In this document: positions 1 through 64,000 of the stretch, piece after piece
How positions within the stretch are numbered: position 1 is the stretch's first letter
How the letters are laid out: every line of letters begins with the position of its first letter
NCBI GenBank assembly: GCA_018268355.1
Contig: JAFDWR010000002.1
Span: forward strand, 1 to 64,000
Direction: 5' to 3'
Source of the DNA: Armatimonadota bacterium
GTDB lineage: Bacteria; Armatimonadota; Fimbriimonadia; Fimbriimonadales; Fimbriimonadaceae
DNA length: 64,000 nucleotides
Notes under the pieces: model-generated
Databases searched by the model: none
What the model was told of the DNA's origin: nothing
What the model saw: only the letters and a program-made list of their open reading frames with translations
Translations under genes and position numbers: made by a program

Positions 1-1985
<1,985 letters not shown>

Positions 1986-2099
1986 AATTTTCTCTCGCTC
2001 TTTCGAGTGCTCGATACATGCTTCTCAATTCACCACTATGCGATTGTCAAGGTTCTTGTCTTCGGCTGCTGGTCCGTTTTGGTCCAGCGGCAAGGGGAA

Positions 2100-2128
2100 A
2101 TGATACCAGTCCGCCCCCTCCACGTCAA
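2100..2128 (-). promoter_or_regulatory. promoter of the 23S rRNA gene
   Basis: On the minus strand TTGACG (2128-2123) is followed by exactly 17 bases and TATCAT (2105-2100), close to the sigma-70 consensus. An A/T-rich stretch lies directly upstream (about 2138-2160), where UP elements of rRNA promoters sit. Transcription would start near 2093, giving a leader of about 108 bases. The leader contains an imperfect stem (GCTGGACC with GGACCAGC-like arm, about 2069-2091) that could take part in rRNA processing. This implies the 23S gene is transcribed independently of a 16S gene. Confidence 0.8.
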
Positions 2129-2209
2129 GCCTTACGAGAAGAAATTTCGGAAATTCTTGACCGGGTCCTCGTGGTGCTCAGCTTTTCCCCGTAAAACCTA
2201 CACTCAGGG

Positions 2210-2866
2210 TCAGCCGATCGTCAGGCCGGCCTTGTTCCAGTCCTCCAAGAATCGCTGCAGACCCGAGTCGGTCAGCGGGTGCTTGAACAGCATCTGGAGG
2301 ATCTTGAACGGCATCGTCGAAACGTGCGCGCCTGCCTCCACCGCCTTCACCACATGCAGCGGGTGCCGGATCGAGGCCGCCAAGACCTCGCTTTCAAAGC
2401 CGTACTCGTGCACCATGCGCACCGTGTCGGCCACCGCCACCATGCCGTCGTCGCTGATGTCGTCCACCCGGCCCACGAAATTCGAGATATACGTCGCCCC
2501 CGCCTTCGCCGCAAGCAAAGCCTGCGACACGCTGAAAACCAGGGTCACGTTAGTCCGAATCCCCTTGTCCGAAAGGAACTTCACCAGGCGGATGCCCGGC
2601 TCGATGAGAGGAACCTTCACCACGATCTGCTCGTGCCAGCTCGCAATCTCAAGGGCCTCCTTGACCATCGATTCATAGTCCGTGGCGACGACCTCCGCGC
2701 TGATGTCGCCTCCCGGCATCAGTTCGCAAATCTTCAAAACGGTCTCCTTGAATCCCTTGCCGCTCTTAGCGATCAACGTTGGATTGGTGGTCACGCCATC
2801 GATGACGCCCCACTCCGCAGCAAGACGAACTTCTTCGATGTCCCCAGTGTCGACAAACAGCTTCAT
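2210..2866 (-). CDS. tal: transaldolase, small FSA/TalC type
   Basis: 218-residue protein of the small transaldolase / fructose-6-phosphate aldolase family (class I aldolase, TIM barrel) of the pentose phosphate pathway; cytoplasmic. It begins MKLFVDTGD, contains GVTTNPTLIAKSG near residue 24, the Schiff-base lysine in IVVKVPL (K84), TLVFSVSQALLAAKAGA and the FVGRVDD segment, and has the usual length of the family. A longer upstream extension of the open frame is not family-like and was excluded; ATG at 2866 starts exactly where homologues start. A TACCCT box lies 9 bases upstream, so the mRNA may have almost no leader. The gene is divergent from mnmE. Sequence alone does not separate transaldolase from F6P aldolase activity. 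Confidence 0.93.
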   Translation of the reverse strand: MKLFVDTGDIEEVRLAAEWGVIDGVTTNPTLIAKSGKGFKETVLKICELMPGGDISAEVVATDYESMVKEALEIASWHEQIVVKVPLIEPGIRLVKFLSDKGIRTNVTLVFSVSQALLAAKAGATYISNFVGRVDDISDDGMVAVADTVRMVHEYGFESEVLAASIRHPLHVVKAVEAGAHVSTMPFKILQMLFKHPLTDSGLQRFLEDWNKAGLTIG

Positions 2867-2904
2867 GACGATCCAAGGGTACCCGTTGCCCTCCGTGCCA
2901 CCCC

Positions 2905-2933
2905 TTGACCTGTGACCGACTTTCGGCAATAGT
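2905..2933 (+). promoter_or_regulatory. candidate promoter of mnmE, leaderless
   Basis: TTGACC (2905-2910), a 17-base spacer and AATAGT (2928-2933) end six bases before the GTG start at 2940. If used, transcription would begin at or next to the start codon. The -10 match is only moderate. Confidence 0.4.
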
Positions 2934-2939
2934 GGCGGA

Positions 2940-4238
2940 GTGCTCGAACTCCAAGACACGATTGTCGCCTGCATCACCGGCCCCGGCCGCTCCGCCGTGG
3001 CCGCCATACGCCTCAGCGGAAGCGACGCCTGGACCATCGCGAGCCGCCTCTTTACGCCCTGGCCCTCCTTCCCCGTTCCGCGCCACGCCTATTACGGCCG
3101 GTTCAAGAACAACGACGATGGCCTCTTGATCCTCTTTGAATCGCTGCGCAGCTACACCCGCGAAGCCACCGCCGAGCTCTTCATCCATGGTTCGCCTGCC
3201 TCGGTTCGGTCGCTGATCGAAGAAACGATTGCCCATGGCGCACGCCTCGCCGAACCCGGTGAGTTCACCCGCCGCGCCTTCCTCCACGGTCGGCTCGACC
3301 TGACTCAAGCCGAAGCGGTGCGCGATACCATCGAAGCGGAGACCGAAGCCCAGCTCCGAAACGCGTTTCGAAACCTCGATGGCGCCCTCACGAAGGCATT
3401 TCATTCGATCCGCGAGGGAGCGGTTGCCATCCTCGCCGAGATCGAGGCCCATGTCGACTTCAGCGAGGACCTACCGCCCCTCGATCGAAATCAAATGGCG
3501 GGCAAGGTCGTGGATCAGCGCCTACGGGTGGATAGCCTTCTCGGCACCGCCAACCAAGGCGAAATCTTGCGCTCTGGATTCCGCGTGGCGATCCTTGGCC
3601 GCCCAAACGCCGGGAAGTCAACGCTCCTGAACACGCTCCTCGGTCGCTCGCGCGCCATCGTCTCTGAAACCCCAGGCACCACCCGCGACTTCCTCGAAGA
3701 GCGCATCGACGTTGCCGGGCTGCCGGTCGTGCTGATCGATACTGCGGGTCTTCGCACCTCAAACGACCCCATCGAGGCGGAAGGCATCGACCGATCCCGC
3801 ACGGAATCCCAACATGCCCAGCTGCGGCTCTACCTCTTCGAATCCTGGACCCCGGAAGACGACGCCGAGTGGCGAGCGCTTCCCTCCCCCAAGCTGAAGG
3901 TGCGGACCAAGGTCGACCTCGCGACCAGCACCGCCGCAGGCGAAGACCTCAAGGTGTCGTGCATGACGGGCGAAGGACTCGAGGACCTGAACCAAGCGCT
4001 CCTCCGCGTCGCTGACCTCACCGACACCGCGACCATCCTCCCGCGCCACCAACCAATCCTGCGTGCCGTTCGCGATCATCTCAATGAGGCCGAGCAAAGC
4101 CTGCGCGGGTCACGACCGCTGGACCTGGCTTCGGTGAGCCTACAAGCCGCCGTCCATGAACTCGGAAAGCTGATTGGCGAAACCGCAACGGCGGACATTC
4201 TGGACGAGGTCTTCGGTACCTTTTGCCTCGGCAAGTAG
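2940..4238 (+). CDS. mnmE: tRNA-modifying GTPase MnmE (TrmE)
   Basis: 432-residue MnmE, which with MnmG installs the carboxymethylaminomethyl group on U34 of certain tRNAs. The N-terminal tetrahydrofolate-binding domain is recognisable (DTIVACITGPGRSAVAAIRLSG, then GEFTRRAFLHGRLDLTQAEAV). The embedded G domain has GRPNAGKS near residue 219, the TTRDF switch and DTAGL; the G4 motif is TKVD instead of NKxD. The C-terminus ends CLGK, the conserved catalytic-cysteine motif of the family. Start is GTG at 2940, directly in front of the conserved N-terminus. No mnmG neighbour is present. Standalone gene, divergent from the transaldolase and followed by a 167-base gap. Confidence 0.97.
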   Translation: MLELQDTIVACITGPGRSAVAAIRLSGSDAWTIASRLFTPWPSFPVPRHAYYGRFKNNDDGLLILFESLRSYTREATAELFIHGSPASVRSLIEETIAHGARLAEPGEFTRRAFLHGRLDLTQAEAVRDTIEAETEAQLRNAFRNLDGALTKAFHSIREGAVAILAEIEAHVDFSEDLPPLDRNQMAGKVVDQRLRVDSLLGTANQGEILRSGFRVAILGRPNAGKSTLLNTLLGRSRAIVSETPGTTRDFLEERIDVAGLPVVLIDTAGLRTSNDPIEAEGIDRSRTESQHAQLRLYLFESWTPEDDAEWRALPSPKLKVRTKVDLATSTAAGEDLKVSCMTGEGLEDLNQALLRVADLTDTATILPRHQPILRAVRDHLNEAEQSLRGSRPLDLASVSLQAAVHELGKLIGETATADILDEVFGTFCLGK

Positions 4239-4370
4239 TTTCAATTAGGCTCGTTTGATACCAATAATTGCTCCGCACAGCACAAACATTGCCCCCTGTC
4301 AGCCATTTCCTGCGATCCAGTTGACAAGAATTGGCGTTTTGTCCACGCGCCGACATCCCAATGCTTTTAG

Positions 4371-4386
4371 TACGACGAAAGTCGTA
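4371..4386 (+). other. GNRA-type hairpin in the 5' region of the PilZ gene
   Basis: TACGAC-GAAA-GTCGTA forms a perfect 6-base stem with a GAAA tetraloop, immediately followed by GAGG and 20 bases ahead of the ATG at 4406. The rest of the gap 4239-4370 shows an isolated TTGACA at 4321-4326 without a matching -10 box and nothing else recognisable. Function of the hairpin unknown; it may only stabilise the mRNA 5' end. Confidence 0.35.
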
Positions 4387-4405
4387 GAGGTTGGGATCAA
4401 AACTT

Positions 4406-4963
4406 ATGATGGACATTTCGATTCAACGGGTCGGTTCACCTATGGCGTTTCGGGGGCTCATTCCTTCGATTGACTCCAAATCAGTAACCGCCCAGTTTGC
4501 GCTGCGGCCGAGGATGGACAAGGGTGACCTTTGCGTCCTCAGCATCTGGGACCCCCAGGAGCAGGCAGCAACGGTGCGCGTCGAAGAGGTTCGTCCAAGT
4601 CGTGTGGGAACGCTGACGGACGTGGTGCTTACGTTGGTTGGAGAGTTCGTGCCGGTCAATCGGCGTTCCCATGCCCGCCACGTCGTCCCGAGCGTCAATG
4701 CCAGCGTCCGACGTGCCGGCACTGAGTTCGATGTTCAACTCATCGACCTTTCACGCGGTGGCTGCGGCTTCTACTCCGAAAGGCCTCTCTGCCAGGACGA
4801 GGTGTTCGAGATCACGCTCCACAGCCCGTCTGGCCGACGCTCGGTCAGCGCGACGGCCAAGCACTGCACGATGTCGAGTCTGGTGAAAGGCTACTTCCGC
4901 ATCGGTTGCCAATTCCAAGAAGAACACAGCTTTGAACGCGAGGGCTGGCTCAAAACCCCATAG
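4406..4963 (+). CDS. PilZ domain protein
   Basis: 185-residue cytoplasmic protein with a PilZ domain in its second half: an RR...R-like motif (NRRSHARH, near residue 95) followed about 30 residues later by DLSRGGCGF, matching the RxxxR and (D/N)xSxxG signatures that bind cyclic di-GMP in this family. The N-terminal half resembles a YcgR-like flexible partner domain but I cannot assign it. A TTG at 4391 could extend the protein by five residues; ATG at 4406 with GGGA about nine bases upstream was preferred. Likely a c-di-GMP receptor acting on motility, pili or exopolysaccharide; the target is not evident from the neighbours (mnmE, clpB). Confidence 0.8.
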   Translation: MMDISIQRVGSPMAFRGLIPSIDSKSVTAQFALRPRMDKGDLCVLSIWDPQEQAATVRVEEVRPSRVGTLTDVVLTLVGEFVPVNRRSHARHVVPSVNASVRRAGTEFDVQLIDLSRGGCGFYSERPLCQDEVFEITLHSPSGRRSVSATAKHCTMSSLVKGYFRIGCQFQEEHSFEREGWLKTP

Positions 4964-4986
4964 GATCCTCCCAGACCGCCTGCAGA

Positions 4987-5018
4987 GCTCCGGCAACCCG
5001 CGAGGGTCCGGGGCTTTT
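4987..5018 (+). terminator. rho-independent terminator after the PilZ gene
   Basis: GCTCCGG (4987-4993) pairs with CCGGGGC (5008-5014) with one G-U pair, enclosing a second stem ACCC-GCGA-GGGT, and is followed by TTTT. Confidence 0.75.
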
Positions 5019-5101
5019 GCATTTTAGCGGAACAGATTCGGGGCGAGATGCGTTATCATTATGTGTGTACGGTGATTTGAGCCTACTACACTAAAGCCAA
5101 A

Positions 5102-7711
5102 ATGCGATTTGACAAACTCACCATCCGCGCCCAAGACGCCATCCAGGACGCCCAGAACCTTGCGACCGAGTTCCGACACTCGAACATCGATGCCGAGCAC
5201 CTCCTGCTCGCGATGTTGACCCAAGAAGATGGGATCGCCGCGCCCCTTTTGGAGCGACTGGGCTCCAGCCCCACGCGCGTCATCGAGAACCTGAAGAAGG
5301 AGCTCTCGAACATGCCGGCGGTGCAGGGTTCGGCTAGCTACGGGGCGAATCTCTCGGGACGACTCACCAGCCTCGTAAACGTGGCCTTCAACGACGCCAA
5401 CAAGATGGGCGACGAGTTTGTTTCGACCGAACACTTCCTCCTTGGCATGGTCGACGATTCCGGCGTGGCGGGCAAGCTGCTTCGCGCCGAAGGCATCAAG
5501 CGCGACGCCCTCGAGAAGGCAGTTTCCACCCTGCGCCAGGGCCGAAAGATCGAGGATCAGCACGGCGAAGACCGCTATCAAGCGCTTGAGAAGTACGGCA
5601 TCGACATGACCCGGCGGGCCGCCGAAGGCAAGCTCGACCCCGTCATCGGTCGCGACGAGGAGATTCGCCGCGTCATCCAGGTCCTCAGCCGCCGAACGAA
5701 GAACAACCCCGTCCTCATCGGCGAACCCGGCGTTGGAAAGACCGCCGTCGTTGAAGGGCTTGCCCAGCGCGTGATGAAGGGCGATGTCCCCGAATCGCTG
5801 CGCGGCAAGTCAGTGATTGCGCTGGACCTCGGTGCTCTTGTTGCGGGTGCGAAGTACCGCGGCGAATTCGAGGATCGACTCAAGGCCGTCCTCGAAGAGA
5901 TTTCGAAGGCGGAAGGCCGCATCGTGCTCTTCATCGATGAGCTCCACACCCTGGTCGGTGCGGGCAAGGCGGAAGGCGCGATGGACGCCGCCAACATGCT
6001 CAAGCCGATGCTTGCCCGTGGCGAGCTCCGCTGCATTGGCGCGACCACCCTCGACGAGTATCGCAAGTACATCGAAAAGGATGCCGCCCTCGAGCGACGA
6101 TTCCAACAGGTGCTCGTTGACGAGCCGACGGTCGAAGAGACGATCTCGATCCTGCGTGGACTAAAGGAGCGCTACGAGATCCACCACGGCGTGCGGATCA
6201 CCGACAGTGCCCTCGTCGCCGCCGCCACCCTCAGCCAACGGTACATCACCGAGCGATTCCTCCCCGACAAGGCGATTGACCTCGTCGACGAGGCCGCGAG
6301 CAAGCTGAAGATGGAGATCGACAGCGTCCCTTCGGAGATCGACGAAGTCGAGCGTCAGATTGCCCAACTTGAGATCGACCGTCTTGCCCTGCGCAAGGAA
6401 GAGGACGCCGCGAGCCAAGAGCGACTCGCCCAAACCGAGCGACGCCTCGCCGACCTCACCGAAAAGGCTCAGGCCCTCCGCGCCGAATGGTCGAACGAAA
6501 AGGCAGGCATCGAGGAGATTCGCAAGTTGAAGGGCGAGCTGGATTCGTTGCGCCAATCGCTCGAAGTCGCCCAGCGCGACGCCGATTGGGCCAAGGCTTC
6601 CGAGATTCAATACGGGCTCATCCCCGCCGTCCAACGCCAAATCGACGAGAAGTCGAACGCGGTCGCGGCCCAAGACGGCAAGAGCCCGATGCTGAAGGAG
6701 ATGGTCGATTCGGACGACATCGCCGCCGTTGTCAGCAAGTGGACGGGCGTCCCCGTGAGCAAGCTGCTCTCGGGCGAAATGCAGAAGCTGCTCTCGATGG
6801 AGAGTGCTCTGGAAGAGCGCGTCATCGGCCAGAGCGAGGCGATCTCCGTCCTCAGCGATGCGGTTCGCCGGGCCCGCTCCGGCCTCAGCGACCCCCACCG
6901 ACCGATCGGCAGCTTCCTCTTCTTGGGACCCACCGGCGTCGGAAAGACGGAGACCGCCAAGGCCCTCGCCGAGTTCCTCTTTGATGATGAGCGAGCGATG
7001 GTCCGCATCGACATGAGCGAGTACAGCGAGAAGCACTCGGTGGCGCGGCTCATCGGTGCCCCTCCCGGATACATCGGCTTTGACGAAGGTGGCCAGCTCA
7101 CCGAAGCGGTGCGCCGCCGACCGTACAGCGTCATCCTGCTCGACGAAGTGGAAAAGGCCCATCCGGAGATATTCAACGTCCTCCTTCAGGTCCTCGACGA
7201 CGGTCGCATGACCGACGGTCAGGGCCGAACGGTGGACTTCAAGAACTCGGTGATCCTGCTCACAAGCAACCTCGGCAGTCAGTTCTACGCCGACCCGATT
7301 GCGGCGAGCGAGCACTGGGACGAGACCAAGCGCAACGTGATGGACGTGGTGCGCGGATTCTTCCGACCCGAGTTCATCAACCGACTCGACGACGTGATCA
7401 TTTTCCGATCGCTCCAGGCGAACGACATCAAGCGGATCGTCACGATTCAGCTCGACCAGCTTCAGGAGCGGCTCCGCGAACGAAGAATCACCCTCAAGGT
7501 CAGCGATGAGGCCATTGTTCAGCTCGCAAGTGCAGGGTTTGACCCGGTCTATGGCGCACGTCCGCTCAAGAGGGCGATCCAAGCCTCGCTGATGAATCCG
7601 CTCGCCCAGGCCCTCCTGCGCGGCGACATCCGCGACGGCCAAACCGTGACCGTGGACTACTCGGCGGGAGCGTTCCACTTCGTGCCTGCCGAGACTCCGG
7701 TCGAAGCGTAA
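5102..7711 (+). CDS. clpB: ATP-dependent disaggregase ClpB
   Basis: 869-residue AAA+ chaperone that with DnaK/DnaJ extracts and refolds aggregated proteins; the usual length is about 860. In order: Clp N-domain repeats (1-150), first AAA domain with Walker A GEPGVGKT near 206 and Walker B VLFIDE, a coiled-coil middle domain of about 110 residues (about 410-520, rich in E/K/L, as in ClpB and not ClpA/C), and a second AAA domain with GPTGVGKT near 610 and [13 protein letters not shown]. No ClpP-binding loop was noticed. Start ATG at 5102. A TACACT box lies 9 bases upstream; no CIRCE element or sigma-32-type site is visible, so heat-shock control cannot be read from the sequence. Confidence 0.98.
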
Positions 7712-7767
7712 AATCTCCCTTGGGGCTGGCCTATCGCCGGCCCCAAAATTCGTGTATCGTGGAGGGG

Positions 7768-10494
7768 ATGAACCGTTCCCTGCTCGTTGCGTGTCTCGCC
7801 GTCGTTTGCGGCGTCATCGCTCCCCATCAGGCCCTTGCCCAAACACCGGGCGGCAAGCCGGCCGCTGCTCCCGAGCCACCCAAGCGCGACCCGAAGTCAC
7901 TTGACTACGAAAAGGCGGTCAAGGACCTCAAGCGGATCGACGGTGCCTGGACGCTCTACATTCGAAAGAAGGAAATCCTCCTTGAGCTCCCCGAGTCGAA
8001 GCTCGGCCAGATGTTCACCCTCCAGGCGACCTTCAACACCGGCGTCGCGGAGGACAACACCCAGGCTGGATTCCCGGTCAACAACGTCGACCTCTACAGC
8101 TTTGAAAAGGGTGACGACACGGTCTACCTCGTCCAGCCGACCCTGTCTCACCGATGGTCCGCAACCGACCCCTATCGCCAGATGGCCGAGCGGTCGTTCC
8201 CCAAGGCGCTGCTCAACACCTTCCGCGTTGAACAAACCGACCCCGAGCGCAAGGTCCTGCTGGTCAACGTCAGCTCGATCTTCAACGGCGATACCGTCCG
8301 GCTTCCTCAGATCCTTTCCATGGTCCTCGGCGGACCTTATATGCTCGACCGCGACCGATCGTCGATCGGCAGTGCGAAGGGCTTCCCCGACAACACCGTG
8401 GTTCGGATGAACTACCACTTCAGCAACCCGCAAGGCGGAATGCCCGGCCTCGGCGACAACCCGCTCGCCGCGCTCTTCGGCTCGACTTCCCTGCTCGAAG
8501 ATCGCCGCAGTGCCCCGGTTGCGGTGACCTACAACGTCACCTGGCGCAAGGAGAGCAACTACGTTCCCCGCCTCGCCGACCCGCGCGTGGGTTACTTCAC
8601 CACCGATTACTGGACCCTCGACAAGTTCTTTGATGACGAGCAAACCCGCCGCGTCATCAATCGCTGGAACCTGAAGAAGAAGGATCCGTTTGCCGCGATC
8701 AGCGAGCCGGTCAAGCCGATCGTTTGGACGCTTGACCCCGCGATCCCAAAGAAGTGGCGACCCGCCGTCCGCGATGCGGTCCTGCGCTGGAACGCAGCCT
8801 TTGAGAAGATCGGCTTCAAGAACGCGGTCCAAGTTCAGGAGGTTGATAACGACCCCGATTACGACCACGCCGACCAGCGCTACAACACGATTCGCTGGAC
8901 GATGTCGGAAAACGCGGGCTACGCGATCGCCCTCTTCCGAACCGACCCCATCACGGGCGAAATCATCAGCGCAGGCGTCAATTTCGACGCCACCATGCTG
9001 AGCTTCACCACCCGCGAGCACCGTGAGGCGGTCTTCCCGATCCTCAATGGCGGCGAATCGCGCGCGATGGAAGTGCTGACCCACGCCCATCCGGAGAACG
9101 ACACCGCCGGGACGATCACCGACTATCTTTGGGAAGGCAACAGCCGCGACATGAAGCTCGCGAACCTGATGCGCGCCTCCAAGAAGGCCGGTTGGTCGCC
9201 CGCTGCCTGCATGACCCCGCGCGAGATGGTCAACCAGGCTCGGTTTGGCTACGCCACGCTGCAAGCGATGACGGGTGGACGCATTTCGCCCGACGAGTAC
9301 GCGCGGCAGTTCATCACCGACGTCATCAGCCACGAGGTCGGCCACTGCATGGGGCTTCGCCACAACTATGTGGCGTCGAACTACCTCACGACCGCCCAGC
9401 TTGGCGACGAGTCGATCACGAGCGTCGAAGGCAACTCGTCGAGCGTCATGGACTACGTTCCCGTGAACACGAGCGCGATCCTTCGCGGCAAGGGCAACTT
9501 CTACTCGAACTCGATTGGCGTCTATGACAAGTGGGCGATCGAGTACGGCTACTCGGAGTTCCCGCGCGCTGGCAGCACCCTCGGCGAGGTCTATCCGCTG
9601 TCCCAAATCGCGGCGAAGTCGGGTCTCCCTGGCCATGCCTTCCTGACCGACGATGACATCAACAGCTGGGATGCCTACACGAACGTTTGGGACAACAGCA
9701 AGGACCCGATCAACTACTCGCTCGCAAACATCACCGCGGCGAGGAAGCTCCTGAACTTCGCAATTGAGAGCCTGCCGCGAACCGGCGAGAGCTACACGCG
9801 CCGAACGGACATGATCCTGATGGCGGTCAGCCGCATCTTCCGAGAGTCGCGCTACCTGGGCAAGATGGTCGGCGGTCTTTCGCAAACCCGAAACTTCAAG
9901 GGCGACCAGGGCGAGCGGCGAACGCTGGCTCCGGTTCCCAGTTCGATCCAGCGACAAGCCGCCCAGCAGGTGATCAAGAACCTGCTCAAGGACGACGTCG
10001 CCGCGCGGATTCCGACCGAAGCGCTTCAGCGCATGACGAACGGAACCCAGGAGAACACGTGGGATGCCCCGGTGCGACGCGTGCTCAGCACCCAGATGTT
10101 CATCACGTACTCCACGATGATGGGCCTCGACAAGCTCGACCGAATCGGTGAGAACGAGTTCAAGATGCGCGGCGAGAAGGACATGTACACCCTCGACGAG
10201 CACTTTGCGACCGTCCTTGGTGCGGTGTTTAGCGAGGTCGGCACGGGCCAGAACATCTCGCCCAACCGCCGCGATCTCCAGCGATTCGCGGTGAATGGCC
10301 TCATCGCCCAGGCCGGAAGCTCGTCGGAAGACGTGAAGATGCTCGCCTCGGATTCGCTCCGACGACTGTCGGCGCGGTTCGGCAATGCCCTTGCCAAGCC
10401 CGGCAAGGTCAACGGCATGACGCTCGTCCACCTTCGCGATACGAAGGAGATGATCGACCGGTACCTGGAACGAAAAGTTAGCGTTCCGCGCTAA
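7768..10494 (+). CDS. secreted zinc-dependent metalloprotease (DUF5117/DUF5118 type)
   Basis: 908-residue exported protein with a signal peptide (MNRSLLVACLAVVCGVIA..., cleavage after ALA-Q near 25). The middle part matches the large bacterial zinc-dependent metalloproteases with DUF5117 and DUF5118: the metzincin-like motif HEVGHCMGLRHN with H522, E523 and H526, preceded by ISAGVNFDATM-type strands. Expected to be periplasmic or surface-bound. The start is set by the signal peptide; GGAGGGG lies directly against the ATG, too close for a normal Shine-Dalgarno site, while TATCGT ends seven bases before the ATG, so a leaderless mRNA is more likely. Substrate unknown. Follows clpB by 56 bases. 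Confidence 0.88.
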   Translation: MNRSLLVACLAVVCGVIAPHQALAQTPGGKPAAAPEPPKRDPKSLDYEKAVKDLKRIDGAWTLYIRKKEILLELPESKLGQMFTLQATFNTGVAEDNTQAGFPVNNVDLYSFEKGDDTVYLVQPTLSHRWSATDPYRQMAERSFPKALLNTFRVEQTDPERKVLLVNVSSIFNGDTVRLPQILSMVLGGPYMLDRDRSSIGSAKGFPDNTVVRMNYHFSNPQGGMPGLGDNPLAALFGSTSLLEDRRSAPVAVTYNVTWRKESNYVPRLADPRVGYFTTDYWTLDKFFDDEQTRRVINRWNLKKKDPFAAISEPVKPIVWTLDPAIPKKWRPAVRDAVLRWNAAFEKIGFKNAVQVQEVDNDPDYDHADQRYNTIRWTMSENAGYAIALFRTDPITGEIISAGVNFDATMLSFTTREHREAVFPILNGGESRAMEVLTHAHPENDTAGTITDYLWEGNSRDMKLANLMRASKKAGWSPAACMTPREMVNQARFGYATLQAMTGGRISPDEYARQFITDVISHEVGHCMGLRHNYVASNYLTTAQLGDESITSVEGNSSSVMDYVPVNTSAILRGKGNFYSNSIGVYDKWAIEYGYSEFPRAGSTLGEVYPLSQIAAKSGLPGHAFLTDDDINSWDAYTNVWDNSKDPINYSLANITAARKLLNFAIESLPRTGESYTRRTDMILMAVSRIFRESRYLGKMVGGLSQTRNFKGDQGERRTLAPVPSSIQRQAAQQVIKNLLKDDVAARIPTEALQRMTNGTQENTWDAPVRRVLSTQMFITYSTMMGLDKLDRIGENEFKMRGEKDMYTLDEHFATVLGAVFSEVGTGQNISPNRRDLQRFAVNGLIAQAGSSSEDVKMLASDSLRRLSARFGNALAKPGKVNGMTLVHLRDTKEMIDRYLERKVSVPR

Positions 10495-10503
10495 TGCTTA
10501 AGT

Positions 10504-10525
10504 GGGGGAGGCGCGCGTCTCCCCC
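10504..10525 (+). terminator. G/C hairpin after the metalloprotease gene
   Basis: GGGGGAG (10504-10510) and CTCCCCC (10519-10525) form a perfect 7-base stem with an 8-base GCGCGCGT loop, six bases after the stop region. There is no T-run afterwards, so it may be a weak terminator or an mRNA 3' stabiliser rather than a full stop. Confidence 0.4.
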
Positions 10526-10545
10526 AATCCAACTCAAGAGAGCGA

Positions 10546-11520
10546 ATGCCTAAACATCACCCGAACGCCGAAGCAACCCGAGACGACCTCGCCGCTTTTC
10601 AGGCGGCCCAACCGGCGTCTGCTCTGCTCAAGCCGCCGCCACGAGTCCGTTTCCACTGGCCGCCGCCTTCGATCTCGCACCGATGGCGCATCGGCCCCTC
10701 GGATTGGGCGGAGCGGCGCAAGATCAAGATTCGCGACGAGGAGTTTGAACTCGAGATCGCGCGAACCTCACGCGGGCTACTCGGCAGGGTCGAAGAGCTC
10801 TGGCTCGAAGCCTCTGCCGACACTGAAGATGGCCTGGAGAAAGCCCTTCAACGCGAGGCGGCACCGCTCTTCCGCCGTCAGTACGCGATCTCGCGGACCC
10901 TCGGCCAAAGTGGCCGGTTCACGGGCCGAATCCGCGACCTCCAAGCGACGGAAATCCTGCGGTTGCTTTACTGCGAGGACCGCGATGTTGCCGCCGAAGC
11001 GGCCAAAGAGATCGAGATTCATGCCTCCGCCGGCCTCTATCTGCCGAGCCTGATCCAGGTGCTCCGCGACCAGCACCACCCGTTCCGCCGCAGCGCGCAG
11101 TGGGCAGTCCTCGACCTCCTTGAGGACTTCAAGAGCTTTGACACCGAACCCAGCCTCGAGGACGACGCCATCGCGGCGATCAAATCGCTGATCTGGGATG
11201 CGGAGGACGACTACGCCCGCACGATCTACAAGGCAGGCGTCGTTTTGGGCGGCCACTGGCCGACCGAGAACGGCGGCAAGGCCCTGCTTGAGTGCCTGAA
11301 CGCGCCAAGCCGAATTGGTCGCCGCAGCGCGATCCACGGCCTGTTCCACGTCGTCGAATGGAACCCCGAACTCCGCGCCACCGTGGTTGCCGCTCTTCGG
11401 GCACGGGCGGAAACCGAATCCGATCCGCTGCTGACGTCATTCGCCAGTGGAATGGCGCGCGACATCGAGTCGGCTGCGATCGACCACCTCGCGGAACCCG
11501 TTTTCCCCGACGAGCCCTAA
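10546..11520 (+). CDS. HEAT-repeat-like protein of unknown function
   Basis: 324-residue soluble protein without signal peptide. The second half (about 125-310) is a series of helical pairs of about 30-40 residues (ATEILRLLYCEDRDVAAEAAKEIE, LIQVLRDQHHPFRRSAQWAVLDLLEDF, AAIKSLIWDAEDDYARTIYKAGVVLG, ALLECLNAPSRIGRRSAIHGLFHVVEWNP) that look like HEAT/armadillo repeats. The N-terminal part is basic with a W-rich block and unassigned. ATG at 10546 has AAGAGAG about five bases upstream. Its stop overlaps the stop of the opposing lipoprotein gene within CTAA. A scaffold role is only a guess. Confidence 0.6.
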   Translation: MPKHHPNAEATRDDLAAFQAAQPASALLKPPPRVRFHWPPPSISHRWRIGPSDWAERRKIKIRDEEFELEIARTSRGLLGRVEELWLEASADTEDGLEKALQREAAPLFRRQYAISRTLGQSGRFTGRIRDLQATEILRLLYCEDRDVAAEAAKEIEIHASAGLYLPSLIQVLRDQHHPFRRSAQWAVLDLLEDFKSFDTEPSLEDDAIAAIKSLIWDAEDDYARTIYKAGVVLGGHWPTENGGKALLECLNAPSRIGRRSAIHGLFHVVEWNPELRATVVAALRARAETESDPLLTSFASGMARDIESAAIDHLAEPVFPDEP

Positions 11521-12116
11521 GGCGCGTCGGGCTCGGGCGGCGCGGTCCCCGAATAGGCGGCGGTGGCACCCGCGACGTCGTCGAGGGCAGCCTCGATCAG
11601 GCGCGTGAGGCTGTCGAGCTTCTCAAAGACCTCGTCTGGCTGGTTCTCCATCATCGATTCGAGCTGGCTGGCCGCGTCGGTGAGCGCATTCTTCGCGTCG
11701 TCGAGGTCTTGGAGGGCGGCCAGGCACTCCTTTTCAAACTTATCCGGGCCTGCCTTCACGTCTTCCGAGGTTGGCGGCTCGCCCGCGTGCTCCGCCAGGT
11801 CCGCGCCGACCGAATCGAGTTGGGCCGCGACTTCCTCGAGTCCGGGGACAATCGCCTTGGGCATCGTCTTTTTCAGCTCGCGCGCTTGCTTCAGCGCGAC
11901 CTCGATGGAATCCACTGCTGCGCCGACCTGGAAGTTGCCCGAGTGGACGGCGTCATAGAGTCTGTCGGGTGTCGAGAGCATGCTCGCCGCCGCACCATTC
12001 GCCGCAGGACTCGTTGAAGCGGCATTCGACGACGCTGACGGCGTGCCACCCGATTTCGGGCCACACCCGATCACCGCCACTGCGAGTACGAACAGCATCC
12101 CCCTTTTCGCAAACAC
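11517..12116 (-). CDS. putative lipoprotein, helical
   Basis: 199-residue protein with a lipoprotein signal: hydrophobic LFVLAVAV followed by VIGC, a lipobox-like site with Cys18, then a Ser/Ala/Gly-rich linker to about residue 45. The remainder is acidic and strongly helical, with heptad-like Leu/Ala spacing (LKQARELKKTMPKAIVPGLEEV, LAALQDLDDAKNALTDAASQL), so probably a small coiled-coil domain anchored to a membrane. Start taken as GTG 12116 because TAAATT ends six bases upstream (leaderless pattern); ATG at 12098 is an alternative. Divergent from the ChaN-like gene and convergent with the HEAT-like gene. No known family recognised. Confidence 0.65.
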   Translation of the reverse strand: MFAKRGMLFVLAVAVIGCGPKSGGTPSASSNAASTSPAANGAAASMLSTPDRLYDAVHSGNFQVGAAVDSIEVALKQARELKKTMPKAIVPGLEEVAAQLDSVGADLAEHAGEPPTSEDVKAGPDKFEKECLAALQDLDDAKNALTDAASQLESMMENQPDEVFEKLDSLTRLIEAALDDVAGATAAYSGTAPPEPDAP

Positions 12117-12122
12117 CGAAAC

Positions 12123-12140
12123 AATTTACCAGCGTAAACT
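12123..12140. promoter_or_regulatory. divergent pair of -10 boxes, leaderless in both directions
   Basis: On the minus strand TAAATT (12128-12123) ends six bases before GTG 12116. On the plus strand TAAACT (12135-12140) ends seven bases before ATG 12148. The two genes are thus read outward from one 31-base intergenic region with no room for untranslated leaders. No clear -35 box was found for either. Confidence 0.5.
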
Positions 12141-12147
12141 GGAGCTT

Positions 12148-13029
12148 ATGGTGCAAGTGCTCGCGTTGCTTTTGGCCCAAGGCGTCGACCCGATGAACCT
12201 CGGTTTGGGCTTCTCCACTGAGGCCCCGATTGGGACGATCTTTGACCTCAGGATGGAGAAGACGGCGACCCTCGCCGACGTGGCGAAGGCCGCCGACGGC
12301 AAGCGATGGGTCTTCCTTGGCGAGAACCACGCCACTACCGAACACCAGAACATGGAAGCGGCGGTGATTGAGGCGCTCGTCAAGCGCAAGCGCAAGGTCA
12401 TCGTCGGCCTTGAGATGCTCACCCGCCCCACCCAATCCACCCTCGACGAGTGGATCCAAACCAACATCGCCGAGGACGACTTCCTCACGAAGATCGATTG
12501 GAAGAAGCAGTGGGGTTTTGACTTCAAGTTCTATCGCCCCGTCTTCGAGGTCAGCCGGAAGTACAAGCTCCCGATGGTGGCCCTGAACGTTCCCCGAGAT
12601 TGGGTGCGCCAGGTGGGCCGAAAGGGCTTTGATGGCCTCACCGCCGAGCAAAAGGCTGAGCTCCCTGCGAGCATGTCGCTCGATAACGCCGACCACCGAG
12701 CCGTCTTCACCGCCCTCATGGGCGGCCACCCGATGACCGGTCCCCAGGGTGACAACGTTTATGCCGCGCAGGTCCTGTGGGACGAGGGCATGGCCGACAC
12801 CGCTCTGAAGGCTCGCGAGAAGGCAGACAAGAACGCGGTCTTCGTCGTGATCGCGGGCTCGGGCCACATCATGTACAACCAGGGCATCAACTACCGGATC
12901 AAGAAGCGCACCAACGAAACCGGCGTCACCCTGACGATGGGCCAGGCACCCGGACCGACCTCGATGGTCTCGCGCGGGCTCGGTGACTTTGTCTTCATCA
13001 CCCGATCGGTCGAAAAGGAAGAGCGTTGA
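12148..13029 (+). CDS. ChaN / DUF399-family protein
   Basis: 293-residue protein of the ChaN/TIKI-like superfamily, some members of which bind haem iron or act as metalloproteases. Recognisable blocks: WVFLGENHATTEHQ near residue 52, a GLEM segment, the DFDFKFYRPVFE-like segment, LNVPRDWVRQVGRKGF, and VIAGSGHIMYNQGI near the C-terminus. The conserved Glu and His residues of GENH and GSGH are present. A short hydrophobic N-terminus (MVQVLALLLAQG) could be an export signal but is marginal. ATG 12148 was chosen because TAAACT lies seven bases upstream and the frame further upstream is not family-like. The stop overlaps the purD start (TTGA), so the two are translationally coupled. Confidence 0.75.
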   Translation: MVQVLALLLAQGVDPMNLGLGFSTEAPIGTIFDLRMEKTATLADVAKAADGKRWVFLGENHATTEHQNMEAAVIEALVKRKRKVIVGLEMLTRPTQSTLDEWIQTNIAEDDFLTKIDWKKQWGFDFKFYRPVFEVSRKYKLPMVALNVPRDWVRQVGRKGFDGLTAEQKAELPASMSLDNADHRAVFTALMGGHPMTGPQGDNVYAAQVLWDEGMADTALKAREKADKNAVFVVIAGSGHIMYNQGINYRIKKRTNETGVTLTMGQAPGPTSMVSRGLGDFVFITRSVEKEER

Positions 13030-14255
13030 GGATTCTTGTCGTCGGGAGCGGGGGGCGCGAACATGCGCTCGCCTGGAAGCTTGCCCAGGAACATGAGGTC
13101 CATGCCGCGCCCGGCAACCCGGGGATCGCCCAAGTCGCCACTTGCCATCCCGTCGGCGACGTCGTTACGCTTGCCTGTGAGCTGGCGGTTGACCTCGTCG
13201 TCGTCGGTCCCGAAGACCCGCTGATCGATGGTCTAGCCGACCGGCTCCGCGCGGCTGGGATCACCACGTTTGGCCCGAGCGCAGCCGCCGCAAGGCTCGA
13301 GGGCAGCAAGGCCTTCAGCAAGGACCTCATGAATCGGGCAGGGGTGCCGACCGCGCACTTCGCCACCTTCACCGACGCCGAACGTGCGAAGGACTACGTT
13401 CGCCAGATGACGATGCAAGGGCGCGGCGTGGTCGTGAAGGCGAGCGGCGCGGCCCTCGGCAAGGGCGTCGTGGTTTGCTCGGATGAAGACGAGGCGATGC
13501 TTGCCGTCGAATCGATGCTCGTCCAGGGCTCGCTCGGAGCGGCGGGCCGCGAGATTGTCATCGAGGAGCGGCTGGTCGGCTACGAGATGTCGATCCTTGC
13601 CGTTTGTAGCGGGACCGAGTTTGCGTGTTTCCCGCCGGTGCAGGATTACAAGCGCGTTTTTGACGGCGACCAAGGCCCCAACACCGGCGGCATGGGCACC
13701 TATTCCCCGCTGCCTCACGTCTCGGGCGAGCTCGCGACCCGCGCCGCCGAAGAGGTCATCCGTCCGATCCTGCGCACGATGAGCGATGACGGAACGCCCT
13801 TCACCGGGCTGCTCTTCGCGGGGATCCTCGTGCAGGACGGCATTCCCTATTGCCTCGAATACAACGTCCGCTTCGGCGACCCCGAAACCCAGACCCTGAT
13901 GGTGCGGCTTGGCGATGGCCTTGGCGAAACCCTGTTGAACGCGGCGAATGGGCATCCCTTCGCCCTCCCCGAAATCACTGTCCCCGCGGCGGTGACCGTC
14001 GTGGTGGCAAGCCCGGGCTACCCGGGCAGCTATCCGAAAGGGCTCCCGATCACGATCGGCGACTTACCCGCTGGCGTGCAAGTCTTCCACGCGGGCACTG
14101 CGTTGGTTGAAGGCCAGCTCGTGACCAACGGTGGGCGGGTGGTGGCGGTTTCCGCCACCGGGGCCAACCTCATGGATGCGAGGACGAAGGCTCTCGCGGC
14201 GGCGGCGGCCGTTCAGTTCGAGGGTGCCCACTTCCGGCGCGACATCGGCACGTAA
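13026..14255 (+). CDS. purD: phosphoribosylamine--glycine ligase
   Basis: 409-residue GAR synthetase, the ATP-grasp enzyme for the second step of purine biosynthesis. Begins RILVVGSGGREHALAWKLAQ, the standard PurD start, with the FGPSAAAARLEGSKAFSK segment, GVVVKASGAALGKGVVV (ATP-grasp), PNTGGMGTYSP and the metal-binding EYNVRFGDPETQ. Start codon is TTG at 13026, overlapping the TGA of the ChaN-like gene; there is no ATG nearby and the conserved N-terminus leaves no alternative. The 3' end overlaps the opposing MFS gene by 43 bases. Other pur genes are not in the window. Confidence 0.97.
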   Translation: MRILVVGSGGREHALAWKLAQEHEVHAAPGNPGIAQVATCHPVGDVVTLACELAVDLVVVGPEDPLIDGLADRLRAAGITTFGPSAAAARLEGSKAFSKDLMNRAGVPTAHFATFTDAERAKDYVRQMTMQGRGVVVKASGAALGKGVVVCSDEDEAMLAVESMLVQGSLGAAGREIVIEERLVGYEMSILAVCSGTEFACFPPVQDYKRVFDGDQGPNTGGMGTYSPLPHVSGELATRAAEEVIRPILRTMSDDGTPFTGLLFAGILVQDGIPYCLEYNVRFGDPETQTLMVRLGDGLGETLLNAANGHPFALPEITVPAAVTVVVASPGYPGSYPKGLPITIGDLPAGVQVFHAGTALVEGQLVTNGGRVVAVSATGANLMDARTKALAAAAAVQFEGAHFRRDIGT

Positions 14256-15466
14256 GCAAGGCCCGCGACGAGCACAATCGCCGCTGAGGTCCCGAACGCG
14301 ACCGCCGGTCCGAAGCTGGAATACAGCAGGCCGGTCATCAGGTTGCCAACGATCACCGCGATCCCGGAAATGGTGCCGAAGACGCCAAGTGCCGCGCCCC
14401 TCTGGTCGGGCGGAGCGAGCTGAGCGACGAGTGCCTTTTGGGTCCCATCAAACAGCGCGTTGAAGCACCCATAAACCGCCCAAAGGACAAAGAATCCGCC
14501 CGCCAGGAACCCAAATCCGGCATAACAGGCGATGAAAACGGCGAGCGCGACAAAGAGCACCTTGGTGCGGCCCCATCGGTCGGCCAGCAGCCCCGCCGGG
14601 TAGGCGAAAATCGTGGAAGACAGGCTCGCGAGGATGTAGCAAAGGATCGTGGCGACAAGCCCCGCAAGGGTGAGATTCAGGCCAAACGTCGATGAAAACG
14701 TCTTCGCCGTCCCCGATTGGTTGATCATCTGCGTCGTGCGCAGGAGAAGAAAGGTATCGCTCGTGTTGGCGAGCGAAATCAGGCACATCACCCCGACGAG
14801 GCCCCAGTATTCGCCGCCCACGCGCAGCTTTTCACCCTTGGGTTTTGGCTCCTTCGGGGCGACTTGGCGATCCCGGACCGACATCGTGAGGCCCATCGCG
14901 ATGAGGCCAGGGATGAACGCCCAGAGGAACGCCTTGCGCAGGTCGTCCTTGAAGATGAACACCGCGACGATGGCGAGAATCGATCCGACAAACGCGCCCG
15001 CATTGTCGAGCATCCGGTGGAGGCCAAAGGCTCGTCCGAGGTCCTTCTTGTCGACCATGTCAGCGAGGAGCGCATCGCGCGCGGTTCCCCGGATGCCCTT
15101 GCCAAGCCGGTCGAGGTTGCGAGCGACCATGACGAGCGGCCACGAACCCGCAAGGCCGATGAGCGGCTTCCCGAGCGAGCTCATGAAGTAGCCAAGCACG
15201 ACGAACGGTCGCCGCTTACCGACGCGGTCGCTCGCCGCACCCGACCATGCCTTCGATAGTTGGGCAATGGCATCGGAGACGCCTTCGATCAGCCCCAGCG
15301 CCCAAGGCGCGCCGCCAAGAACGACGGTGACGAACAGAGGTAAGAGTGGATAGATCGACTCTGACGAGACATCCGCCCAAAAGCTCACCCACCCGAGGCG
15401 TCGAACCTCGGGCGGGAGAGGGGCATCAGGAACTCGGGAAGTTGGGGTCTCGCTTGATGACTTCAA
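14213..15466 (-). CDS. major facilitator superfamily transporter
   Basis: 417-residue inner-membrane protein with about 12 hydrophobic segments and MFS loop motifs: DRVGKRRP after the second segment (motif A) and LLADRWGRTKVLF in the second half. The N-terminal block GWVSFWADVSSESIYPLLPLF is typical of an MFS subgroup annotated as drug or sugar efflux; the substrate cannot be read. Start is TTG 15466, which lies inside the 3' end of the DinB-like gene (41-base overlap in the same direction), suggesting translational coupling; a GTG about 26 codons downstream is an alternative. The C-terminus overlaps purD on the other strand. Confidence 0.88.
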   Translation of the reverse strand: MKSSSETPTSRVPDAPLPPEVRRLGWVSFWADVSSESIYPLLPLFVTVVLGGAPWALGLIEGVSDAIAQLSKAWSGAASDRVGKRRPFVVLGYFMSSLGKPLIGLAGSWPLVMVARNLDRLGKGIRGTARDALLADMVDKKDLGRAFGLHRMLDNAGAFVGSILAIVAVFIFKDDLRKAFLWAFIPGLIAMGLTMSVRDRQVAPKEPKPKGEKLRVGGEYWGLVGVMCLISLANTSDTFLLLRTTQMINQSGTAKTFSSTFGLNLTLAGLVATILCYILASLSSTIFAYPAGLLADRWGRTKVLFVALAVFIACYAGFGFLAGGFFVLWAVYGCFNALFDGTQKALVAQLAPPDQRGAALGVFGTISGIAVIVGNLMTGLLYSSFGPAVAFGTSAAIVLVAGLAYVPMSRRKWAPSN

Positions 15467-15932
15467 ATTGACCTAGGTGATAGAACGGGTGGGCCGACAT
15501 TCGCACGAGGGCACCTTCACCGTTGATCATGGGACCCAGAATACTCCTCAGTTCCCGATTGCGGATCACGGTGGTCTTTTCGCGCGTTTCCGTCGAGTCC
15601 GAGGCGATCAGCCGCTCCGCCCACTCGCGTCCCCGGGCGACGTTCGCCTGCACGACTTCGGGCGTCAGCTCATCAGGGGTAAACGGGAAAGGCTCCTCGT
15701 TCATGATCCCATTGAGGGCAGAATCGGCGAGCCGCTGGTCCGTTTCGTTCAGCTCTTTGCCGAGGAGGAAGGAGGCAAACCGCGTCTCCGTCCCCGCGAC
15801 GTGGAGGGCAGATTCGGCAATCGTCAGCGAGCCCTCGTTGATCCGAAAGTTGAGTTGGGCTTGGCTCAGCCCTTCGAGCGACGCTTCGAACCGACCGCGG
15901 GTCAAACGATAGACTTCAAGGAAATCTGACAT
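15426..15932 (-). CDS. DinB-family protein
   Basis: 168-residue four-helix-bundle protein of the DinB/YfiT-like superfamily, many of which bind a metal through three histidines. Visible: SLTIAESALHVAGTE with the first His and AHPFYHLGQFEVIKRD with the C-terminal HxxxH pair. Such proteins act as thiol-dependent S-transferases or remain uncharacterised. ATG 15932 gives the natural N-terminus (MSDFLEVYRL); TAGTCT lies eight bases upstream. An ATG seven codons upstream is possible. Co-transcribed with the overlapping MFS gene. A second, unrelated-in-position DinB-like gene is at 29030. Confidence 0.8.
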   Translation of the reverse strand: MSDFLEVYRLTRGRFEASLEGLSQAQLNFRINEGSLTIAESALHVAGTETRFASFLLGKELNETDQRLADSALNGIMNEEPFPFTPDELTPEVVQANVARGREWAERLIASDSTETREKTTVIRNRELRSILGPMINGEGALVRMSAHPFYHLGQFEVIKRDPNFPSS

Positions 15933-15985
15933 ACCCTCGCAGACTACATGCAACCCTCGGCCAGTTGCTACGATAGACTTTAGAC

Positions 15986-17668
15986 ATGAGGCGAATTGTG
16001 GGGCTTTTGTTCGCCTTGCTCCTGTCGGCGGTCGCTTGGCCGAAACCAGTTTTGCTCGCCCTCATGCACCCCAACGACGCCGGTCCGAGGGTGCCCGCCG
16101 CCGCCGAAAACCACCCGATTTGGGTTCAGTTCCAAACCCAAGAGTCCCGCCGCCGCCTCGCCGAGATCATGGGCCGAGGACCGTGGGGCATTTCGCCAGA
16201 AGAATCGCGCATTGAGTTCGACCGCCTCCAGAATCGTTTCGAAATCCGAGGCTTCCCGTCGCTGAAGAATCGCGGGTTTTTCGCGGCGGGCGGTAGCCAG
16301 AACGTGCGGCTCGTCGGCACTCCAGAAGCCCTCGAACAAGCGCCCGGCGTGGTCTTTCTCGCCGCCAATGGTGAATCGCCCTACCTCGTTCCCGTGCAAG
16401 CGAAGGACCTAAAAGACGGTGACCTCGGTGTCTGCCACCTGCACGATTGGGGCGAATTCGCGGCGATGAAGAAGTTGGGCTTCCGCATGATGGTGATCGA
16501 GTTTCCGGTCGAGCGGAAGTTCGGGCTTGCGCGGGCGTGGATCTTTGACCCCGAGCGCCAGAACCTCATCCCATCGCTGAAGGGTGAAATTCCCGGCCTG
16601 ATTCCCGCGCGAAACGTCCGCGACGTGCTGGGCCTGTCGCCCGAAATCAGCTGGCAGCCACCCCGACTGGGCTACCCCGGCGCGTACCAGTGGATGAAGC
16701 GGATCGACGTGGACAGCCTCCAGTCGGCGTCGATGCTGGGCGGGCTCGCCCTTTTTGTTGCGGTCTGCGCAGCGTACGGACTCGGCACCGATCGCCGAAG
16801 TCCCCTCGCGCTCACCCTGCTCCGAGCCAGCCTCTCGATCCCGGCGGGAGTGATTGTCCAAGGCTTCGTCGCCACGGCATGGCCCGAACTCCCATGGTTG
16901 CTCGGCTTTGTCATCGCGTTCAGCGGGGTCTTTGGCGTGGTCGCCCTGATTTCGCTGATTGGTGCTCGGTTGGGGGGTGCCTCCGTGCTCCAGGCCAACG
17001 GCATTGTCCTGCTCGGCCTTTCGCTGGTGAGCCTGCCCGTCCTCGGCCTCTTTCAACCGCTCGAAGTGGGCGGAATGAGTCCGCTGTGCATCCACCTCGC
17101 CGCGTTTGGGGTGGGAGTTTGCTGGACGGGGGTTCCCGCTTCGACGTTAGGGAGATTGGGCGTCGTTGCGCTGGTCGCGGGGGGCGCTTGGAGGCTCTTT
17201 GGCCTGGTGCCATGGCCCCTGCTGCTCGGGATCACCGGCTTTGGGCTTGGCGTCCACCTAGGGGTCATCAAGCGGTGGTTCTGGTTCGTCTTGGTTGCCG
17301 CCGTGGTGGCGGAATTGATCCTAAGGTTCCGCGGGGCGGCCCCGCTCAACCTTGGCCGCTCAACCGAATGGACCGACCTCGCGAGTTCAACCCAGATCGC
17401 CCTCGGTGACCACCTAAACATGCTCGGCTCGCCGCTTTTCTTGGGGGTCTTGTTCTTACTCGGCTCGAGCGCTTATCTTGGAGGAAAGTACGCTTTCTAT
17501 CGGCTTCGGCAACTCATGAACTCCTCTCCCCGGCTCCGCGCTCTAGCTTTGGTCGCTGGCGCAACCGCGATCGGTGGCATCGTCGCGCCTGCGCTCATGC
17601 CCGCTTCCCTGCTGATGCTCGTCGCCGCCGCCTGGACAAGCCTTGAAATCGGTCTCGCGCAACTATGA
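15986..17668 (+). CDS. polytopic membrane protein of unknown function
   Basis: 560-residue protein. An N-terminal hydrophobic segment (VGLLFALLLSAVAW) is followed by about 220 residues of soluble domain (roughly 30-240), then eight or more membrane helices from about 250 to the end (SMLGGLALFVAVCAAYGLG, LLGFVIAFSGVFGVVALISLIG, GIVLLGLSLVSLPVLGLF and others). No family recognised. TAGACT ends six bases before the ATG (leaderless pattern). Its ATGA overlap with the following GH65-like lipoprotein gene, and the NodB-like gene one base after that, argue for a common envelope or polysaccharide function: an extracytoplasmic domain attached to a membrane channel-like part. Confidence 0.7.
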   Translation: MRRIVGLLFALLLSAVAWPKPVLLALMHPNDAGPRVPAAAENHPIWVQFQTQESRRRLAEIMGRGPWGISPEESRIEFDRLQNRFEIRGFPSLKNRGFFAAGGSQNVRLVGTPEALEQAPGVVFLAANGESPYLVPVQAKDLKDGDLGVCHLHDWGEFAAMKKLGFRMMVIEFPVERKFGLARAWIFDPERQNLIPSLKGEIPGLIPARNVRDVLGLSPEISWQPPRLGYPGAYQWMKRIDVDSLQSASMLGGLALFVAVCAAYGLGTDRRSPLALTLLRASLSIPAGVIVQGFVATAWPELPWLLGFVIAFSGVFGVVALISLIGARLGGASVLQANGIVLLGLSLVSLPVLGLFQPLEVGGMSPLCIHLAAFGVGVCWTGVPASTLGRLGVVALVAGGAWRLFGLVPWPLLLGITGFGLGVHLGVIKRWFWFVLVAAVVAELILRFRGAAPLNLGRSTEWTDLASSTQIALGDHLNMLGSPLFLGVLFLLGSSAYLGGKYAFYRLRQLMNSSPRLRALALVAGATAIGGIVAPALMPASLLMLVAAAWTSLEIGLAQL

Positions 17669-19302
17669 AACTCACGTCGTCCGTTGTCACTCTCGCCCTG
17701 ATCGCGGTGCTCGTCGGCTGCAGGGGATCTGGACCAAAACCGAGCGCGAGTGGTGCCGTTGCCCTCAACTACACCTTGTTGGAAACCGCCGACTGGGCCT
17801 ACCGGATCGATGAAGACGGCAAGCTCGTGAGTGCCTACCATCGCGGCGACTTCGACGACAGCCCCGAAGAGAAAATGGTGCCGAGTCCAGTCGACAACCT
17901 CACTTACGAGAAGTTCAATCTGCTCAGCCCCTACAACCCCTCTGAGGGCAGGGGTTCGAGTGGGACGATGTGGGAGCTGCTGCTACATCGGGGCGAAAAT
18001 AGGCCCCGGCTGCGCTACCTCGTGGATGATCCGAGCGGCCAACTTAAGGTTTCGATTGAGGATCCCCGGCCGAACGCCGGAAATTTATACAACGGATCGC
18101 GCGAGGCTCCGAGGATTGAGATCAAGAGTTCCTTTTACGACGAGGTGGAGATACAGGGTTGGATGAATCGGCTTTGGTATGGTATCCCTCCCAACGAGCC
18201 CGCGCCTGTCGGCCCGTACAACCTGAGCAACACCATCTACAACGGCCACGTCTTTTGGGACGCCGATGTTTGGATGATGCCCGCGCTCGCCCTCTTTGCT
18301 CCCGATCGGGCGAGGTCGATCCTGCTCTATCGCCAGGAGAAACAGGCCCAAGCCGCGAAGAACTTCGTTGAATGGGACCAGGCGGGACGCCCAAACGCGA
18401 AGGGTCAATCCAAGCCAAGCGGCATCAAAGGCGGGCTGAAGTTCCCCTGGGAATCCGCGAAGACGGGCAAGGAAGTCGCCCCCGCCACCTCGCGCTATGA
18501 GGACCATATCACGGGAAGCGTCGCCTGGAGCCAGAACTACGGCGCGATGCTCGGCATCATCCCCAAGGGCAGGGCCGAAGCGATCAAGAAGGGTGCGGCC
18601 GCGTTCTACATGGCGCGGTCTGAACCCAGCCCCGAGGGTCGCCACATCCGCGCCGTCATGTCGCCCGATGAGAACCACATCGGCGACGACGACCTCTACA
18701 CCAACCTCCTCGCCCAGTGGTGTACCGGCGAGAAGTTCTATCTGCCGAAGGATTCGAAGAGCCTGCTCACCTACGAAGGCGACCCCGTCCGGTCGTACAA
18801 GCAAGCGGCCGCCGTCCTCGCCATCTACCCGCTGCAAGACCCGGTGGCGGTCAGCCAGGCCAGGGTGATGATGGAGCGATTCGGTGACAAGACGATCCCG
18901 AATGGCCCTGCGATGAGCGGATCGATCCATGCCTTGATCTGGGCAAGGCTCGGCGAAACTGAGCGCGCCTACGCGACCTGGCAAGACAGTTGGCAGCCCT
19001 ACAAGCGGGGGAACGGGCTGATGGCCGAGAAGCGCCACAAGCCGGAAACGAACTTTCTCACCGGCCAAGCAGGATGTTTGCAAACCGTGCTCTACGGTTT
19101 TTGTGGATTTGTCGTAGACTGGAAGCCTCAGCCGGGAGCTCTTTGGAGCAAGCAGCTGAAGTCTGGAGCGTGGATCAGCATCAAACCGCACCTACCCGCC
19201 AAATGGAAGTCGGTCACCCTCAATCCTGTGGTGCTCGATGGTGTGCGATACAAGGTGGAGATCAGCCCCAGTCAAGTCAACGTAACCCAAGGAGATAGAT
19301 GA
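17665..19302 (+). CDS. GH65-like (alpha/alpha)6-barrel lipoprotein
   Basis: 545-residue lipoprotein: signal MKLTSSVVTLALIAVLVGC with lipobox VGC and Cys19. The catalytic-type domain resembles glycoside hydrolase family 65 (trehalose, maltose or kojibiose phosphorylases and glucosidases): NGHVFWDADVWMMPALALF near residue 192, then MSPDENHIGDDDLYTN, equivalent to the PDEYH...N.YTN block with the general acid Glu at E336. The N-terminal super-sandwich domain expected for GH65 is reduced. Starts within ATGA of the upstream membrane gene; the NodB-like gene follows after one base. Probably an outer-membrane-anchored or periplasmic glucoside-processing enzyme; substrate and whether it hydrolyses or phosphorolyses are unknown. 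Confidence 0.72.
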   Translation: MKLTSSVVTLALIAVLVGCRGSGPKPSASGAVALNYTLLETADWAYRIDEDGKLVSAYHRGDFDDSPEEKMVPSPVDNLTYEKFNLLSPYNPSEGRGSSGTMWELLLHRGENRPRLRYLVDDPSGQLKVSIEDPRPNAGNLYNGSREAPRIEIKSSFYDEVEIQGWMNRLWYGIPPNEPAPVGPYNLSNTIYNGHVFWDADVWMMPALALFAPDRARSILLYRQEKQAQAAKNFVEWDQAGRPNAKGQSKPSGIKGGLKFPWESAKTGKEVAPATSRYEDHITGSVAWSQNYGAMLGIIPKGRAEAIKKGAAAFYMARSEPSPEGRHIRAVMSPDENHIGDDDLYTNLLAQWCTGEKFYLPKDSKSLLTYEGDPVRSYKQAAAVLAIYPLQDPVAVSQARVMMERFGDKTIPNGPAMSGSIHALIWARLGETERAYATWQDSWQPYKRGNGLMAEKRHKPETNFLTGQAGCLQTVLYGFCGFVVDWKPQPGALWSKQLKSGAWISIKPHLPAKWKSVTLNPVVLDGVRYKVEISPSQVNVTQGDR

Positions 19303-19303
19303 T

Positions 19304-20059
19304 ATGCCAAATGTCGTACTAACGGTCGATTGCGAAGGCGCAATGCACGACCGCTGCTATACGAGCGAGTACATCCAAGTTTTTGAACAAGAGTTCGTTC
19401 CCGCGAGCTGGATGGTTCACGTGAGCCTCAAAGACCCCAGCGCGAACACGAACCTTTACTACCGTGAGTTCATTCACAAGATCCCCAGCTGGCACGAGAT
19501 GGGCATGAAGGTGAACTTCGAAAACGAGCGCGGCTACGTTGAGGACCCCAAGGAGCGTGGAAACATCCTGTGGGTTGCCAAAGACACCCTGAAGAGCCAC
19601 ATGGTCAAGGTGACCTCGGTTCGCGCCGGTGCCTTTGCCCTCCTGCCGAGCGACATCCCCTATCTCGAAGAGATGGGCGTCCTTGTCGACAGCTCGGTAC
19701 TGCCTGATGCCGACTACAAGATGTTCGTTGATTGGACCGGCGCTCCCCACGAGCCCTACCACAGCGCATCGGACAACCTGCACAAGGAAGGCGGCAATAA
19801 GATCCTGCACATCCCGGTGGCCACCCACGAAGGGCAATATGGCTACCTCGATCGCGGCTTCGACGCCCTCGTTCCCCTCTTCGAGGCGAACATGGGACGC
19901 GAAGTGATCTGCCTCGGCATGCGCGACTACATGGACTCGGCCGAAGACCTTCGGAAGACGATTCGGTACTTCCGGGAGAAGGGCGCTCACTTCACGACGC
20001 TGACCCAAGCGGCGAGCGAGCACTACGAGCACCACGAAGCCCTTGCTGGCAGCCGATAA
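19304..20059 (+). CDS. NodB-like polysaccharide deacetylase homologue, metal site altered
   Basis: 251-residue protein without signal peptide. It starts MPNVVLTVDCEG, matching the first NodB motif (TxDDE/D), and has SVRAGAFALLPSDIPYLEEMGVLVDSSVLP, the usual RAGG....L...G...DSSV block. Where active members have GHEIGLHxHxH or HS/TxxH, this protein reads WHEMGMKVNFENERGY, so the metal-binding histidines are replaced by Lys and Asn. It may be a non-catalytic binding protein or use another site. GGAGATAG precedes the ATG at 19304. Cytosolic location would be unusual for a deacetylase acting on exported glycans. Third gene of the membrane/GH65 cluster. Confidence 0.65.
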   Translation: MPNVVLTVDCEGAMHDRCYTSEYIQVFEQEFVPASWMVHVSLKDPSANTNLYYREFIHKIPSWHEMGMKVNFENERGYVEDPKERGNILWVAKDTLKSHMVKVTSVRAGAFALLPSDIPYLEEMGVLVDSSVLPDADYKMFVDWTGAPHEPYHSASDNLHKEGGNKILHIPVATHEGQYGYLDRGFDALVPLFEANMGREVICLGMRDYMDSAEDLRKTIRYFREKGAHFTTLTQAASEHYEHHEALAGSR

Positions 20060-20079
20060 GGCTCATTCATCTCCAACCC

Positions 20080-20113
20080 GCGCCTCCTGCTTACCAAACT
20101 GAGCAGGGGGCGC
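20080..20113 (+). terminator. long hairpin after the NodB-like gene
   Basis: GCGCCTCCTGCT (20080-20091) pairs with AGCAGGGGGCGC (20102-20113) with one G-U pair around a 10-base loop. The following bases (TCCGATTTAG) are not a clean T-run, so it could be a factor-dependent terminator or a 3' end stabiliser. Confidence 0.5.
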
Positions 20114-20130
20114 TCCGATTTAGCCCGAAC

Positions 20131-20778
20131 ATGCTCACCCCCAACGCACCCGATTCGCCCTATTACAACAACCCGCGCGAGGACGTCCTTTCGCGTGTGC
20201 CCGACCGCGTGACCCGTTCGCTCGACCTTGGGTGTGCGACCGGCGGCTTCGGTGCGGCGGTGAAGGCGAAGACGGGATGTGAAGTTTGGGGCATCGAGTA
20301 CGTCCCCGAGGTGGCCTCGGTGGCCACGGAGCGATTGGACAAGGTCTTCGTCGGGGATTGCACCGAGCACATGCGGACGATGGAATCCGGCTCGTTTGAC
20401 CTCATCACCGCCAACGACGTGCTCGAACACCTCGCATGGCCGAACGAGGCGATGGCCGAGATTCACCGGCTACTTTCGCCGACCGGGGTCTTTCTGGCTT
20501 CCCTGCCCAACCTGCGGTATTGGGACACCCTTCGGCCCCTCTTCTGGAACGGCGAGTTTGAGTACGAAGACAGCGGCATTCGCGACCGCACCCACCTGCG
20601 GTTCTTCACCCGCAAGAGCATCGAGCGCTGGTTCCCCGCGATGGGATTCCAAATTTCTGCGATCGACGAGCTCGGCCGGATCAGCAGCCGCAAGGCGCGG
20701 CTGCTGAACCTGGTCACCGGTGGTCGATTTAGTGACGTGTTTGCGCTGCAGTACCTGATCGTGGCGAAGAGGGCCTGA
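20131..20778 (+). CDS. class I SAM-dependent methyltransferase
   Basis: 215-residue cytoplasmic methyltransferase of the Rossmann type. Motif I is LDLGCATGGFG near residue 32; the acidic loop GIEYVPE and the DLITANDVLEHL motif (post-II/III region, typical of Methyltransf_11/23 members such as those acting on glycans, O-antigens or ubiquinone-like quinones) follow. The C-terminal part SGIRDRTHLRFFTRKSIERWF is characteristic of a methyltransferase subgroup found in polysaccharide gene clusters. No Shine-Dalgarno site is visible at ATG 20131. Its position after the GH65/NodB cluster, beyond a hairpin, makes a glycan substrate possible but not shown. Confidence 0.85.
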   Translation: MLTPNAPDSPYYNNPREDVLSRVPDRVTRSLDLGCATGGFGAAVKAKTGCEVWGIEYVPEVASVATERLDKVFVGDCTEHMRTMESGSFDLITANDVLEHLAWPNEAMAEIHRLLSPTGVFLASLPNLRYWDTLRPLFWNGEFEYEDSGIRDRTHLRFFTRKSIERWFPAMGFQISAIDELGRISSRKARLLNLVTGGRFSDVFALQYLIVAKRA

Positions 20779-20783
20779 AGGGC

Positions 20784-21146
20784 CTACTTCGACCGGAACA
20801 GCAGCACCGAGTCCAAGACCTCGAGGCCGATCCCCTGCAGGATCACCGCCCAGCCATAGCCGACCACGCGGTCGTTGCCTTTGCCAAGGATCACCATCGT
20901 CACGCCAACCCCGACGTAGGCCAGGTTCAGCCCCAGATTGAAGGTGAGGAACTCGCGCACCGAGGGGGTGATCGGCTTGTCGCCGCCGCGATAGGCACCG
21001 ATGCCAAAGAACAAATTGACCAGCCCCCACATGAGGGTCATCCAGCCGAATTCGCGCCACATCCCCTTGGCGCCAAACGCGAGTCCGCCGCCGCCCACCA
21101 TCGAAAGGACAGCGAAGACGATGAGCCGAAGGCCGTGGGCGCTCAT
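20784..21146 (-). CDS. small membrane protein, DUF6992-like
   Basis: 120-residue protein with four predicted hydrophobic segments ([79 protein letters not shown]). The pattern of a [10 protein letters not shown] helix followed by [11 protein letters not shown] resembles small membrane proteins of the DUF6992 kind. ATG at 21146 overlaps the TGA of hisI as ATGA, so it is translated by coupling; an upstream in-frame ATG at 21191 lies inside hisI and was not used. Function unknown; the operon link with histidine biosynthesis may be accidental. Confidence 0.7.
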
Positions 21147-21502
21147 GACGTGAGCGGCTCGCTGTTTGGGGTCCAGGACGAACCGTCCCAATCACGATAG
21201 AAGCACGTCCGGTAGTGGTCGTGGCACGCCGCCCCGACCTGCTCAACTTGAATGAGTAAGCAGTCCTTGTCGCAGTCCATCGAGATCGACTTCACCTGCT
21301 GGGTGTGGCCGCTGGTCTCACCTTTGACCCAAAACTTCTGGCGTGAGCGGCTCCAATAGGTGCAAAGCCCGGTTTCGACCGTCTGCCGAAGGGAGGCCTC
21401 GTTCATCCAGGCCATCATGAGCACCTGACCGTTGGCATGGTCCTGAATGATCGCCGGAATCAGCCCGTTCGAGTCGAATTTGAGATCAGTCAGGTCGGTC
21501 AT
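21143..21502 (-). CDS. hisI: phosphoribosyl-AMP cyclohydrolase
   Basis: 119-residue monofunctional HisI, third step of histidine biosynthesis (opening of the PR-AMP purine ring). Features: [45 protein letters not shown], the Mg-binding DCDKD motif near residue 77, and the zinc cysteines in the DCDKDC and [12 protein letters not shown] blocks. There is no fused HisE domain. AGAAGGG precedes the ATG by a few bases. The gene is isolated from other his genes and is followed in ATGA overlap by a small membrane protein. Confidence 0.97.
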
Positions 21503-21533
21503 GACCCTTCTACGCTACCTGAGGCGGGTCTGT

Positions 21534-21899
21534 TTAAGGCCCGACAAGGGCGAAGTACGCCTTCTGGCAGTCTTTCAGGCACACAAACCTCAGCTTGCCC
21601 ATCTTTCGCGGCCCATCGATGACGTCGCCGCCCTTCCGAATCGCCGCCGCGATCGCCTTATCCAGGTCGGGAACCTCGAAGTACACCATCCACTGGGGCG
21701 GGATGAACTCGTTTGGCCCTTGGCGGTGGCAGATTCCGGCGACGGGCTCGCCGGTCACCGGGTCCACCATCGTGTAATCCACGTAGTTCTCGACCGGCGT
21801 CTCCTCCACCCTCCACCCGCAGACCTCGGCGTAAAAGTCCCTCGCCTCTTCCGCGTCCGGCGTGGTCAGATCGACCCACATCACGTCAAATCTTTGCAT
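21534..21899 (-). CDS. VOC (glyoxalase/bleomycin-resistance) family protein
   Basis: 121-residue vicinal-oxygen-chelate fold protein with the two beta-alpha-beta-beta-beta modules: MQRFDVMWVDLTTPDAEEARDFYAEVCGW and WMVYFEVPDLDKAIAAAIRKGGDVIDGP. It resembles the glyoxalase-like proteins annotated as CFP-30-type or bleomycin-resistance relatives. Metal ligands (His or Glu at the first, fourth and eighth strands) are not all obvious; the first-strand position is Asp. ATG 21899 matches the family start; a GTG at 21929 would add ten residues. Lies 31 bases upstream of hisI in the same direction. Function unknown. Confidence 0.8.
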   Translation of the reverse strand: MQRFDVMWVDLTTPDAEEARDFYAEVCGWRVEETPVENYVDYTMVDPVTGEPVAGICHRQGPNEFIPPQWMVYFEVPDLDKAIAAAIRKGGDVIDGPRKMGKLRFVCLKDCQKAYFALVGP

Positions 21900-21956
21900 C
21901 TGAGCGGATTCAACCCCAAGAACGTTCACCTGCTCGTAAATTTGCGTGGATTTTTA

Positions 21957-21985
21957 TTGGATTTTCGGCCTCTTTGTCTTACGAT
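21957..21985 (+). promoter_or_regulatory. promoter of the PEP-CTERM gene
   Basis: TTGGAT (21957-21962), a 17-base spacer and TACGAT (21980-21985). Transcription would start near 21992, giving a leader of about 50 bases that contains a nine-T run (22021-22029) and a strong GGAG..GGAG ribosome binding site before ATG 22045. Confidence 0.55.
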
Positions 21986-22044
21986 AGAAGCGGATGGCGC
22001 GGCGATGCATCGTCGTCCACTTTTTTTTTCGGAGCAGGAGAATC

Positions 22045-23031
22045 ATGAAGTTATCTCGTTCGCTTGCCGTTTTGGCAACTCTCGCCACCGTTGGTCTTGT
22101 CTCAGCCCAAGTCAACCTCAACCTCAGCACGGGTCAAACCTACACCTGGAACGGCTCCACCACCGGTCAACCGACCTGGGCTCGCCCGGATGCTGGCACG
22201 CCGCCAACCGCCAATTCAGGAATTGGCGCTGCGACCTCCTACACCGTCTTGAACTTTACGGTTGCATCCAACGGCAGCTATTCGTTCCTCGCGGATACGA
22301 ACACACCTGGCCCGACATGGGACGCTTACACCTTCCTTTACAGCGGCTCGTTCGATCCTAACGATCCGCTCACGAATGCCATCACCGGCAACGACGACCT
22401 TGGCAGCACGACTCGATCGGGCTTCTTGGCCACGCTGACGGCAGGAACGAACTACTTCTTCGTCACCACGGGTTATGACGACACGGAGTCGGGCGACTTC
22501 ACGGGTTCGATCTCGCGCCTCGGTCTTCCCTCAACGTGGTCGAGCAGCCTCGACGGCAGCGAGTCGACTTGGTCGCGACCGTCGAGCACGACGGCGCTGT
22601 CCGGTAACAACAACACGTACTACGACACCCAGCTGTTCTCGGTGGACGTGACGGGCAACTACACGTTCAGCTCGTCGCAGACGTACGATGGATACATCTT
22701 CATCTACACCCTACCGTTCACCCCGTCTCCCTCGGGATCGACGACCGGCTCTGACCCATCCTCGCTCGCCAATCTCGTCGCTCTGAACGACGACGGCGGT
22801 ACGCCGGCAAGCGGTTTCAACAACAGCTCGACCCTCACGACCACCCTCACGGCAGGCGTGCAGTACCTCGCGGTGACGAGCTCGTTCGCGAACCTCGCAA
22901 CCGGCAACTATCAGAACACGATCCAGGGCGTTGGCTCCGTCACCCTTGGCCCGGTGCCTGAACCCACCTCGATGCTCGCGCTCGGTCTTGGCGTTGCCGC
23001 CCTGATTCGACGACGACGATCCTCGAAGTAA
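22045..23031 (+). CDS. PEP-CTERM surface protein with two related beta domains
   Basis: 328-residue secreted protein: signal peptide with predicted cut after LVSAQ near residue 22, two consecutive Ser/Thr/Asn-rich beta domains, and the C-terminal sorting tag VPEPTSMLALGLGVAALIRRRR (PEP motif, membrane helix, Arg cluster) recognised by exosortase/EpsH systems. The two domains (about 25-170 and 172-300) align: each has a SGF or GF..S..TLTAG..Y..VT core and NDD/NDDG strands, similar to bacterial pre-peptidase C-terminal domains. GGAGCAGGAG supports ATG 22045. No exosortase gene is in the window. Probably an exopolysaccharide-associated surface protein. Confidence 0.88.
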   Translation: MKLSRSLAVLATLATVGLVSAQVNLNLSTGQTYTWNGSTTGQPTWARPDAGTPPTANSGIGAATSYTVLNFTVASNGSYSFLADTNTPGPTWDAYTFLYSGSFDPNDPLTNAITGNDDLGSTTRSGFLATLTAGTNYFFVTTGYDDTESGDFTGSISRLGLPSTWSSSLDGSESTWSRPSSTTALSGNNNTYYDTQLFSVDVTGNYTFSSSQTYDGYIFIYTLPFTPSPSGSTTGSDPSSLANLVALNDDGGTPASGFNNSSTLTTTLTAGVQYLAVTSSFANLATGNYQNTIQGVGSVTLGPVPEPTSMLALGLGVAALIRRRRSSK

Positions 23032-23049
23032 AACCCCAAGCACAAATCT

Positions 23050-23084
23050 GGCCCTCCAAAGCCTCGCTTTGGAGGGCCGTTTTG
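23050..23084 (+). terminator. rho-independent terminator after the PEP-CTERM gene
   Basis: GGCCCTCCAAAG (23050-23061) and CTTTGGAGGGCC (23067-23078) form a perfect 12-base stem with a CCTCG loop, followed by GTTTTGTT. The next gene's candidate -10 box starts five bases further on. Confidence 0.92.
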
Positions 23085-23101
23085 TTGCTAAAATGAACTC
23101 C

Positions 23102-23707
23102 GTGAACACGAAGCTCATCGCGATTGCGGGAATGAGTTGCTCGGGCAAAACGACCCTGGCCAACCGGGTTGCCAACCGGCTCGATGCTCCGGTGATCTCG
23201 CTCGATAGCTACTACCTTCCCCTCGATGAGTTCACCTTCGAAGAGCGGCTTCGCTTCAACTTTGACGATCCCTCCCTCGTCGACTCCAATTTGCTGATTC
23301 AACAGCTCGCCGCGATCCAGCGTGGCGAAACCATCGACCACCCCACCTACGACTTTGTCGAGTTCACCCGGGGCCAGGAATCGATTCGGGTCGAACCGTC
23401 GGAATGGCTCATCCTCGAGGGCCAGTACGCCCTGCTTTGGCCCGAACTCCGCGACCTTTGCGCGGCCAAGGTTTACATCTCCGCTCCCGACGAAATCTGC
23501 CTCGACCGCCGGCTCCGCCGCGATACGGTTTCGCGGGGTCGCACCGCGAGCGAGGTTCATTGGCGATTCACGAACCACGTCCTTCCGATGGTTGACCGTC
23601 ACATGCGCCCAACCAAGGCCTATGCCGATCTCGTCCTCTCGGGCGAGGACCTGCCGGAGTCGCTTGAAGCTGCCGTTCTTGAGCATTGCGAGTTGATCGC
23701 ACGATGA
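23102..23707 (+). CDS. udk: uridine kinase-like P-loop kinase
   Basis: 201-residue cytoplasmic kinase of the uridine/cytidine kinase and phosphoribulokinase family (nucleoside salvage). Walker A GMSCSGKTT near residue 10, DSYYLPL, RFNFDDPSLVD, HPTYDFVEF and the lid RRDTVSRGR are all in the order expected for Udk. GTG 23102 is preferred: TAAAAT (23089-23094) ends exactly seven bases upstream, while ATG 23093 would lie inside that box. First gene of a run in which the next two genes start in ATGA overlaps. Substrate specificity (uridine versus other) is inferred from family only. Confidence 0.85.
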   Translation: MNTKLIAIAGMSCSGKTTLANRVANRLDAPVISLDSYYLPLDEFTFEERLRFNFDDPSLVDSNLLIQQLAAIQRGETIDHPTYDFVEFTRGQESIRVEPSEWLILEGQYALLWPELRDLCAAKVYISAPDEICLDRRLRRDTVSRGRTASEVHWRFTNHVLPMVDRHMRPTKAYADLVLSGEDLPESLEAAVLEHCELIAR

Positions 23708-24510
23708 TCGGCCAGGAGTCCTATGCCGAGGCCTTTCGGCAGCGATATGGACAGGATCCCAGTACCGAACTAGAATCCGTCGCGCCCTTCCTTCGCCACC
23801 GATCGGTTCGGCGCTATGCCGATCAGCCGATCAATCGCAGCCTGATTGAAGGCCTCGTCGCCGCCGCCCAAAGCGCAAGCACGAGCTCCAATCTCCAGCT
23901 TTGGAGCATCGTCAGCGTCCAAGACCCCGACAACCGCAAGCGCATCCTGCCCCTTGCCGCAAACCAGACCCAAGTGGCGACCGCGCCGTGGTTCTTCGTC
24001 TTCCTCGCCGATACCCACCGTCTCGCCCATGCCGCGGAAAGCGCAGGCTTTGACCCGGCAAACTTGGACCTTGCCGAGTTCTACACGATGGCGGTGGTCG
24101 ATGCCGCCCTCGCCGCCGAGCGAATGGTCGTGACCGCCGAACATCATGGAATCGGCGCGTGTTACATCGGCGCGATGCGCGACAACCCCGCGGGGGTGAC
24201 GGAGGCTTTGAACCTTCCGGAAGGCGTCTTCGCCCTGTTTGGGCTTTGCCTCGGCTACCCGCTCGAGGGCAGGGTCGGCAAGATCAAGCCGAAGCTCGCT
24301 CAAAGTGAAGTTTGGTTCGAGGAAACTTATCCAGAATCCATCGACCTCAGCGAGTACGACGCACGGGCGGCCGCCTTCAATCTGGACCAAAAGATCCAAG
24401 GTCCTCCCGCCTGGAGCACGAAATCCGGCGAGCGGCTGAATACCGAGCGAATCGGCGCCCGCGCCGACCAACTTGAGTGGCTCCAGTCGATCGGACTCAT
24501 CCGTCGATGA
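23704..24510 (+). CDS. NfsA-like nitroreductase, FMN/NADPH-dependent
   Basis: 268-residue flavoprotein of the nitroreductase superfamily, closest in layout to the NfsA/FRP group: FLRHRSVRRYADQPINRSLIEGLVAAAQSAS at the N-terminus (FMN phosphate-binding arginines), SSNLQLWSIV, then VDAALAAERMVVTAEHHGIGACYIGAMRDNP and FALFGLCLGYP. The C-terminal arm with KIKPKL is like NADPH-dependent members. Likely reduces quinones, flavins or nitro compounds in the cytosol; physiological substrate unknown. Overlaps udk and mutY by ATGA on either side, so it is co-translated with them; a link to oxidative damage control together with MutY is conceivable but inferred. Confidence 0.88.
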   Translation: MIGQESYAEAFRQRYGQDPSTELESVAPFLRHRSVRRYADQPINRSLIEGLVAAAQSASTSSNLQLWSIVSVQDPDNRKRILPLAANQTQVATAPWFFVFLADTHRLAHAAESAGFDPANLDLAEFYTMAVVDAALAAERMVVTAEHHGIGACYIGAMRDNPAGVTEALNLPEGVFALFGLCLGYPLEGRVGKIKPKLAQSEVWFEETYPESIDLSEYDARAAAFNLDQKIQGPPAWSTKSGERLNTERIGARADQLEWLQSIGLIRR

Positions 24511-25454
24511 AGCAGCTCCTCGCTTGGTACGACGCGAACCACCGCTCGCTGCCTTGGCGCTTGAATCCCGACCCCTACTGGGTTTGGATCAGCGAGATGA
24601 TGTGTCAGCAGACGCAGATCGCGACCGTCCTGCCCTACTTCGAGCGCTGGATGGCGCGATTACCAAGCGTGGAGAGCCTTGCCGCCGCTTCGATTGACGA
24701 GGTGCTCGCCCTTTGGCAAGGGCTGGGCTACTATCGCCGGGCACGCTCGATCCACGCCGCCGCGAACCTCATCGCGGCCCAGGGCTGGCCGTCTTCGGCG
24801 AAGGAATGGGCGCTGCTTCCTGGTGTGGGTCGCTACTCCTCGGCCGCGATCGCGAGCACAACCCTGGGGGAACCGGTCGCGCTCGTCGATGGCAATGTCG
24901 AGCGGGTCTTTGCCCGCCTTACCGCCTGCCCGGAAGGGAAGCCCGCTCTCCAGCGCCTCGCTTGGACCTGGGCAGAAGAAAACCTCCACCAGCCCGACCC
25001 CGGTCGCTGGAACCAGGCGCTGATGGAGCTCGGCGCGCTCGTTTGTCGTCCCAAGACGCCGCTTTGCGACGAGTGTCCCGTGCGGGCGCATTGCCGCGCT
25101 TACGCGCTCGGCACCTCCGAAGCCTTCCCTGTCGCCTCGGCAAAGCCCGAGACGATCAGCCTCGATCTCACCCTCAGTGTCCACCGACTAAACGGCAAGG
25201 TAGCCCTTGTCCAACAGCCCGAAGGTGAATGGTGGACCGGCCTCTGGACCTTCCCGATCCAAAAGGGTTCGCCAACCCAAAAGGCCCTCGGCACGGTGCG
25301 CGCCCAAGTCACTCACCACAAGTTGAGCCTTCACATTTGCCTTGTCGACGAATCGCCTTCGGACGCCAGGTGGGCCGAAGAAAACGAGCTCCACGCCGTC
25401 GCCATGCCGGCTCCCATCCGCCGAGCGTGGTCAATCGTGCTCCGAGACGGATAA
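24507..25454 (+). CDS. mutY: A/G-specific adenine DNA glycosylase
   Basis: 315-residue MutY that removes adenine mispaired with 8-oxoguanine. The HhH-GPD domain contains WISEMMCQQTQIATV with catalytic E30, the HhH hairpin LLPGVGRYSSAAI, and VDGNVERVFAR with D128. The four cysteines CxxxxxxCxxCxxxxxC (CRPKTPLCDECPVRAHC) bind the [4Fe-4S] cluster. A reduced NUDIX-like 8-oxoG recognition domain makes up the C-terminal 95 residues. Starts in ATGA overlap with the nitroreductase; an upstream in-frame ATG within that gene was discarded. The end of the gene carries the candidate -10 box for the next gene. Confidence 0.96.
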   Translation: MKQLLAWYDANHRSLPWRLNPDPYWVWISEMMCQQTQIATVLPYFERWMARLPSVESLAAASIDEVLALWQGLGYYRRARSIHAAANLIAAQGWPSSAKEWALLPGVGRYSSAAIASTTLGEPVALVDGNVERVFARLTACPEGKPALQRLAWTWAEENLHQPDPGRWNQALMELGALVCRPKTPLCDECPVRAHCRAYALGTSEAFPVASAKPETISLDLTLSVHRLNGKVALVQQPEGEWWTGLWTFPIQKGSPTQKALGTVRAQVTHHKLSLHICLVDESPSDARWAEENELHAVAMPAPIRRAWSIVLRDG

Positions 25455-25464
25455 ACTAGAGCCT

Positions 25465-26745
25465 ATGGCAAAGCCAGTTGTCGTCGTCGGTGCCGGTATG
25501 GCCGGTCTGATTTGCGCCCGAGAGCTGCATCGTGCTGGCGTCTACGTGATGCTCATCGAAGCATCCGACCGAGTTGGTGGCCGACTCAAGACCGATGTCG
25601 TTGACGGATTCAAGCTCGACCACGGGTTCCAGGTCTACCTTCCCGCCTACCCGGTCGCGGCCCAACAGCTAAACCTTGACGCCCTTGAACTCGGAACCTA
25701 CGGCCAGGGCGCGGCTGTCTTTGAAGGCAAATCGACCTACGTTCTTGACAGCAACGCCGGATTCCTCCAGCGGCTCAAGATGGCGAAGATGCCCGTTTTC
25801 CCGCTCGCTGACAAGCTTCGCTCGGCAAAGTGGATGGAGGGCCTGAAGTACGGCGCTTCCCTTGCCCACCTCGGCTCAATGAAGGACGAAACCGCCGAGA
25901 GCTACCTTCGCAGCAAGGGCTTCGGCGACGAGTTCATCGACCGATTTGCTCGCCCGTTCTACGGCGGGATCTTCCTCGACCGGACCCTCAGCTTCAGCGC
26001 GAAGCAGCTTGTTTTTGTCTCGAAGATGATCGCGATGGAAGGCGCGGCCTCCCCCGCCGAAGGCATCCAGGCGCTCGCCGCCCAGGTCGCCGAGGAAGTC
26101 CCGAGCTACCTGATTCGACATTCCACCCGCGTCAGCGAGATCATCGTTGAGAAGGGCCGCGCGACCGGCGTCCGGCTCGACACCAACGAGGTCATTGACG
26201 CGGAAGCCGTGGTCGTTGCCACCGACTGGCCGACTGCAGCCGCGCTGACCGGCGGCGATGCTCCCAAGGAGTTCCTCGCTGCCACCACCGCTTACTTCGA
26301 GGTTCCGCGGCAGATCGCGGGCAACTTCCTTGCGATCAATGGCTCGGGCCAAGGCATCGTGAACCACGTCGCGCCGGTTTCGGCTGCCCAGCCCGCCTGC
26401 GCTCCCGCCGGAAAGCACCTTGCCGCCGCCACCATCCTCGGCTTGCCGACGGAGACCGACGACGAGCTTGCCGAGAAGATCAAGCGCGAAGTGGACGCTT
26501 GGGCCCCCGAGGCGGGCGCCCTGATGTGGCGACACCTGCGCACCTATCGAATTCGGAAGGCCCAAATGCCGCAACCGGTTGGCTTTGAAGCCCGCACGCC
26601 ATCGAACGTCACCGGAACCGCCGGTCTCTTCGTTGCCGGCGAGTTCACCGAGAACGGAAGTATCGAGGGCGCGGTTCGCAGTGGCCTTGCCGCTTCCCGG
26701 TACGTGCTTTCGGACCGTCGGGGCTCGAGCGGAAGCGCAGCGTGA
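25465..26745 (+). CDS. FAD-dependent amine-oxidase-fold oxidoreductase
   Basis: 426-residue flavoprotein: dinucleotide-binding VVVVGAGMAGLICARELHRAG, EASDRVGGRLKTD (the GG doublet motif of phytoene-desaturase, protoporphyrinogen-oxidase and amine-oxidase-like enzymes), and a C-terminal GLFVAGEFTENGSIEGAVRSG FAD-binding block. Overall similar to proteins annotated as NAD(P)/FAD-dependent oxidoreductases related to carotenoid desaturases; the substrate is not evident. TAAACT (25452-25457) ends seven bases before ATG 25465, inside the mutY stop region, so an internal leaderless promoter is likely. Overlaps by GTGA with a second flavoprotein gene. Confidence 0.85.
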   Translation: MAKPVVVVGAGMAGLICARELHRAGVYVMLIEASDRVGGRLKTDVVDGFKLDHGFQVYLPAYPVAAQQLNLDALELGTYGQGAAVFEGKSTYVLDSNAGFLQRLKMAKMPVFPLADKLRSAKWMEGLKYGASLAHLGSMKDETAESYLRSKGFGDEFIDRFARPFYGGIFLDRTLSFSAKQLVFVSKMIAMEGAASPAEGIQALAAQVAEEVPSYLIRHSTRVSEIIVEKGRATGVRLDTNEVIDAEAVVVATDWPTAAALTGGDAPKEFLAATTAYFEVPRQIAGNFLAINGSGQGIVNHVAPVSAAQPACAPAGKHLAAATILGLPTETDDELAEKIKREVDAWAPEAGALMWRHLRTYRIRKAQMPQPVGFEARTPSNVTGTAGLFVAGEFTENGSIEGAVRSGLAASRYVLSDRRGSSGSAA

Positions 26746-27716
26746 AGGTAGGCATTGTCGGTGCGGGGACCTCGGGTCTCGCGGCAGCGAGGACGCTTAA
26801 GGCTGCGGGCTGCGAGGTCATCCTTTGGGAGAAGTCGCGCGGTCCGGGTGGACGCGTGGCGACGCGCCGACACGGCGATTTCACCTTCGACTCGGGCGCA
26901 ACGTCGATCGCGATGCGCGGCATGGAGATCGACAAGGTCATCCTCGGCGAGCTCGACCAGGCCGAACTGCACCTCATCGATAAGCCGATTTGGACGCATA
27001 CCGGTCTGCGCGTCAGCCCCGGCGACAAGCTGAAGAACGCGACCAACCGCTACACCTATCGACCGGGCATCAACACCCTCGGCAAGCTCCTTGCCCAAGG
27101 GCTCGATGTCCGCACCGAACAGCAGGTCGAGACGATCAAACGCAACGGCGACGGCTTCGAGCTGATGGGCGAGGTCGTCGATGCCCTCATTCTCACCCCG
27201 CCGATCCCGCAGACTTCGGCCTTGCTTTGGCAAATCAGCGAATCGAGGCCTATCGCCAATGCCCGCTATCGCAGCTGCCTCAGCCTCATGCTTGGGTTCA
27301 GTGGCGTCCACATCGACGCCCCCTACCACGCGCTGCTGGAGCCGGAACAGCGCCACCCGCTCACCTTTTTGAGCCTCGAACACCTTAAGTCGCCCGGCCG
27401 CGCGCCCGAGGGCGGCAGTGCATTCGTCGCTCAAATGAGCCCGAGCTATAGCCATTCTAACTTTGCCCGGACAACGGAAGAGGTCCTTCAGGATGTGCTC
27501 GTCTACCTCCACCGCCTCTACCCCGACCTTCCGGCGACGCCCGACGTGGTTGACCTGATGCGCTGGAAGTACAGCCAGCCCGAAAACGTCGCCCTGCTCG
27601 ACAATGTGAACCACGCCGGTGATCGACTCATGATCTGTGGCGACGGCGTCCTTGCGGGTCGAATCGAATCCGCCTACGAATCCGGCGTCAAAGTTGCACG
27701 TCTGCTCCTACAATGA
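26742..27716 (+). CDS. renalase-like FAD/NAD(P) oxidoreductase
   Basis: 324-residue flavoprotein with VGIVGAGTSGLAAARTLKAAG, WEKSRGPGGRVATRR (the arginine-rich GG motif of the renalase-like group) and the C-terminal GDRLMICGDGVLAGRIESAYESG FAD-binding block. Bacterial renalase homologues oxidise dihydro-NAD(P) side products; here that is an inference from family resemblance. GTG 26742 overlaps the preceding TGA (GTGA) and its own stop overlaps the next ATG (ATGA). Two consecutive, distinct flavoproteins in overlap suggest one pathway or complex. Confidence 0.83.
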   Translation: MKVGIVGAGTSGLAAARTLKAAGCEVILWEKSRGPGGRVATRRHGDFTFDSGATSIAMRGMEIDKVILGELDQAELHLIDKPIWTHTGLRVSPGDKLKNATNRYTYRPGINTLGKLLAQGLDVRTEQQVETIKRNGDGFELMGEVVDALILTPPIPQTSALLWQISESRPIANARYRSCLSLMLGFSGVHIDAPYHALLEPEQRHPLTFLSLEHLKSPGRAPEGGSAFVAQMSPSYSHSNFARTTEEVLQDVLVYLHRLYPDLPATPDVVDLMRWKYSQPENVALLDNVNHAGDRLMICGDGVLAGRIESAYESGVKVARLLLQ

Positions 27717-28354
27717 GGCCGATTCTCCTTCTCCCCGCCCTCGCGCTCGCCGCCGTTAGCCTCGGCCAGGTGAAGCTGAAGGTCATGGCCAATTCGGCGC
27801 GGATCGGCACCTTGACCGTGAGCCAAAAGCCGCTCCCGGATGGCGGCAAGTCGGTGGAGTTCCTCTATGCGCTTTCCAACTCGGGCGTCGATGTGACCGT
27901 CCGCCAGACCACGGTTTGGGACAAGGACGGAAAGCAGATCCGCTCTAGCCGGGAAACGACAAGCAAGTCGAGCCACAGCACGCGGGTGGTCACCTATTCT
28001 GGCCAGATCGCGAACCTCGTGATCATCGGTGAGGGGGCGCGGAAGGCGAAGTCGATCACGCTCGCCCAATCGCAAAACCGGGCCGACGCCAGCCAGTTTT
28101 GGTTCCAGGGCGTCACCCCTGAAGTCGGGGCGAAGGTCGAGTACTGGAGCTTCAATCTCGCCGATGCAGAATGGCAACTCGCGACCACGACCTATGAGGG
28201 GCCGACCGAGTTCAAGGTTGGGTCGTCCAAGGTGCCCGGCCACAAGATCAAGACCGTCGTGGGCGACGTCGTTGCCGACACCATTCTTGACGATAAGGGC
28301 AACTTGCTCTACCTAAAGTCGAACGGACTCACCCTCGAGCGACTGCCCGGGTGA
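27713..28354 (+). CDS. secreted protein of unknown function
   Basis: 213-residue protein with a signal peptide (MRPILLLPALALAAVSLGQ, cut near residue 19). The mature part is beta-rich: FLYALSNSGVDVTVRQTTVWDKDGK and WSFNLADAEWQLATTTYEGPTEFKVG suggest repeats of a beta-sandwich. The C-terminal segment around PGHKIKTVVGDVVADTILDDKGNLLYLKSNG is like the lipid- or polymer-binding proteins with DUF-type annotation, but no family is recognised. Starts in ATGA with the renalase-like gene. The terminator overlaps the last codons. Confidence 0.65.
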   Translation: MRPILLLPALALAAVSLGQVKLKVMANSARIGTLTVSQKPLPDGGKSVEFLYALSNSGVDVTVRQTTVWDKDGKQIRSSRETTSKSSHSTRVVTYSGQIANLVIIGEGARKAKSITLAQSQNRADASQFWFQGVTPEVGAKVEYWSFNLADAEWQLATTTYEGPTEFKVGSSKVPGHKIKTVVGDVVADTILDDKGNLLYLKSNGLTLERLPG

Positions 28355-28366
28355 GTCCGTTTGGTT
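28324..28366 (+). terminator. terminator overlapping the end of the secreted-protein gene
   Basis: CGGACTCACCC (28324-28334) and GGGTGAGTCCG (28349-28359) are perfectly complementary over 11 bases, and TTTGGTT follows. The stop codon TGA (28352-28354) lies in the 3' arm. Confidence 0.88.
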
Positions 28367-28374
28367 AGGCTTGC

Positions 28375-28926
28375 TTAGCGGTTGCCGAGCGATCGGATCG
28401 CGAAGTCGATTTCCTGCAGAGCAAGATTCACCGACTGGATCGCCTTTGATCGGTAGCCGTCATAGTCCGGCTGGGCCTGCTGGAGGTCGTTTCGCGCTCG
28501 GACGAGGTCTTCGGCGGCTTCCTTCAGCTGGTTCGTGCTTCGGGCGACCTGCTCCTTGGTGTAGCGGCTCGCGGGCTGCTGGGGCGTCGGTCCTTGCGGG
28601 GTCTGAGTGCGCTGATTGTTGCCAAAGTGCTTGTTCCACTTGAGGCCAGCGCCGATGTTCACCAGGGCAAGTTCAGAAGCCTGGATCGCGTTCTCGCGGT
28701 GGCCCTGATAGATCGGCAGGCCATTCTTGAGGTGCTGGATCGCCTTTCGGATCTTTTCCGCGGCCTGTCGCATCTCGCGATTGCTCTGGTGGTTGGCCCC
28801 GCCCTTGTTGCCGATCTGCGTGTTTTGATTCCCCTTTCGTCCGGGAGCATTCTGGGCCGTCGCACTGCCGGTGACGGCGAAAATAGCTAGGGCTGAGACG
28901 AGGAGAGTTGTCCAATTCGATTTCAT
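28375..28926 (-). CDS. secreted helical protein with internal duplication
   Basis: 183-residue exported protein: signal peptide MKSNWTTLLVSALAIFAVTGSATAQ, a Gly/Asn/Gln-rich linker, then two similar helical units of about 42 residues, the first beginning AAEKIRKAIQHLKNGLPIYQGHRENAIQ (positions about 55-95), the second AAEDLVRARNDLQQAQPDYDGYRSKAIQ (about 137-180), each with an xYxGxRxxAIQxxxLAL core. Probably periplasmic helical hairpins. GGGGA about 9 bases upstream supports ATG 28926. Convergent with the secreted-protein operon. No family recognised. Confidence 0.65.
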   Translation of the reverse strand: MKSNWTTLLVSALAIFAVTGSATAQNAPGRKGNQNTQIGNKGGANHQSNREMRQAAEKIRKAIQHLKNGLPIYQGHRENAIQASELALVNIGAGLKWNKHFGNNQRTQTPQGPTPQQPASRYTKEQVARSTNQLKEAAEDLVRARNDLQQAQPDYDGYRSKAIQSVNLALQEIDFAIRSLGNR

Positions 28927-29029
28927 TTTGTTGTTTCCCCAGGCCATCTATGTGGCCTCTTGGGTGGGGAGACGTGCGGCTGGGGTGTCCGTTCAGTAGG
29001 GGGCCGAAAAAAGCTAAGATCAGGTTGAA

Positions 29030-29455
29030 ATGACATCCCCGACCCTTGGCCGGTGGGCCACCGACTACACCGCGGAGGCGCTTCGGCGGGCCGCCCTGAT
29101 CGACGAATCGTTCGGCGACTTCCGGCTCCACGAGACCGCCCTTACCCCGCGGGAGACCCTTGCCCACCTCGTCGAGTGCTCCGTGGCCTATGACCAGATC
29201 AGCCGGGGCGAAAAGCCGGATTGGGCACCCTACGAAGGCCCGATGGAGATGGAATCCCTCTGGTCGGAGTTCTGGAATCGACGGCCCGACTTCCCGATTG
29301 AAGGCGATGAGGCGATGCAGCTCCACCTCGAGTTTGTCGCCTTCCACGAGTGGTACCACGTCGGTCAGCTCTGCCTGATGCGTCAGGCCTTTGACCCCGA
29401 GTGGAAGTCCAGCACGATCTACCGAAACCTACACGTTTCGCTGCGCGAGGATTGA
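29030..29455 (+). CDS. DinB-like putative metal-dependent protein
   Basis: 141-residue four-helix bundle of the DinB superfamily. The metal-binding histidines are recognisable: ETLAHLVECS in helix 2 and EFVAFHEWYHVGQLCLMRQ, the HxxxH C-terminal pair. Related proteins are thiol-dependent transferases or of unknown role. TAAGAT lies nine bases before ATG 29030. The 3' end overlaps the opposing epimerase gene by 27 bases. It is a different protein from the DinB-like one at 15426. Confidence 0.8.
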   Translation: MTSPTLGRWATDYTAEALRRAALIDESFGDFRLHETALTPRETLAHLVECSVAYDQISRGEKPDWAPYEGPMEMESLWSEFWNRRPDFPIEGDEAMQLHLEFVAFHEWYHVGQLCLMRQAFDPEWKSSTIYRNLHVSLRED

Positions 29456-30334
29456 CCGCACGCTGTCCTCGAAGGTGAATTCGGGTCGCCATCCCGAGTC
29501 CAAGAGGATGGTGCAATCGTTGCACTTATCGAGGACGCCTTCCGGCTTGGTCGGGTCGAACGTGATCGGTCCGGTGTGGCCGACCACGCGCTGAATGGTC
29601 GCCGCAACCTCGGCGATGCTGAGGCTCTCGCCAAGGCCGAGATTGGTCCAAGGCATGCGGTCGACCGCGTCGATGCCGACCAAGTGCCAGATTGCCCGCG
29701 CGGCGTCGCGAACGTCCATCATCTCGCGCCGCGCTCGGCCCGTCCCCCAGACTACGACCTCACGGTCGGGCATCGAGGCCAGGAACCGCTCGATGAGCAT
29801 CGGCACAACGCCGGTCGCGGGCTGGCCTTCCCTGCCGGGGCCGATGAGGTTCGGCGGGAGCACCGAGAAGTAGTCGAGCCCAAGTTCGCGCCGGATCGTC
29901 GCGCAGTGCTCGATCCCTGCTCGCTTCGCCATCGCGTAGGGGCGAAGAGAAACGTCGGGCGGCCCATCCCATAGCTGGTCTTCCCGCTGAGGGCTCGGGC
30001 ATCCCGCCGGATAGCAGCCGGAGCTCGCGACAAAACAGAACTGCCCCACGCGGTGGTTCTTCGCCGCCTCAATCAGGTTCGCCTGTATCCGCAGGTTGAC
30101 CTCGAAGAATTCGGAAGCGCGCGCCTGAACTTGGTCGATCCCGCCGACCAATGCCGCGGCATGGATCACAGTTTCCGGCTTCATCGACCCCAGGTACGCC
30201 CCGACCGCCGAAAAGTCCAGCAAATCAAGCTCAGACCGACTCGGCGCCAGCACCTCAACGCCGGCAGGCGCATAGGCCACCAATTGCCGCCCCAGCCGCC
30301 CGCTGGCACCCGTGATCAGAACTCGCCGACCCAT
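29429..30334 (-). CDS. fcl: GDP-L-fucose synthase-like NAD-dependent epimerase/reductase
   Basis: 301-residue extended short-chain dehydrogenase: RRVLITGASGRLGRQLV at the N-terminus (NAD(P) binding), HAAALVGGIDQVQARASEFFEVN, then VASSGCYPAGCPSPQRED with the (S)S.CYP block diagnostic of GDP-fucose synthase relatives, YAMAKRAG for the catalytic YxxxK, and a substrate-binding C-terminus. Fcl converts GDP-4-keto-6-deoxymannose to GDP-fucose for surface glycans. The partner gmd gene is not in the window, so the exact sugar is uncertain. ATG 30334 was chosen; TACTCT ends seven bases upstream, a leaderless signature. Confidence 0.85.
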   Translation of the reverse strand: MGRRVLITGASGRLGRQLVAYAPAGVEVLAPSRSELDLLDFSAVGAYLGSMKPETVIHAAALVGGIDQVQARASEFFEVNLRIQANLIEAAKNHRVGQFCFVASSGCYPAGCPSPQREDQLWDGPPDVSLRPYAMAKRAGIEHCATIRRELGLDYFSVLPPNLIGPGREGQPATGVVPMLIERFLASMPDREVVVWGTGRARREMMDVRDAARAIWHLVGIDAVDRMPWTNLGLGESLSIAEVAATIQRVVGHTGPITFDPTKPEGVLDKCNDCTILLDSGWRPEFTFEDSVRSILAQRNV

Positions 30335-30404
30335 TAAGCACAGAGTATCGCTTTTTCGAACCCCCGGCGGGTACACCTATGGGTGGCAAAGGACCACTTT
30401 GACC

Positions 30405-30493
30405 GCCCGCAGGGGGAGCTGAAAGGCTGAGAGTCGCCACGCGCGAGACCCCGAGAACCAGAACCAGATAATGCTGGCGTTGGGATTGCGAGG
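30405..30493 (+). promoter_or_regulatory. TPP riboswitch (THI element) aptamer
   Basis: Plus-strand RNA matches the thiamine-pyrophosphate aptamer: GGGGGAGC, loop, GGCTGAGAG (the CUGAGA core), variable P3a arm with TCGCC-ACGCGCGA, ACCCCGAGAACCAGA, CCAGATAATGCTGG (P4/P5 region) and GCGTTGGGA. P1 can form between about 30407-30411 (CCGCA) and 30487-30491. All universally conserved segments are in order and at family spacing. It is 87 bases upstream of a prepilin-like gene, not of a thiamine gene. No clear promoter was found in 30340-30400. Confidence 0.85.
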
Positions 30494-30500
30494 ACGACAG

Positions 30501-30592
30501 AGGCCTTCTTGAAGAGGAGCCAAAGCCGCCGAACGCAAGACGAATCGGCGGACAAGGACATCCCGACCCAAGAAAAACCATGAAGAAGGCCT
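30501..30592 (+). promoter_or_regulatory. possible expression platform sequestering the prepilin start
   Basis: AGGCCTTCTT (30501-30510) is perfectly complementary to AAGAAGGCCT (30583-30592), codons 2 to 5 of the prepilin gene, and encloses an inner 7-base stem CCGCCGA (30526-30532) / TCGGCGG (30545-30551). The outer stem would hide the start codon region. Whether ligand binding toggles it is inference; part of the complementarity arises because AGGCCT is itself palindromic. Confidence 0.45.
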
Positions 30593-31341
30593 TCACCCTC
30601 ATCGAGCTTCTCGTCGTGATCGCAATCATTGCGATTCTCGCCGCCATTCTCTTCCCCGTTTTTGCCCAGGCGAAGTTTGCAGCCAAGCGCACCGCCGACC
30701 TGAGCAACGCCAAACAGATCGGCACCGCCCTGAAGATCTACCTCGCCGACTACGACGACTTTATGCCGATCTTCTATGCCTATAACTCGATCCCTGCGAG
30801 CGGGCAACCCGGCCACAAGGGCGTCGAAGTGCAGCTCCTGCCCTATTCGAAGAACCTTGAGATCTTCAAGAGCCCACTCGACACGGGCAGCTCATACCTG
30901 CCCACCGACCCCGGCTACGCGACGGCGGGTCCGAACCGCAACAGCTATTGGGGACTCTTTGGTAGCAGCTACCGGTTTGGCCAATGCGTGTTCAGCACGA
31001 TCAACGGCGAGTCCACTCAAAACAACGCTCCGAAGACGGGCAACGGACCCGTCAGCGAGACCCAGATCGAGTTCGGCGCAGAAACCCGCGTCATCCGGCT
31101 CGAGATGATGGGCTTTTTCAGTAAGGTGAACGACCCCGACTGCACGATCTATGGCTACGACTGCGGCTACTTCTCGCCGTGGGATCCCAATGGCGGTCGG
31201 CTGATCTTCTCCGACAGCCACGCGAAGACCGTGCAACGCGGCGGATTTGACCAGTCGCGCGTTGACCCGGTTGGCCACCGGTCGAGCGAGCTCACCGGCG
31301 GCGGACCTTACGACGACACCTTCTACTGGCGCTGCGACTAA
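30580..31341 (+). CDS. prepilin-type N-terminal methylation-domain protein (GspG/DUF1559-like)
   Basis: 253-residue pseudopilin-like protein. The type III signal is MKKAFTLIE with the prepilin-peptidase cut before F5 and E9-equivalent at F+5, followed by a 20-residue hydrophobic helix and [36 protein letters not shown], a stretch typical of Armatimonadota prepilin-like proteins. The C-terminal globular domain (about 90-253) has paired cysteines and the [12 protein letters not shown] motif common to DUF1559-type pilins. Single gene, with a TPP-type riboswitch upstream and no adjacent secretion or pilus genes. The stop shares CTAA with the opposing peptidase gene. No Shine-Dalgarno site near ATG 30580. 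Confidence 0.9.
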
Positions 31342-32489
31342 AGCGCTTCGACGGGCACACCATTCTCCGGGGCCACGCCAAAGATGTAGTCATCTTTGTT
31401 GGCCTCGGTGATGGTGGCCTCACTCACGGCGCCGACCGGGCGGCTGTGGGTCCATTCCGCGCTTCGCGTGTCGCGCCAGAAGACGACGTAGTTGACGCCG
31501 GGCTTCGACTTCCAGGTGATCCGGGTTTCGTGGCTCTGCCGTCGGTCAATTCGGACGTCGGTTGGGGGCGGTCCGGCCTGGGCGAGGGTTGCCAACGCGC
31601 GTAGGTTGAGCTTCGCGACATTGCCCAGGTAGCCCCAGTCCATGAACTCGGGTCGGTCGTCGGCGGTGTGCTGGCGGGTGTATTCCTCATACACTTCGAC
31701 GAACCGGATCGCGGGGAATCCGACGTTGTGGAACGGCGTGTGGTCGCCGCCGCGTCCAAAGCGGTCCTTTCGCAGGACGAGCTTCGGGGTGAACTTCTCG
31801 CCGCGCGCATGCCATGCCACGAATCGGGCGAGTTCTCGACTGAGCGGGTGGTCGGTGTCGTCGCTGAAGACGCGCACCTGCTTGGTGTTCTTTCCGACCG
31901 TATTGCCCGAGTTGCCCACCATGTCGTTGCTGAAAACGCCGTCGATGGTCCAGCCTTCCTTTTTCGCCCGCGCTGCGAGGGCGCCCGAGCCAAGGAGGCC
32001 CTGCTCTTCCCCGCTAAAGGCGACGAAGTGGATGGTGTGGTTCCACTTGTGGCTTGCCATGAGCCGGGCGAGTTCGAGGGCGAGCGACGTTCCGCTTGCG
32101 TCGTCGTTGGCCCCCGGCGAGGGGTTGGTGTAGGTGGACTCGGTGCTGCGCTCCACCATGTTGATCGTGTCGAAGTGCCCTCCCACGATCAGCCGGCGGT
32201 CGGTCGCGCCCTTCAGCGTGGCGATGGCCTGGACGACTTCCTTGTCGGCTGCAATTCGGGCCGACTTCTTCACCGTGTAGCGCATGATCTCAACCTCGAT
32301 GCCGGGGATCTTTCGGTACTCAGCGGCGATCCACTCGGCGGCTTCGGTGAGGGTTGAGTTGTTGGTGTTGCGGTTGGGCCAGCTCGCGAGCTTCTCGACC
32401 GTCGCCCGCATGCGGCGCGGGTCGACTTGACTTACCAGTGAATTGAGGTCGAGAGTCCCCACCATGAGGAGGGCAGCGGTGGCCAACAT
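31338..32489 (-). CDS. M28-family metallopeptidase, secreted
   Basis: 383-residue zinc aminopeptidase of family M28 with a hydrophobic N-terminus ([14 protein letters not shown]) that may be a signal peptide. Zinc and catalytic motifs in order: [38 protein letters not shown] and a later H in [13 protein letters not shown]. The C-terminal 70 residues (about 310-383) form an extra small beta domain, FnIII-like ([30 protein letters not shown]). TAAACC lies six bases before ATG 32489. Probably periplasmic peptide processing. Convergent with the prepilin-like gene (overlapping stops). Confidence 0.88.
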
Positions 32490-32525
32490 GCGAACGGTTT
32501 ACCCCGTTTCACCGTTTGCAAAGCT

Positions 32526-33224
32526 ATGCTGCTCGCGCTTCTCGCTTTGTTTGGCCAAGTTCAAGGGCCCATCTATGAACCGATGGACGACCACGATCCG
32601 AATGGGATCGGGATCTCGTACATGGGTCGCGAGATCGCCCAGGTCATGGGACACGAAGGCGCGTGGTGGCTCGACCGCCCGGAGCGCTTTGTTGAGGAAG
32701 CTCCGCAGCTCCTCCTCGAAGCCCTTGAGCTCAAGCCAGGCATGAACGTGGCCGATATCGGCTGTGGCACCGGCTACCTAAGCTTCCCGATGGCGCGAAA
32801 GGTTGGCCCGAAGGGCAAGGTCTACGCGGAAGAGATTCAGGACGAGATGCTCACGATCGTGAAGGCGAAGTCCAAGCAGTACAAGATCGACAACGTTGTC
32901 CCTTGGCTCGGGACGACCACCGACCCGAAGCTCCCCGCCAAGACGATTGACCTCATCCTGCTCGTTGACGTCTATCACGAGTTCGACAAGCCCTATGAGA
33001 TGACCGCCGGGATGCTGAAGTCGCTCAAGGATGGCGGCCGCATCGTCTTTGTCGAGTATCGAAAGGAAGACCCGCGCGTGCCGATCAAAGAGGTCCACAA
33101 GATGTCGGAAGCCCAGATGAAAAAGGAGATGGCGATCTGGCCGCTCAAGTTCGTGAAGAACGACAAGCGGCTTCCCCGCCAGCACATTCTCATCTTCCAG
33201 AAGCAACCTGAGCCAAAGGGCTAG
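32526..33224 (+). CDS. SAM-dependent methyltransferase with possible N-terminal signal
   Basis: 232-residue class I methyltransferase. Motif I is VADIGCGTGYL near residue 80, preceded by a family-typical YMGREIAQVMGHEGAWWLDRPER block found in methyltransferases of Planctomycetota-like groups; motif DLILLVDVYHEFD and post-motif GGRIVFVEYRKED follow. The first 13 residues (MLLALLALFGQVQ) are hydrophobic and could be a short signal peptide, which would be unusual since SAM is cytosolic. Another start at the later ATG positions would remove it. Substrate unknown. Confidence 0.8.
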   Translation: MLLALLALFGQVQGPIYEPMDDHDPNGIGISYMGREIAQVMGHEGAWWLDRPERFVEEAPQLLLEALELKPGMNVADIGCGTGYLSFPMARKVGPKGKVYAEEIQDEMLTIVKAKSKQYKIDNVVPWLGTTTDPKLPAKTIDLILLVDVYHEFDKPYEMTAGMLKSLKDGGRIVFVEYRKEDPRVPIKEVHKMSEAQMKKEMAIWPLKFVKNDKRLPRQHILIFQKQPEPKG

Positions 33225-33251
33225 ACAACGGGACACAACCGATGCCATAAT
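33222..33251 (+). promoter_or_regulatory. promoter of rpmG-rpmF
   Basis: TAGACA (33222-33227), an 18-base spacer and CATAAT (33246-33251). Transcription would start near 33258, 29 bases before ATG 33287; GAGAGG upstream provides a ribosome binding site. Confidence 0.6.
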
Positions 33252-33286
33252 TTCGATTCGCGCCGCGAGGTGCCGAGAGGTTTGAG

Positions 33287-33454
33287 ATGGCAAAGAAGTC
33301 GGAAGCCCGTGAAATCATTCGGATCGTCTGTACCGAGGACGGGAAAAACTACTATACGACCACGAAGAACAAGCGCAACACTCAGGGTCGCTTGGAACTC
33401 ATGAAGTACAACCCCAACCTGCGCAAGGTGACCCTGCACCGAGAGAAGAAGTAA
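33287..33454 (+). CDS. rpmG: 50S ribosomal protein bL33
   Basis: 55-residue protein beginning [19 protein letters not shown] with [23 protein letters not shown] and a basic C-terminus (LHREKK), a standard bL33 sequence. It has one cysteine only, so it is the Zn-free (C-minus) paralogue type. ATG 33287 has CGAGAGG seven bases upstream. Too short to be listed by ordinary ORF finders, followed 14 bases later by rpmF. Confidence 0.95.
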
Positions 33455-33468
33455 GCGAGAATTTAGTC

Positions 33469-33651
33469 ATGCCGAATCCTAAGCGACGCCACAGCCACCA
33501 GCGCACCGCCCTTCGCCGAACCAATTACACGGCGGAGCTGCCCACCATCGTCACGAATCGACAGGTCGGCGGTGAGCCCTATCGACTCAACCACAACGCG
33601 ACTCCGGACGGCTACTACAAGGGTCGACGACTTCCCGGCTTCAAGGACTAA
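33469..33651 (+). CDS. rpmF: 50S ribosomal protein bL32
   Basis: 60-residue bL32: MPNPKRRHSHQRTALRRTNYT is the conserved N-terminus of the family. The C-terminal half (residues 22-60) ends in HNATPDGYYKGRRLPGFKD. It lacks the CxxC...CxxC zinc site seen in some bL32 proteins, so it is the Zn-free form as well. Together with rpmG it forms a bicistronic ribosomal operon ending at a strong terminator. Confidence 0.93.
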   Translation: MPNPKRRHSHQRTALRRTNYTAELPTIVTNRQVGGEPYRLNHNATPDGYYKGRRLPGFKD

Positions 33652-33673
33652 GTCCTTCTTCAAAGCAAAACGT

Positions 33674-33710
33674 AAGAAGGGGCTGCTCATTCGAGCAGCC
33701 CCTTCTTTGA
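33674..33710 (+). terminator. terminator after rpmF
   Basis: AAGAAGGGGCTGCTC (33674-33688) and GAGCAGCCCCTTCTT (33693-33707) form a perfect 15-base stem with an ATTC loop, followed by TGATTT. It also lies at the 3' end of the opposing mannosidase gene. Confidence 0.92.
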
Positions 33711-33730
33711 TTTGGATCGCTCGTCGAAGG

Positions 33731-36700
33731 CTATTCGACGAGCTTGATCGTGATGATCTCGAACGGGCGATAGGGGACGACGACAAGGCCGTCTTGGATC
33801 TCCAGCTCGGCGATCGGGTTCTCTTCGAGGTCGCAGAGATAGGCTTCCTTCGGCGTGCGCAGACAGTGAAGCTCGGCAACGCCGCGGCTGTTGTGGCACT
33901 CATAGAGTCGAACCACGATGTTGTTGCCCACCTCGGCCTTCTTCACTGTCTCCACGACGATGTTTCGGTCGTCGCAGACGAGGAGCGGCGGCAGCAGCCC
34001 CGGAAGGCCCGCCTTCGGCTCAAGGAACGCATGGCGCACCGGCGCATTGACCGCGTAGGCGGCGGGGACGACGCCTGCGTACTGGTGGGGCCCAAAGTGC
34101 GGCATGAGGACGTAGGTGAACCGGTGGACGCCCATGTCGCACATCGGGTCGGGCGCCTTCGGCGAACGGAGGAGCGAAAGCCGCATGACGTTGCCGCGCA
34201 CATCGTGGCCGTACTTGCCGACATTGAGCAGCGAGACGCCCTGGTCGCCTTCTGAAAGGTCGATCCACTTCTGGGCGCAGATCTCAAAGCGCGCCTGGTC
34301 CCAGCTCGTGTTGACGTGGGTGGGTCGGTCGACGGAGCCGAACTGAATCTCGCAGGTCGCCCGCGGGGAGTGGACGTTCACCGGGAACGCCACCTTCAGC
34401 ATGCGGTCTTCCTCGTGCCAGTCGATCTCGGTGTCGAATCGAACGCCCGGGGTCGGTCCGAGCGAGATTCGCTGCCGAATCGTCGACTTGCCGACCCGCT
34501 TCACGATCTCGGCGGCGACTCGAACCGGGCCCTTTTCGACGATCTCAAAGCTCTCGCTCTTGACGAGGTCTTGAGCGGTTTCGAACGCATAGATGTCGAC
34601 GTCCCATGCGCTCCAGAACTTCGGCTTGTCTTCGAGAATCTGGAACAGGTTCGCAAGCTTGCCCGGCTCGATGAACTCGGTGTTGTCCTCCAGGCTCTGG
34701 ATGCTTGTGATGTTGCCGTGGGCGTCAAACTTGACCGAGAGCTCGTGGTTCTCGATTCGACGGGGGCTCGCCTTGAGTCGGCTTCGCGAGGTGGCCGGCT
34801 GGCTCGAAAGGTCGCCGACGCAGACCGAGCGGAGCGCGGCATGCGGGGTCGGGAAGATGATCTTCCGCTCGCCGAACTCCTCGACGAGCTGGACGGGCAC
34901 GCTCTCGTCGGCGGTGATGAGGCTGTTCGGAGCCTCTTCCGCCGTCCACGGGATCTCGCCCTGCGAGGGAATCGCGGAGTTGTGGAAGAGGGCAACCGGC
35001 TGGGCCTTGCCTTCGGTGTCGAGCTTTTCGGCGATGCTGCGCAGGCTCTTTTCCACCAGCTCCGCACCCTTGGTCAGCACCTCGGCATAGTCCTTGTCGG
35101 CGTCTTCGTAGACCTCGCGAACCGACGAGCCGGGGATGATGTCGTGGAATTGGTTGAGCAACACGAGCTTCCAGAGTCGCTCAAGTTCGGCCGCATTGTA
35201 GTGCTTGGGAAAGTCCTCGACAAAGCAGGCGAGCCATTCCGCGTCGCGCAGGAGGAATTCGCTGAGGCGATTGTTCTTCTTCGTCGCGGCCTGGGAGGTG
35301 TAGGTGCCTCGGTGGAACTCGGCATAGAGCTCGCCGACCCACGTCATGAGGTCCTTGCTCTTCGCCTTTGCATCCTTAAAGAAGTTCAGCGCGCTCTTGC
35401 CGCTCGCCACTTCGGGGAAGTTCGGCGCGGTTCGTCCGCGGCGCAAGAGCTCAATGTGGCGCTCGGTGGGACCGCCACCGCCATCGCCCCAACCGAAGAC
35501 ATACAGCGAGGCGTCGGACCGACCCTTGTCGCGGTGGTTCTTGACCGCGCGCAGGATCTCCTTGGGTTCGCCGCTGCCGATGTAGGTGTCGGCGGGCGGG
35601 AAGTGAGTCCAAACCCGGGTGCCGTCGATCCCCTGCCACCAGAACGTGTTGTGGGGGAACTTGTTGGTGTCGTTCCAGCTGATCTTCTGGGTGAGGAAGT
35701 AGTGGATGTTCGACTTCGCGAGGATTTGGGGCAGCGCAGCGGAGTAGCCGAAGACGTCGGGGAGCCACATATCCTTGGTCTCGACGCCGAACTTGTCGCG
35801 GAAATACTTGCGGCCATAGAGGAACTGCCGGACGAGGGATTCGCCGCCGGTCAGGTTACAGTCGGCCTCGACCCACATCGAACCCACCGGTTCCCACTGC
35901 CCGCGCTTGATCGCGCGCTTCACGCGCTCAAACAGCTCGGGATACTCCTTCTCCAGCCATTCGTATTGGCTCGCCTGGGAGTGGACAAAGACGTATTCGG
36001 GATAGCGTTCGGCGAGCTCGAGCTGGGTCGCCGTGGTGTGGGCCATCTTCTTCTTGGTGATGTGGATCGGCCAAAGCCACGCGGTGTCGAGGTGGGCATG
36101 GCCAACGGGCACAAGCTGGTGCTTCAGCTCGCCTCCGAGGGAGGAGAGTGCCTCGCGCAAGAGCTTGCGGCAACGGGCGATGGTCTCGCGCTCCGAGGCC
36201 CGGAAGAGGTTGCAGACGTCGTTGAGTGCGCGCAGAATGGTCGCAAAGGCAGGATCGCCCTCATCGACCGCCTCGACGAGGTTGAGGCAGAAGTCAACAT
36301 CGTACTGGAGGTCCTTCAACTCGGGGTCGACCGCGACGAACCAGGCGCCCTGCACCTTGGCGACCTTCGGCTCGCGGGGGAGTTCCTTTAGGTGGACCCG
36401 GCACTGGGGGTTGTCGGTGTAAACCTGCACGTAGAAGGTGCCGTCGCCCGCTGCCTCGCCCAGAAGGACGGATTCGTGCGCCCAGTCAATGCCGGTTTTG
36501 GGCGCGTTGCCGCGCCATAGCGTTCGCTCGCCGCCGACCGATGCCTTAAGCGCGAGCACTTCGGTGGGGCCAAGTTGGGGCGCCTTGCCCTTCAAGCGGA
36601 ACCAAAACGTCGTGTAGGCAGGGCCATATTCGTAGCCCGCGTCGACCGGCGTCCAGGGCCCGGCCTTCGCGGCCTGGAGATCGGGATGGGGAACTTCACA

Positions 36701-36817
36701 GATCTCAACGGAAAGGGCGTCGAGCTGGCGGGTGGCGAGGGGGACCAGGTCTTGCTCGAGGAAGAGCTTGATGCGGGCGCGCGTCAGGTCGGAATGCTTG
36801 AGCATGGGCACGGCCAT
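33731..36817 (-). CDS. alpha-mannosidase, glycoside hydrolase family 38
   Basis: 1028-residue GH38 enzyme. The N-terminal part is a beta domain, then the catalytic domain with GHAHLDTAWLWPIHITKKK (zinc-binding His and Asp), WVEADCNLTGGESLVRQFLYG, and WLPDVFGYSAALPQI with the nucleophile Asp. Long C-terminal beta domains follow; the family typically measures 1,000-1,050 residues. Probably intracellular or periplasmic; no signal peptide visible. ATG 36817 was used; the open frame extends upstream to TTG 36856 and there is another ATG at 36805. It could release mannose from glycans or act on a reserve polymer. Confidence 0.92.
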   Translation of the reverse strand: MAVPMLKHSDLTRARIKLFLEQDLVPLATRQLDALSVEICEVPHPDLQAAKAGPWTPVDAGYEYGPAYTTFWFRLKGKAPQLGPTEVLALKASVGGERTLWRGNAPKTGIDWAHESVLLGEAAGDGTFYVQVYTDNPQCRVHLKELPREPKVAKVQGAWFVAVDPELKDLQYDVDFCLNLVEAVDEGDPAFATILRALNDVCNLFRASERETIARCRKLLREALSSLGGELKHQLVPVGHAHLDTAWLWPIHITKKKMAHTTATQLELAERYPEYVFVHSQASQYEWLEKEYPELFERVKRAIKRGQWEPVGSMWVEADCNLTGGESLVRQFLYGRKYFRDKFGVETKDMWLPDVFGYSAALPQILAKSNIHYFLTQKISWNDTNKFPHNTFWWQGIDGTRVWTHFPPADTYIGSGEPKEILRAVKNHRDKGRSDASLYVFGWGDGGGGPTERHIELLRRGRTAPNFPEVASGKSALNFFKDAKAKSKDLMTWVGELYAEFHRGTYTSQAATKKNNRLSEFLLRDAEWLACFVEDFPKHYNAAELERLWKLVLLNQFHDIIPGSSVREVYEDADKDYAEVLTKGAELVEKSLRSIAEKLDTEGKAQPVALFHNSAIPSQGEIPWTAEEAPNSLITADESVPVQLVEEFGERKIIFPTPHAALRSVCVGDLSSQPATSRSRLKASPRRIENHELSVKFDAHGNITSIQSLEDNTEFIEPGKLANLFQILEDKPKFWSAWDVDIYAFETAQDLVKSESFEIVEKGPVRVAAEIVKRVGKSTIRQRISLGPTPGVRFDTEIDWHEEDRMLKVAFPVNVHSPRATCEIQFGSVDRPTHVNTSWDQARFEICAQKWIDLSEGDQGVSLLNVGKYGHDVRGNVMRLSLLRSPKAPDPMCDMGVHRFTYVLMPHFGPHQYAGVVPAAYAVNAPVRHAFLEPKAGLPGLLPPLLVCDDRNIVVETVKKAEVGNNIVVRLYECHNSRGVAELHCLRTPKEAYLCDLEENPIAELEIQDGLVVVPYRPFEIITIKLVE

Positions 36818-36861
36818 TTTACTGAAAATTCGTTGAGCCTGAGCGAATCTGACCAAAAGCG

Positions 36862-36869
36862 ACTATAAT
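36862..36869. promoter_or_regulatory. overlapping divergent -10 boxes (mannosidase / DprA-like)
   Basis: ACTATAAT reads as TATAAT (36864-36869) on the plus strand and TATAGT (36867-36862) on the minus strand. The two start sites would be only some 20 bases apart, giving leaders of roughly 10 and 40 bases. A convincing -35 box was found for neither. Confidence 0.45.
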
Positions 36870-36885
36870 ACTTATTACTGGATTG

Positions 36886-38439
36886 ATGATCGAGTTTCAT
36901 GAGTACTCCGTCGTGTTTGCCGCGCTTTATCTGCGGGGCGGGCCTGCCTCTGGCTTGGTGGCGGGGGGCTTGCCGCGCGCCTCGGGGGCGCCCGAGGTCG
37001 AGCGGGCCTTACGGCGGCACGGCCTTGCGGCGGGTGAGCTTGGCTCGGTGCCGCGGGTGTTGCGCGAGGCTGGCATGTGGGTCGAGGCCGCGGTGCTAGA
37101 GTCGGCGGGGGTGCTCGCGGCCGCCGAGGCCCTCGTGCTCGCGGGCCGGGTGATGACGCCGTTCCTCGCGGGCGGGGCGGGCTATCTCTGGCCGTGGGGA
37201 GGCTTCGCGGGGTGCTCTTTGGGGGCTGGTGCTTGCAGTTCGCTGGGTTCTGGTGGTGGTTCGGGCGGTTCTTCGTCCGGTTCCTCTTTCGGGGGTTCTT
37301 CGGGGGCTGCTTCGGGCGGCTTTGGTTCGGGGGCGGGGGCCGCGCCTGCGGCTCCACGGTCGAGTCTTTCGGCGGGCTGGGGCGAGGCCTCCGGCACGGC
37401 GGGGCCCCCTGCGCTCTGGATGGAGGGTGAGTGGGCCCGGCCCCTCGCCGAGGGTGGCGCGGGGCTTCCCTCCCTCGTCGGGCCGGCGGTCGTGGTGGGG
37501 TCGCGGTGGTTGCCTTCAGATCGCCTCTCGGAGGGTTGTTCGGAGCGTTCTTCGGCTGGCTTTGCAGAGGCCGCCGCTGAGATGCGCTCCGGGGGTGCTT
37601 TCGCGGGTGCGTTTGAGGGGGCGTGTGCGGGGGCTTCGGGCGATGCTTCCTTGGGGGCCTTTGTGAGTGCTTGTGGGGGCGCCTCCGGGGATGCTTTTGA
37701 GGATGGCGGGTTGCCTTCGGGTGGTCCTCTGCGGCTTTGCTATGAGGTCGGCGCGGAGGTTCGGGCGTCGGGCTGGCTGCTTTCGGGAGGCGCGCCGGGC
37801 TGCGACGCCGCCGCTCTCGAGGGTGCGGCCGAGCGGGCGATCGCCCTTCTTCCCTGCGGCCTCGAGGCGAGCCGGTCGGGCTTCTTCGCCCGGGGCGCGC
37901 TTTCGCTCTCGGTCTGTGCGCCGGGGTCTCCGTTCTCCGCGGCCCAGGCGATGGAGCGCAATGCCCTTCTGTTCCGCGCCGCGCGGTGGGCCCTCGTCGG
38001 GCACTCCCGGTTCCGGCTCGGCGGGACGTGGGCGGGCGTCTCGGAGGCCCTGCGGGTGGGCGCTTGTCCGGTCTTTGTGGCGGGGGCGGGCGGCCCGTCG
38101 GGGCCGGTTTCTGCCGGGGCCGGGGGTGCTCCGGGGTCGTTTCCGGGTGGTTCGTTCTCGGGTGAGGCGTTCTATGAGGGGGCGTTCTCGGGGGGAGCTT
38201 CTGGCGGGTCGTTTGCCGGCGAGGCTGCGGGTGAGGCCGCCTTGGGCGCGGCGGTGCCCTTCTGCCCCGAGCATGCCCTCGCCCGGCGCGCCCTCCTTTC
38301 GCTCGGGGCGCGGCCCTTCGTCTCGGTCGCGGCCTGCGATGCCCTGGCCGCTGAGATCGCCTGTGGGCTCGCCAGCGTCCGCGCGCACCAGCTCTCCCTC
38401 GCGTTTGGCCCTCCTGGCCCTGCTTTGGGTTCCGCCTGA
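36886..38439 (+). CDS. dprA: DprA/Smf-like protein with Gly-rich insertions
   Basis: 517-residue protein. The conserved skeleton follows DprA (loads RecA on incoming ssDNA): PPALWMEGEW (PPxLyvrG equivalent, near 174), VVVGSR near 203-207, WLLSGGAPGCDAAALEGAAERAIALLPCG (SGxAxGiD variant, 297-324), MERNALLF (RNR-like, 356-363) and LGGTWAGVSEALRVGACPVF. Between these lie three low-complexity stretches of Gly/Ser/Ala (about 107-170, 212-282, 398-456) absent in ordinary DprA. The coding strand is unusually G-rich, with codons (GGG, TTC, GGT) unlike the neighbours. The C-terminal winged-helix domain of DprA is represented only weakly. No SD site; TATAAT 17 bases upstream. Two antisense frames are also open, discussed separately. 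Confidence 0.65.
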   Translation: MIEFHEYSVVFAALYLRGGPASGLVAGGLPRASGAPEVERALRRHGLAAGELGSVPRVLREAGMWVEAAVLESAGVLAAAEALVLAGRVMTPFLAGGAGYLWPWGGFAGCSLGAGACSSLGSGGGSGGSSSGSSFGGSSGAASGGFGSGAGAAPAAPRSSLSAGWGEASGTAGPPALWMEGEWARPLAEGGAGLPSLVGPAVVVGSRWLPSDRLSEGCSERSSAGFAEAAAEMRSGGAFAGAFEGACAGASGDASLGAFVSACGGASGDAFEDGGLPSGGPLRLCYEVGAEVRASGWLLSGGAPGCDAAALEGAAERAIALLPCGLEASRSGFFARGALSLSVCAPGSPFSAAQAMERNALLFRAARWALVGHSRFRLGGTWAGVSEALRVGACPVFVAGAGGPSGPVSAGAGGAPGSFPGGSFSGEAFYEGAFSGGASGGSFAGEAAGEAALGAAVPFCPEHALARRALLSLGARPFVSVAACDALAAEIACGLASVRAHQLSLAFGPPGPALGSA

Positions 38440-38466
38440 GCCTCCCTGCGCGGTAACCTTTCCGGC

Positions 38467-39498
38467 GTGAAGGCCATTGCAAAGACGCGACCGGCTCCAG
38501 GTGTAGAAATCGTTGACGTTCCCGAGCCGACCGTCGGTCCGGGGGAAGTGAAAATCAAGTTGGAGGCCGCCTCGGTTTGTGGCACGGACCTTCACATTTA
38601 CTCGTGGGATGATTGGGCCGCCGGCCGAATCAAGCCGCCCCGCATCATCGGCCACGAGTTCTGTGGAACGATCGTCGAGGTCGGCCCGGACGTCACCGAA
38701 CGCGCGGTGGGCGACTTCGTCGCAAGCGAATCGCACATTGTCCCGCGGTCATCGGCCTATCTCCAAGCAGGCCTCGGCCACGTCGCCCCCGAAACTTCCA
38801 TCCTCGGCGTCGATGTGGACGGCGGGTTTGCCGACTTCGTCGTTGTCCCCGTCGACAACGCCCGGCCCACCAGCCGCAGCATCCCGCCCAAGATCGCCTC
38901 GTTCCAAGATGCCCTCGGCAACGCGGTCCACACCGTGAACGACGGCCCCGTGGAAGGATGCGATCTCCTCATCACCGGCATGGGCCCGATCGGCCTCTTC
39001 TCGGTCGCGGTGGCGAAGGCCCTCGGCGCAAAGCGCATCGTGGTCACCGAGGTCAGCCCCTACCGCATCGGCCTCGCCGAGCAGATCGGCGCAGACGTCA
39101 TCCTCAACCCCGCCACCGACGACGTGGACGCCGCCCTCAGCCGACTCGCGCCCGATGGGTTCGACGGCACCCTTGAGATGTCCGGCCACCCGTCTTCCCT
39201 GCCCCTCGCGATCCGCCACACCAAGCCGGGCGGCCGCATCTCGCTCCTCGGCGTCTTCCCCCAAAACCAGCAGACCGTCGACCTCAATGCCCTGATCTTC
39301 AAGGGGATCCGCATGCAGGGCATCGTCGGGCGGAAGCTCTGGGAAACCTGGGACCAGATGGGCGAGCTGTTCAAGACAGGCAAGCTCAACCTCGACCCCG
39401 TGGTCACCCACCAGATGCACTTCACCGAGTTTGCAGATGCGATGGAGCTGATGAAGGCAGGCAGGGCGGGCAAGGTCGTCTTCACCTTCGACAACTAA
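38467..39498 (+). CDS. tdh: L-threonine 3-dehydrogenase-like zinc alcohol dehydrogenase
   Basis: 343-residue medium-chain dehydrogenase aligning with Tdh from end to end (PEPTVGPGEVKIKLEAASVCGTDLHIYSWDDWA..., GPIGLFSVAVAKALGAKRIVVTEV for NAD binding, FKGIRMQGIVGRKLWETWDQM). The catalytic zinc ligands are kept (C38 in SVCGTDLH, GHEFCG with H and E). The structural-zinc lobe CGHCRNCxxGxxHxC of Tdh is replaced by PRSSAYLQAGLGHVA, losing all four cysteines. GTG 38467 has TAACCT seven bases upstream (leaderless). No kbl gene next to it, so the substrate may not be threonine. Confidence 0.78.
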   Translation: MKAIAKTRPAPGVEIVDVPEPTVGPGEVKIKLEAASVCGTDLHIYSWDDWAAGRIKPPRIIGHEFCGTIVEVGPDVTERAVGDFVASESHIVPRSSAYLQAGLGHVAPETSILGVDVDGGFADFVVVPVDNARPTSRSIPPKIASFQDALGNAVHTVNDGPVEGCDLLITGMGPIGLFSVAVAKALGAKRIVVTEVSPYRIGLAEQIGADVILNPATDDVDAALSRLAPDGFDGTLEMSGHPSSLPLAIRHTKPGGRISLLGVFPQNQQTVDLNALIFKGIRMQGIVGRKLWETWDQMGELFKTGKLNLDPVVTHQMHFTEFADAMELMKAGRAGKVVFTFDN

Positions 39499-39514
39499 GG
39501 CCCGCAGAACGAAA

Positions 39515-39548
39515 ATCGGGTCCTGATTCGCAAGAACCAGGACCCGAT
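39515..39548. terminator. bidirectional terminator between tdh-like gene and atpG
   Basis: ATCGGGTCCTG (39515-39525) and CAGGACCCGAT (39538-39548) form an 11-base stem. On the plus strand GGCTTTTG follows, and on the minus strand TTTTCG, so it can serve both convergent transcripts. Confidence 0.88.
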
Positions 39549-39569
39549 GGCTTTTGAAAACGAAGAGCG

Positions 39570-40424
39570 TTAGCTCTTGAGCGCTTCCGCACCGCCGACG
39601 ACTTCGAGGATCTCCTTCGTGATGCCCGCTTGGCGTTCGCGGTTCGCCTTGAGGGTGAGCGAGTTGATCATCTTGCCCGCGTTGTCGGTCGCCGACGTCA
39701 TCGCGGTCATGCGCGCGCCGAACTCCGACGCGGTGCTTTCCAGCATCGACTGCCAGACGAGGGTCTGGAAGTAGCGCGGAAGGAGGGCACCGAGCAGCGA
39801 GGCCGAATCCGGCTCGAAGCGGTAGTCGCCCGAAACGCCGCCCTCGGAAACCGGGGCTTCGATCGGAGCAAGCTGGACGACCTGCGGAGTCTGCCGAATC
39901 GCGGAGAAGAAGCGAGCGTAGATGACGTAAACCGCATCCACTTCGCCGTTCTCGAACATCTGGCGAGCCTTTCGGGTCACCTGGACCGCGTCGGAGAGGC
40001 GGGCACCGCTCGAAGGGACCGTCACCGATTCCTCGATCGAATAGCCGCGCTTCGAGAAGAACTGAGTGCCCTTCTTGCCCACCGTGATCATCGTCACCGG
40101 AACCGTCTGCGACTTGATGAAGTCGGCCGCACGACGGATGAGCGACGTGTTGTAAGCGCCGGCAAGGCCGCGGTCCGAGGTGATGAGGATCACGAGGATC
40201 CGCTTCACTTCGCGCTTCTCCATCAGCGGGTGGCTCGGCAGGTTACCGCCACTTGCCAACGACTGCATGAACTCGCGCATCTTGTCCGCGTACGGTCGGG
40301 CCTCAAGCACCCGGTCGGTCGCTCGCTTCAAACGTGCCGCCGAAACCAGCTTCATCGCTCGCGTGATCTGCTGGATATTCTTGGCGGCGCGGATGCGCTG
40401 TCGAATCTGCTTTAGCGTGGCCAT
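39570..40424 (-). CDS. atpG: ATP synthase gamma subunit
   Basis: 284-residue F1 gamma: MATLKQIRQRIRAAKNIQQITRAMKLVSAARL is the signature N-terminal coiled coil, then LVILITSDRGLAGAYNTSL and the C-terminal helix ESTASEFGARMTAMTSATDNAGKMINSLTLKANRERQAGITKEILEVVGGAEAL. It forms the rotating shaft in the F1 head. Last gene of the atp operon (22 bases after atpA), ending at a bidirectional terminator. The beta and epsilon genes normally following are absent here. Confidence 0.98.
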   Translation of the reverse strand: MATLKQIRQRIRAAKNIQQITRAMKLVSAARLKRATDRVLEARPYADKMREFMQSLASGGNLPSHPLMEKREVKRILVILITSDRGLAGAYNTSLIRRAADFIKSQTVPVTMITVGKKGTQFFSKRGYSIEESVTVPSSGARLSDAVQVTRKARQMFENGEVDAVYVIYARFFSAIRQTPQVVQLAPIEAPVSEGGVSGDYRFEPDSASLLGALLPRYFQTLVWQSMLESTASEFGARMTAMTSATDNAGKMINSLTLKANRERQAGITKEILEVVGGAEALKS

Positions 40425-40446
40425 AGACTTGTGTTAAGCGGAATCC

Positions 40447-41973
<1,527 letters not shown>

Positions 41974-41994
41974 GGCGTTGTTTTTAGGGGTGGG

Positions 41995-42549
41995 TTAGGC
42001 TTGCTTGAGAACGTCGTGGCGGAGCGTGTCGCGGAGCTTTCGCATTTGCCCCTTGACCGTTCCATCGAGAACAAAATTGCCGTAGGTGACTCGGATGCCA
42101 CCGACGATGCCGGCGTCGACGACATAGACGGGTTCAATCGTCGAGCCGAGCGCCTTGGTGAGCTTCATTTCGAGCGCTTGCTTCTGGCCAGGCTCAAGCT
42201 CAATCGCACTTTCAACGTGGACCGAAAGGCTGTTGTCGGCCACTCGTCGAAGGCGGGTGAACTCATCGCGGACGCCTTCGATTTCCTGGGCGCGGCCCTT
42301 GCGCACGATCAACCGAAGGGCGGCCATGCTCACGGCGGTGACGCGGTCGGAGAAAACCTTCGTGAGGATCTTCTCCTTGTCCGGCAGTCCGACGTAGGGG
42401 CTGAGCAGGAAGTCGCGCACGGTCGAGTCGCCCTGAAGGACGCGCCCGATGCCGGTGAAATCGGCTTCGACGGCGTTGACCATGTTGGCCTCCTTGGCTG
42501 CCGAGTAAAGCGCGGCAGCGTACCGTCGGGCGACGCGAGAGTCGGTCAT
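41995..42549 (-). CDS. atpH: ATP synthase delta subunit
   Basis: 184-residue F1 delta (OSCP): N-terminal helical domain with VARRYAAALYSAAKEAN, and C-terminal segment EPVYVVDAGIVGGIRVTYGNFVLDGTVKGQMRKLRDTL with the conserved GGi.v..g....D.S...l..l pattern. Ends just before atpA and starts two bases after atpF. Links F1 to the b-subunit stalk. Confidence 0.96.
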   Translation of the reverse strand: MTDSRVARRYAAALYSAAKEANMVNAVEADFTGIGRVLQGDSTVRDFLLSPYVGLPDKEKILTKVFSDRVTAVSMAALRLIVRKGRAQEIEGVRDEFTRLRRVADNSLSVHVESAIELEPGQKQALEMKLTKALGSTIEPVYVVDAGIVGGIRVTYGNFVLDGTVKGQMRKLRDTLRHDVLKQA

Positions 42550-42551
42550 GG

Positions 42552-43148
42552 TTAGCGGCTCACCTCGGCGGTGCTAATGAAGTCGTCGACCAGCTTTCGG
42601 TTGCGGTCGTTGTTCATGTTCTCGCCGACGACCTTTTCGGCCGCGAGGAGCGAGAGGTCGACCACCTGGCTGCGGATGTCGGTGAGAGCCTTGGCGCGGC
42701 TGGCTTCGATCTCTTCATTTGCCTTCTTGACCATCGAGTCGGCCTTTTCGGTCGCTTCGGCAAGAAGGGTCTGGCGAAGGTTCTGCGCTTCCTTGATCGA
42801 AGACTGAATCTGTTCGCGAGCGTTCGCTTCGGTGTCAGCGAGTCGCTTTTCGTAGTCTGAACGCATCTTGCCCATCTCGGACTTCAGGTTCTCGGCTTCG
42901 GTGAAGGTCGACTCGAGCTCCGAGTTGCGGCTGTCAATCGCTTCCTTGAGCGGCTTGACGTAAAACGTATCGATCACCGGGAAAAGGGCCAGGAAAACGC
43001 CGATGGTGGCAATGGTCATCCCAAGGTCAAGGGGAATGCCCATTTCGGCAACCTTATCCAAGAAGCCGAGGTGGACGTTGTGGCTAAACCACACGCCGCC
43101 GACCATCAGGCCCAATCCGATGACGAGAAAAGTGAGAATGCGTCCCAT
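42552..43148 (-). CDS. atpF: ATP synthase b subunit with extra N-terminal membrane helix
   Basis: 198-residue b subunit. Unusually it has two hydrophobic stretches: LTFLVIGLGLMVGGVWF (about 4-20) and TIATIGVFLALFPVIDTFYVKPL (about 45-67), the latter being the normal b helix followed by the long amphipathic stalk (LKEAIDSRNSELESTFTEAENLKSEMGKMRSDYEKRL..., 70-190). Family members of about 160 residues have one. The first segment might be a cleaved signal or a second anchor. Preceded by an 11-base stem-loop after atpE, and followed within 2 bases by atpH. Confidence 0.94.
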   Translation of the reverse strand: MGRILTFLVIGLGLMVGGVWFSHNVHLGFLDKVAEMGIPLDLGMTIATIGVFLALFPVIDTFYVKPLKEAIDSRNSELESTFTEAENLKSEMGKMRSDYEKRLADTEANAREQIQSSIKEAQNLRQTLLAEATEKADSMVKKANEEIEASRAKALTDIRSQVVDLSLLAAEKVVGENMNNDRNRKLVDDFISTAEVSR

Positions 43149-43171
43149 GTGAAACTGGTTCTAGTGTTGTG

Positions 43172-43197
43172 TTGGGAGCGGCTTGCGCCGCTCCCAA
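43172..43197 (-). other. intercistronic stem-loop between atpE and atpF
   Basis: TTGGGAGCGGC and GCCGCTCCCAA are perfectly complementary over 11 bases around a 4-base loop. No T-run follows on the minus strand. In other bacteria a hairpin downstream of atpE stabilises the mRNA for the c subunit, which is needed in many copies per complex; a similar role is inferred. Confidence 0.7.
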
Positions 43198-43209
43198 GAA
43201 TGACGAGTC

Positions 43210-43407
43210 TTACTTAGCCGAGCTGATACCGACGAAGACGGTGAGAAGGAAGACGAGTTCGACGAACGCAAGCGCGATGATCATCGCCGTTTGCAGCTTG
43301 CCGATGGCTTCCGGCTGGCGGGACATGCCCGTCATAGCACCGTAACCGATAAGACCGAGACCGATGGCAACGCCCATAGCGGCGATACCGAGACCAATGA
43401 TGCCCAT
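43210..43407 (-). CDS. atpE: ATP synthase c subunit
   Basis: 65-residue proteolipid with two membrane helices and a polar loop SRQPEA with R30. The second helix carries the ion-binding carboxylate E50 in ALAFVELVFLL. The absence of the Gln/Ser coordination set suggests proton rather than sodium coupling, as inference. It is at the short end for c subunits. AGGAG lies about 14 bases upstream in an A-rich leader, typical of strong translation. Adjacent hairpin downstream. Confidence 0.96.
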   Translation of the reverse strand: MGIIGLGIAAMGVAIGLGLIGYGAMTGMSRQPEAIGKLQTAMIIALAFVELVFLLTVFVGISSAK

Positions 43408-43472
43408 TTTCTTTTTGTGTTTCTCCTAGAGTTGTTTGCTTGTTCTGAGTTCAGTAAGTCGTTGATTTGGCG

Positions 43473-44237
43473 TTAGGCGTGAGCCGCTTCGCCGTGGCCG
43501 TCGCCATGCTCGTGGTCGTCGTGGTGACCGGTGACGAGGCCGAGGTAGACGCAGGTGAGAAGGCAGAAGATCATCGCCTGGACGAGGACGGTCAGGAGCT
43601 TGATCGGAAGCAGGAACTCACCGGCCGCGATGTAAAACTTTTCCGTCAGGTGGTTGATCGCTTCAACCGCCTGGTGCCCACCGTGGATGTTTCCGTAAAG
43701 TCGGAGGGTGAGCGAGACGTTCTTCATCAGCTCGGAAACGAGCTCAATGCAGAAGATGATCGGCGTGATCAGGACGGCGAGAACGCCCGGGAGCTTCGGT
43801 CCTGCGAAGTGGCTGATGTGTCCGAGGACGCCGTTTGCCCTTGCGCCTTCATATTGGACATAGCCAAAGACGATGAGCGCCATGCCGAGGTTGAACCCGA
43901 CGACCGCAGTCGGCGTGAGCGGGAAGAAGAGGCCGACGAGGTTCGCGAAGAAGATGACGAGCCAGAAGGTCACGAGCATCGGAACGTACTTCCGACCGTG
44001 GGAACCAATCGTGTTCACCGCCATGTTCTCAAGGAAGAGATAAAGCTGCTCGAACGTGCCGGTGACGAAGTTCTTGAACACTCGCTGCCCAAAGCCCTTC
44101 TTGGCCATGCTCAAGTAGATGAACATTGCGATGAGGACGACGCCGAGGTAAACGCCCACTCCGGCGATCGTGACGGTGTGCTCACCGCCCTCTGCCGAGG
44201 CAAGGCGCGAGGCATGGTTCAAAAGAAGGCTGTCCAT
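43473..44237 (-). CDS. atpB: ATP synthase a subunit
   Basis: 254-residue F0 a subunit with five or six helices. Key segments: NHASRLASAEGG at the N-terminus, SHGRKYVPMLVTFWLVIFFANLVGLF, PGVLAVLITPIIFCIELVSELMKNVSLTLRLYGNI, with the essential Arg in SLTLRLYGN, and VLVQAMIFCLLTCVYLGLVTGH. A His-rich tail (HHDDHEHGDGHGEAAHA) ends the protein. ATG 44237 chosen by family fit; an upstream open frame extension is Arg-rich and not family-like. Preceded by a promoter and a small hairpin. Confidence 0.95.
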   Translation of the reverse strand: MDSLLLNHASRLASAEGGEHTVTIAGVGVYLGVVLIAMFIYLSMAKKGFGQRVFKNFVTGTFEQLYLFLENMAVNTIGSHGRKYVPMLVTFWLVIFFANLVGLFFPLTPTAVVGFNLGMALIVFGYVQYEGARANGVLGHISHFAGPKLPGVLAVLITPIIFCIELVSELMKNVSLTLRLYGNIHGGHQAVEAINHLTEKFYIAAGEFLLPIKLLTVLVQAMIFCLLTCVYLGLVTGHHDDHEHGDGHGEAAHA

Positions 44238-44270
44238 AAGGGCGCGACGCCGTCTCCGGCGTTGGCGGGA

Positions 44271-44300
44271 AGTATACCTAGCCCTTTTCGGCGATGTCAG
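44271..44300 (-). promoter_or_regulatory. promoter of atpB-E-F-H-A-G
   Basis: CTGACA (44300-44295), an 18-base spacer and TATACT (44276-44271) on the minus strand, overlapping the end of atpZ. The leader of about 27 bases contains ACGCCG-GAGA-CGGCGT (a 6-base stem with GAGA tetraloop, 44246-44262). Confidence 0.65.
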
Positions 44301-44761
44301 CCCTTTTCGTTGGTCATTCTTATCGCAAGAAATACGCCCACGCCGAGCCCCACCGTTGCACCAATTCCAGGACCGGCGGCAAATCCCAGCCACTTCTGGA
44401 GGCCAAGGCCAAGGAGCAGTCCGGCGATGGCGCCACCGATCACCGAGTAGCCAATCGCGAACCCTTGGGCGAGGCCGTTGTTGCCGCCAATTTCCTCAGG
44501 CTTCTTCAGCGCGGCCACGTGGGGACGCTTGTAATCCCAGTCCGGCACTTCGGGCAGGGGCGCACCCGCCGCCTTCGCCACCTTTTCTTCCAGCGCGGCA
44601 CGCTTGGCTTCAATCGCGTCGACCTCGGGCGAGTCGGGCAGCTGTAGGTGCTCGTCCGAGCCGTTCAGAAGGGCCTCCATCTTCTGATAGATTTCCCTCT
44701 CGCGCTCGGTCAGCTCTTCTTCACCGTGGGGGTTCGGTTCAGGTTTCGATTCATCAGCCAC
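44297..44761 (-). CDS. atpZ: AtpZ/AtpI-like ATP synthase accessory protein
   Basis: 154-residue protein: an acidic, helical cytoplasmic N-terminus (about 1-95), then two membrane helices with glycine zippers (GFAIGYSVIGGAIAGLLLGLG and GPGIGATVGLGVGVFLAI), the arrangement of AtpZ/AtpI that assists assembly of the c ring or transports Mg2+. The N-terminal part is longer than usual. Start is GTG 44761 with TACAAT six bases upstream (leaderless). First gene of the atp cluster; atpB has its own promoter. Confidence 0.82.
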   Translation of the reverse strand: MADESKPEPNPHGEEELTEREREIYQKMEALLNGSDEHLQLPDSPEVDAIEAKRAALEEKVAKAAGAPLPEVPDWDYKRPHVAALKKPEEIGGNNGLAQGFAIGYSVIGGAIAGLLLGLGLQKWLGFAAGPGIGATVGLGVGVFLAIRMTNEKG

Positions 44762-44833
44762 GACTCCATTGTATCAGCCCTGGTTTCACCACTCCATCGA
44801 AGCCAACCGGCCCGATGAGCCGTCAGCACCACT

Positions 44834-45316
44834 ATGAGGAGACTTTTTATCGTGGCTGCCGCTTGTGTCGCCCTTCTTGTTTCGGCGGTCGCGCTCTCGC
44901 CCAACGCACGTGGCCAAGTTGCCACCGACGCCATCGACGGTCCTGCTCTCGCCAAGATCCTCACCGACTTGAAGATGGAGCCGAAGAACATCGCCGAGGA
45001 AGGCGAAAAGCCGCTCTTTGCCTTCGACATCAAGACGGAGAAGTTCAATGTGCCGATGGTGGCAGAGGTCAGCTCGAGCGGACGCTACATCTGGCTGACT
45101 TGCACCCTGAAGGAGGACGCGCGGACCTCGGATTCGATGTCGATCCTGCGTGCGATTGGCGACATCCAGCCCACCCACCTTTGGGTGACCAAGTCGAACC
45201 GGCTGAAAATGGGCCTCTCGATCGACAACCGCGGCGTGAACGCCACCGTCGTGAAGTTCGTGCTCGACAAGCTGGCCGACGACCTCGAAAAGACGTCGTC
45301 GATCTGGGCTCGCTGA
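44834..45316 (+). CDS. YbjN-like secreted protein
   Basis: 160-residue protein with a signal peptide (MRRLFIVAAACVALLVSAVALSPNARGQ). The mature part resembles the YbjN fold (bacterial sensory-transduction regulator-like / type III secretion chaperone-like): PLFAFDIKTEKFNVPMVAEVSSSGRYIWLTC, LRAIGDIQPTHLWVTKSNRLKMGLSIDNRG, VVKFVLDKLADDLEKTSSIW. Such proteins are usually cytosolic, so a secreted one is somewhat unusual. Divergent from atpZ; ends at the terminator shared with trxA. Confidence 0.6.
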   Translation: MRRLFIVAAACVALLVSAVALSPNARGQVATDAIDGPALAKILTDLKMEPKNIAEEGEKPLFAFDIKTEKFNVPMVAEVSSSGRYIWLTCTLKEDARTSDSMSILRAIGDIQPTHLWVTKSNRLKMGLSIDNRGVNATVVKFVLDKLADDLEKTSSIWAR

Positions 45317-45328
45317 GCCTGACAAACA

Positions 45329-45367
45329 AGAAAGGTCCGGGAGCCATTGCGGTTCCCGGACCTTTCT
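45329..45367. terminator. bidirectional terminator between the YbjN-like gene and trxA
   Basis: AGAAAGGTCCGGGA (45329-45342) and TCCCGGACCTTTCT (45354-45367) form a perfect 14-base stem. Runs of A on the left and T on the right side in each orientation let it serve both convergent genes. Confidence 0.85.
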
Positions 45368-45382
45368 GCTGATCGTTTGAGC

Positions 45383-45706
45383 TTAGAGCGCGCGGTCGAT
45401 GAGCGCAGCAATGTGAGGCTTGGGAGCCGCGCCGACCATCTGGTCCACGACCTTGCCACCCTTGAAGACGAGCAGCGCGGGGATGCTCATCACGCCGTAG
45501 TTCGAGGCGAGGTCGCCGTCGTTGTCCACGTTCACCTTGAAGACCTTGGCGCGTCCGGCATATTCGGTGGCGAGCTCTTCGATGGCAGGGCCAATCGCCT
45601 TGCACGGGCCACACCACTCTGCCCAAAAGTCGACGAGAACGGGGACGTCCGAGTTCAGAACCTTGTCGTTGAACTCGCTGCTGCTAACCGAAAGATTGGA
45701 TGCCAT
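45383..45706 (-). CDS. trxA: thioredoxin
   Basis: 107-residue thioredoxin with the active site WCGPC (C32, C35), cis-proline in SIPALLVFKGGK and the standard length. General disulfide reductase of the cytosol. GGAG lies 12 bases upstream of ATG 45706 in an A-rich leader. Single gene; divergent from the Gly-rich secreted protein. Confidence 0.98.
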   Translation of the reverse strand: MASNLSVSSSEFNDKVLNSDVPVLVDFWAEWCGPCKAIGPAIEELATEYAGRAKVFKVNVDNDGDLASNYGVMSIPALLVFKGGKVVDQMVGAAPKPHIAALIDRAL

Positions 45707-45828
45707 GTTGTTTTTTTACTCCGAAACCGTGTGGATCGTGCGGGAAATCTACCCGTTGAATGCTCCTCCGCGCCGGTTGGTTTCCAATCACGCGGAAAGT
45801 CGTAACATTTCTAGGCCCGGATATCGTC

Positions 45829-45834
45829 TACAAT
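45829..45834 (+). promoter_or_regulatory. candidate -10 box of the Gly-rich protein gene
   Basis: TACAAT lies 50 bases before the GTG start; no clear -35 partner. The leader includes a short TCCTG / CAGGA stem-loop and a good ribosome binding site (GGAGGA). The remaining part of the gap 45707-45828 shows nothing recognisable. Confidence 0.35.
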
Positions 45835-45884
45835 TGCAGACTCCTGTTTAGAAAGCAGGAAGCCTCTGGAGGATTCTCGAAACG

Positions 45885-46745
45885 GTGAACCTGAAGACCA
45901 TCGCTCTCATGACCTGCGCTCTCGCCCTCGTTGGCGGCGCGACGGGTATCGCGCAAACCAAGAAGAAGTCGTCGAAGTCGAGCAGCAAGAGCTCGCGCGG
46001 CTACCGACCGACCGAAGTTGCTCTCGTCGGCATCAAGCTTTACGACACGGGTGTCCGCGTCGTCAATGTCTACGGCTCGCCCGACATGATCGAGGCCGTG
46101 AACATTGGCTCGTCGAACGCCGGCGGTGGCGGTGGCGGCAACGGTGAAGGCGGCGGCGGTGGCGGCGGTCTTCGCACGCCGAGCGGCCAGCCTGCTGCAG
46201 CTCCTGGCGCAGCCCAGAATTATCCGCTCTCGCGACCGGATGGCGAATTCGCCTTCGGTGACAGCGAGCTCATGCGACAAGGCAAGGAAGGACGGGGTGG
46301 CGGAGAGACCGGACTCGGTGGCGAAGGCGGCGGACAAGGCGGTCGACCTGGCCCCGGTGGTCCTGGTGGCGGAAGCCCCGGCCCTGACGGTCGAGGCGGC
46401 GGTGGCGTCGGCGGCGGCAGCAGCGAGCAAACCGAGCTCACCCGCTGGATTTACAAGCGCAACAACTCGAAGTACGGTTTTGTCATGGACAAGTTCAACC
46501 GAGTCATCCAGATCGAAGCGATCGGTCTGAAGAACACTCGAGCTCGAACGAGCCGCGGCGTCACCTTCGGCGACAGCTTTGCGAAGATCATCAAGGCCTA
46601 CGGTGCTCCGGATGGCTACGAAGTCGGCGGTAACAACGTGACCGTTCGATACCTCACCGCAAAGAAGGTTGCCTTCCGATTGAACCGAGTCCAGAAGGAC
46701 AAGCCGTACGTGGTCACGGGCATCGTGGTCGCGGCCGGTAAGTAA
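45885..46745 (+). CDS. secreted Gly-rich protein with duplicated BamE-like motif
   Basis: 286-residue exported protein (signal peptide MNLKTIALMTCALALVGGATGIAQ). After a Lys/Ser-rich linker it has the motif GIKLYDTGVRVVNVYGSPDMIE (about 52-72), a 100-residue Gly-rich linker (80-185), a short beta segment RWIYKRNNSKYGFVMDKFNRVIQIE, and a second copy GVTFGDSFAKIIKAYGAPDGYE (about 222-243). The motif resembles the BamE/SmpA-like GxT...V...G.Pd element of small lipoproteins. Start is GTG 45885 with GGAGGA 11 bases upstream. It ends 22 bases before dnaG. Function unknown. Confidence 0.65.
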   Translation: MNLKTIALMTCALALVGGATGIAQTKKKSSKSSSKSSRGYRPTEVALVGIKLYDTGVRVVNVYGSPDMIEAVNIGSSNAGGGGGGNGEGGGGGGGLRTPSGQPAAAPGAAQNYPLSRPDGEFAFGDSELMRQGKEGRGGGETGLGGEGGGQGGRPGPGGPGGGSPGPDGRGGGGVGGGSSEQTELTRWIYKRNNSKYGFVMDKFNRVIQIEAIGLKNTRARTSRGVTFGDSFAKIIKAYGAPDGYEVGGNNVTVRYLTAKKVAFRLNRVQKDKPYVVTGIVVAAGK

Positions 46746-46767
46746 GACCAACCTCAGAGGCTGAACA

Positions 46768-48522
46768 TTGGCCGACGAGCGCGACGATATTCGATCTAGA
46801 GTCAGTATCGTTGAGCTTGTCGGCCAACGTGTTCGTCTGACCCGTGCCGGGAAGGATTGGAAGGGCCTCTGCCCCTTCCACGACGACAAGACCCCCTCCT
46901 TCACCGTCTCCGAACGCTTCGGAACCTATCGCTGTTGGGCTTGCGGCGAGCACGGCGACATCTTCACTTGGGTCATGAAGACCCAAAACGTCGAGTTCGG
47001 CGAAGCGATACAACAACTCGCCGACATCGCCGGGGTCAAGCTCGAACGAAAGGGCGCCCCGCGCCCCGAGCAAAAAGCCGAACGCGAGCTCGCCCGCGCG
47101 GCGATGGAGGACGCCCTCCTCTTCTTCCGCGAGGAGCTCGCCCGCAGCGAAGCCGCGAAGGCCTATCTCACCCGCCGCGACCTACCCCTTGACGTTGTCC
47201 AAGCCTGGGAGATGGGCTACGCCCCCGACAACGGTGAGGCGATCACTGTCTATCTCAAGCGCAAGGGCCACAGCCTTAACCTGTGCAAAGAGCTCTTCCT
47301 TGTGGACCAAGACCCGAGCGGCGGCTTCTTCGACAAGTTTCGGGGGCGGCTCATGTTCCCGATCCGCGACGAACAAGGCCACCTCGTCGCCTTTGGAGGA
47401 CGGCTGCTTGGCGATGGCCAACCGAAGTACATCAACAGCTCCGACACCCCGCTCTTCCGCAAGAGCCGCGTGCTGTATGGCCTCCACCGCGCGCGCGACG
47501 TCGCCTCGAAGGAGCGCCACCTGGTCCTCTGCGAAGGCTATCTCGATGTCATCGCTTGTCACCGGGCGAAGGTCACGACCGCGGTTGCGTCCCTCGGAAC
47601 CGCCTTCACCCCCGACCACGCGAAGCTGATCAAGCGGTGGGCGGACGACGTCACGCTGCTCTACGACGCTGATGAGGCTGGACAAAAGGCGACCGAGAAG
47701 GCGCTGGAAATCCTAGAAGAGACGGGTCTGCGCGTCAAGATCGCCCAGATGCCAGCGGGCGACGACCCGGATACCCTCTTGAAGCGCGACGGTGCGGGAA
47801 GCGTCCTTAAAGTTGTTCAAGACAGCCAGTCACCGATGGACTTTCGCTTCCGACGCCTGGAGAAGAAGTTGAAACCCGCGGACGGCGCCTTTTGGGAAGA
47901 GGCGGTCCAAATCCTCGCCACCGCGAAGAGCGACCTTGAGTTCGACAAGCATGTCGTCCGACTCGCCGGCCTGTATCCCGAGATCCCCAACCCCGTGCAG
48001 GCCCAATCGGCCCTGCGCCGATGGGTGGGGCGGGTGCGCAAGGGCCAGCCCGGACCCGCGCCAGTGGCCCGATCGAAGGCGAGGCACGAGCCAATCCCCA
48101 ACCTCAAGATTCACTCCGCCGAAGCGGCGATCTTCCGGGGCCTGTTTGAGCCGACCACGTCGGCAAAGTCGCACGAGGTGGTGAAGGGTGACCAGTGGCT
48201 GACCGTCGCCGGTCGAGAACTCGCCGCCGAAATCCTCACTGCCCTTCCCCAGCCGCCCGACCCCGACGAGCAAGACCTTTGGGTGCACCGCATCGAGAAC
48301 CCCGAGATGGTGCAGCTTCTCACCCTCATTGCCGAGGACCGGCGGTTCCAACCCTTCGGCGAGCAGCAGCTTACCGATGCCCTGACTGAACTCAAAAAGC
48401 GCCTTGAACAGGCAGAACTCCAAGACCTGAAAAAGGAATCGGGCAAGGGTAACGAGATAGTTGCGCGGTTAAAGAAGATGCGCCCGAAATACGATAAATC
48501 AGTGGAAACTGATATGTTTTAA
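46768..48522 (+). CDS. dnaG: DNA primase
   Basis: 584-residue primase. CHC2 zinc-finger with C35, H38, C56 and C59 (CPFHDDKTPSF ... CWACG), catalytic core with FRGRLMFPIRDEQGHLVAFGGR, TOPRIM motifs VLCEGYLDV and LLYDADEAG, and a helical C-terminal part for helicase interaction. Synthesises RNA primers for the replisome. TTG 46768 with AGAGG seven bases upstream; the frame has no ATG nearby. Forms the classical macromolecular-synthesis pair with rpoD, here separated by 156 bases and a promoter. Confidence 0.96.
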   Translation: MADERDDIRSRVSIVELVGQRVRLTRAGKDWKGLCPFHDDKTPSFTVSERFGTYRCWACGEHGDIFTWVMKTQNVEFGEAIQQLADIAGVKLERKGAPRPEQKAERELARAAMEDALLFFREELARSEAAKAYLTRRDLPLDVVQAWEMGYAPDNGEAITVYLKRKGHSLNLCKELFLVDQDPSGGFFDKFRGRLMFPIRDEQGHLVAFGGRLLGDGQPKYINSSDTPLFRKSRVLYGLHRARDVASKERHLVLCEGYLDVIACHRAKVTTAVASLGTAFTPDHAKLIKRWADDVTLLYDADEAGQKATEKALEILEETGLRVKIAQMPAGDDPDTLLKRDGAGSVLKVVQDSQSPMDFRFRRLEKKLKPADGAFWEEAVQILATAKSDLEFDKHVVRLAGLYPEIPNPVQAQSALRRWVGRVRKGQPGPAPVARSKARHEPIPNLKIHSAEAAIFRGLFEPTTSAKSHEVVKGDQWLTVAGRELAAEILTALPQPPDPDEQDLWVHRIENPEMVQLLTLIAEDRRFQPFGEQQLTDALTELKKRLEQAELQDLKKESGKGNEIVARLKKMRPKYDKSVETDMF

Positions 48523-48584
48523 CATCAGTGAGGGCTGTCGCGTCCCTTCAGATTCAAAAAGACCCACATTCCTTAAAAAAATGC

Positions 48585-48613
48585 TTGGGAATTTGTGAAT
48601 CTTGCGATACAGT
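48585..48613 (+). promoter_or_regulatory. promoter of rpoD
   Basis: TTGGGA (48585-48590), a 17-base spacer and TACAGT (48608-48613). Transcription would start near 48620 with a leader of about 59 bases carrying GAGGGG eight bases before ATG 48679. Confidence 0.55.
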
Positions 48614-48678
48614 GTTCAACGTCATTTTCGCAATGGGTCTTCCGGGACCTCGTGAGGATGAAAAGAGGGGATCATCAC

Positions 48679-49674
48679 ATGGCGTCTGCCAAATCGTTGG
48701 ATCAAGCACTGCTCGGAACGAATTTAGAAGCAATCACTGCCCAAAACGACCAGGACATGAGCACCGCCGAGGACCAAGGTTACGTCCACGGCCACCGCTA
48801 TCCCATGGTCGATGCGCACGCAGTCACCAGCGACGGAGCCATTGATGACTCCGTGCGCATGTGGCTGAAGAAGATTGGGCGAATTCCACTTCTCACCGTT
48901 GAACAAGAGTCGGCCGTCGCGCGCCACGCCCGTTCAGGTTGCATGGAGTGCAAGTCACTCCTCATCGAAGCCAACCTGCGGCTCGTCGTCAGCATCGCCA
49001 AGCGCTTTGTCGGACGCGGCCTCACCATGCAAGACCTCATCCAAGAGGGCAACATGGGCCTCATCCGCGCGGTCGAGAAGTTCGACGCCGATCGCGGCTT
49101 CCGATTCAGCACCTATGCCACGTGGTGGATCCGCCAGGCGATCAGCCGGGCGATTAGCGACCACGGCCGCACCATCCGCGTCCCCGTCCACACCCTCGAG
49201 GCGGTCAACCGGATGCTCAAGTGCGCGGGCGCGCTCCAGCACAAGCTGGGCCGCGATGCCACTGCCGAAGAGATCGGCCAGGAGCTCGGCATCCACGCCG
49301 ACAAGGTTCACGAATTTCTCCACGCGATCAACGACCCGCTCTCGCTCGAGATGTCGGTCGGCGAAAGCGAAGACTCGTCGCTCGGCGAATTCATCGTCGA
49401 CCGCAAGCTGGAAACGGCGATGGATGCCGCGATTCGGAGCGTGGCCCGCGATAAGATCGAGCGCGTCCTCGCCACCCTCGGCGACCGCGAGCGCGACGTC
49501 ATCGCCATGCGCTACGGCCTTTTGGACGGCCAGCCGCACACCCTCGAAGAGGTTGCGCGCGCGTTCCAAGTCACCCGAGAGCGGATCAGGCAGATCGAAC
49601 AAAAGGGTCTCAAGAAGCTGAAGCACCCCTCAAGAGCGAAATTGCTTCAAGAAGCTGCAGAAGAACTTCGATAA
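48679..49674 (+). CDS. rpoD: primary RNA polymerase sigma factor (sigma-70 type)
   Basis: 331-residue sigma factor. Region 1.2 ([22 protein letters not shown]), region 2 ([61 protein letters not shown]), region 3 ([12 protein letters not shown]...) and region 4 with the helix-turn-helix [38 protein letters not shown] are complete. Region 1.1 is essentially missing, so the protein is short for a principal sigma factor. GAGGGG eight bases upstream supports ATG 48679. It lies downstream of dnaG as usual. Confidence 0.95.
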
Positions 49675-49694
49675 ATGGCGTCATAAAAAGCGAT

Positions 49695-50213
49695 ATGCGA
49701 ACGCCGGAGGCTCAAGTTCTCCTCGCGGACGGGACAACCGTTCCGCTGGCGTCGCTATATTCCCAAGGCCCGATTGCCCTCGTCTTCCTTCGCCACTTCG
49801 GCTGCATCTTTTGTCGCCGGTTTGTCAGCAAGCTGAAGCGGGCAACCTGCCTGCGAATTGTCCTCGTTGGCATGGCCGATCCGGCAGAGACCCAGCGCTT
49901 CGCGGCCACCTTCGGCGTGAAGAACACGTTCATCTGTGACCCCTCACGCGAGCTCTATCGCCAGTTCGGGCTTGAGCGAGGCCGTCTCAGCCAGGTCGTT
50001 GGTCCGAAGGTCTGGAAGAGCGCGATGGGTGCAGCCCGGTTTGGCGTGGGCAAGGTGGTTGGCGACCCGCTCCAGCTTTCGGGGGCGTTTATCATCAACA
50101 CCTGTGGCGAAGTGATCTGGTCGAAGCGCGCCCATGCGGCGGGCGACGACCCCACCCTTCCCGAGCTTTGTGATGCCCTCCTCAGCGCAGAGATGTGCTG
50201 CGGCGAGAGCTAG
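49695..50213 (+). CDS. peroxiredoxin-like protein (AhpC/TSA, PRXL2-type)
   Basis: 172-residue thioredoxin-fold protein: FLRHFGCIFCRRFVSKL with a CxxC in place of the single peroxidatic cysteine, as in PRXL2/SelU-like members, then LVGMADPAETQRFAATFGV and FICDPSRELYRQFGL. A C-terminal CC doublet (AEMCCGES) is noteworthy. Probably a redox enzyme of the cytosol with unknown substrate. Stop overlaps the stop of the opposing phosphatase gene in CTAG. ATG 49695 follows 20 bases after rpoD. Confidence 0.82.
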   Translation: MRTPEAQVLLADGTTVPLASLYSQGPIALVFLRHFGCIFCRRFVSKLKRATCLRIVLVGMADPAETQRFAATFGVKNTFICDPSRELYRQFGLERGRLSQVVGPKVWKSAMGAARFGVGKVVGDPLQLSGAFIINTCGEVIWSKRAHAAGDDPTLPELCDALLSAEMCCGES

Positions 50214-50935
50214 AGACCTGCCCCTTTCGGGAAGAGCAGCCAGTCGCGGTCGATGCGCTTGCCGTGGGCAAACTGGAGCTCATTGAACGCTTCCCCGCTC
50301 GCGAGCACGGTCTGCAGACCCACTTCCCGCGCCATCACGATGATCGCCGCCGCGTCATAGAGGCATTCGCCGCCCGCGACCATCCCCCGCAGTCGACCCG
50401 TGAGCAGCCAGGCCCCATCGATCACGAATGCGCCGCCATACCGCTGTTTACCGGGGATCGCGCCAAGACGTCCGATCGCCGACTTGTCATAGGAAACCAG
50501 GTGATAGGGCTCAATTGGCCCGGGAGCGATCTCGGCGAGGGGATTGCCGTTGAGGGTTGCGCCCGCCCCCGCCTCGCCAAGGTAGAGCTCGTCGAGGTCG
50601 GGGAGAAAAACGCCGCCCTGGACCAGCTTGCCGCCCTCCATTCGCGCGATGGAGACACCCCAGAGCGGCGACCCAAAGACGTAGTTGCTGGTGCCGTCGA
50701 TGGGGTCGAGCAGCCATCCGCTCGCCTCAAGCGAGCCGGTGAGCCCCTCTTCTTCGCCCCAGATCCCGGCTTCTGGCTCAATCCGCTCGATTTCGCCACG
50801 CAGGTAGCCCTCGATGTCGCGGTCGACGTGACTCACCAGCGTGCCGTCGGGCTTGCGTTCGACCTCCAGCGACGACCGCTGGAGCTGGCCCATGCTTCCC
50901 GCCACGCGGAGCATCCTCTCGATCTCTCGGAGCAT
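50210..50935 (-). CDS. inositol monophosphatase family protein
   Basis: 241-residue Mg-dependent phosphatase. Metal ligand motifs GEEEG and WLLDPIDGTSNYV are intact; the C-terminal metal motif is YDAAAIIVMAREVG in place of W(D/E)xAA. Members dephosphorylate inositol phosphates, histidinol phosphate (HisN), or nucleotides (CysQ); which one cannot be told. CATAAT lies six bases before ATG 50935, a leaderless signature; frame extension upstream overlaps the antisense of the next gene and is not family-like. Confidence 0.87.
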   Translation of the reverse strand: MLREIERMLRVAGSMGQLQRSSLEVERKPDGTLVSHVDRDIEGYLRGEIERIEPEAGIWGEEEGLTGSLEASGWLLDPIDGTSNYVFGSPLWGVSIARMEGGKLVQGGVFLPDLDELYLGEAGAGATLNGNPLAEIAPGPIEPYHLVSYDKSAIGRLGAIPGKQRYGGAFVIDGAWLLTGRLRGMVAGGECLYDAAAIIVMAREVGLQTVLASGEAFNELQFAHGKRIDRDWLLFPKGAGL

Positions 50936-50964
50936 GTCGAGATTATGGCGGGATTCGCCCCGGC

Positions 50965-52140
50965 TTAGCGGGCGGGCTTCGCGAGGAGCGCCTTCGCGGT
51001 CGCGCGGGAGAGCTTCTGGTACTTCCACTCCTTCTTCCACCGCTCGCGGAGGACCTGCTTGGACGGGCTGAATTCGACCACCGCAACCGACTTTCCGCGA
51101 GTCAGAATAACTTGCTTCCAATCAGAGACCTTGACCTCATCCACCTTCTTACCGATCAGTTCAACCTGCTCCCGGCCAATCAGCCAGAGTCCCTTGAGAG
51201 GCACAAAAGACTGCATCACCGGGGCCGGACGACTCGAGGCACTGCTAGAGAATCCTGACACTGGCTTGGGCCACCCTACTCGCCAAAAGTGAGACTGGCC
51301 CGAGATTGCATCGATCCGCACCCAAGCCCAACCAAAGTCTGCGTTCGACTGCGGAGGCGTTGGCTGCAGAGCAAAGCGAAACTCGTAAGTAAGCACTTGG
51401 GCACCTTCTACATTCAGGTAGGGCCGGAAGCGAGGGGATCCAAGCACGGGCTCGGTCGATGTCCAGTACACGAGAGCCCACTGAGGTATCGCATTTGACT
51501 CCATCAAGGTAAGGCCGCTCACGCCGCCTTCTCGACTCGCCAGCGTCGCCGCGCTGTTAAGCGCCTCGGTGTACTTGACGATTGGGCCCGCAGGGCCGAT
51601 CCAACTCGGTCGATCAACGGGGAAGAATGCATCGATGACTCGTTCGCCGCTTGGTTCAAGAATGAATTGCGAGACCTGCCCCTCGGAACATTCAAAGCCA
51701 TCATGAATCGAAGATAGCTTGACGAATATCGCATCTTTCAATGGTTTATCCGGCTCACCGACATAATCTTGCCTCTCAATACGAGTCAGGACCTCCGAAG
51801 AAACCTGGTTTGAAGCTTGCAGAAGCTTTTGGCATCGTGAACGAACGACAGTCTCGTCAATATCCCGCCTTGAGGCATACGTCCTGCTGGAGAGACGGAA
51901 TCTTCTTAACCTTAGAGGCGACTCTTCTCCATAGTCAAGGTGAGCAACATCCCCACCACCAACGGGAACCTCCAGGACGTTCAAATTGATCACTTTTGAG
52001 AAATAGGGCTGAGGCAGTACTTGGCCAGGAATCGTCCAACTCGATGGTCGATCCATCGCGACTCGGATAAAGTCTTGGAACGGCGTGGCCTGTTGGCTAA
52101 AAGCCATGGGCGTTAAGGCACAAATGAATAGAGCCAGCAT
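50965..52140 (-). CDS. secreted protein of unknown function, paralogue 1
   Basis: 391-residue exported protein (signal peptide MLALFICALTPMAFSQQ). The mature part is beta-rich with many Ser/Pro residues and no recognised domain; in the middle is FQDF...VMDRPSSW, and near 190 ALVYWTSTEPVLGSPRFRPYL, which has a counterpart ATIFNESVEPVLRTPRFQPFL in the next gene. The last about 45 residues (LTRGKSVAVVEFSPSKQVLR and a KEWKYQKLSRATAKALL tail) are almost identical to those of the paralogue. AGGA about ten bases upstream of ATG 52140. Possibly a lineage-specific secreted family. Confidence 0.65.
   Translation of the reverse strand: MLALFICALTPMAFSQQATPFQDFIRVAMDRPSSWTIPGQVLPQPYFSKVINLNVLEVPVGGGDVAHLDYGEESPLRLRRFRLSSRTYASRRDIDETVVRSRCQKLLQASNQVSSEVLTRIERQDYVGEPDKPLKDAIFVKLSSIHDGFECSEGQVSQFILEPSGERVIDAFFPVDRPSWIGPAGPIVKYTEALNSAATLASREGGVSGLTLMESNAIPQWALVYWTSTEPVLGSPRFRPYLNVEGAQVLTYEFRFALQPTPPQSNADFGWAWVRIDAISGQSHFWRVGWPKPVSGFSSSASSRPAPVMQSFVPLKGLWLIGREQVELIGKKVDEVKVSDWKQVILTRGKSVAVVEFSPSKQVLRERWKKEWKYQKLSRATAKALLAKPAR
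50971..51105 (-). repeat. direct repeat copy A, 3' end of the first paralogue
   Basis: 135 bases matching 52236-52370 with about six differences counted by eye. It encodes the shared C-terminal 40 or so residues of both secreted paralogues, whereas the upstream parts of the two genes are only distantly similar. Confidence 0.85.
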
Positions 52141-52214
52141 GTTTCATTTCCTATCGGACCTAAAACCAAGTTCGGATCTCTGTAAACGTTTCGGAAACGG
52201 GATTGACGTAGACG

Positions 52215-53405
52215 TTAACGATGACCGGGTTGGGGGGCGGGCTTCGCGAGGAGCGCCTTCACGGTCGCGCGGCTGAGCTTCTGGTACTTCCACTCCTTCT
52301 TCCACCTCTCGCGGAGGACCTGCTTGGACAGGCTGAATTCGACCACCGCAACCGATTTTCCGCGAGTCAGGACGTATGTCTTCCAGTCCGTCGCCGAGCT
52401 TGCTTGCGTCGGGCTTCCCACGACGTTGATCGCCACCTTTCCAAGCATCCACTTACCGGAGACCGGCCGGAATCCAGCCGGAGGCCCGGGCACTGGCGTT
52501 GGCGACGAACCGCCGATTCTACCGCCCGAAGTTCCGTTGGAAGACTTCAACTCTACGGCATGGATCTGCCCCGTGAAGGCCTCGACATCGACATAGCCCA
52601 CGCTATACGGCTGATTTGGCTTTGGGGCAGACCCTGCGAAGTAGTAGCCGAAAGAGTACGAGACGCATGCCGCATCGGGATCGCCGAGGAACGGTTGGAA
52701 GCGCGGGGTTCGCAGCACGGGCTCTACAGATTCGTTGAAAATCGTCGCCCAATAGGGCCCTTTTGCGGGCAAGCTCTCGGTGAGCTGCGATGATCCCGAT
52801 TCCTGCACGAGCCGGTTGATGGCGATCTGCCGGGCTTGCTCGATCGTGATCTTCACGGTCGAAGGACCAATGAGCCGAAGCGGACGAAATCGCAATTCGC
52901 ACTCATAGAGGTCCTGAGCATTGGGCGAGAAGGTGAAGTGCGAAGTTCGCCGGTCTTCGACGGGGTACCCGTCGTAGGTTGGCCGTACCCACGCCTGAAC
53001 TGCGTCATTCGTTACGATCTCGTCGTCAAATCGGTAGAATCCGCGACTCAATTCTACAGCGCAGTCCTTTGCTGAATAGCCTGCAAGCTCGTACAACTGT
53101 GCAACTCTGCTCTTTAGCGCCAGAGAGTCAAAGGCGGCTTTGAGCGTTAGCTTGGACTGGTGGTTCACCACTGCTAGAATTCGATGTGGGAAATCTTTAC
53201 TCTGCCTAAGGAAAATCCACGGAGACGAGGCTCGGCTCACTAGACAAGTCCTGTCTTCGGAATCCTTGACGACCGGATCAAAGCCCTCCTGCGACTCTAT
53301 CGTCCAACCCGGTGACAGCCTAAGGGCTTCAACCAAGAATCGGTTGTGATCCACCACCCCGGCCTGACTTTGCAGACAACCGAAAAGCAAGAGCGACGAA
53401 AGCAT
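52215..53405 (-). CDS. secreted protein of unknown function, paralogue 2
   Basis: 396-residue exported protein with an N-terminal hydrophobic signal (MLSSLLLFGCLQSQ; an LFGC lipobox-like site is present, so it may be a lipoprotein). Overall organisation parallels the gene at 50965: EPVLRTPRFQPFL and a SYSFGYYF segment, then Pro/Gly-rich linker (SSPTPVPGPPAGF) and the shared basic end LTRGKSVAVVEFSLSKQVLR plus KYQKLSRATVKALLAKPA. Outside the C-terminus similarity is low. G-rich leader (GGGGG) before ATG 53405. Tandem duplication, with 74 bases between the genes. No family recognised. Confidence 0.65.
   Translation of the reverse strand: MLSSLLLFGCLQSQAGVVDHNRFLVEALRLSPGWTIESQEGFDPVVKDSEDRTCLVSRASSPWIFLRQSKDFPHRILAVVNHQSKLTLKAAFDSLALKSRVAQLYELAGYSAKDCAVELSRGFYRFDDEIVTNDAVQAWVRPTYDGYPVEDRRTSHFTFSPNAQDLYECELRFRPLRLIGPSTVKITIEQARQIAINRLVQESGSSQLTESLPAKGPYWATIFNESVEPVLRTPRFQPFLGDPDAACVSYSFGYYFAGSAPKPNQPYSVGYVDVEAFTGQIHAVELKSSNGTSGGRIGGSSPTPVPGPPAGFRPVSGKWMLGKVAINVVGSPTQASSATDWKTYVLTRGKSVAVVEFSLSKQVLRERWKKEWKYQKLSRATVKALLAKPAPQPGHR
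52236..52370 (-). repeat. direct repeat copy B, 3' end of the second paralogue
   Basis: Partner of 50971-51105; see there. About 95 percent identical over 135 bases by eye. Confidence 0.85.
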
Positions 53406-53495
53406 AAAATGAACCCCCAGACATGGCAGGTGGACCGGGCCTCAATCAACAGACTTCCAAGGCCGACCGCCTGTTTTGCTCAAGTCTAAACAAAA

Positions 53496-54086
53496 CTACC
53501 GAAGAGCGGCCACGACCTGGGCGAGCACCTTACCGCGGTGGCTGATCTGGTGTTTCTGGTCGGCGGTGAGGTCGGCCATCGTACACCCGAGCGAAGGCAG
53601 CCAGAAGATCGGGTCATAGCCAAACCCGCCCCCGCCGCTCGGTTCAAATCCAATCTGCCCCTCGCAGGTCGCCTCAAAGAGCTGGGTCGGCGCCCCCGGC
53701 ACCGCATAGGCCACCGAGCACCGAAACCGCGCGCCGCGCTCCTCCACCGGGACGCCGTCAAGCCGCTCCAGGATGATCCGCATCTTCTCCGGGAAGGGGG
53801 TTTCCTCGCCCGCGAACCGCTTGCTGTAGAGCCCTGGCTCGCCGCCCATCGCGTCGATTTCAAGCCCAGCGTCATCCGCAAGCGCGGGCAACCCCGTGAA
53901 CGCGGCCGCCGATTCCGCCTTGATCGCGCTGTTCGCGGCATAGGTGGTCCCGGTTTCGTCGGGCTCGGGCGCACCCGGAAAGTCGGCAAGGGTCAAGAAC
54001 TCGACGCCGGGGATTCCGCGCCGCAGAATGGTGAGCATTTCGCCCGCCTTCTTCACGTTGTGGGTTGCAATGACAATCTGTCTCAT
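53496..54086 (-). CDS. rdgB: RdgB/HAM1 non-canonical purine NTP pyrophosphatase
   Basis: 196-residue enzyme that hydrolyses dITP, ITP and XTP to protect DNA and RNA. MRQIVIATHNVKKAGEM is the N-terminal signature, with ETGTTYAANSAIKAESAA, LADDAGLEIDAMGGEPGLYSKRFAG (nucleotide-binding DDAGL) and a GGFGYDPIFW block. ATG 54086 overlaps the dnaB stop (ATGA); a longer open frame upstream is inside dnaB. Family length is typical. Linked to dnaB through coupling. Confidence 0.96.
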   Translation of the reverse strand: MRQIVIATHNVKKAGEMLTILRRGIPGVEFLTLADFPGAPEPDETGTTYAANSAIKAESAAAFTGLPALADDAGLEIDAMGGEPGLYSKRFAGEETPFPEKMRIILERLDGVPVEERGARFRCSVAYAVPGAPTQLFEATCEGQIGFEPSGGGGFGYDPIFWLPSLGCTMADLTADQKHQISHRGKVLAQVVAALR

Positions 54087-55450
54087 GCACCCGGATGATA
54101 CAGGTTGCGGAACCGCGCGTAGGAGGGCTGGAATCCGAGGATGACCTTGCCGGTGGGGCCGTTTCGGTGCTTGGCGACAATGATTTCGGCTTCCTCGACC
54201 GCGTCGGGATTCCATTCCTCGTCGCGCTGCTCCTCCTTGGCCTTATAGTAGGCGTCGCGATAAAGGAGCATGACAACGTCGGCTTCCGCTTCAATCGAAC
54301 CCGATTCCCGGATGTCGGAGAGGACGGGGCGCTTGTCTTCACGGGTTTCCACGCCTCGGTTGAGCTGAGAAAGTGCAATCACGGGCACCTGGAGCTCCTT
54401 CGCCATTGCCTTGATGCCTCGGGCGATATCGGAGATTTCCTGGGTGCGGTTCTCGGTGCGGCGACTGCCGCGCATGAGCTGGAGGTAGTCGACCACGACG
54501 AGGGCGAGGCCATGCTCGGCCTTGAGTCGGCGGCACTTTCCACGCATCTCCAGCGGCGAAACGTCGCTCGCGTCGTCGATCATGATCGGAAGGCTGTAGA
54601 GGTTCTCGCAGGCGTCGGCGAGCTTGCGATAGGTGTCCATGCTCAGGTTTGGGTTCTTGAGCACGTGGCCATTGACGCCGCTCACCATCGAGACCATGCG
54701 CCGGACGAGCTGCATCGAGCTCATTTCGAGCGAGAAGACGGCGACCGCCCCTTTCGCCTCCTTCGCCGCGCTGATCGTGAGGTCGAGCATGAGCGAGGTC
54801 TTACCCATCGAAGGCCGCGCGCCGATGATGACGAGGTCGCCGGGATAAAAGCCGGTCGTCATCTTGTCGAGGTCGGCAAAGCCGCTCGTGATGCCGAGGG
54901 TCGGCTCGCCGGTGCTGAGGATGCGGTCGACGTCGATGAAGAAGTCGCGGGCGAGCGAGCTGACGGGCTGGAAGTACTTGCCGAGCCGCTTTCGACCCAC
55001 TTCAAAGATCTTTTGCTCCGCCATGTCGACCGCAGAGTCTGCGTTTTCCAGTTCGGGGTCGTTGGCGATGCCGGCAATCTCGCGTCCCGCTTCTTGGAGT
55101 CGGCGCAGGGTCGCCTTGTCCTGGATGACCTGGGCAAAGTAGTTCGCGTTGGCGGGCGAGGTGACGTACTCGGCAACCTGGACCACGTAGGCCTCACCAC
55201 CGATCTCGTCCCACTTGCCCCGGTCGATCAGCTCCTGGCGAAGCAGGATGTAATCCGAGGGTTTGCCATTGCGGATGAGCTGCCGCATGGCCTTAAAAAT
55301 TTCTTTGTGGGCGGGCCGATAGAAGTCGGAGTCGTCGAGGACGGTGACGAGCTCTTCCGCCGCGCGCTCGGAGAGGAGCATCGATCCAAGCGCACCCATC
55401 TCCGCTTCAAGCGAGTAAAGAGGGATGAGATCGCGGAGCTCCATGGACAC
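54083..55450 (-). CDS. dnaB: replicative DNA helicase DnaB
   Basis: 455-residue hexameric helicase. N-terminal domain with LYSLEAEMGALGSMLLSERAAEELV and DFYRPAHKEIFKAM, then the RecA-like domain with Walker A GARPSMGKTS near residue 205, VAVFSLEMSSMQLVRRM, VVVDYLQLMRG (Walker B) and LSDIRESGSIEAEADVVMLLYRDAYY. No intein. GTG 55450 or ATG two codons later are possible; TAGAAT lies nine bases upstream of the GTG. It is followed by rdgB in ATGA overlap. Confidence 0.97.
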   Translation of the reverse strand: MSMELRDLIPLYSLEAEMGALGSMLLSERAAEELVTVLDDSDFYRPAHKEIFKAMRQLIRNGKPSDYILLRQELIDRGKWDEIGGEAYVVQVAEYVTSPANANYFAQVIQDKATLRRLQEAGREIAGIANDPELENADSAVDMAEQKIFEVGRKRLGKYFQPVSSLARDFFIDVDRILSTGEPTLGITSGFADLDKMTTGFYPGDLVIIGARPSMGKTSLMLDLTISAAKEAKGAVAVFSLEMSSMQLVRRMVSMVSGVNGHVLKNPNLSMDTYRKLADACENLYSLPIMIDDASDVSPLEMRGKCRRLKAEHGLALVVVDYLQLMRGSRRTENRTQEISDIARGIKAMAKELQVPVIALSQLNRGVETREDKRPVLSDIRESGSIEAEADVVMLLYRDAYYKAKEEQRDEEWNPDAVEEAEIIVAKHRNGPTGKVILGFQPSYARFRNLYHPGA

Positions 55451-55532
55451 GGGGGACCTATTCTAGCCCAAATTTTGACCATCCAGAAGGGGTGGTTTTT
55501 GACCAATCTAACTGGTATCCTTGCGGAACCTT

Positions 55533-55606
55533 TGCCCACTCGTCTAATGGCAGGACGACTGACTCTGGATCAGTTAATCGTGGTTCGAATCCACGGTGGG
55601 CAGCCA
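55533..55606 (+). tRNA. tRNA-Gln, anticodon CTG, CCA encoded
   Basis: Seven-base acceptor TGCCCAC / GTGGGCA, discriminator G, CCA at 55604-55606. The anticodon loop CTCTGGA within stem ACTGA/TCAGT gives anticodon CUG, for glutamine codon CAG. T arm GTGGTTCGAATCCAC is regular and the D arm fits. About 74 nucleotides, no intron. Upstream gap 55451-55532 holds no clear promoter pair. Confidence 0.95.
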
Positions 55607-55637
55607 ACCTCTTCATCGTCTATGCTGGTTGCAGCGC

Positions 55638-56234
55638 ATGACGAAATCCCGCATTGAAGCCTTCAGCGACGGCGTTCTCGCGATCATCATCACGATCATG
55701 GTGCTCGAGCTGCGCCCGCCGAAGGGTGCCTCGCTCCACGACCTGGCTGAGCTCGCGCCCGAGTTCCTGAGCTACCTGCTTAGCTTCATCTACATCGGGA
55801 TCTATTGGAACAACCACCACCACCTCATGCACGTGGTGCGCCACGTCAACGGCAAGGTGATGTGGGCAAACATGCACCTATTGTTCTGGCTGTCGGTGGT
55901 CCCGTTCGTCACCGCTTGGATGGGCAGCTCGGGCTACCAGTCGGTGCCGGTCTTTGTTTATGGCATCCCGCTCCTCCTGAGCGGCGTGGCCTATTACATC
56001 CTCTGCCTCGCGCTTAAAGGGGCCGACGTGCCCGATTCGCCGGTGGCAAGGGCGATTGGCCGCGACCAAAAAGGGCTGCTTTCGCTGGGGATCTATGCCT
56101 TCGCGGTCGCCGTTGCGCTCTTTTCCAAGTGGGTGGCGGTTGGGTGCTATGCCCTCGTCGCGGTGATGTGGTGGATTCCTGATCGCCGGATCGAGCGCGT
56201 TCTCCACGATCCTGAAGGCCACGCCAAGCCCTAG
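55638..56234 (+). CDS. TMEM175-family putative potassium channel
   Basis: 198-residue membrane protein with the family signature RIEAFSDGVLAIIITIMVLEL at the N-terminus and five to six hydrophobic segments (YLLSFIYIGIYWNNHHHLM, LLFWLSVVPFVTAWMG, VFVYGIPLLLSGVAYYILC, GIYAFAVAVALFSKWVAVGCYALVAVMWWI). Prokaryotic TMEM175 proteins form leaky K+ channels. ATG 55638 lies 32 bases after the tRNA-Gln gene; TATGCT is 11 bases upstream. Confidence 0.87.
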   Translation: MTKSRIEAFSDGVLAIIITIMVLELRPPKGASLHDLAELAPEFLSYLLSFIYIGIYWNNHHHLMHVVRHVNGKVMWANMHLLFWLSVVPFVTAWMGSSGYQSVPVFVYGIPLLLSGVAYYILCLALKGADVPDSPVARAIGRDQKGLLSLGIYAFAVAVALFSKWVAVGCYALVAVMWWIPDRRIERVLHDPEGHAKP

Positions 56235-56281
56235 GCCGAGAGTCCTTCCGTTAGGCTCGGTTCCGCGCTAGAATGTTGGGC

Positions 56282-56611
56282 ATGGACATACCCGCCGTGA
56301 TCGGCGTGATGATTGGCTTTGGGCTTGTGGTCGTGGTGCCGATTGTGGCGATCATGACCAACCACCAGCGCAAGATGGCTCGCATCATGCAGGGACTGCC
56401 CGAAGATGGTCACACCTCGGATGATTGGATCGCGAAGATCGACCGCCTGAGCACGGTTGGTACGGGTGCCACCGCCGGAGCCGCATCCCCCGAGAAGCTC
56501 GCCGCGATTGAGGCGAAGCAGAACGAGATTTTGATCCGGCTCGACAACATTGAGCAGCACCTGCGCACCAGCAGCGGCCCGACCTTGCAGAACCTGGAGG
56601 AACGAAGATGA
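56282..56611 (+). CDS. small single-helix membrane protein A
   Basis: 109-residue protein: N-terminal membrane helix (AVIGVMIGFGLVVVVPIVAIM), the basic juxtamembrane motif NHQRKMARIMQG, and a coiled-coil-like acidic C-terminus (LAAIEAKQNEILIRLDNIEQHLRT). ATG 56282 is favoured over ATG 56273 since TAGAAT ends seven bases before it (leaderless pattern). A paralogue follows in ATGA overlap with the same HQRxMAxIxxG motif. Function unknown; reminiscent of stress-response membrane proteins. Confidence 0.68.
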   Translation: MDIPAVIGVMIGFGLVVVVPIVAIMTNHQRKMARIMQGLPEDGHTSDDWIAKIDRLSTVGTGATAGAASPEKLAAIEAKQNEILIRLDNIEQHLRTSSGPTLQNLEERR

Positions 56612-56892
56612 ACCTGATGGCCCTTTCTGGACAAGTTGACTTCACCGCAATCGCCATCGTTGGCCTCTCGTGCATGGTGCCCGTCGTGATCATGCTCCTT
56701 CGCCACCAGCGCGAAATGGCGAAGATCATCCACGGCAACCATCAACAGAACCAGCCGATGCAGAGGGATGACGCCAATGAAGCCCGGCTCGCGCGGATCG
56801 AGGCCCAGCTCGAGATGCTGATCTCGAAGCAGCCCGCCCCCGCCGTCCAGGACGAGACCCGGATCAGCGACCGCATTTCTCAGGGCGACTGA
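56608..56892 (+). CDS. small single-helix membrane protein B
   Basis: 94-residue paralogue of the preceding protein: membrane helix (FTAIAIVGLSCMVPVVIMLL), RHQREMAKIIHG, and a helical C-terminus (EARLARIEAQLEMLISKQ). Starts in ATGA overlap. The pair could form a heteromeric membrane assembly. Followed by a HAD phosphatase gene after 18 bases. Confidence 0.68.
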   Translation: MNLMALSGQVDFTAIAIVGLSCMVPVVIMLLRHQREMAKIIHGNHQQNQPMQRDDANEARLARIEAQLEMLISKQPAPAVQDETRISDRISQGD

Positions 56893-56910
56893 GCGGCCAT
56901 AATCTCACCT

Positions 56911-57678
56911 GTGGCAGCACTTCCCCGGCTCAAAGCGGTCTATTTCGACCTCGACGATACGCTTTGCGGCTATTGGGATGCCAGCAAAAAGGCACTTCGC
57001 CAAGCCTTTGAGGCTCACCCGATTGAGGGCTACACCTCGGAGGAGATGGTTGAGCACTGGGCAGCCGCCTTTCGCGAATACGCTCCGACCCTGAAAGGAA
57101 CCGAGAGCTACCAGGTCTATCTGAAGAACGGAAAGCCCACCCGCGACGAGCAAATGGGCCACACCCTGCGCCGGGTTGGCGTCGACGACGCCCGCCATGC
57201 CGAAGCCCTCGGCGACACCTATGGCGCGATGCGCAACGCGAACCTGCGCCTTTTTGAAGATGCGCTCGAGGTCCTTACCGCGCTGAAGGCGAGCCACCCG
57301 CTCGGCGTCATCACGAACGGCCCTGCCGACATCCAGCGCCAGGAGCTGGAAACGCTCGACCTTGAAAAGTGGTTTGACCACGTGTTCATCGAGGGCGAAC
57401 TCGGGATTGGAAAGCCTAACCGCATCGTCTTCGAGAAGGCCGAAAACGTGGTCGGAGCAAAGCCAGAAGAACTGCTCTTCGTTGGCAACTCCTACGCCCA
57501 CGACATCCGGCCCGCGATCAACTTTGGTTGGCACACGGCCTGGATTCGGCGCGATAGCGACGTGCCGCCGAGCGTGGCAGGACAGACGACAAAGCCTGAG
57601 TCGAAGCCCGAGGGCGCGCCGGAGCCAACTTTTGTCATTCATCAGCTGCGCGATCTCCTTGACATCGTGCAACTATAA
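56911..57678 (+). CDS. HAD-superfamily hydrolase
   Basis: 255-residue phosphatase-like protein with the four HAD motifs: FDLDDTLCGYWDASKKAL (I), GVITNGPA (II), KPNRIVFEKAE (III, with Lys), and FVGNSYAHDIRPAINFGWHTAWI (IV). Cap domain of the C1 type lies between. Resembles YjjG/pyrimidine nucleotidase or haloacid dehalogenase members; substrate unknown. GTG 56911 has CATAAT seven bases upstream (leaderless pattern). The rpoZ promoter lies in its 3' end. Confidence 0.85.
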   Translation: MAALPRLKAVYFDLDDTLCGYWDASKKALRQAFEAHPIEGYTSEEMVEHWAAAFREYAPTLKGTESYQVYLKNGKPTRDEQMGHTLRRVGVDDARHAEALGDTYGAMRNANLRLFEDALEVLTALKASHPLGVITNGPADIQRQELETLDLEKWFDHVFIEGELGIGKPNRIVFEKAENVVGAKPEELLFVGNSYAHDIRPAINFGWHTAWIRRDSDVPPSVAGQTTKPESKPEGAPEPTFVIHQLRDLLDIVQL

Positions 57679-57688
57679 ATCGTATACT
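57659..57688 (+). promoter_or_regulatory. promoter of rpoZ-dnaJ-prmA-rsmE
   Basis: TTGACA (57659-57664), an 18-base spacer and TATACT (57683-57688), the best consensus match in the window, overlapping the end of the HAD gene. Transcription would start near 57695; the leader is C-rich (CCCCGCTCCCTCCCCC) without a Shine-Dalgarno site before ATG 57721. Confidence 0.75.
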
Positions 57689-57720
57689 TGCAGGTTCGGA
57701 GCCCCGCTCCCTCCCCCGTT

Positions 57721-58212
57721 ATGCTTCCCTCACCGGACATCCTGAATTCATTTGCTGACGGAAAGTTCGTTCTTTCGAACCTCGCAGCCAAGCGCGCGAA
57801 CCAGCTTCGCGAAGGCGCCATCCCCCTCGTGCAGGTGGAGTCGAATCACCCGCTAACCATCGCTCTGGCCGAAATCGCAGCAGGCAAGATCAAGCCGATC
57901 ATGCCCGAGTTTGACGCGACGTCCATCGAAGCCCCCGAAGTGCCGACCCTTCTCGACGAGACCGGCGATTTCGGTGTGCTTCTCCCCGCTCTCGACGAAA
58001 CGGAAGCCGCTCTCATCTCGAGCGACGTCCTCGTCGGCGAAGAGGAAGCCGAGATCGACGCTCACGACGACGTCATGAGCCTTTCGGATCTTGCCGGTGG
58101 CGACGATGTCGAAGATGCGGTCGAAGTCTCTGGCGATGCCGAGTCGGACACGCTCAGCCTCAGCGATATCGCTGAGCAAGAGAGCAACGACGAAGACGAC
58201 AACGACGAATAA
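57721..58212 (+). CDS. rpoZ: RNA polymerase omega subunit with acidic tail
   Basis: 163-residue protein. The first 65 residues fit omega: MLPSPDILNSFADGKFVLSNLAAKRANQLREGA and HPLTIALAEIAAGKIKPIMPE. A tail of about 100 residues follows that is rich in Asp and Glu and contains two similar LSD(L/I)A-type motifs (MSLSDLAGGDD and LSLSDIAEQES). Omega is usually 60-100 residues, so the tail roughly doubles it. Strong promoter but C-rich leader. dnaJ starts three bases after its stop. Confidence 0.85.
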   Translation: MLPSPDILNSFADGKFVLSNLAAKRANQLREGAIPLVQVESNHPLTIALAEIAAGKIKPIMPEFDATSIEAPEVPTLLDETGDFGVLLPALDETEAALISSDVLVGEEEAEIDAHDDVMSLSDLAGGDDVEDAVEVSGDAESDTLSLSDIAEQESNDEDDNDE

Positions 58213-58215
58213 CCC

Positions 58216-59337
58216 ATGCCAGGACGTGACCCTTACGAAGTTCTCGGGGTCTCGCGAAGTGCGACGAGTGAGGAAATCCGGGCGGCCTATCGCAAGCTCG
58301 CCCGGAAATACCACCCGGACGTTAATCGAACCGATCCCGACGCTGAATCGAAGTTCAAAGAGATCGGAGAGGCGTACGCCATCCTTTCCGACGACGACAA
58401 GCGCGCCCGCTTTGACCGTTTCGGCACCACCGACGACCAAGGATTCTCGGGCGGCGGCGGCCAGTATGCCGGCGGCGACTTTGGCGACCTCTTCGACATG
58501 TTCTTTGGGAACATGGGCGGCGGCGGTCAACCCCGCACACGCTCGATGGCCCGCGACGGCATCGACGTCCAAACGTCGGTCAAGCTTTCCTACCTCGACC
58601 TCCTGAACGGGGCCAAGAAGTCGGTCGACGTCGATCTCCACGTGCCCTGCACCTCGTGCAACGGTAAGGGCGGCGAAGGCGGCACGATGCCCGAGGTCTG
58701 CGCCTCGTGTAAGGGCACCGGCGCGGTCAGCCGGATCCAACAGACCTTCATCGGCCAGGTTCGCACCCAGATGAACTGTCCGACCTGTCAGGGCGGCGGC
58801 TACACGCTGAAGAACCCCTGCAAGGCCTGTCGTGGCGTGGGCGTGGTCACCGGCAAGGTCACCCGTGAATTCGAGGTCCCTCCTGGCGTCGATCATGGCG
58901 CGCGGCTCCATCTTTCGGGTGAAGGCGGTTCGGGCGTCCACGGCGGTCGCCCCGGCGACCTCTACGTTCGCTTGCTCGTCGAGGAAGACCCGCGATTTGA
59001 GCGGGAAGGCACCACCCTATACGGGCGAGTCGACATCAGCTTTGTCCAGGCCGTCGTCGGCGCAGACGTCACCTTTGAGAACATCGACGGCGATGTGAAG
59101 TTCAAGATCCCCGCCGGCACCGCACCCGGCACGCAACTCACTCAGCGCGGCGCGGGCCTTCCCCCGCTACATGGCGGACGCCGCGGCGACCTTGTGGTCA
59201 CCGTGAACATCGACGTGCCGAAGAGCCTCAACGAAGCCCAGTTGAAGGCCCTCAAGGAGTTCGCCGCCGCATCGGGCGAGACCTGGCCCGAGGGATCGTC
59301 CGGATTCCTGGGCGGAATTTTTGGAAAGAAGAAATGA
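58216..59337 (+). CDS. dnaJ: chaperone DnaJ
   Basis: 373-residue type I J-protein. J domain with HPD (residues 34-36) and DPYEVLGVSRSATSEEIRAAYRKLARKYHPD, a Gly/Phe-rich linker (75-110), four CxxCxGxG zinc repeats (CTSCNGKG, CASCKGTG, CPTCQGGG, CKACRGVG) and a C-terminal substrate domain (TREFEVPPGV, GDLYVRLLVEEDPRF). Cochaperone for DnaK. Overlaps prmA in ATGA; follows rpoZ by three bases. Confidence 0.98.
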   Translation: MPGRDPYEVLGVSRSATSEEIRAAYRKLARKYHPDVNRTDPDAESKFKEIGEAYAILSDDDKRARFDRFGTTDDQGFSGGGGQYAGGDFGDLFDMFFGNMGGGGQPRTRSMARDGIDVQTSVKLSYLDLLNGAKKSVDVDLHVPCTSCNGKGGEGGTMPEVCASCKGTGAVSRIQQTFIGQVRTQMNCPTCQGGGYTLKNPCKACRGVGVVTGKVTREFEVPPGVDHGARLHLSGEGGSGVHGGRPGDLYVRLLVEEDPRFEREGTTLYGRVDISFVQAVVGADVTFENIDGDVKFKIPAGTAPGTQLTQRGAGLPPLHGGRRGDLVVTVNIDVPKSLNEAQLKALKEFAAASGETWPEGSSGFLGGIFGKKK

Positions 59338-60176
59338 GCTGGATTGAAATCAAGGCCACGTTTGACCATGCGCCCGAAGACTGGTCACCTTTCATTGAGG
59401 CCTTCCGCGACTTCGGCTGCGAGAACACGATCCAGTCCGACTTTCCGCCTTCCCTGGGCGCAGCAATGGTTGATGTCGAAGGTGCCGCCGAGCAGATTGA
59501 AGAGCTCAAGGCGCGCCTCCTCGAACTCGGGGCCAAAGACGTTGAAAGCGCCCCTCTGATCGAGCAGAACTGGGACGAGATCTGGCGTCAGCACTTCCAT
59601 CCCCGCCGGATCGGCAACCGATTTGTCGTCCGTCCGACGTGGGAAGAATTCGAGGCGAAGCCCGATGACCTCATCCTCGTCCTTGATCCCGGCCAAGCCT
59701 TTGGCACCGGCGACCACCCCACCACCCGAATGTGCCTTGAGCTCATGGAGGGCCTCGACCATGCGGGCAAGCGCGTCGCCGACGTTGGTTGTGGCAGTGG
59801 CATCCTCTCGATCGCCGCGCAGATGCTTGGCGCGGCGGAAGTCGCGGGCGTGGACATCGAGCCCGTAGCGATCGAAGTCGCCAAGGAGAACGCGGAGCGG
59901 CACGGCATGGACCTCCACTTTGTCGCGGGGAGCTCCATTCGCGACCTCGGCGAAGGCCCTTGGGACATCGTTCTTTCGAACATCATCTCCGCCACGCTTA
60001 TCGCGATGGGACCCTCGATTGTCCGTGAGACCGCCCCGGGTGCGGCCTGGATCGTCAGCGGCATCATCGAGGAGAACTGGCCCGACGTGGTCCGCGCGGC
60101 CGAACGGCTGAATTGCACCCTAGTGCGGGATAAGCACGAGGACGGCTGGGTGGCCGCCGAGTTCCGATGTCCGTGA
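59334..60176 (+). CDS. prmA: ribosomal protein L11 methyltransferase
   Basis: 280-residue PrmA: small N-terminal RRM-like domain, then DPGQAFGTGDHPTTRMCLELME and VADVGCGSGILSIAAQMLGA (SAM motif I), NPP-like segment replaced by LSNIISATLIAM. The order dnaJ-prmA-rsmE is common in bacteria. Overlaps dnaJ by 4 bases and rsmE by 10 bases. Confidence 0.97.
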   Translation: MSWIEIKATFDHAPEDWSPFIEAFRDFGCENTIQSDFPPSLGAAMVDVEGAAEQIEELKARLLELGAKDVESAPLIEQNWDEIWRQHFHPRRIGNRFVVRPTWEEFEAKPDDLILVLDPGQAFGTGDHPTTRMCLELMEGLDHAGKRVADVGCGSGILSIAAQMLGAAEVAGVDIEPVAIEVAKENAERHGMDLHFVAGSSIRDLGEGPWDIVLSNIISATLIAMGPSIVRETAPGAAWIVSGIIEENWPDVVRAAERLNCTLVRDKHEDGWVAAEFRCP

Positions 60177-60868
60177 TTCCGCTCCGCGCTCTTCCCCGCG
60201 CTTTTGTGCCCGGCGCAACCGCCGAAGACGGCCCCATCGAGCTCCCGAAGGAGGAGGTGAACAAGTTTCGCCGCGTCTTGCGACTGGAGCCGGGGACGCC
60301 CATCGCGATCCTCCCCGACGACGGCACGATCATCCGCGCGGTCTTCCAGACCTACACCGCCGACCCCATCGAGGTTTGCACCCCCGACGTCGAGTCGCCG
60401 ATCAGGTTCACGCTGCTCCAAGCCCTGCCGAAAGGCGACAAGCTCGACGAGATCATTCGGTTTTGTACCGGGCTTGGCGTGGCCGAATTTGTCGTTTTCC
60501 CCAGCGAGCGCACCGTCGTCCGGTGGGACGATAAGAAGCTGAACGACCGGCTGGAGCGGCTACGAACCATTGCCCGCGAGGCGGCTGAGGTCAGCTTCCG
60601 CACCCGAATCCCCAAGATCACCGCCTTGCCCGGCCTGGCGCAGGCGCTCAAGGCCTATCCGGATTGCCTAGTCCTCAGCGAGGTCGAGGGCGTCACCCCG
60701 ACCCTGCCGCGCGACCGAAAGGAGATCGCGGTGATGGTCGGCCCTGAAGGTGGCTGGGCACCGAAGGAACTCGAGCAGATTGGCCCTCGCGGCGTGACGC
60801 TGGGACCGCGAGTCCTGCGCGTTGAACAGGCAGGACCCGCCGCCGCCGCTTTTGTGCTGCTTCCCTAG
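60167..60868 (+). CDS. rsmE: 16S rRNA (uracil1498-N3)-methyltransferase
   Basis: 233-residue SPOUT methyltransferase. N-terminal PUA-like domain with LPKEEVNKFRRVLRLEPGTP; then VEFVVFPSERTV-like segment, the typical RDRKEIAVMVGPEGGWAPKELEQI and GVTLGPRVLRVEQAGPAAAAFVL knot motif. Modifies U1498 of 16S rRNA. Starts in a 10-base overlap inside prmA; its stop shares CTAG with the opposing dehydrogenase. Confidence 0.97.
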   Translation: MSVIPLRALPRAFVPGATAEDGPIELPKEEVNKFRRVLRLEPGTPIAILPDDGTIIRAVFQTYTADPIEVCTPDVESPIRFTLLQALPKGDKLDEIIRFCTGLGVAEFVVFPSERTVVRWDDKKLNDRLERLRTIAREAAEVSFRTRIPKITALPGLAQALKAYPDCLVLSEVEGVTPTLPRDRKEIAVMVGPEGGWAPKELEQIGPRGVTLGPRVLRVEQAGPAAAAFVLLP

Positions 60869-62448
60869 CGGACTGGGCCGCGGCACTCGGCCACGCGCCG
60901 TGCGAGCTCGGCCACATCGACCGACTTCGCCGCCGGAAGAACCACCGATTCGCCCGTTGCCCACTGGTAGGCCTCGGCTGCGCGCGCGTTCGCAACGTTC
61001 AAGAATAGGTCGTACATCGCCGCACCCGCGCCGCCCATCTGGGCCGCTCTGAGTCGGGCCGACTGCTCGGCATAGGCGAGCATGACGAGGTCCGAACAAG
61101 CGCCGACGCGGATCTGGTCGGTCGGCTTGGTAGCGAGCGCCTTACCCGCCAGCTCGCTGATCCAGGAGTCACCCGCCGCCGTCACCGACGCCCGACCATC
61201 CTTTGCCCACCGCATCAGTCGGTCGGCAAGGAAGATGCGGTTGATCTCGTTAGTGCCTTCATAGATTCGGCTCACACGGGCATCGCGGTAATGGCGGGCA
61301 ATCGGGAATTCCTCGGTAAAGCCATAGCCGCCGTAGCACTGCAGCGCTTCATCGACGATCCATGCTTCAGCCTCGGTCGCAAACACCTTGCACGCGCTGC
61401 ACTCGATCGCGTATTCCTCGGAAGCCTTTCGATTGCCGTCGATCGTGCCGCCCCAGGTTTCGAACGCGCTGTCGATCAACGCACCGGTCCGGTAGACCAT
61501 CGCCTCGGTCGCAAAGTAGAGCGCGGCCATCGTCGCGAGCTTCTTTTGGATGAGGCCAAAGTTGCTGATCGACTGTCCGAACTGCTTTCGGTCGTCGGTA
61601 TAGGCGGCGGCGAGCCCCATAGCATCGCGCGCGGGGCCCATCGACATCGAGGCGAGCTTGAACCGGCCGATGTTCAGCGCGTTGAAGGCGACGTGGTGGC
61701 CGAGGCCGGGTTGGTAAAGCCGGTTGTCCTCGGGGATGAGGGCGTCTTCGAGCACGAGTCGCGCCGTCGACGAGCCCTTGAGGCCGAGCTTGTGCTCCTC
61801 ACGGCTGATCGAAACGCCGGGGCGGTCGCGCTCGACAAGGAACGCGCTGAACTTCTCGCCGTCGATCTTCGCCATGACGAGGAAGAGGTCGGCCCACTTC
61901 GCGTTGCTGATCCACATCTTTGTGCCGTTCAGCTTCCATTGGCCGTTCACGAGTTCGGCCCGCGTGGTCGCGCTGAGCGCATCGGAACCCGAATTCGGCT
62001 CAGAAAGCGCATAGGCGCCGATGGTTTCGCCAGCGGTGAGGCTGGGCAGGTACTTCGCCTTCTGCTCTTCCGTGCCGAACAGCGCAAGGCCGACTTGGCT
62101 GATGCCGCTCGTGATGCCATAAGTGACCGAGAACGAGCCGTTCAGGCTCATGAATTCGAGGATGCGCGCGGCGAGGTTCTTGCCGAGGCCGAGGCCGCCG
62201 TGGGCTTCGGGCGCATCCACTCCGCAAAGACCAAGTTCGCCCGCCTTCTTGATCAGCTTGGGCATCAGTCCGTCTTCTTGCTTGTCGATCACCTCCACGT
62301 GGGGCATGACCTCGTTCCGCGAGAATTGCTCGGCGGTTTCGATCATGAGCCGGTCGTCACTCGAGAAATCTTCAACGGTGAAGATTCGATCGGGGGTTTC
62401 GGAGAAGAAGCTCGCACCCTTGGGAGCCGTTGACGCAGAAGTTTGCAT
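60865..62448 (-). CDS. acyl-CoA dehydrogenase
   Basis: 527-residue FAD enzyme that oxidises acyl-CoA in beta-oxidation. N-terminal helical domain, the middle domain block AYALSEPNSGSDALS (FAD/substrate contact), then RKQFGQSISNFGLIQKKLATMA and QCYGGYGFTEEFPIARHYRDARVSRIYEGTNEIN with the catalytic Glu in IYEGTNEI. It is longer than standard enzymes (about 380) with an extra C-terminal domain of about 130 residues, resembling FadE-type proteins. Single gene; stop overlap with rsmE. No other fatty-acid genes are nearby. Confidence 0.93.
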   Translation of the reverse strand: MQTSASTAPKGASFFSETPDRIFTVEDFSSDDRLMIETAEQFSRNEVMPHVEVIDKQEDGLMPKLIKKAGELGLCGVDAPEAHGGLGLGKNLAARILEFMSLNGSFSVTYGITSGISQVGLALFGTEEQKAKYLPSLTAGETIGAYALSEPNSGSDALSATTRAELVNGQWKLNGTKMWISNAKWADLFLVMAKIDGEKFSAFLVERDRPGVSISREEHKLGLKGSSTARLVLEDALIPEDNRLYQPGLGHHVAFNALNIGRFKLASMSMGPARDAMGLAAAYTDDRKQFGQSISNFGLIQKKLATMAALYFATEAMVYRTGALIDSAFETWGGTIDGNRKASEEYAIECSACKVFATEAEAWIVDEALQCYGGYGFTEEFPIARHYRDARVSRIYEGTNEINRIFLADRLMRWAKDGRASVTAAGDSWISELAGKALATKPTDQIRVGACSDLVMLAYAEQSARLRAAQMGGAGAAMYDLFLNVANARAAEAYQWATGESVVLPAAKSVDVAELARRVAECRGPVR

Positions 62449-62503
62449 GGAGGTGTGGTCCTTAGTGCCTTATTATGAGATGTTATCGGGGTAGCTTGAG
62501 AAG

Positions 62504-63223
62504 GTGATTTCGTTTGCCCTTGCCCTGAGCCTTGCGCCCAACCGCTCTGGACTCGATGCCCTCAAGCGTCTGGCCGATGCAACGTCGAAATGGAAGGACG
62601 TTGAGGTCTACGCGCTCCGATGGTCGACGATTTCGGTCAACACGCCGTCTTGGATTGCTGAAGACCCCTTCCGGCTTTTCATCAAGGACGCAAAGACCCA
62701 GCGCTATGAGACCTCGAGCATGTGGGGCGATTCCCTCATCATCGTTATGAACGCTGACAAGGCTTGGATTGACAACCGTGAGGGCCCCGGCCAGGGCTAC
62801 GTTCGGATGAAGCCGCCCGCCCTTGGCAACTTGATCTCGGATGTCACTTTTGGCGACCAGCCGAGTCCGCTTTGGTCGTTCCTGGCTGGTTCAGCGGCGA
62901 TGGAGAAGCTCGCCGACCCCGAAAAGGACGTTGTGGAGACCAAGCCCGGGGAGCTGCGGCTCACCTCCACCCAGTTTGGGGCGATGAAGGTCACCTACCT
63001 GCCCGGGAAAGAACCCGTTTTGCTCAGCTTGGAGTACGACAACCTCCCGTTCTATAAGTCGACCGCCGCGAACTTCTTCTTTGACGAGATCCCTGATGTG
63101 AAGGACCCAATGACGCGGCTCGAGATACGCCGCCGCCCCTTGCGCGTTCCAAAGGACTGGTTTGAGATCAAGGTGAAGACGACCAGTCGGCCCGTGGTCG
63201 ACGACGAAGGCGACCGCGGGTAA
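62504..63223 (+). CDS. secreted or LolA-like protein of unknown function
   Basis: 239-residue protein with a short hydrophobic N-terminus (ISFALALSLA) and a mature part of beta strands (EVYALRWSTISVNTP, FRLFIKDAKTQRYE, IIVMNADKAWIDNREG, GELRLTSTQFGAMKVTYLP) that looks like the LolA/LppX or DUF2092 lipid-carrier half-barrel. No clear Cys lipobox. GTG 62504 with TAGCTT six bases upstream (leaderless). Divergent from the acyl-CoA dehydrogenase. Possibly a periplasmic carrier; weakly supported. Confidence 0.6.
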   Translation: MISFALALSLAPNRSGLDALKRLADATSKWKDVEVYALRWSTISVNTPSWIAEDPFRLFIKDAKTQRYETSSMWGDSLIIVMNADKAWIDNREGPGQGYVRMKPPALGNLISDVTFGDQPSPLWSFLAGSAAMEKLADPEKDVVETKPGELRLTSTQFGAMKVTYLPGKEPVLLSLEYDNLPFYKSTAANFFFDEIPDVKDPMTRLEIRRRPLRVPKDWFEIKVKTTSRPVVDDEGDRG

Positions 63224-63238
63224 CCTTCGGACCGCTGC

Positions 63239-63314
63239 GGGCCTGTAGCTCAATGGTCAGAGCAGGCGGCTCATAACCGCTTGGTTGCGGGTTCGAATCC
63301 CGCCGGGCCCACCA
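63239..63314 (+). tRNA. tRNA with CAU anticodon, probably Ile2 (or Met)
   Basis: Acceptor GGGCCTG / CGGGCCC with one G-U pair, discriminator A, CCA encoded at 63312-63314. Anticodon loop CTCATAA gives CAU. First pair G-C excludes initiator tRNA-fMet. The AGAGCAGGCGG / CCGCTTGGT arm is close in layout to E. coli tRNA-Ile2 (ileX), in which C34 is modified to lysidine by TilS, so elongator Met is less likely. T arm GCGGGTTCGAATCCCGC regular. Confidence 0.9.
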
Positions 63315-63376
63315 TTCGCCTCCCTCTTTTCGCTTTGTTTCGGGCACTACCGGTCTGGCCTGATGGTTGGAACCTC

Positions 63377-63769
63377 ATGGTGGTTGGCACAAAAGCGCAG
63401 TTCTACAGGAGCTACTGGCTCCATATCGTCGCCGTCATGGTGGTCGAGATGGTTGCGTTCCAATGGATTTACTCAACCCGCCAGGGTTGGGAGCTGGCGT
63501 GGCCGGTCATGCCCCTTTTCGTTGCGATTGGATTGAGCATCCTGCGCCTGTGGACGAACTTTGAGGGTTGGAGGCTGCTGTTCAGGTCCATCCTTGAGGG
63601 GCTGATTCTCCTCTGCTGGACCTCCATCGTGGGGTCTTTGGTGTTTGCCTTCAGCCCGCTCGGCAGGGGCGACGACATTGGCTTCTTCTTGATGGGAATC
63701 TGGATTTATAGCGGCCCACCGCTTCTGCTCGGCATCATTATCCTTTTGATTTTGAAGTTGCGCGAGTGA
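63377..63769 (+). CDS. small membrane protein of unknown function
   Basis: 130-residue protein with four hydrophobic segments (LHIVAVMVVEMVAFQWIY, AWPVMPLFVAIGLSILRLW, LEGLILLCWTSIVGSLVFAF, GPPLLLGIIILLILKL). No family recognised. ATG 63377 was taken; an upstream in-frame extension runs into the tRNA gene and is not real. Probably in one unit with the next gene (16 bases). Confidence 0.6.
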   Translation: MVVGTKAQFYRSYWLHIVAVMVVEMVAFQWIYSTRQGWELAWPVMPLFVAIGLSILRLWTNFEGWRLLFRSILEGLILLCWTSIVGSLVFAFSPLGRGDDIGFFLMGIWIYSGPPLLLGIIILLILKLRE

Positions 63770-63785
63770 CAGGACCTGAGGTTGC

Positions 63786-64000
63786 ATGAAGAAGCCGATC
63801 GACGAAGCCACCTACCGCCGCCGCCGAGACATCTGGATCGGCGTGACCAACGTGATCTTCACGATCTCGCCCGCCGTACTGCAAGTGGACCGGCTGCTGC
63901 ATCCCGATTCCGAACTCTCGAGTCCCCTAGCCCCCTTTTGGCTGATGTTGATGTTTACGTGGTGCCTGCTGCCCTTCGCGTGGCTCTTTGCGACCTTCTA
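63786..64000 (+). CDS. membrane protein, N-terminal part (continues beyond window)
   Basis: At least 71 residues: basic N-terminus (MKKPIDEATYRRRRD), then WIGVTNVIFTISPAVLQVD and a second hydrophobic segment (PFWLMLMFTWCLLPFAWLF). GAGG lies four to eight bases upstream of ATG 63786. The frame is open to the window edge. Family unknown. Confidence 0.6.
   Translation, partial: MKKPIDEATYRRRRDIWIGVTNVIFTISPAVLQVDRLLHPDSELSSPLAPFWLMLMFTWCLLPFAWLFATF

Follow-up and report, generated by a model that had tools for sequence, protein, structure and literature searches.

DprA-like proteins with roles outside competence are tied to toxin-antitoxin pairs and to phage defence. DprA homologues are known to act as antitoxins (PMC9122126), and the psyrTA toxin-antitoxin system pairs a RecQ-like helicase toxin with a DprA-like antitoxin (PMC8790059). 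Similarly, the DprA-like antitoxin RqlI limits the genotoxicity of RqlH, the harmful effect of which maps to its PRTase domain (PMC4670107). In HpDprA, Arg52 is one of three residues required for ssDNA binding, alongside Lys137 and Arg143 (PMC4489622). No description of an ancient toxin-less lineage of orphan DprA-like proteins was found in the literature searched.

The window analysed here is a 64,000-nucleotide stretch from a genome (G000) whose relatives belong to the Fimbriimonadaceae, in the Armatimonadota. At 36886-38439 on the + strand it contains a gene encoding a 517-residue protein that lacks lysine entirely, and the four DprA motifs quoted in the initial annotation are all found in order within this reading frame. 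A TATAAT sequence at 36864-36869 (+), 16 nt before the start codon, is the likely -10 box, as judged by eye. Elsewhere in the window, Rfam identifies a 23S rRNA on the - strand (1-1986), cut by the window start, and a TPP riboswitch on the + strand (30402-30503).

The protein matches the DprA profile PF02481 only weakly, scoring 17.9 bits and so falling below the curated cut-off of 29.6, whereas an orthologue free of inserts reaches 76.6 bits. The core of the AlphaFold2 model has pLDDT values above 90, and solved DprAs are its best matches in both Foldseek and VIA-align (Z 20.8 to 3maj and 20.3 to 3uqz), with ShosA close behind in the structure search (VIA-align Z 17.8). The original reading as DprA thus holds for the fold but not for a competence DprA, as a canonical copy with a winged helix (202 bits) is encoded on contig 3 of the same genome and the window protein belongs to an orphan PsyrA/RqlI-like clade. 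The window protein has no match to the winged-helix domain DprA_WH (PF17782) and is matched by the PADLOC profile PsyrA (PDLC03927; 54.1 bits, E 3e-15), which also matches all 33 aligned homologues. Arg207 of the GSR motif (37498-37506, +) aligns with the ssDNA-binding Arg52 of HpDprA, and Arg358 of the ERN motif (37954-37962, +), invariant in the alignment of 33, aligns with Arg143; both arginines are therefore kept, while a counterpart of Lys137 is absent. The GGTW motif (38020-38031, +) is common to PsyrA-like proteins; at that position this genome's canonical DprA reads GSIH. The first alignment of the 33 homologues contained no conserved stretch usable for searching. We are confident that the gene is an orphan PsyrA/RqlI-like DprA paralogue, in both identity and orphan status. 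A third PF02481 protein in this genome (contig 1, L071:7063-7932; 37 bits) has degenerate motifs, with ASRG in place of GSR and TGHD in place of SGGA.

In a sister clade within the Fimbriimonadales, RqlH is encoded directly upstream of the DprA-like gene, as is the case for most homologues in other phyla. No RqlH is present at the orphan loci, nor in the window's genome, where the best helicase match is just 24% identical, and an active PsyrTA/RqlHI module at the window gene is accordingly rejected. A tree of 70 rows contains a branch (support 100/99) that has the RqlH-linked proteins on one side and the orphans, among them the window gene, on the other. Complete RqlHI/PsyrTA pairs of helicase-PRTase and DprA-like protein occur in at least eight Fimbriimonadales genomes (L054:5492-8448, L061, L068, L070 and others).

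A profile match, either of the orphan type or of its sisters, is found in 85 of 85 family genomes, a count that includes a few genomes represented above the threshold by no more than a fragment, a canonical DprA or the RqlH-linked form. In most orphan loci (about 60), including some from another family in the order, the orphan is arranged head-to-head with a GH38 alpha-mannosidase gene, which in the window lies divergently at 33731-36856 (-). A zinc-dependent dehydrogenase gene downstream (38467-39498, +), beyond the A-poor stretch described below, is also near the orphan in several relatives, and -10-like hexamers can be seen by eye close to the start of many orphans. The spacings of the orphan core are near-invariant across 69 homologues (FS to ERN, 7 in 69/69; GSR to SGGA, 26 in 64/69). 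Close orphan pairs with usable dS give dN/dS values of 0.08-0.28 (these being relatives rather than the window copy, with one pair dS-saturated), and thus show purifying selection. As the window frame contains no frameshift or stop and its relatives have these dN/dS values, we reject the possibility of a pseudogene.

Three Gly/Ser/Ala-rich inserts of about 60-70 residues had been described in the protein, and comparison with the median of 69 tabulated orphan homologues confirms them, with excesses of 64 residues from LT to PALW, 67 from GSR to SGGA and 60 from the V.V strand to LGA. Insert 1 (approximately residues 104-172; 37195-37401, +) lies between LT and PPALW, is 78% G+S+A and is predicted to be disordered. 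Insert 2 (approximately residues 223-287; 37552-37746, +; 58% G+S+A) lies between GSR and SGGA, adjoining the presumed ssDNA-binding GSR loop, and contains a degenerate repeat of 16 residues (48 bp). Insert 3 (approximately residues 403-463; 38092-38274, +; 62% G+S+A) follows the VFV strand, a recurrent insertion site. The structural model that the initial annotation had called for places the inserts in or beside core loops, with pLDDT mostly below 50 and low-confidence stretches (96-159, 213-221, 232-270 and 403-447) that coincide with them.

While the inserts do occupy loops, their presence is not exclusive to the window gene, since other orphans also carry inserts, some at the same sites. 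Gly-rich inserts are found at sites 1 and 2 in G070 and at site 1 in G099, and several lineages have inserts at site 3 and in another loop, which follows PCGL. Insertion is therefore recurrent, located in loops, and non-homologous between lineages. The window gene is most closely paralleled by the G070 orphan (L221), which comes from another genus and has Gly-rich inserts at five loops within an open frame of 597 aa. Tandem repeats in the window gene are weak. The DNA of inserts 1 and 2 has no similar copies elsewhere in the genome and the inserts are not homologous to one another, so an origin as copies of a repeat element is rejected. Recurrent disordered inserts in a Rossmann core of otherwise invariant length provide a set of natural variants in which to study how folds take up low-complexity loops. 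Elsewhere in the window, a degenerate short CGG/GGCGGCGGCGGT repeat is present at 46121-46169, within a G/S/A-rich ORF (45885-46745).

The coding strand is G-rich, as had been noted, with a GC content of 73%; the accompanying A/T asymmetry had been overlooked, as had the lack of lysine. Adenine makes up 5.0% of the strand (AT skew -0.63) against 9.0% expected from the amino acids (z -8.4), and the next lowest value among 359 genes sampled from the same genome (20 stretches plus the window, using a simple codon-score ORF picker) is -4.4, belonging to a lipoate ligase-like gene (L082:17887-18522). Synonymous choices avoid A, with 32 GAG codons to no GAA, no CGA, and AGC for only 2 of 59 serines, TCN being used instead. 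The bias spans core and inserts alike and stops sharply at the ORF ends; z_A is below -2.5 in nine other orphans and in none of eight RqlH-linked genes. The synonymous A-poverty of the window copy is a separate nucleotide-level bias for which we have no good explanation. An antisense ORF (36875-38482) is dismissed as an expected by-product of the few T on the antisense strand. The G runs reported at 37291-37338 are real, but the G-quadruplexes proposed from them are not borne out: no canonical motif (loops 1-7) is present on the coding strand, and the five motifs with loops of up to 12 equal codon-shuffled controls. Since these long-loop motifs match shuffles of the gene's own codons, G-quadruplex potential beyond codon composition is not supported and a function for it is rejected.

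A lysine desert has been defined as a run of 150 aa or more, or of half the protein, without any lysine (Szulc et al., PMC10665810), a definition that fits the window protein, with 0 Lys and 29 Arg in 517 aa. Eight of the 43 orphans in the first set are lysine-free, and none of 355 neighbouring proteins of at least 200 aa is. Across 66 family orphans lysine is 4-fold below neighbouring genes (log2 fold -2.07) and lower in every one. In a separate comparison, K/(K+R) is 0.11 in orphans against 0.37 for their neighbours; the RqlH-linked sisters have 0.28 against 0.36. A, G, S, R, W and C are raised in orphans relative to neighbours, and K, N, I and D lowered. In 60 of the 66, lysine has dropped by more than the average for N, I, D, Q and T (Wilcoxon 8e-12, uncorrected for relatedness and hence too small, since orphans from a single family cannot count as independent), and this excess is uncorrelated with GC. 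Lysine loss is not merely a consequence of the A bias, because some lysine-poor orphans have normal synonymous A (L043, with 0 Lys and z_A -0.7, as well as L039, L040, L047 and L050). There is little doubt that the depletion of the orphan clade is real, and it has the appearance of selection against lysine in a functional, family-wide orphan. Cys and Trp are approximately 2-fold enriched in orphan proteins relative to neighbours, for which we have no explanation.

A Pup-type ligase is encoded in 83 of the 85 family genomes. On contig 3 of the window's genome (L185:4750-7108), a Pup ligase/Dop-like gene, a 59-aa ORF (6180-6359) and a proteasome subunit gene stand in a row; the ORF product ends in RQRSGQ and is presumably UBact-like. 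The only family genomes without the ligase are G028, which also lacks the proteasome, and G093, and their orphans are the least lysine-depleted in the family, with 18 Lys each. However, the ligase disappeared only once, within a single AT-rich genus of 1.5-Mb genomes, such that GC content and genome reduction confound the link between ligase and lysine. Further, an orphan from another family (L069 in G042) has 18 Lys although the ligase is present, and those of G066, G086 and G012 in the family are only mildly depleted alongside a ligase. Other residues with A-rich codons (N, I and D) are lowered too, which also counts against this link. Evasion of UBact as the cause of lysine depletion is plausible but tentative. 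To our knowledge, the targets of UBact and the possible evolution of proteins to avoid its tagging are largely open questions, and a lysine-free syntenic family beside lysine-bearing sisters allows a direct test of such escape.

The same composition could have arisen in an antitoxin relic that lost its helicase toxin and drifted under relaxed constraint towards GC-cheap residues (A, G, R and S), losing lysine and tolerating inserts. Long branches in the tree, the rise of A, G, S, R, W and C at the expense of K, N, I and D, and the coincidence of the most inserts with the most extreme composition in one copy all agree with such drift. Yet relatives have dN/dS values of 0.08-0.28, core spacings and motifs are invariant, the protein is present across the family, and lysine loss exceeds that of other A-codon residues by an amount uncorrelated with GC, leaving decay a possible but doubtful account. 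A nucleotide-level force, whether a mutational strand bias or selection acting on the mRNA to remove A (for example at RNase sites containing A), would account for both A-poverty and lysine loss, and is suggested by the z_A of -8.4, the avoidance of GAA and CGA, the replacement of serine AGC by TCN and the synonymous loss of A (z_A below -2.5) in some nine further orphans. The sharp end of the bias at the ORF, and the lysine-poor orphans with normal synonymous A scattered between lineages, make it an unlikely account.

Homology to PsyrA, RqlI and ShosA suggests an RqlI-like antitoxin that works in trans, its toxin being encoded at another locus, but this is hard to reconcile with the absence of RqlH from the window's genome and most other orphan genomes, and we consider it improbable. 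Least credible is a second competence or recombination mediator that loads RecA on ssDNA; it would fit the DprA fold and the retained GSR and ERN arginines, but the protein has no winged helix and no lysine at the K137 position, and a canonical DprA is present.

We instead propose, at a probability of roughly one half, that the gene encodes a vertically inherited, partner-less orphan of the PsyrA/RqlI/ShosA group that monitors ssDNA or nucleotides and from which lysine has been selected out, with escape from UBact as the most plausible reason, though one that is itself less likely than not. The proposal builds on features established computationally, namely fold, motifs, partner absence, synteny, purifying selection in the clade, insert disorder and lysine depletion. 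The orphan would be a DprA-like (SLOG/Rossmann) antitoxin-like protein passed down in the Fimbriimonadaceae without a helicase-PRTase partner. Its core may rely on arginine only, at the GSR and ERN motifs, to bind a nucleotide or ssDNA and so monitor the state of DNA, with the inserts as putative flexible, lysine-free loops next to the binding face. Lysine was probably removed by selection at the protein level, most plausibly to spare the protein UBact (Pup-like) tagging for the proteasome and so keep it stable. The fuller version, in which a family-wide, antitoxin-derived DNA or nucleotide sensor was purged of lysine for immunity to UBact and independently acquired disordered loops, poor in lysine, around the binding face, is rather speculative. 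If true, it would be a bacterial, DNA-linked case of selection to escape a ubiquitin-like system.

Compared with canonical DprA/Smf (PF02481), the window protein shares the fold (Z of about 20) and the GSR and RN arginines, but differs in lacking DprA_WH and an equivalent of K137, and coexists with a separate canonical copy. With ShosA, the DprA-like antitoxin of ShosTA, it has the fold in common (Z 17.8), although the sequences are distant and no PRTase toxin gene lies alongside. PsyrA and RqlI share with it a profile family (PDLC03927), the Rossmann core and the SGGA..D, RN and GGTW motifs; it differs from them in having no RqlH/PsyrT neighbour and no match to the C-terminal HTH of RqlI, and in its lysine depletion and disordered inserts. 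Pupylating bacteria and mycobacteriophages are enriched in lysine deserts (PMC10665810); as in the orphan clade, long lysine-less proteins there occur in bacteria with a ubiquitin-like tagging pathway. Those deserts are mainly from Actinobacteria and mycobacteriophages, whereas the present clade consists of orphan DprA-like proteins from Armatimonadota, in genomes with UBact-type components.
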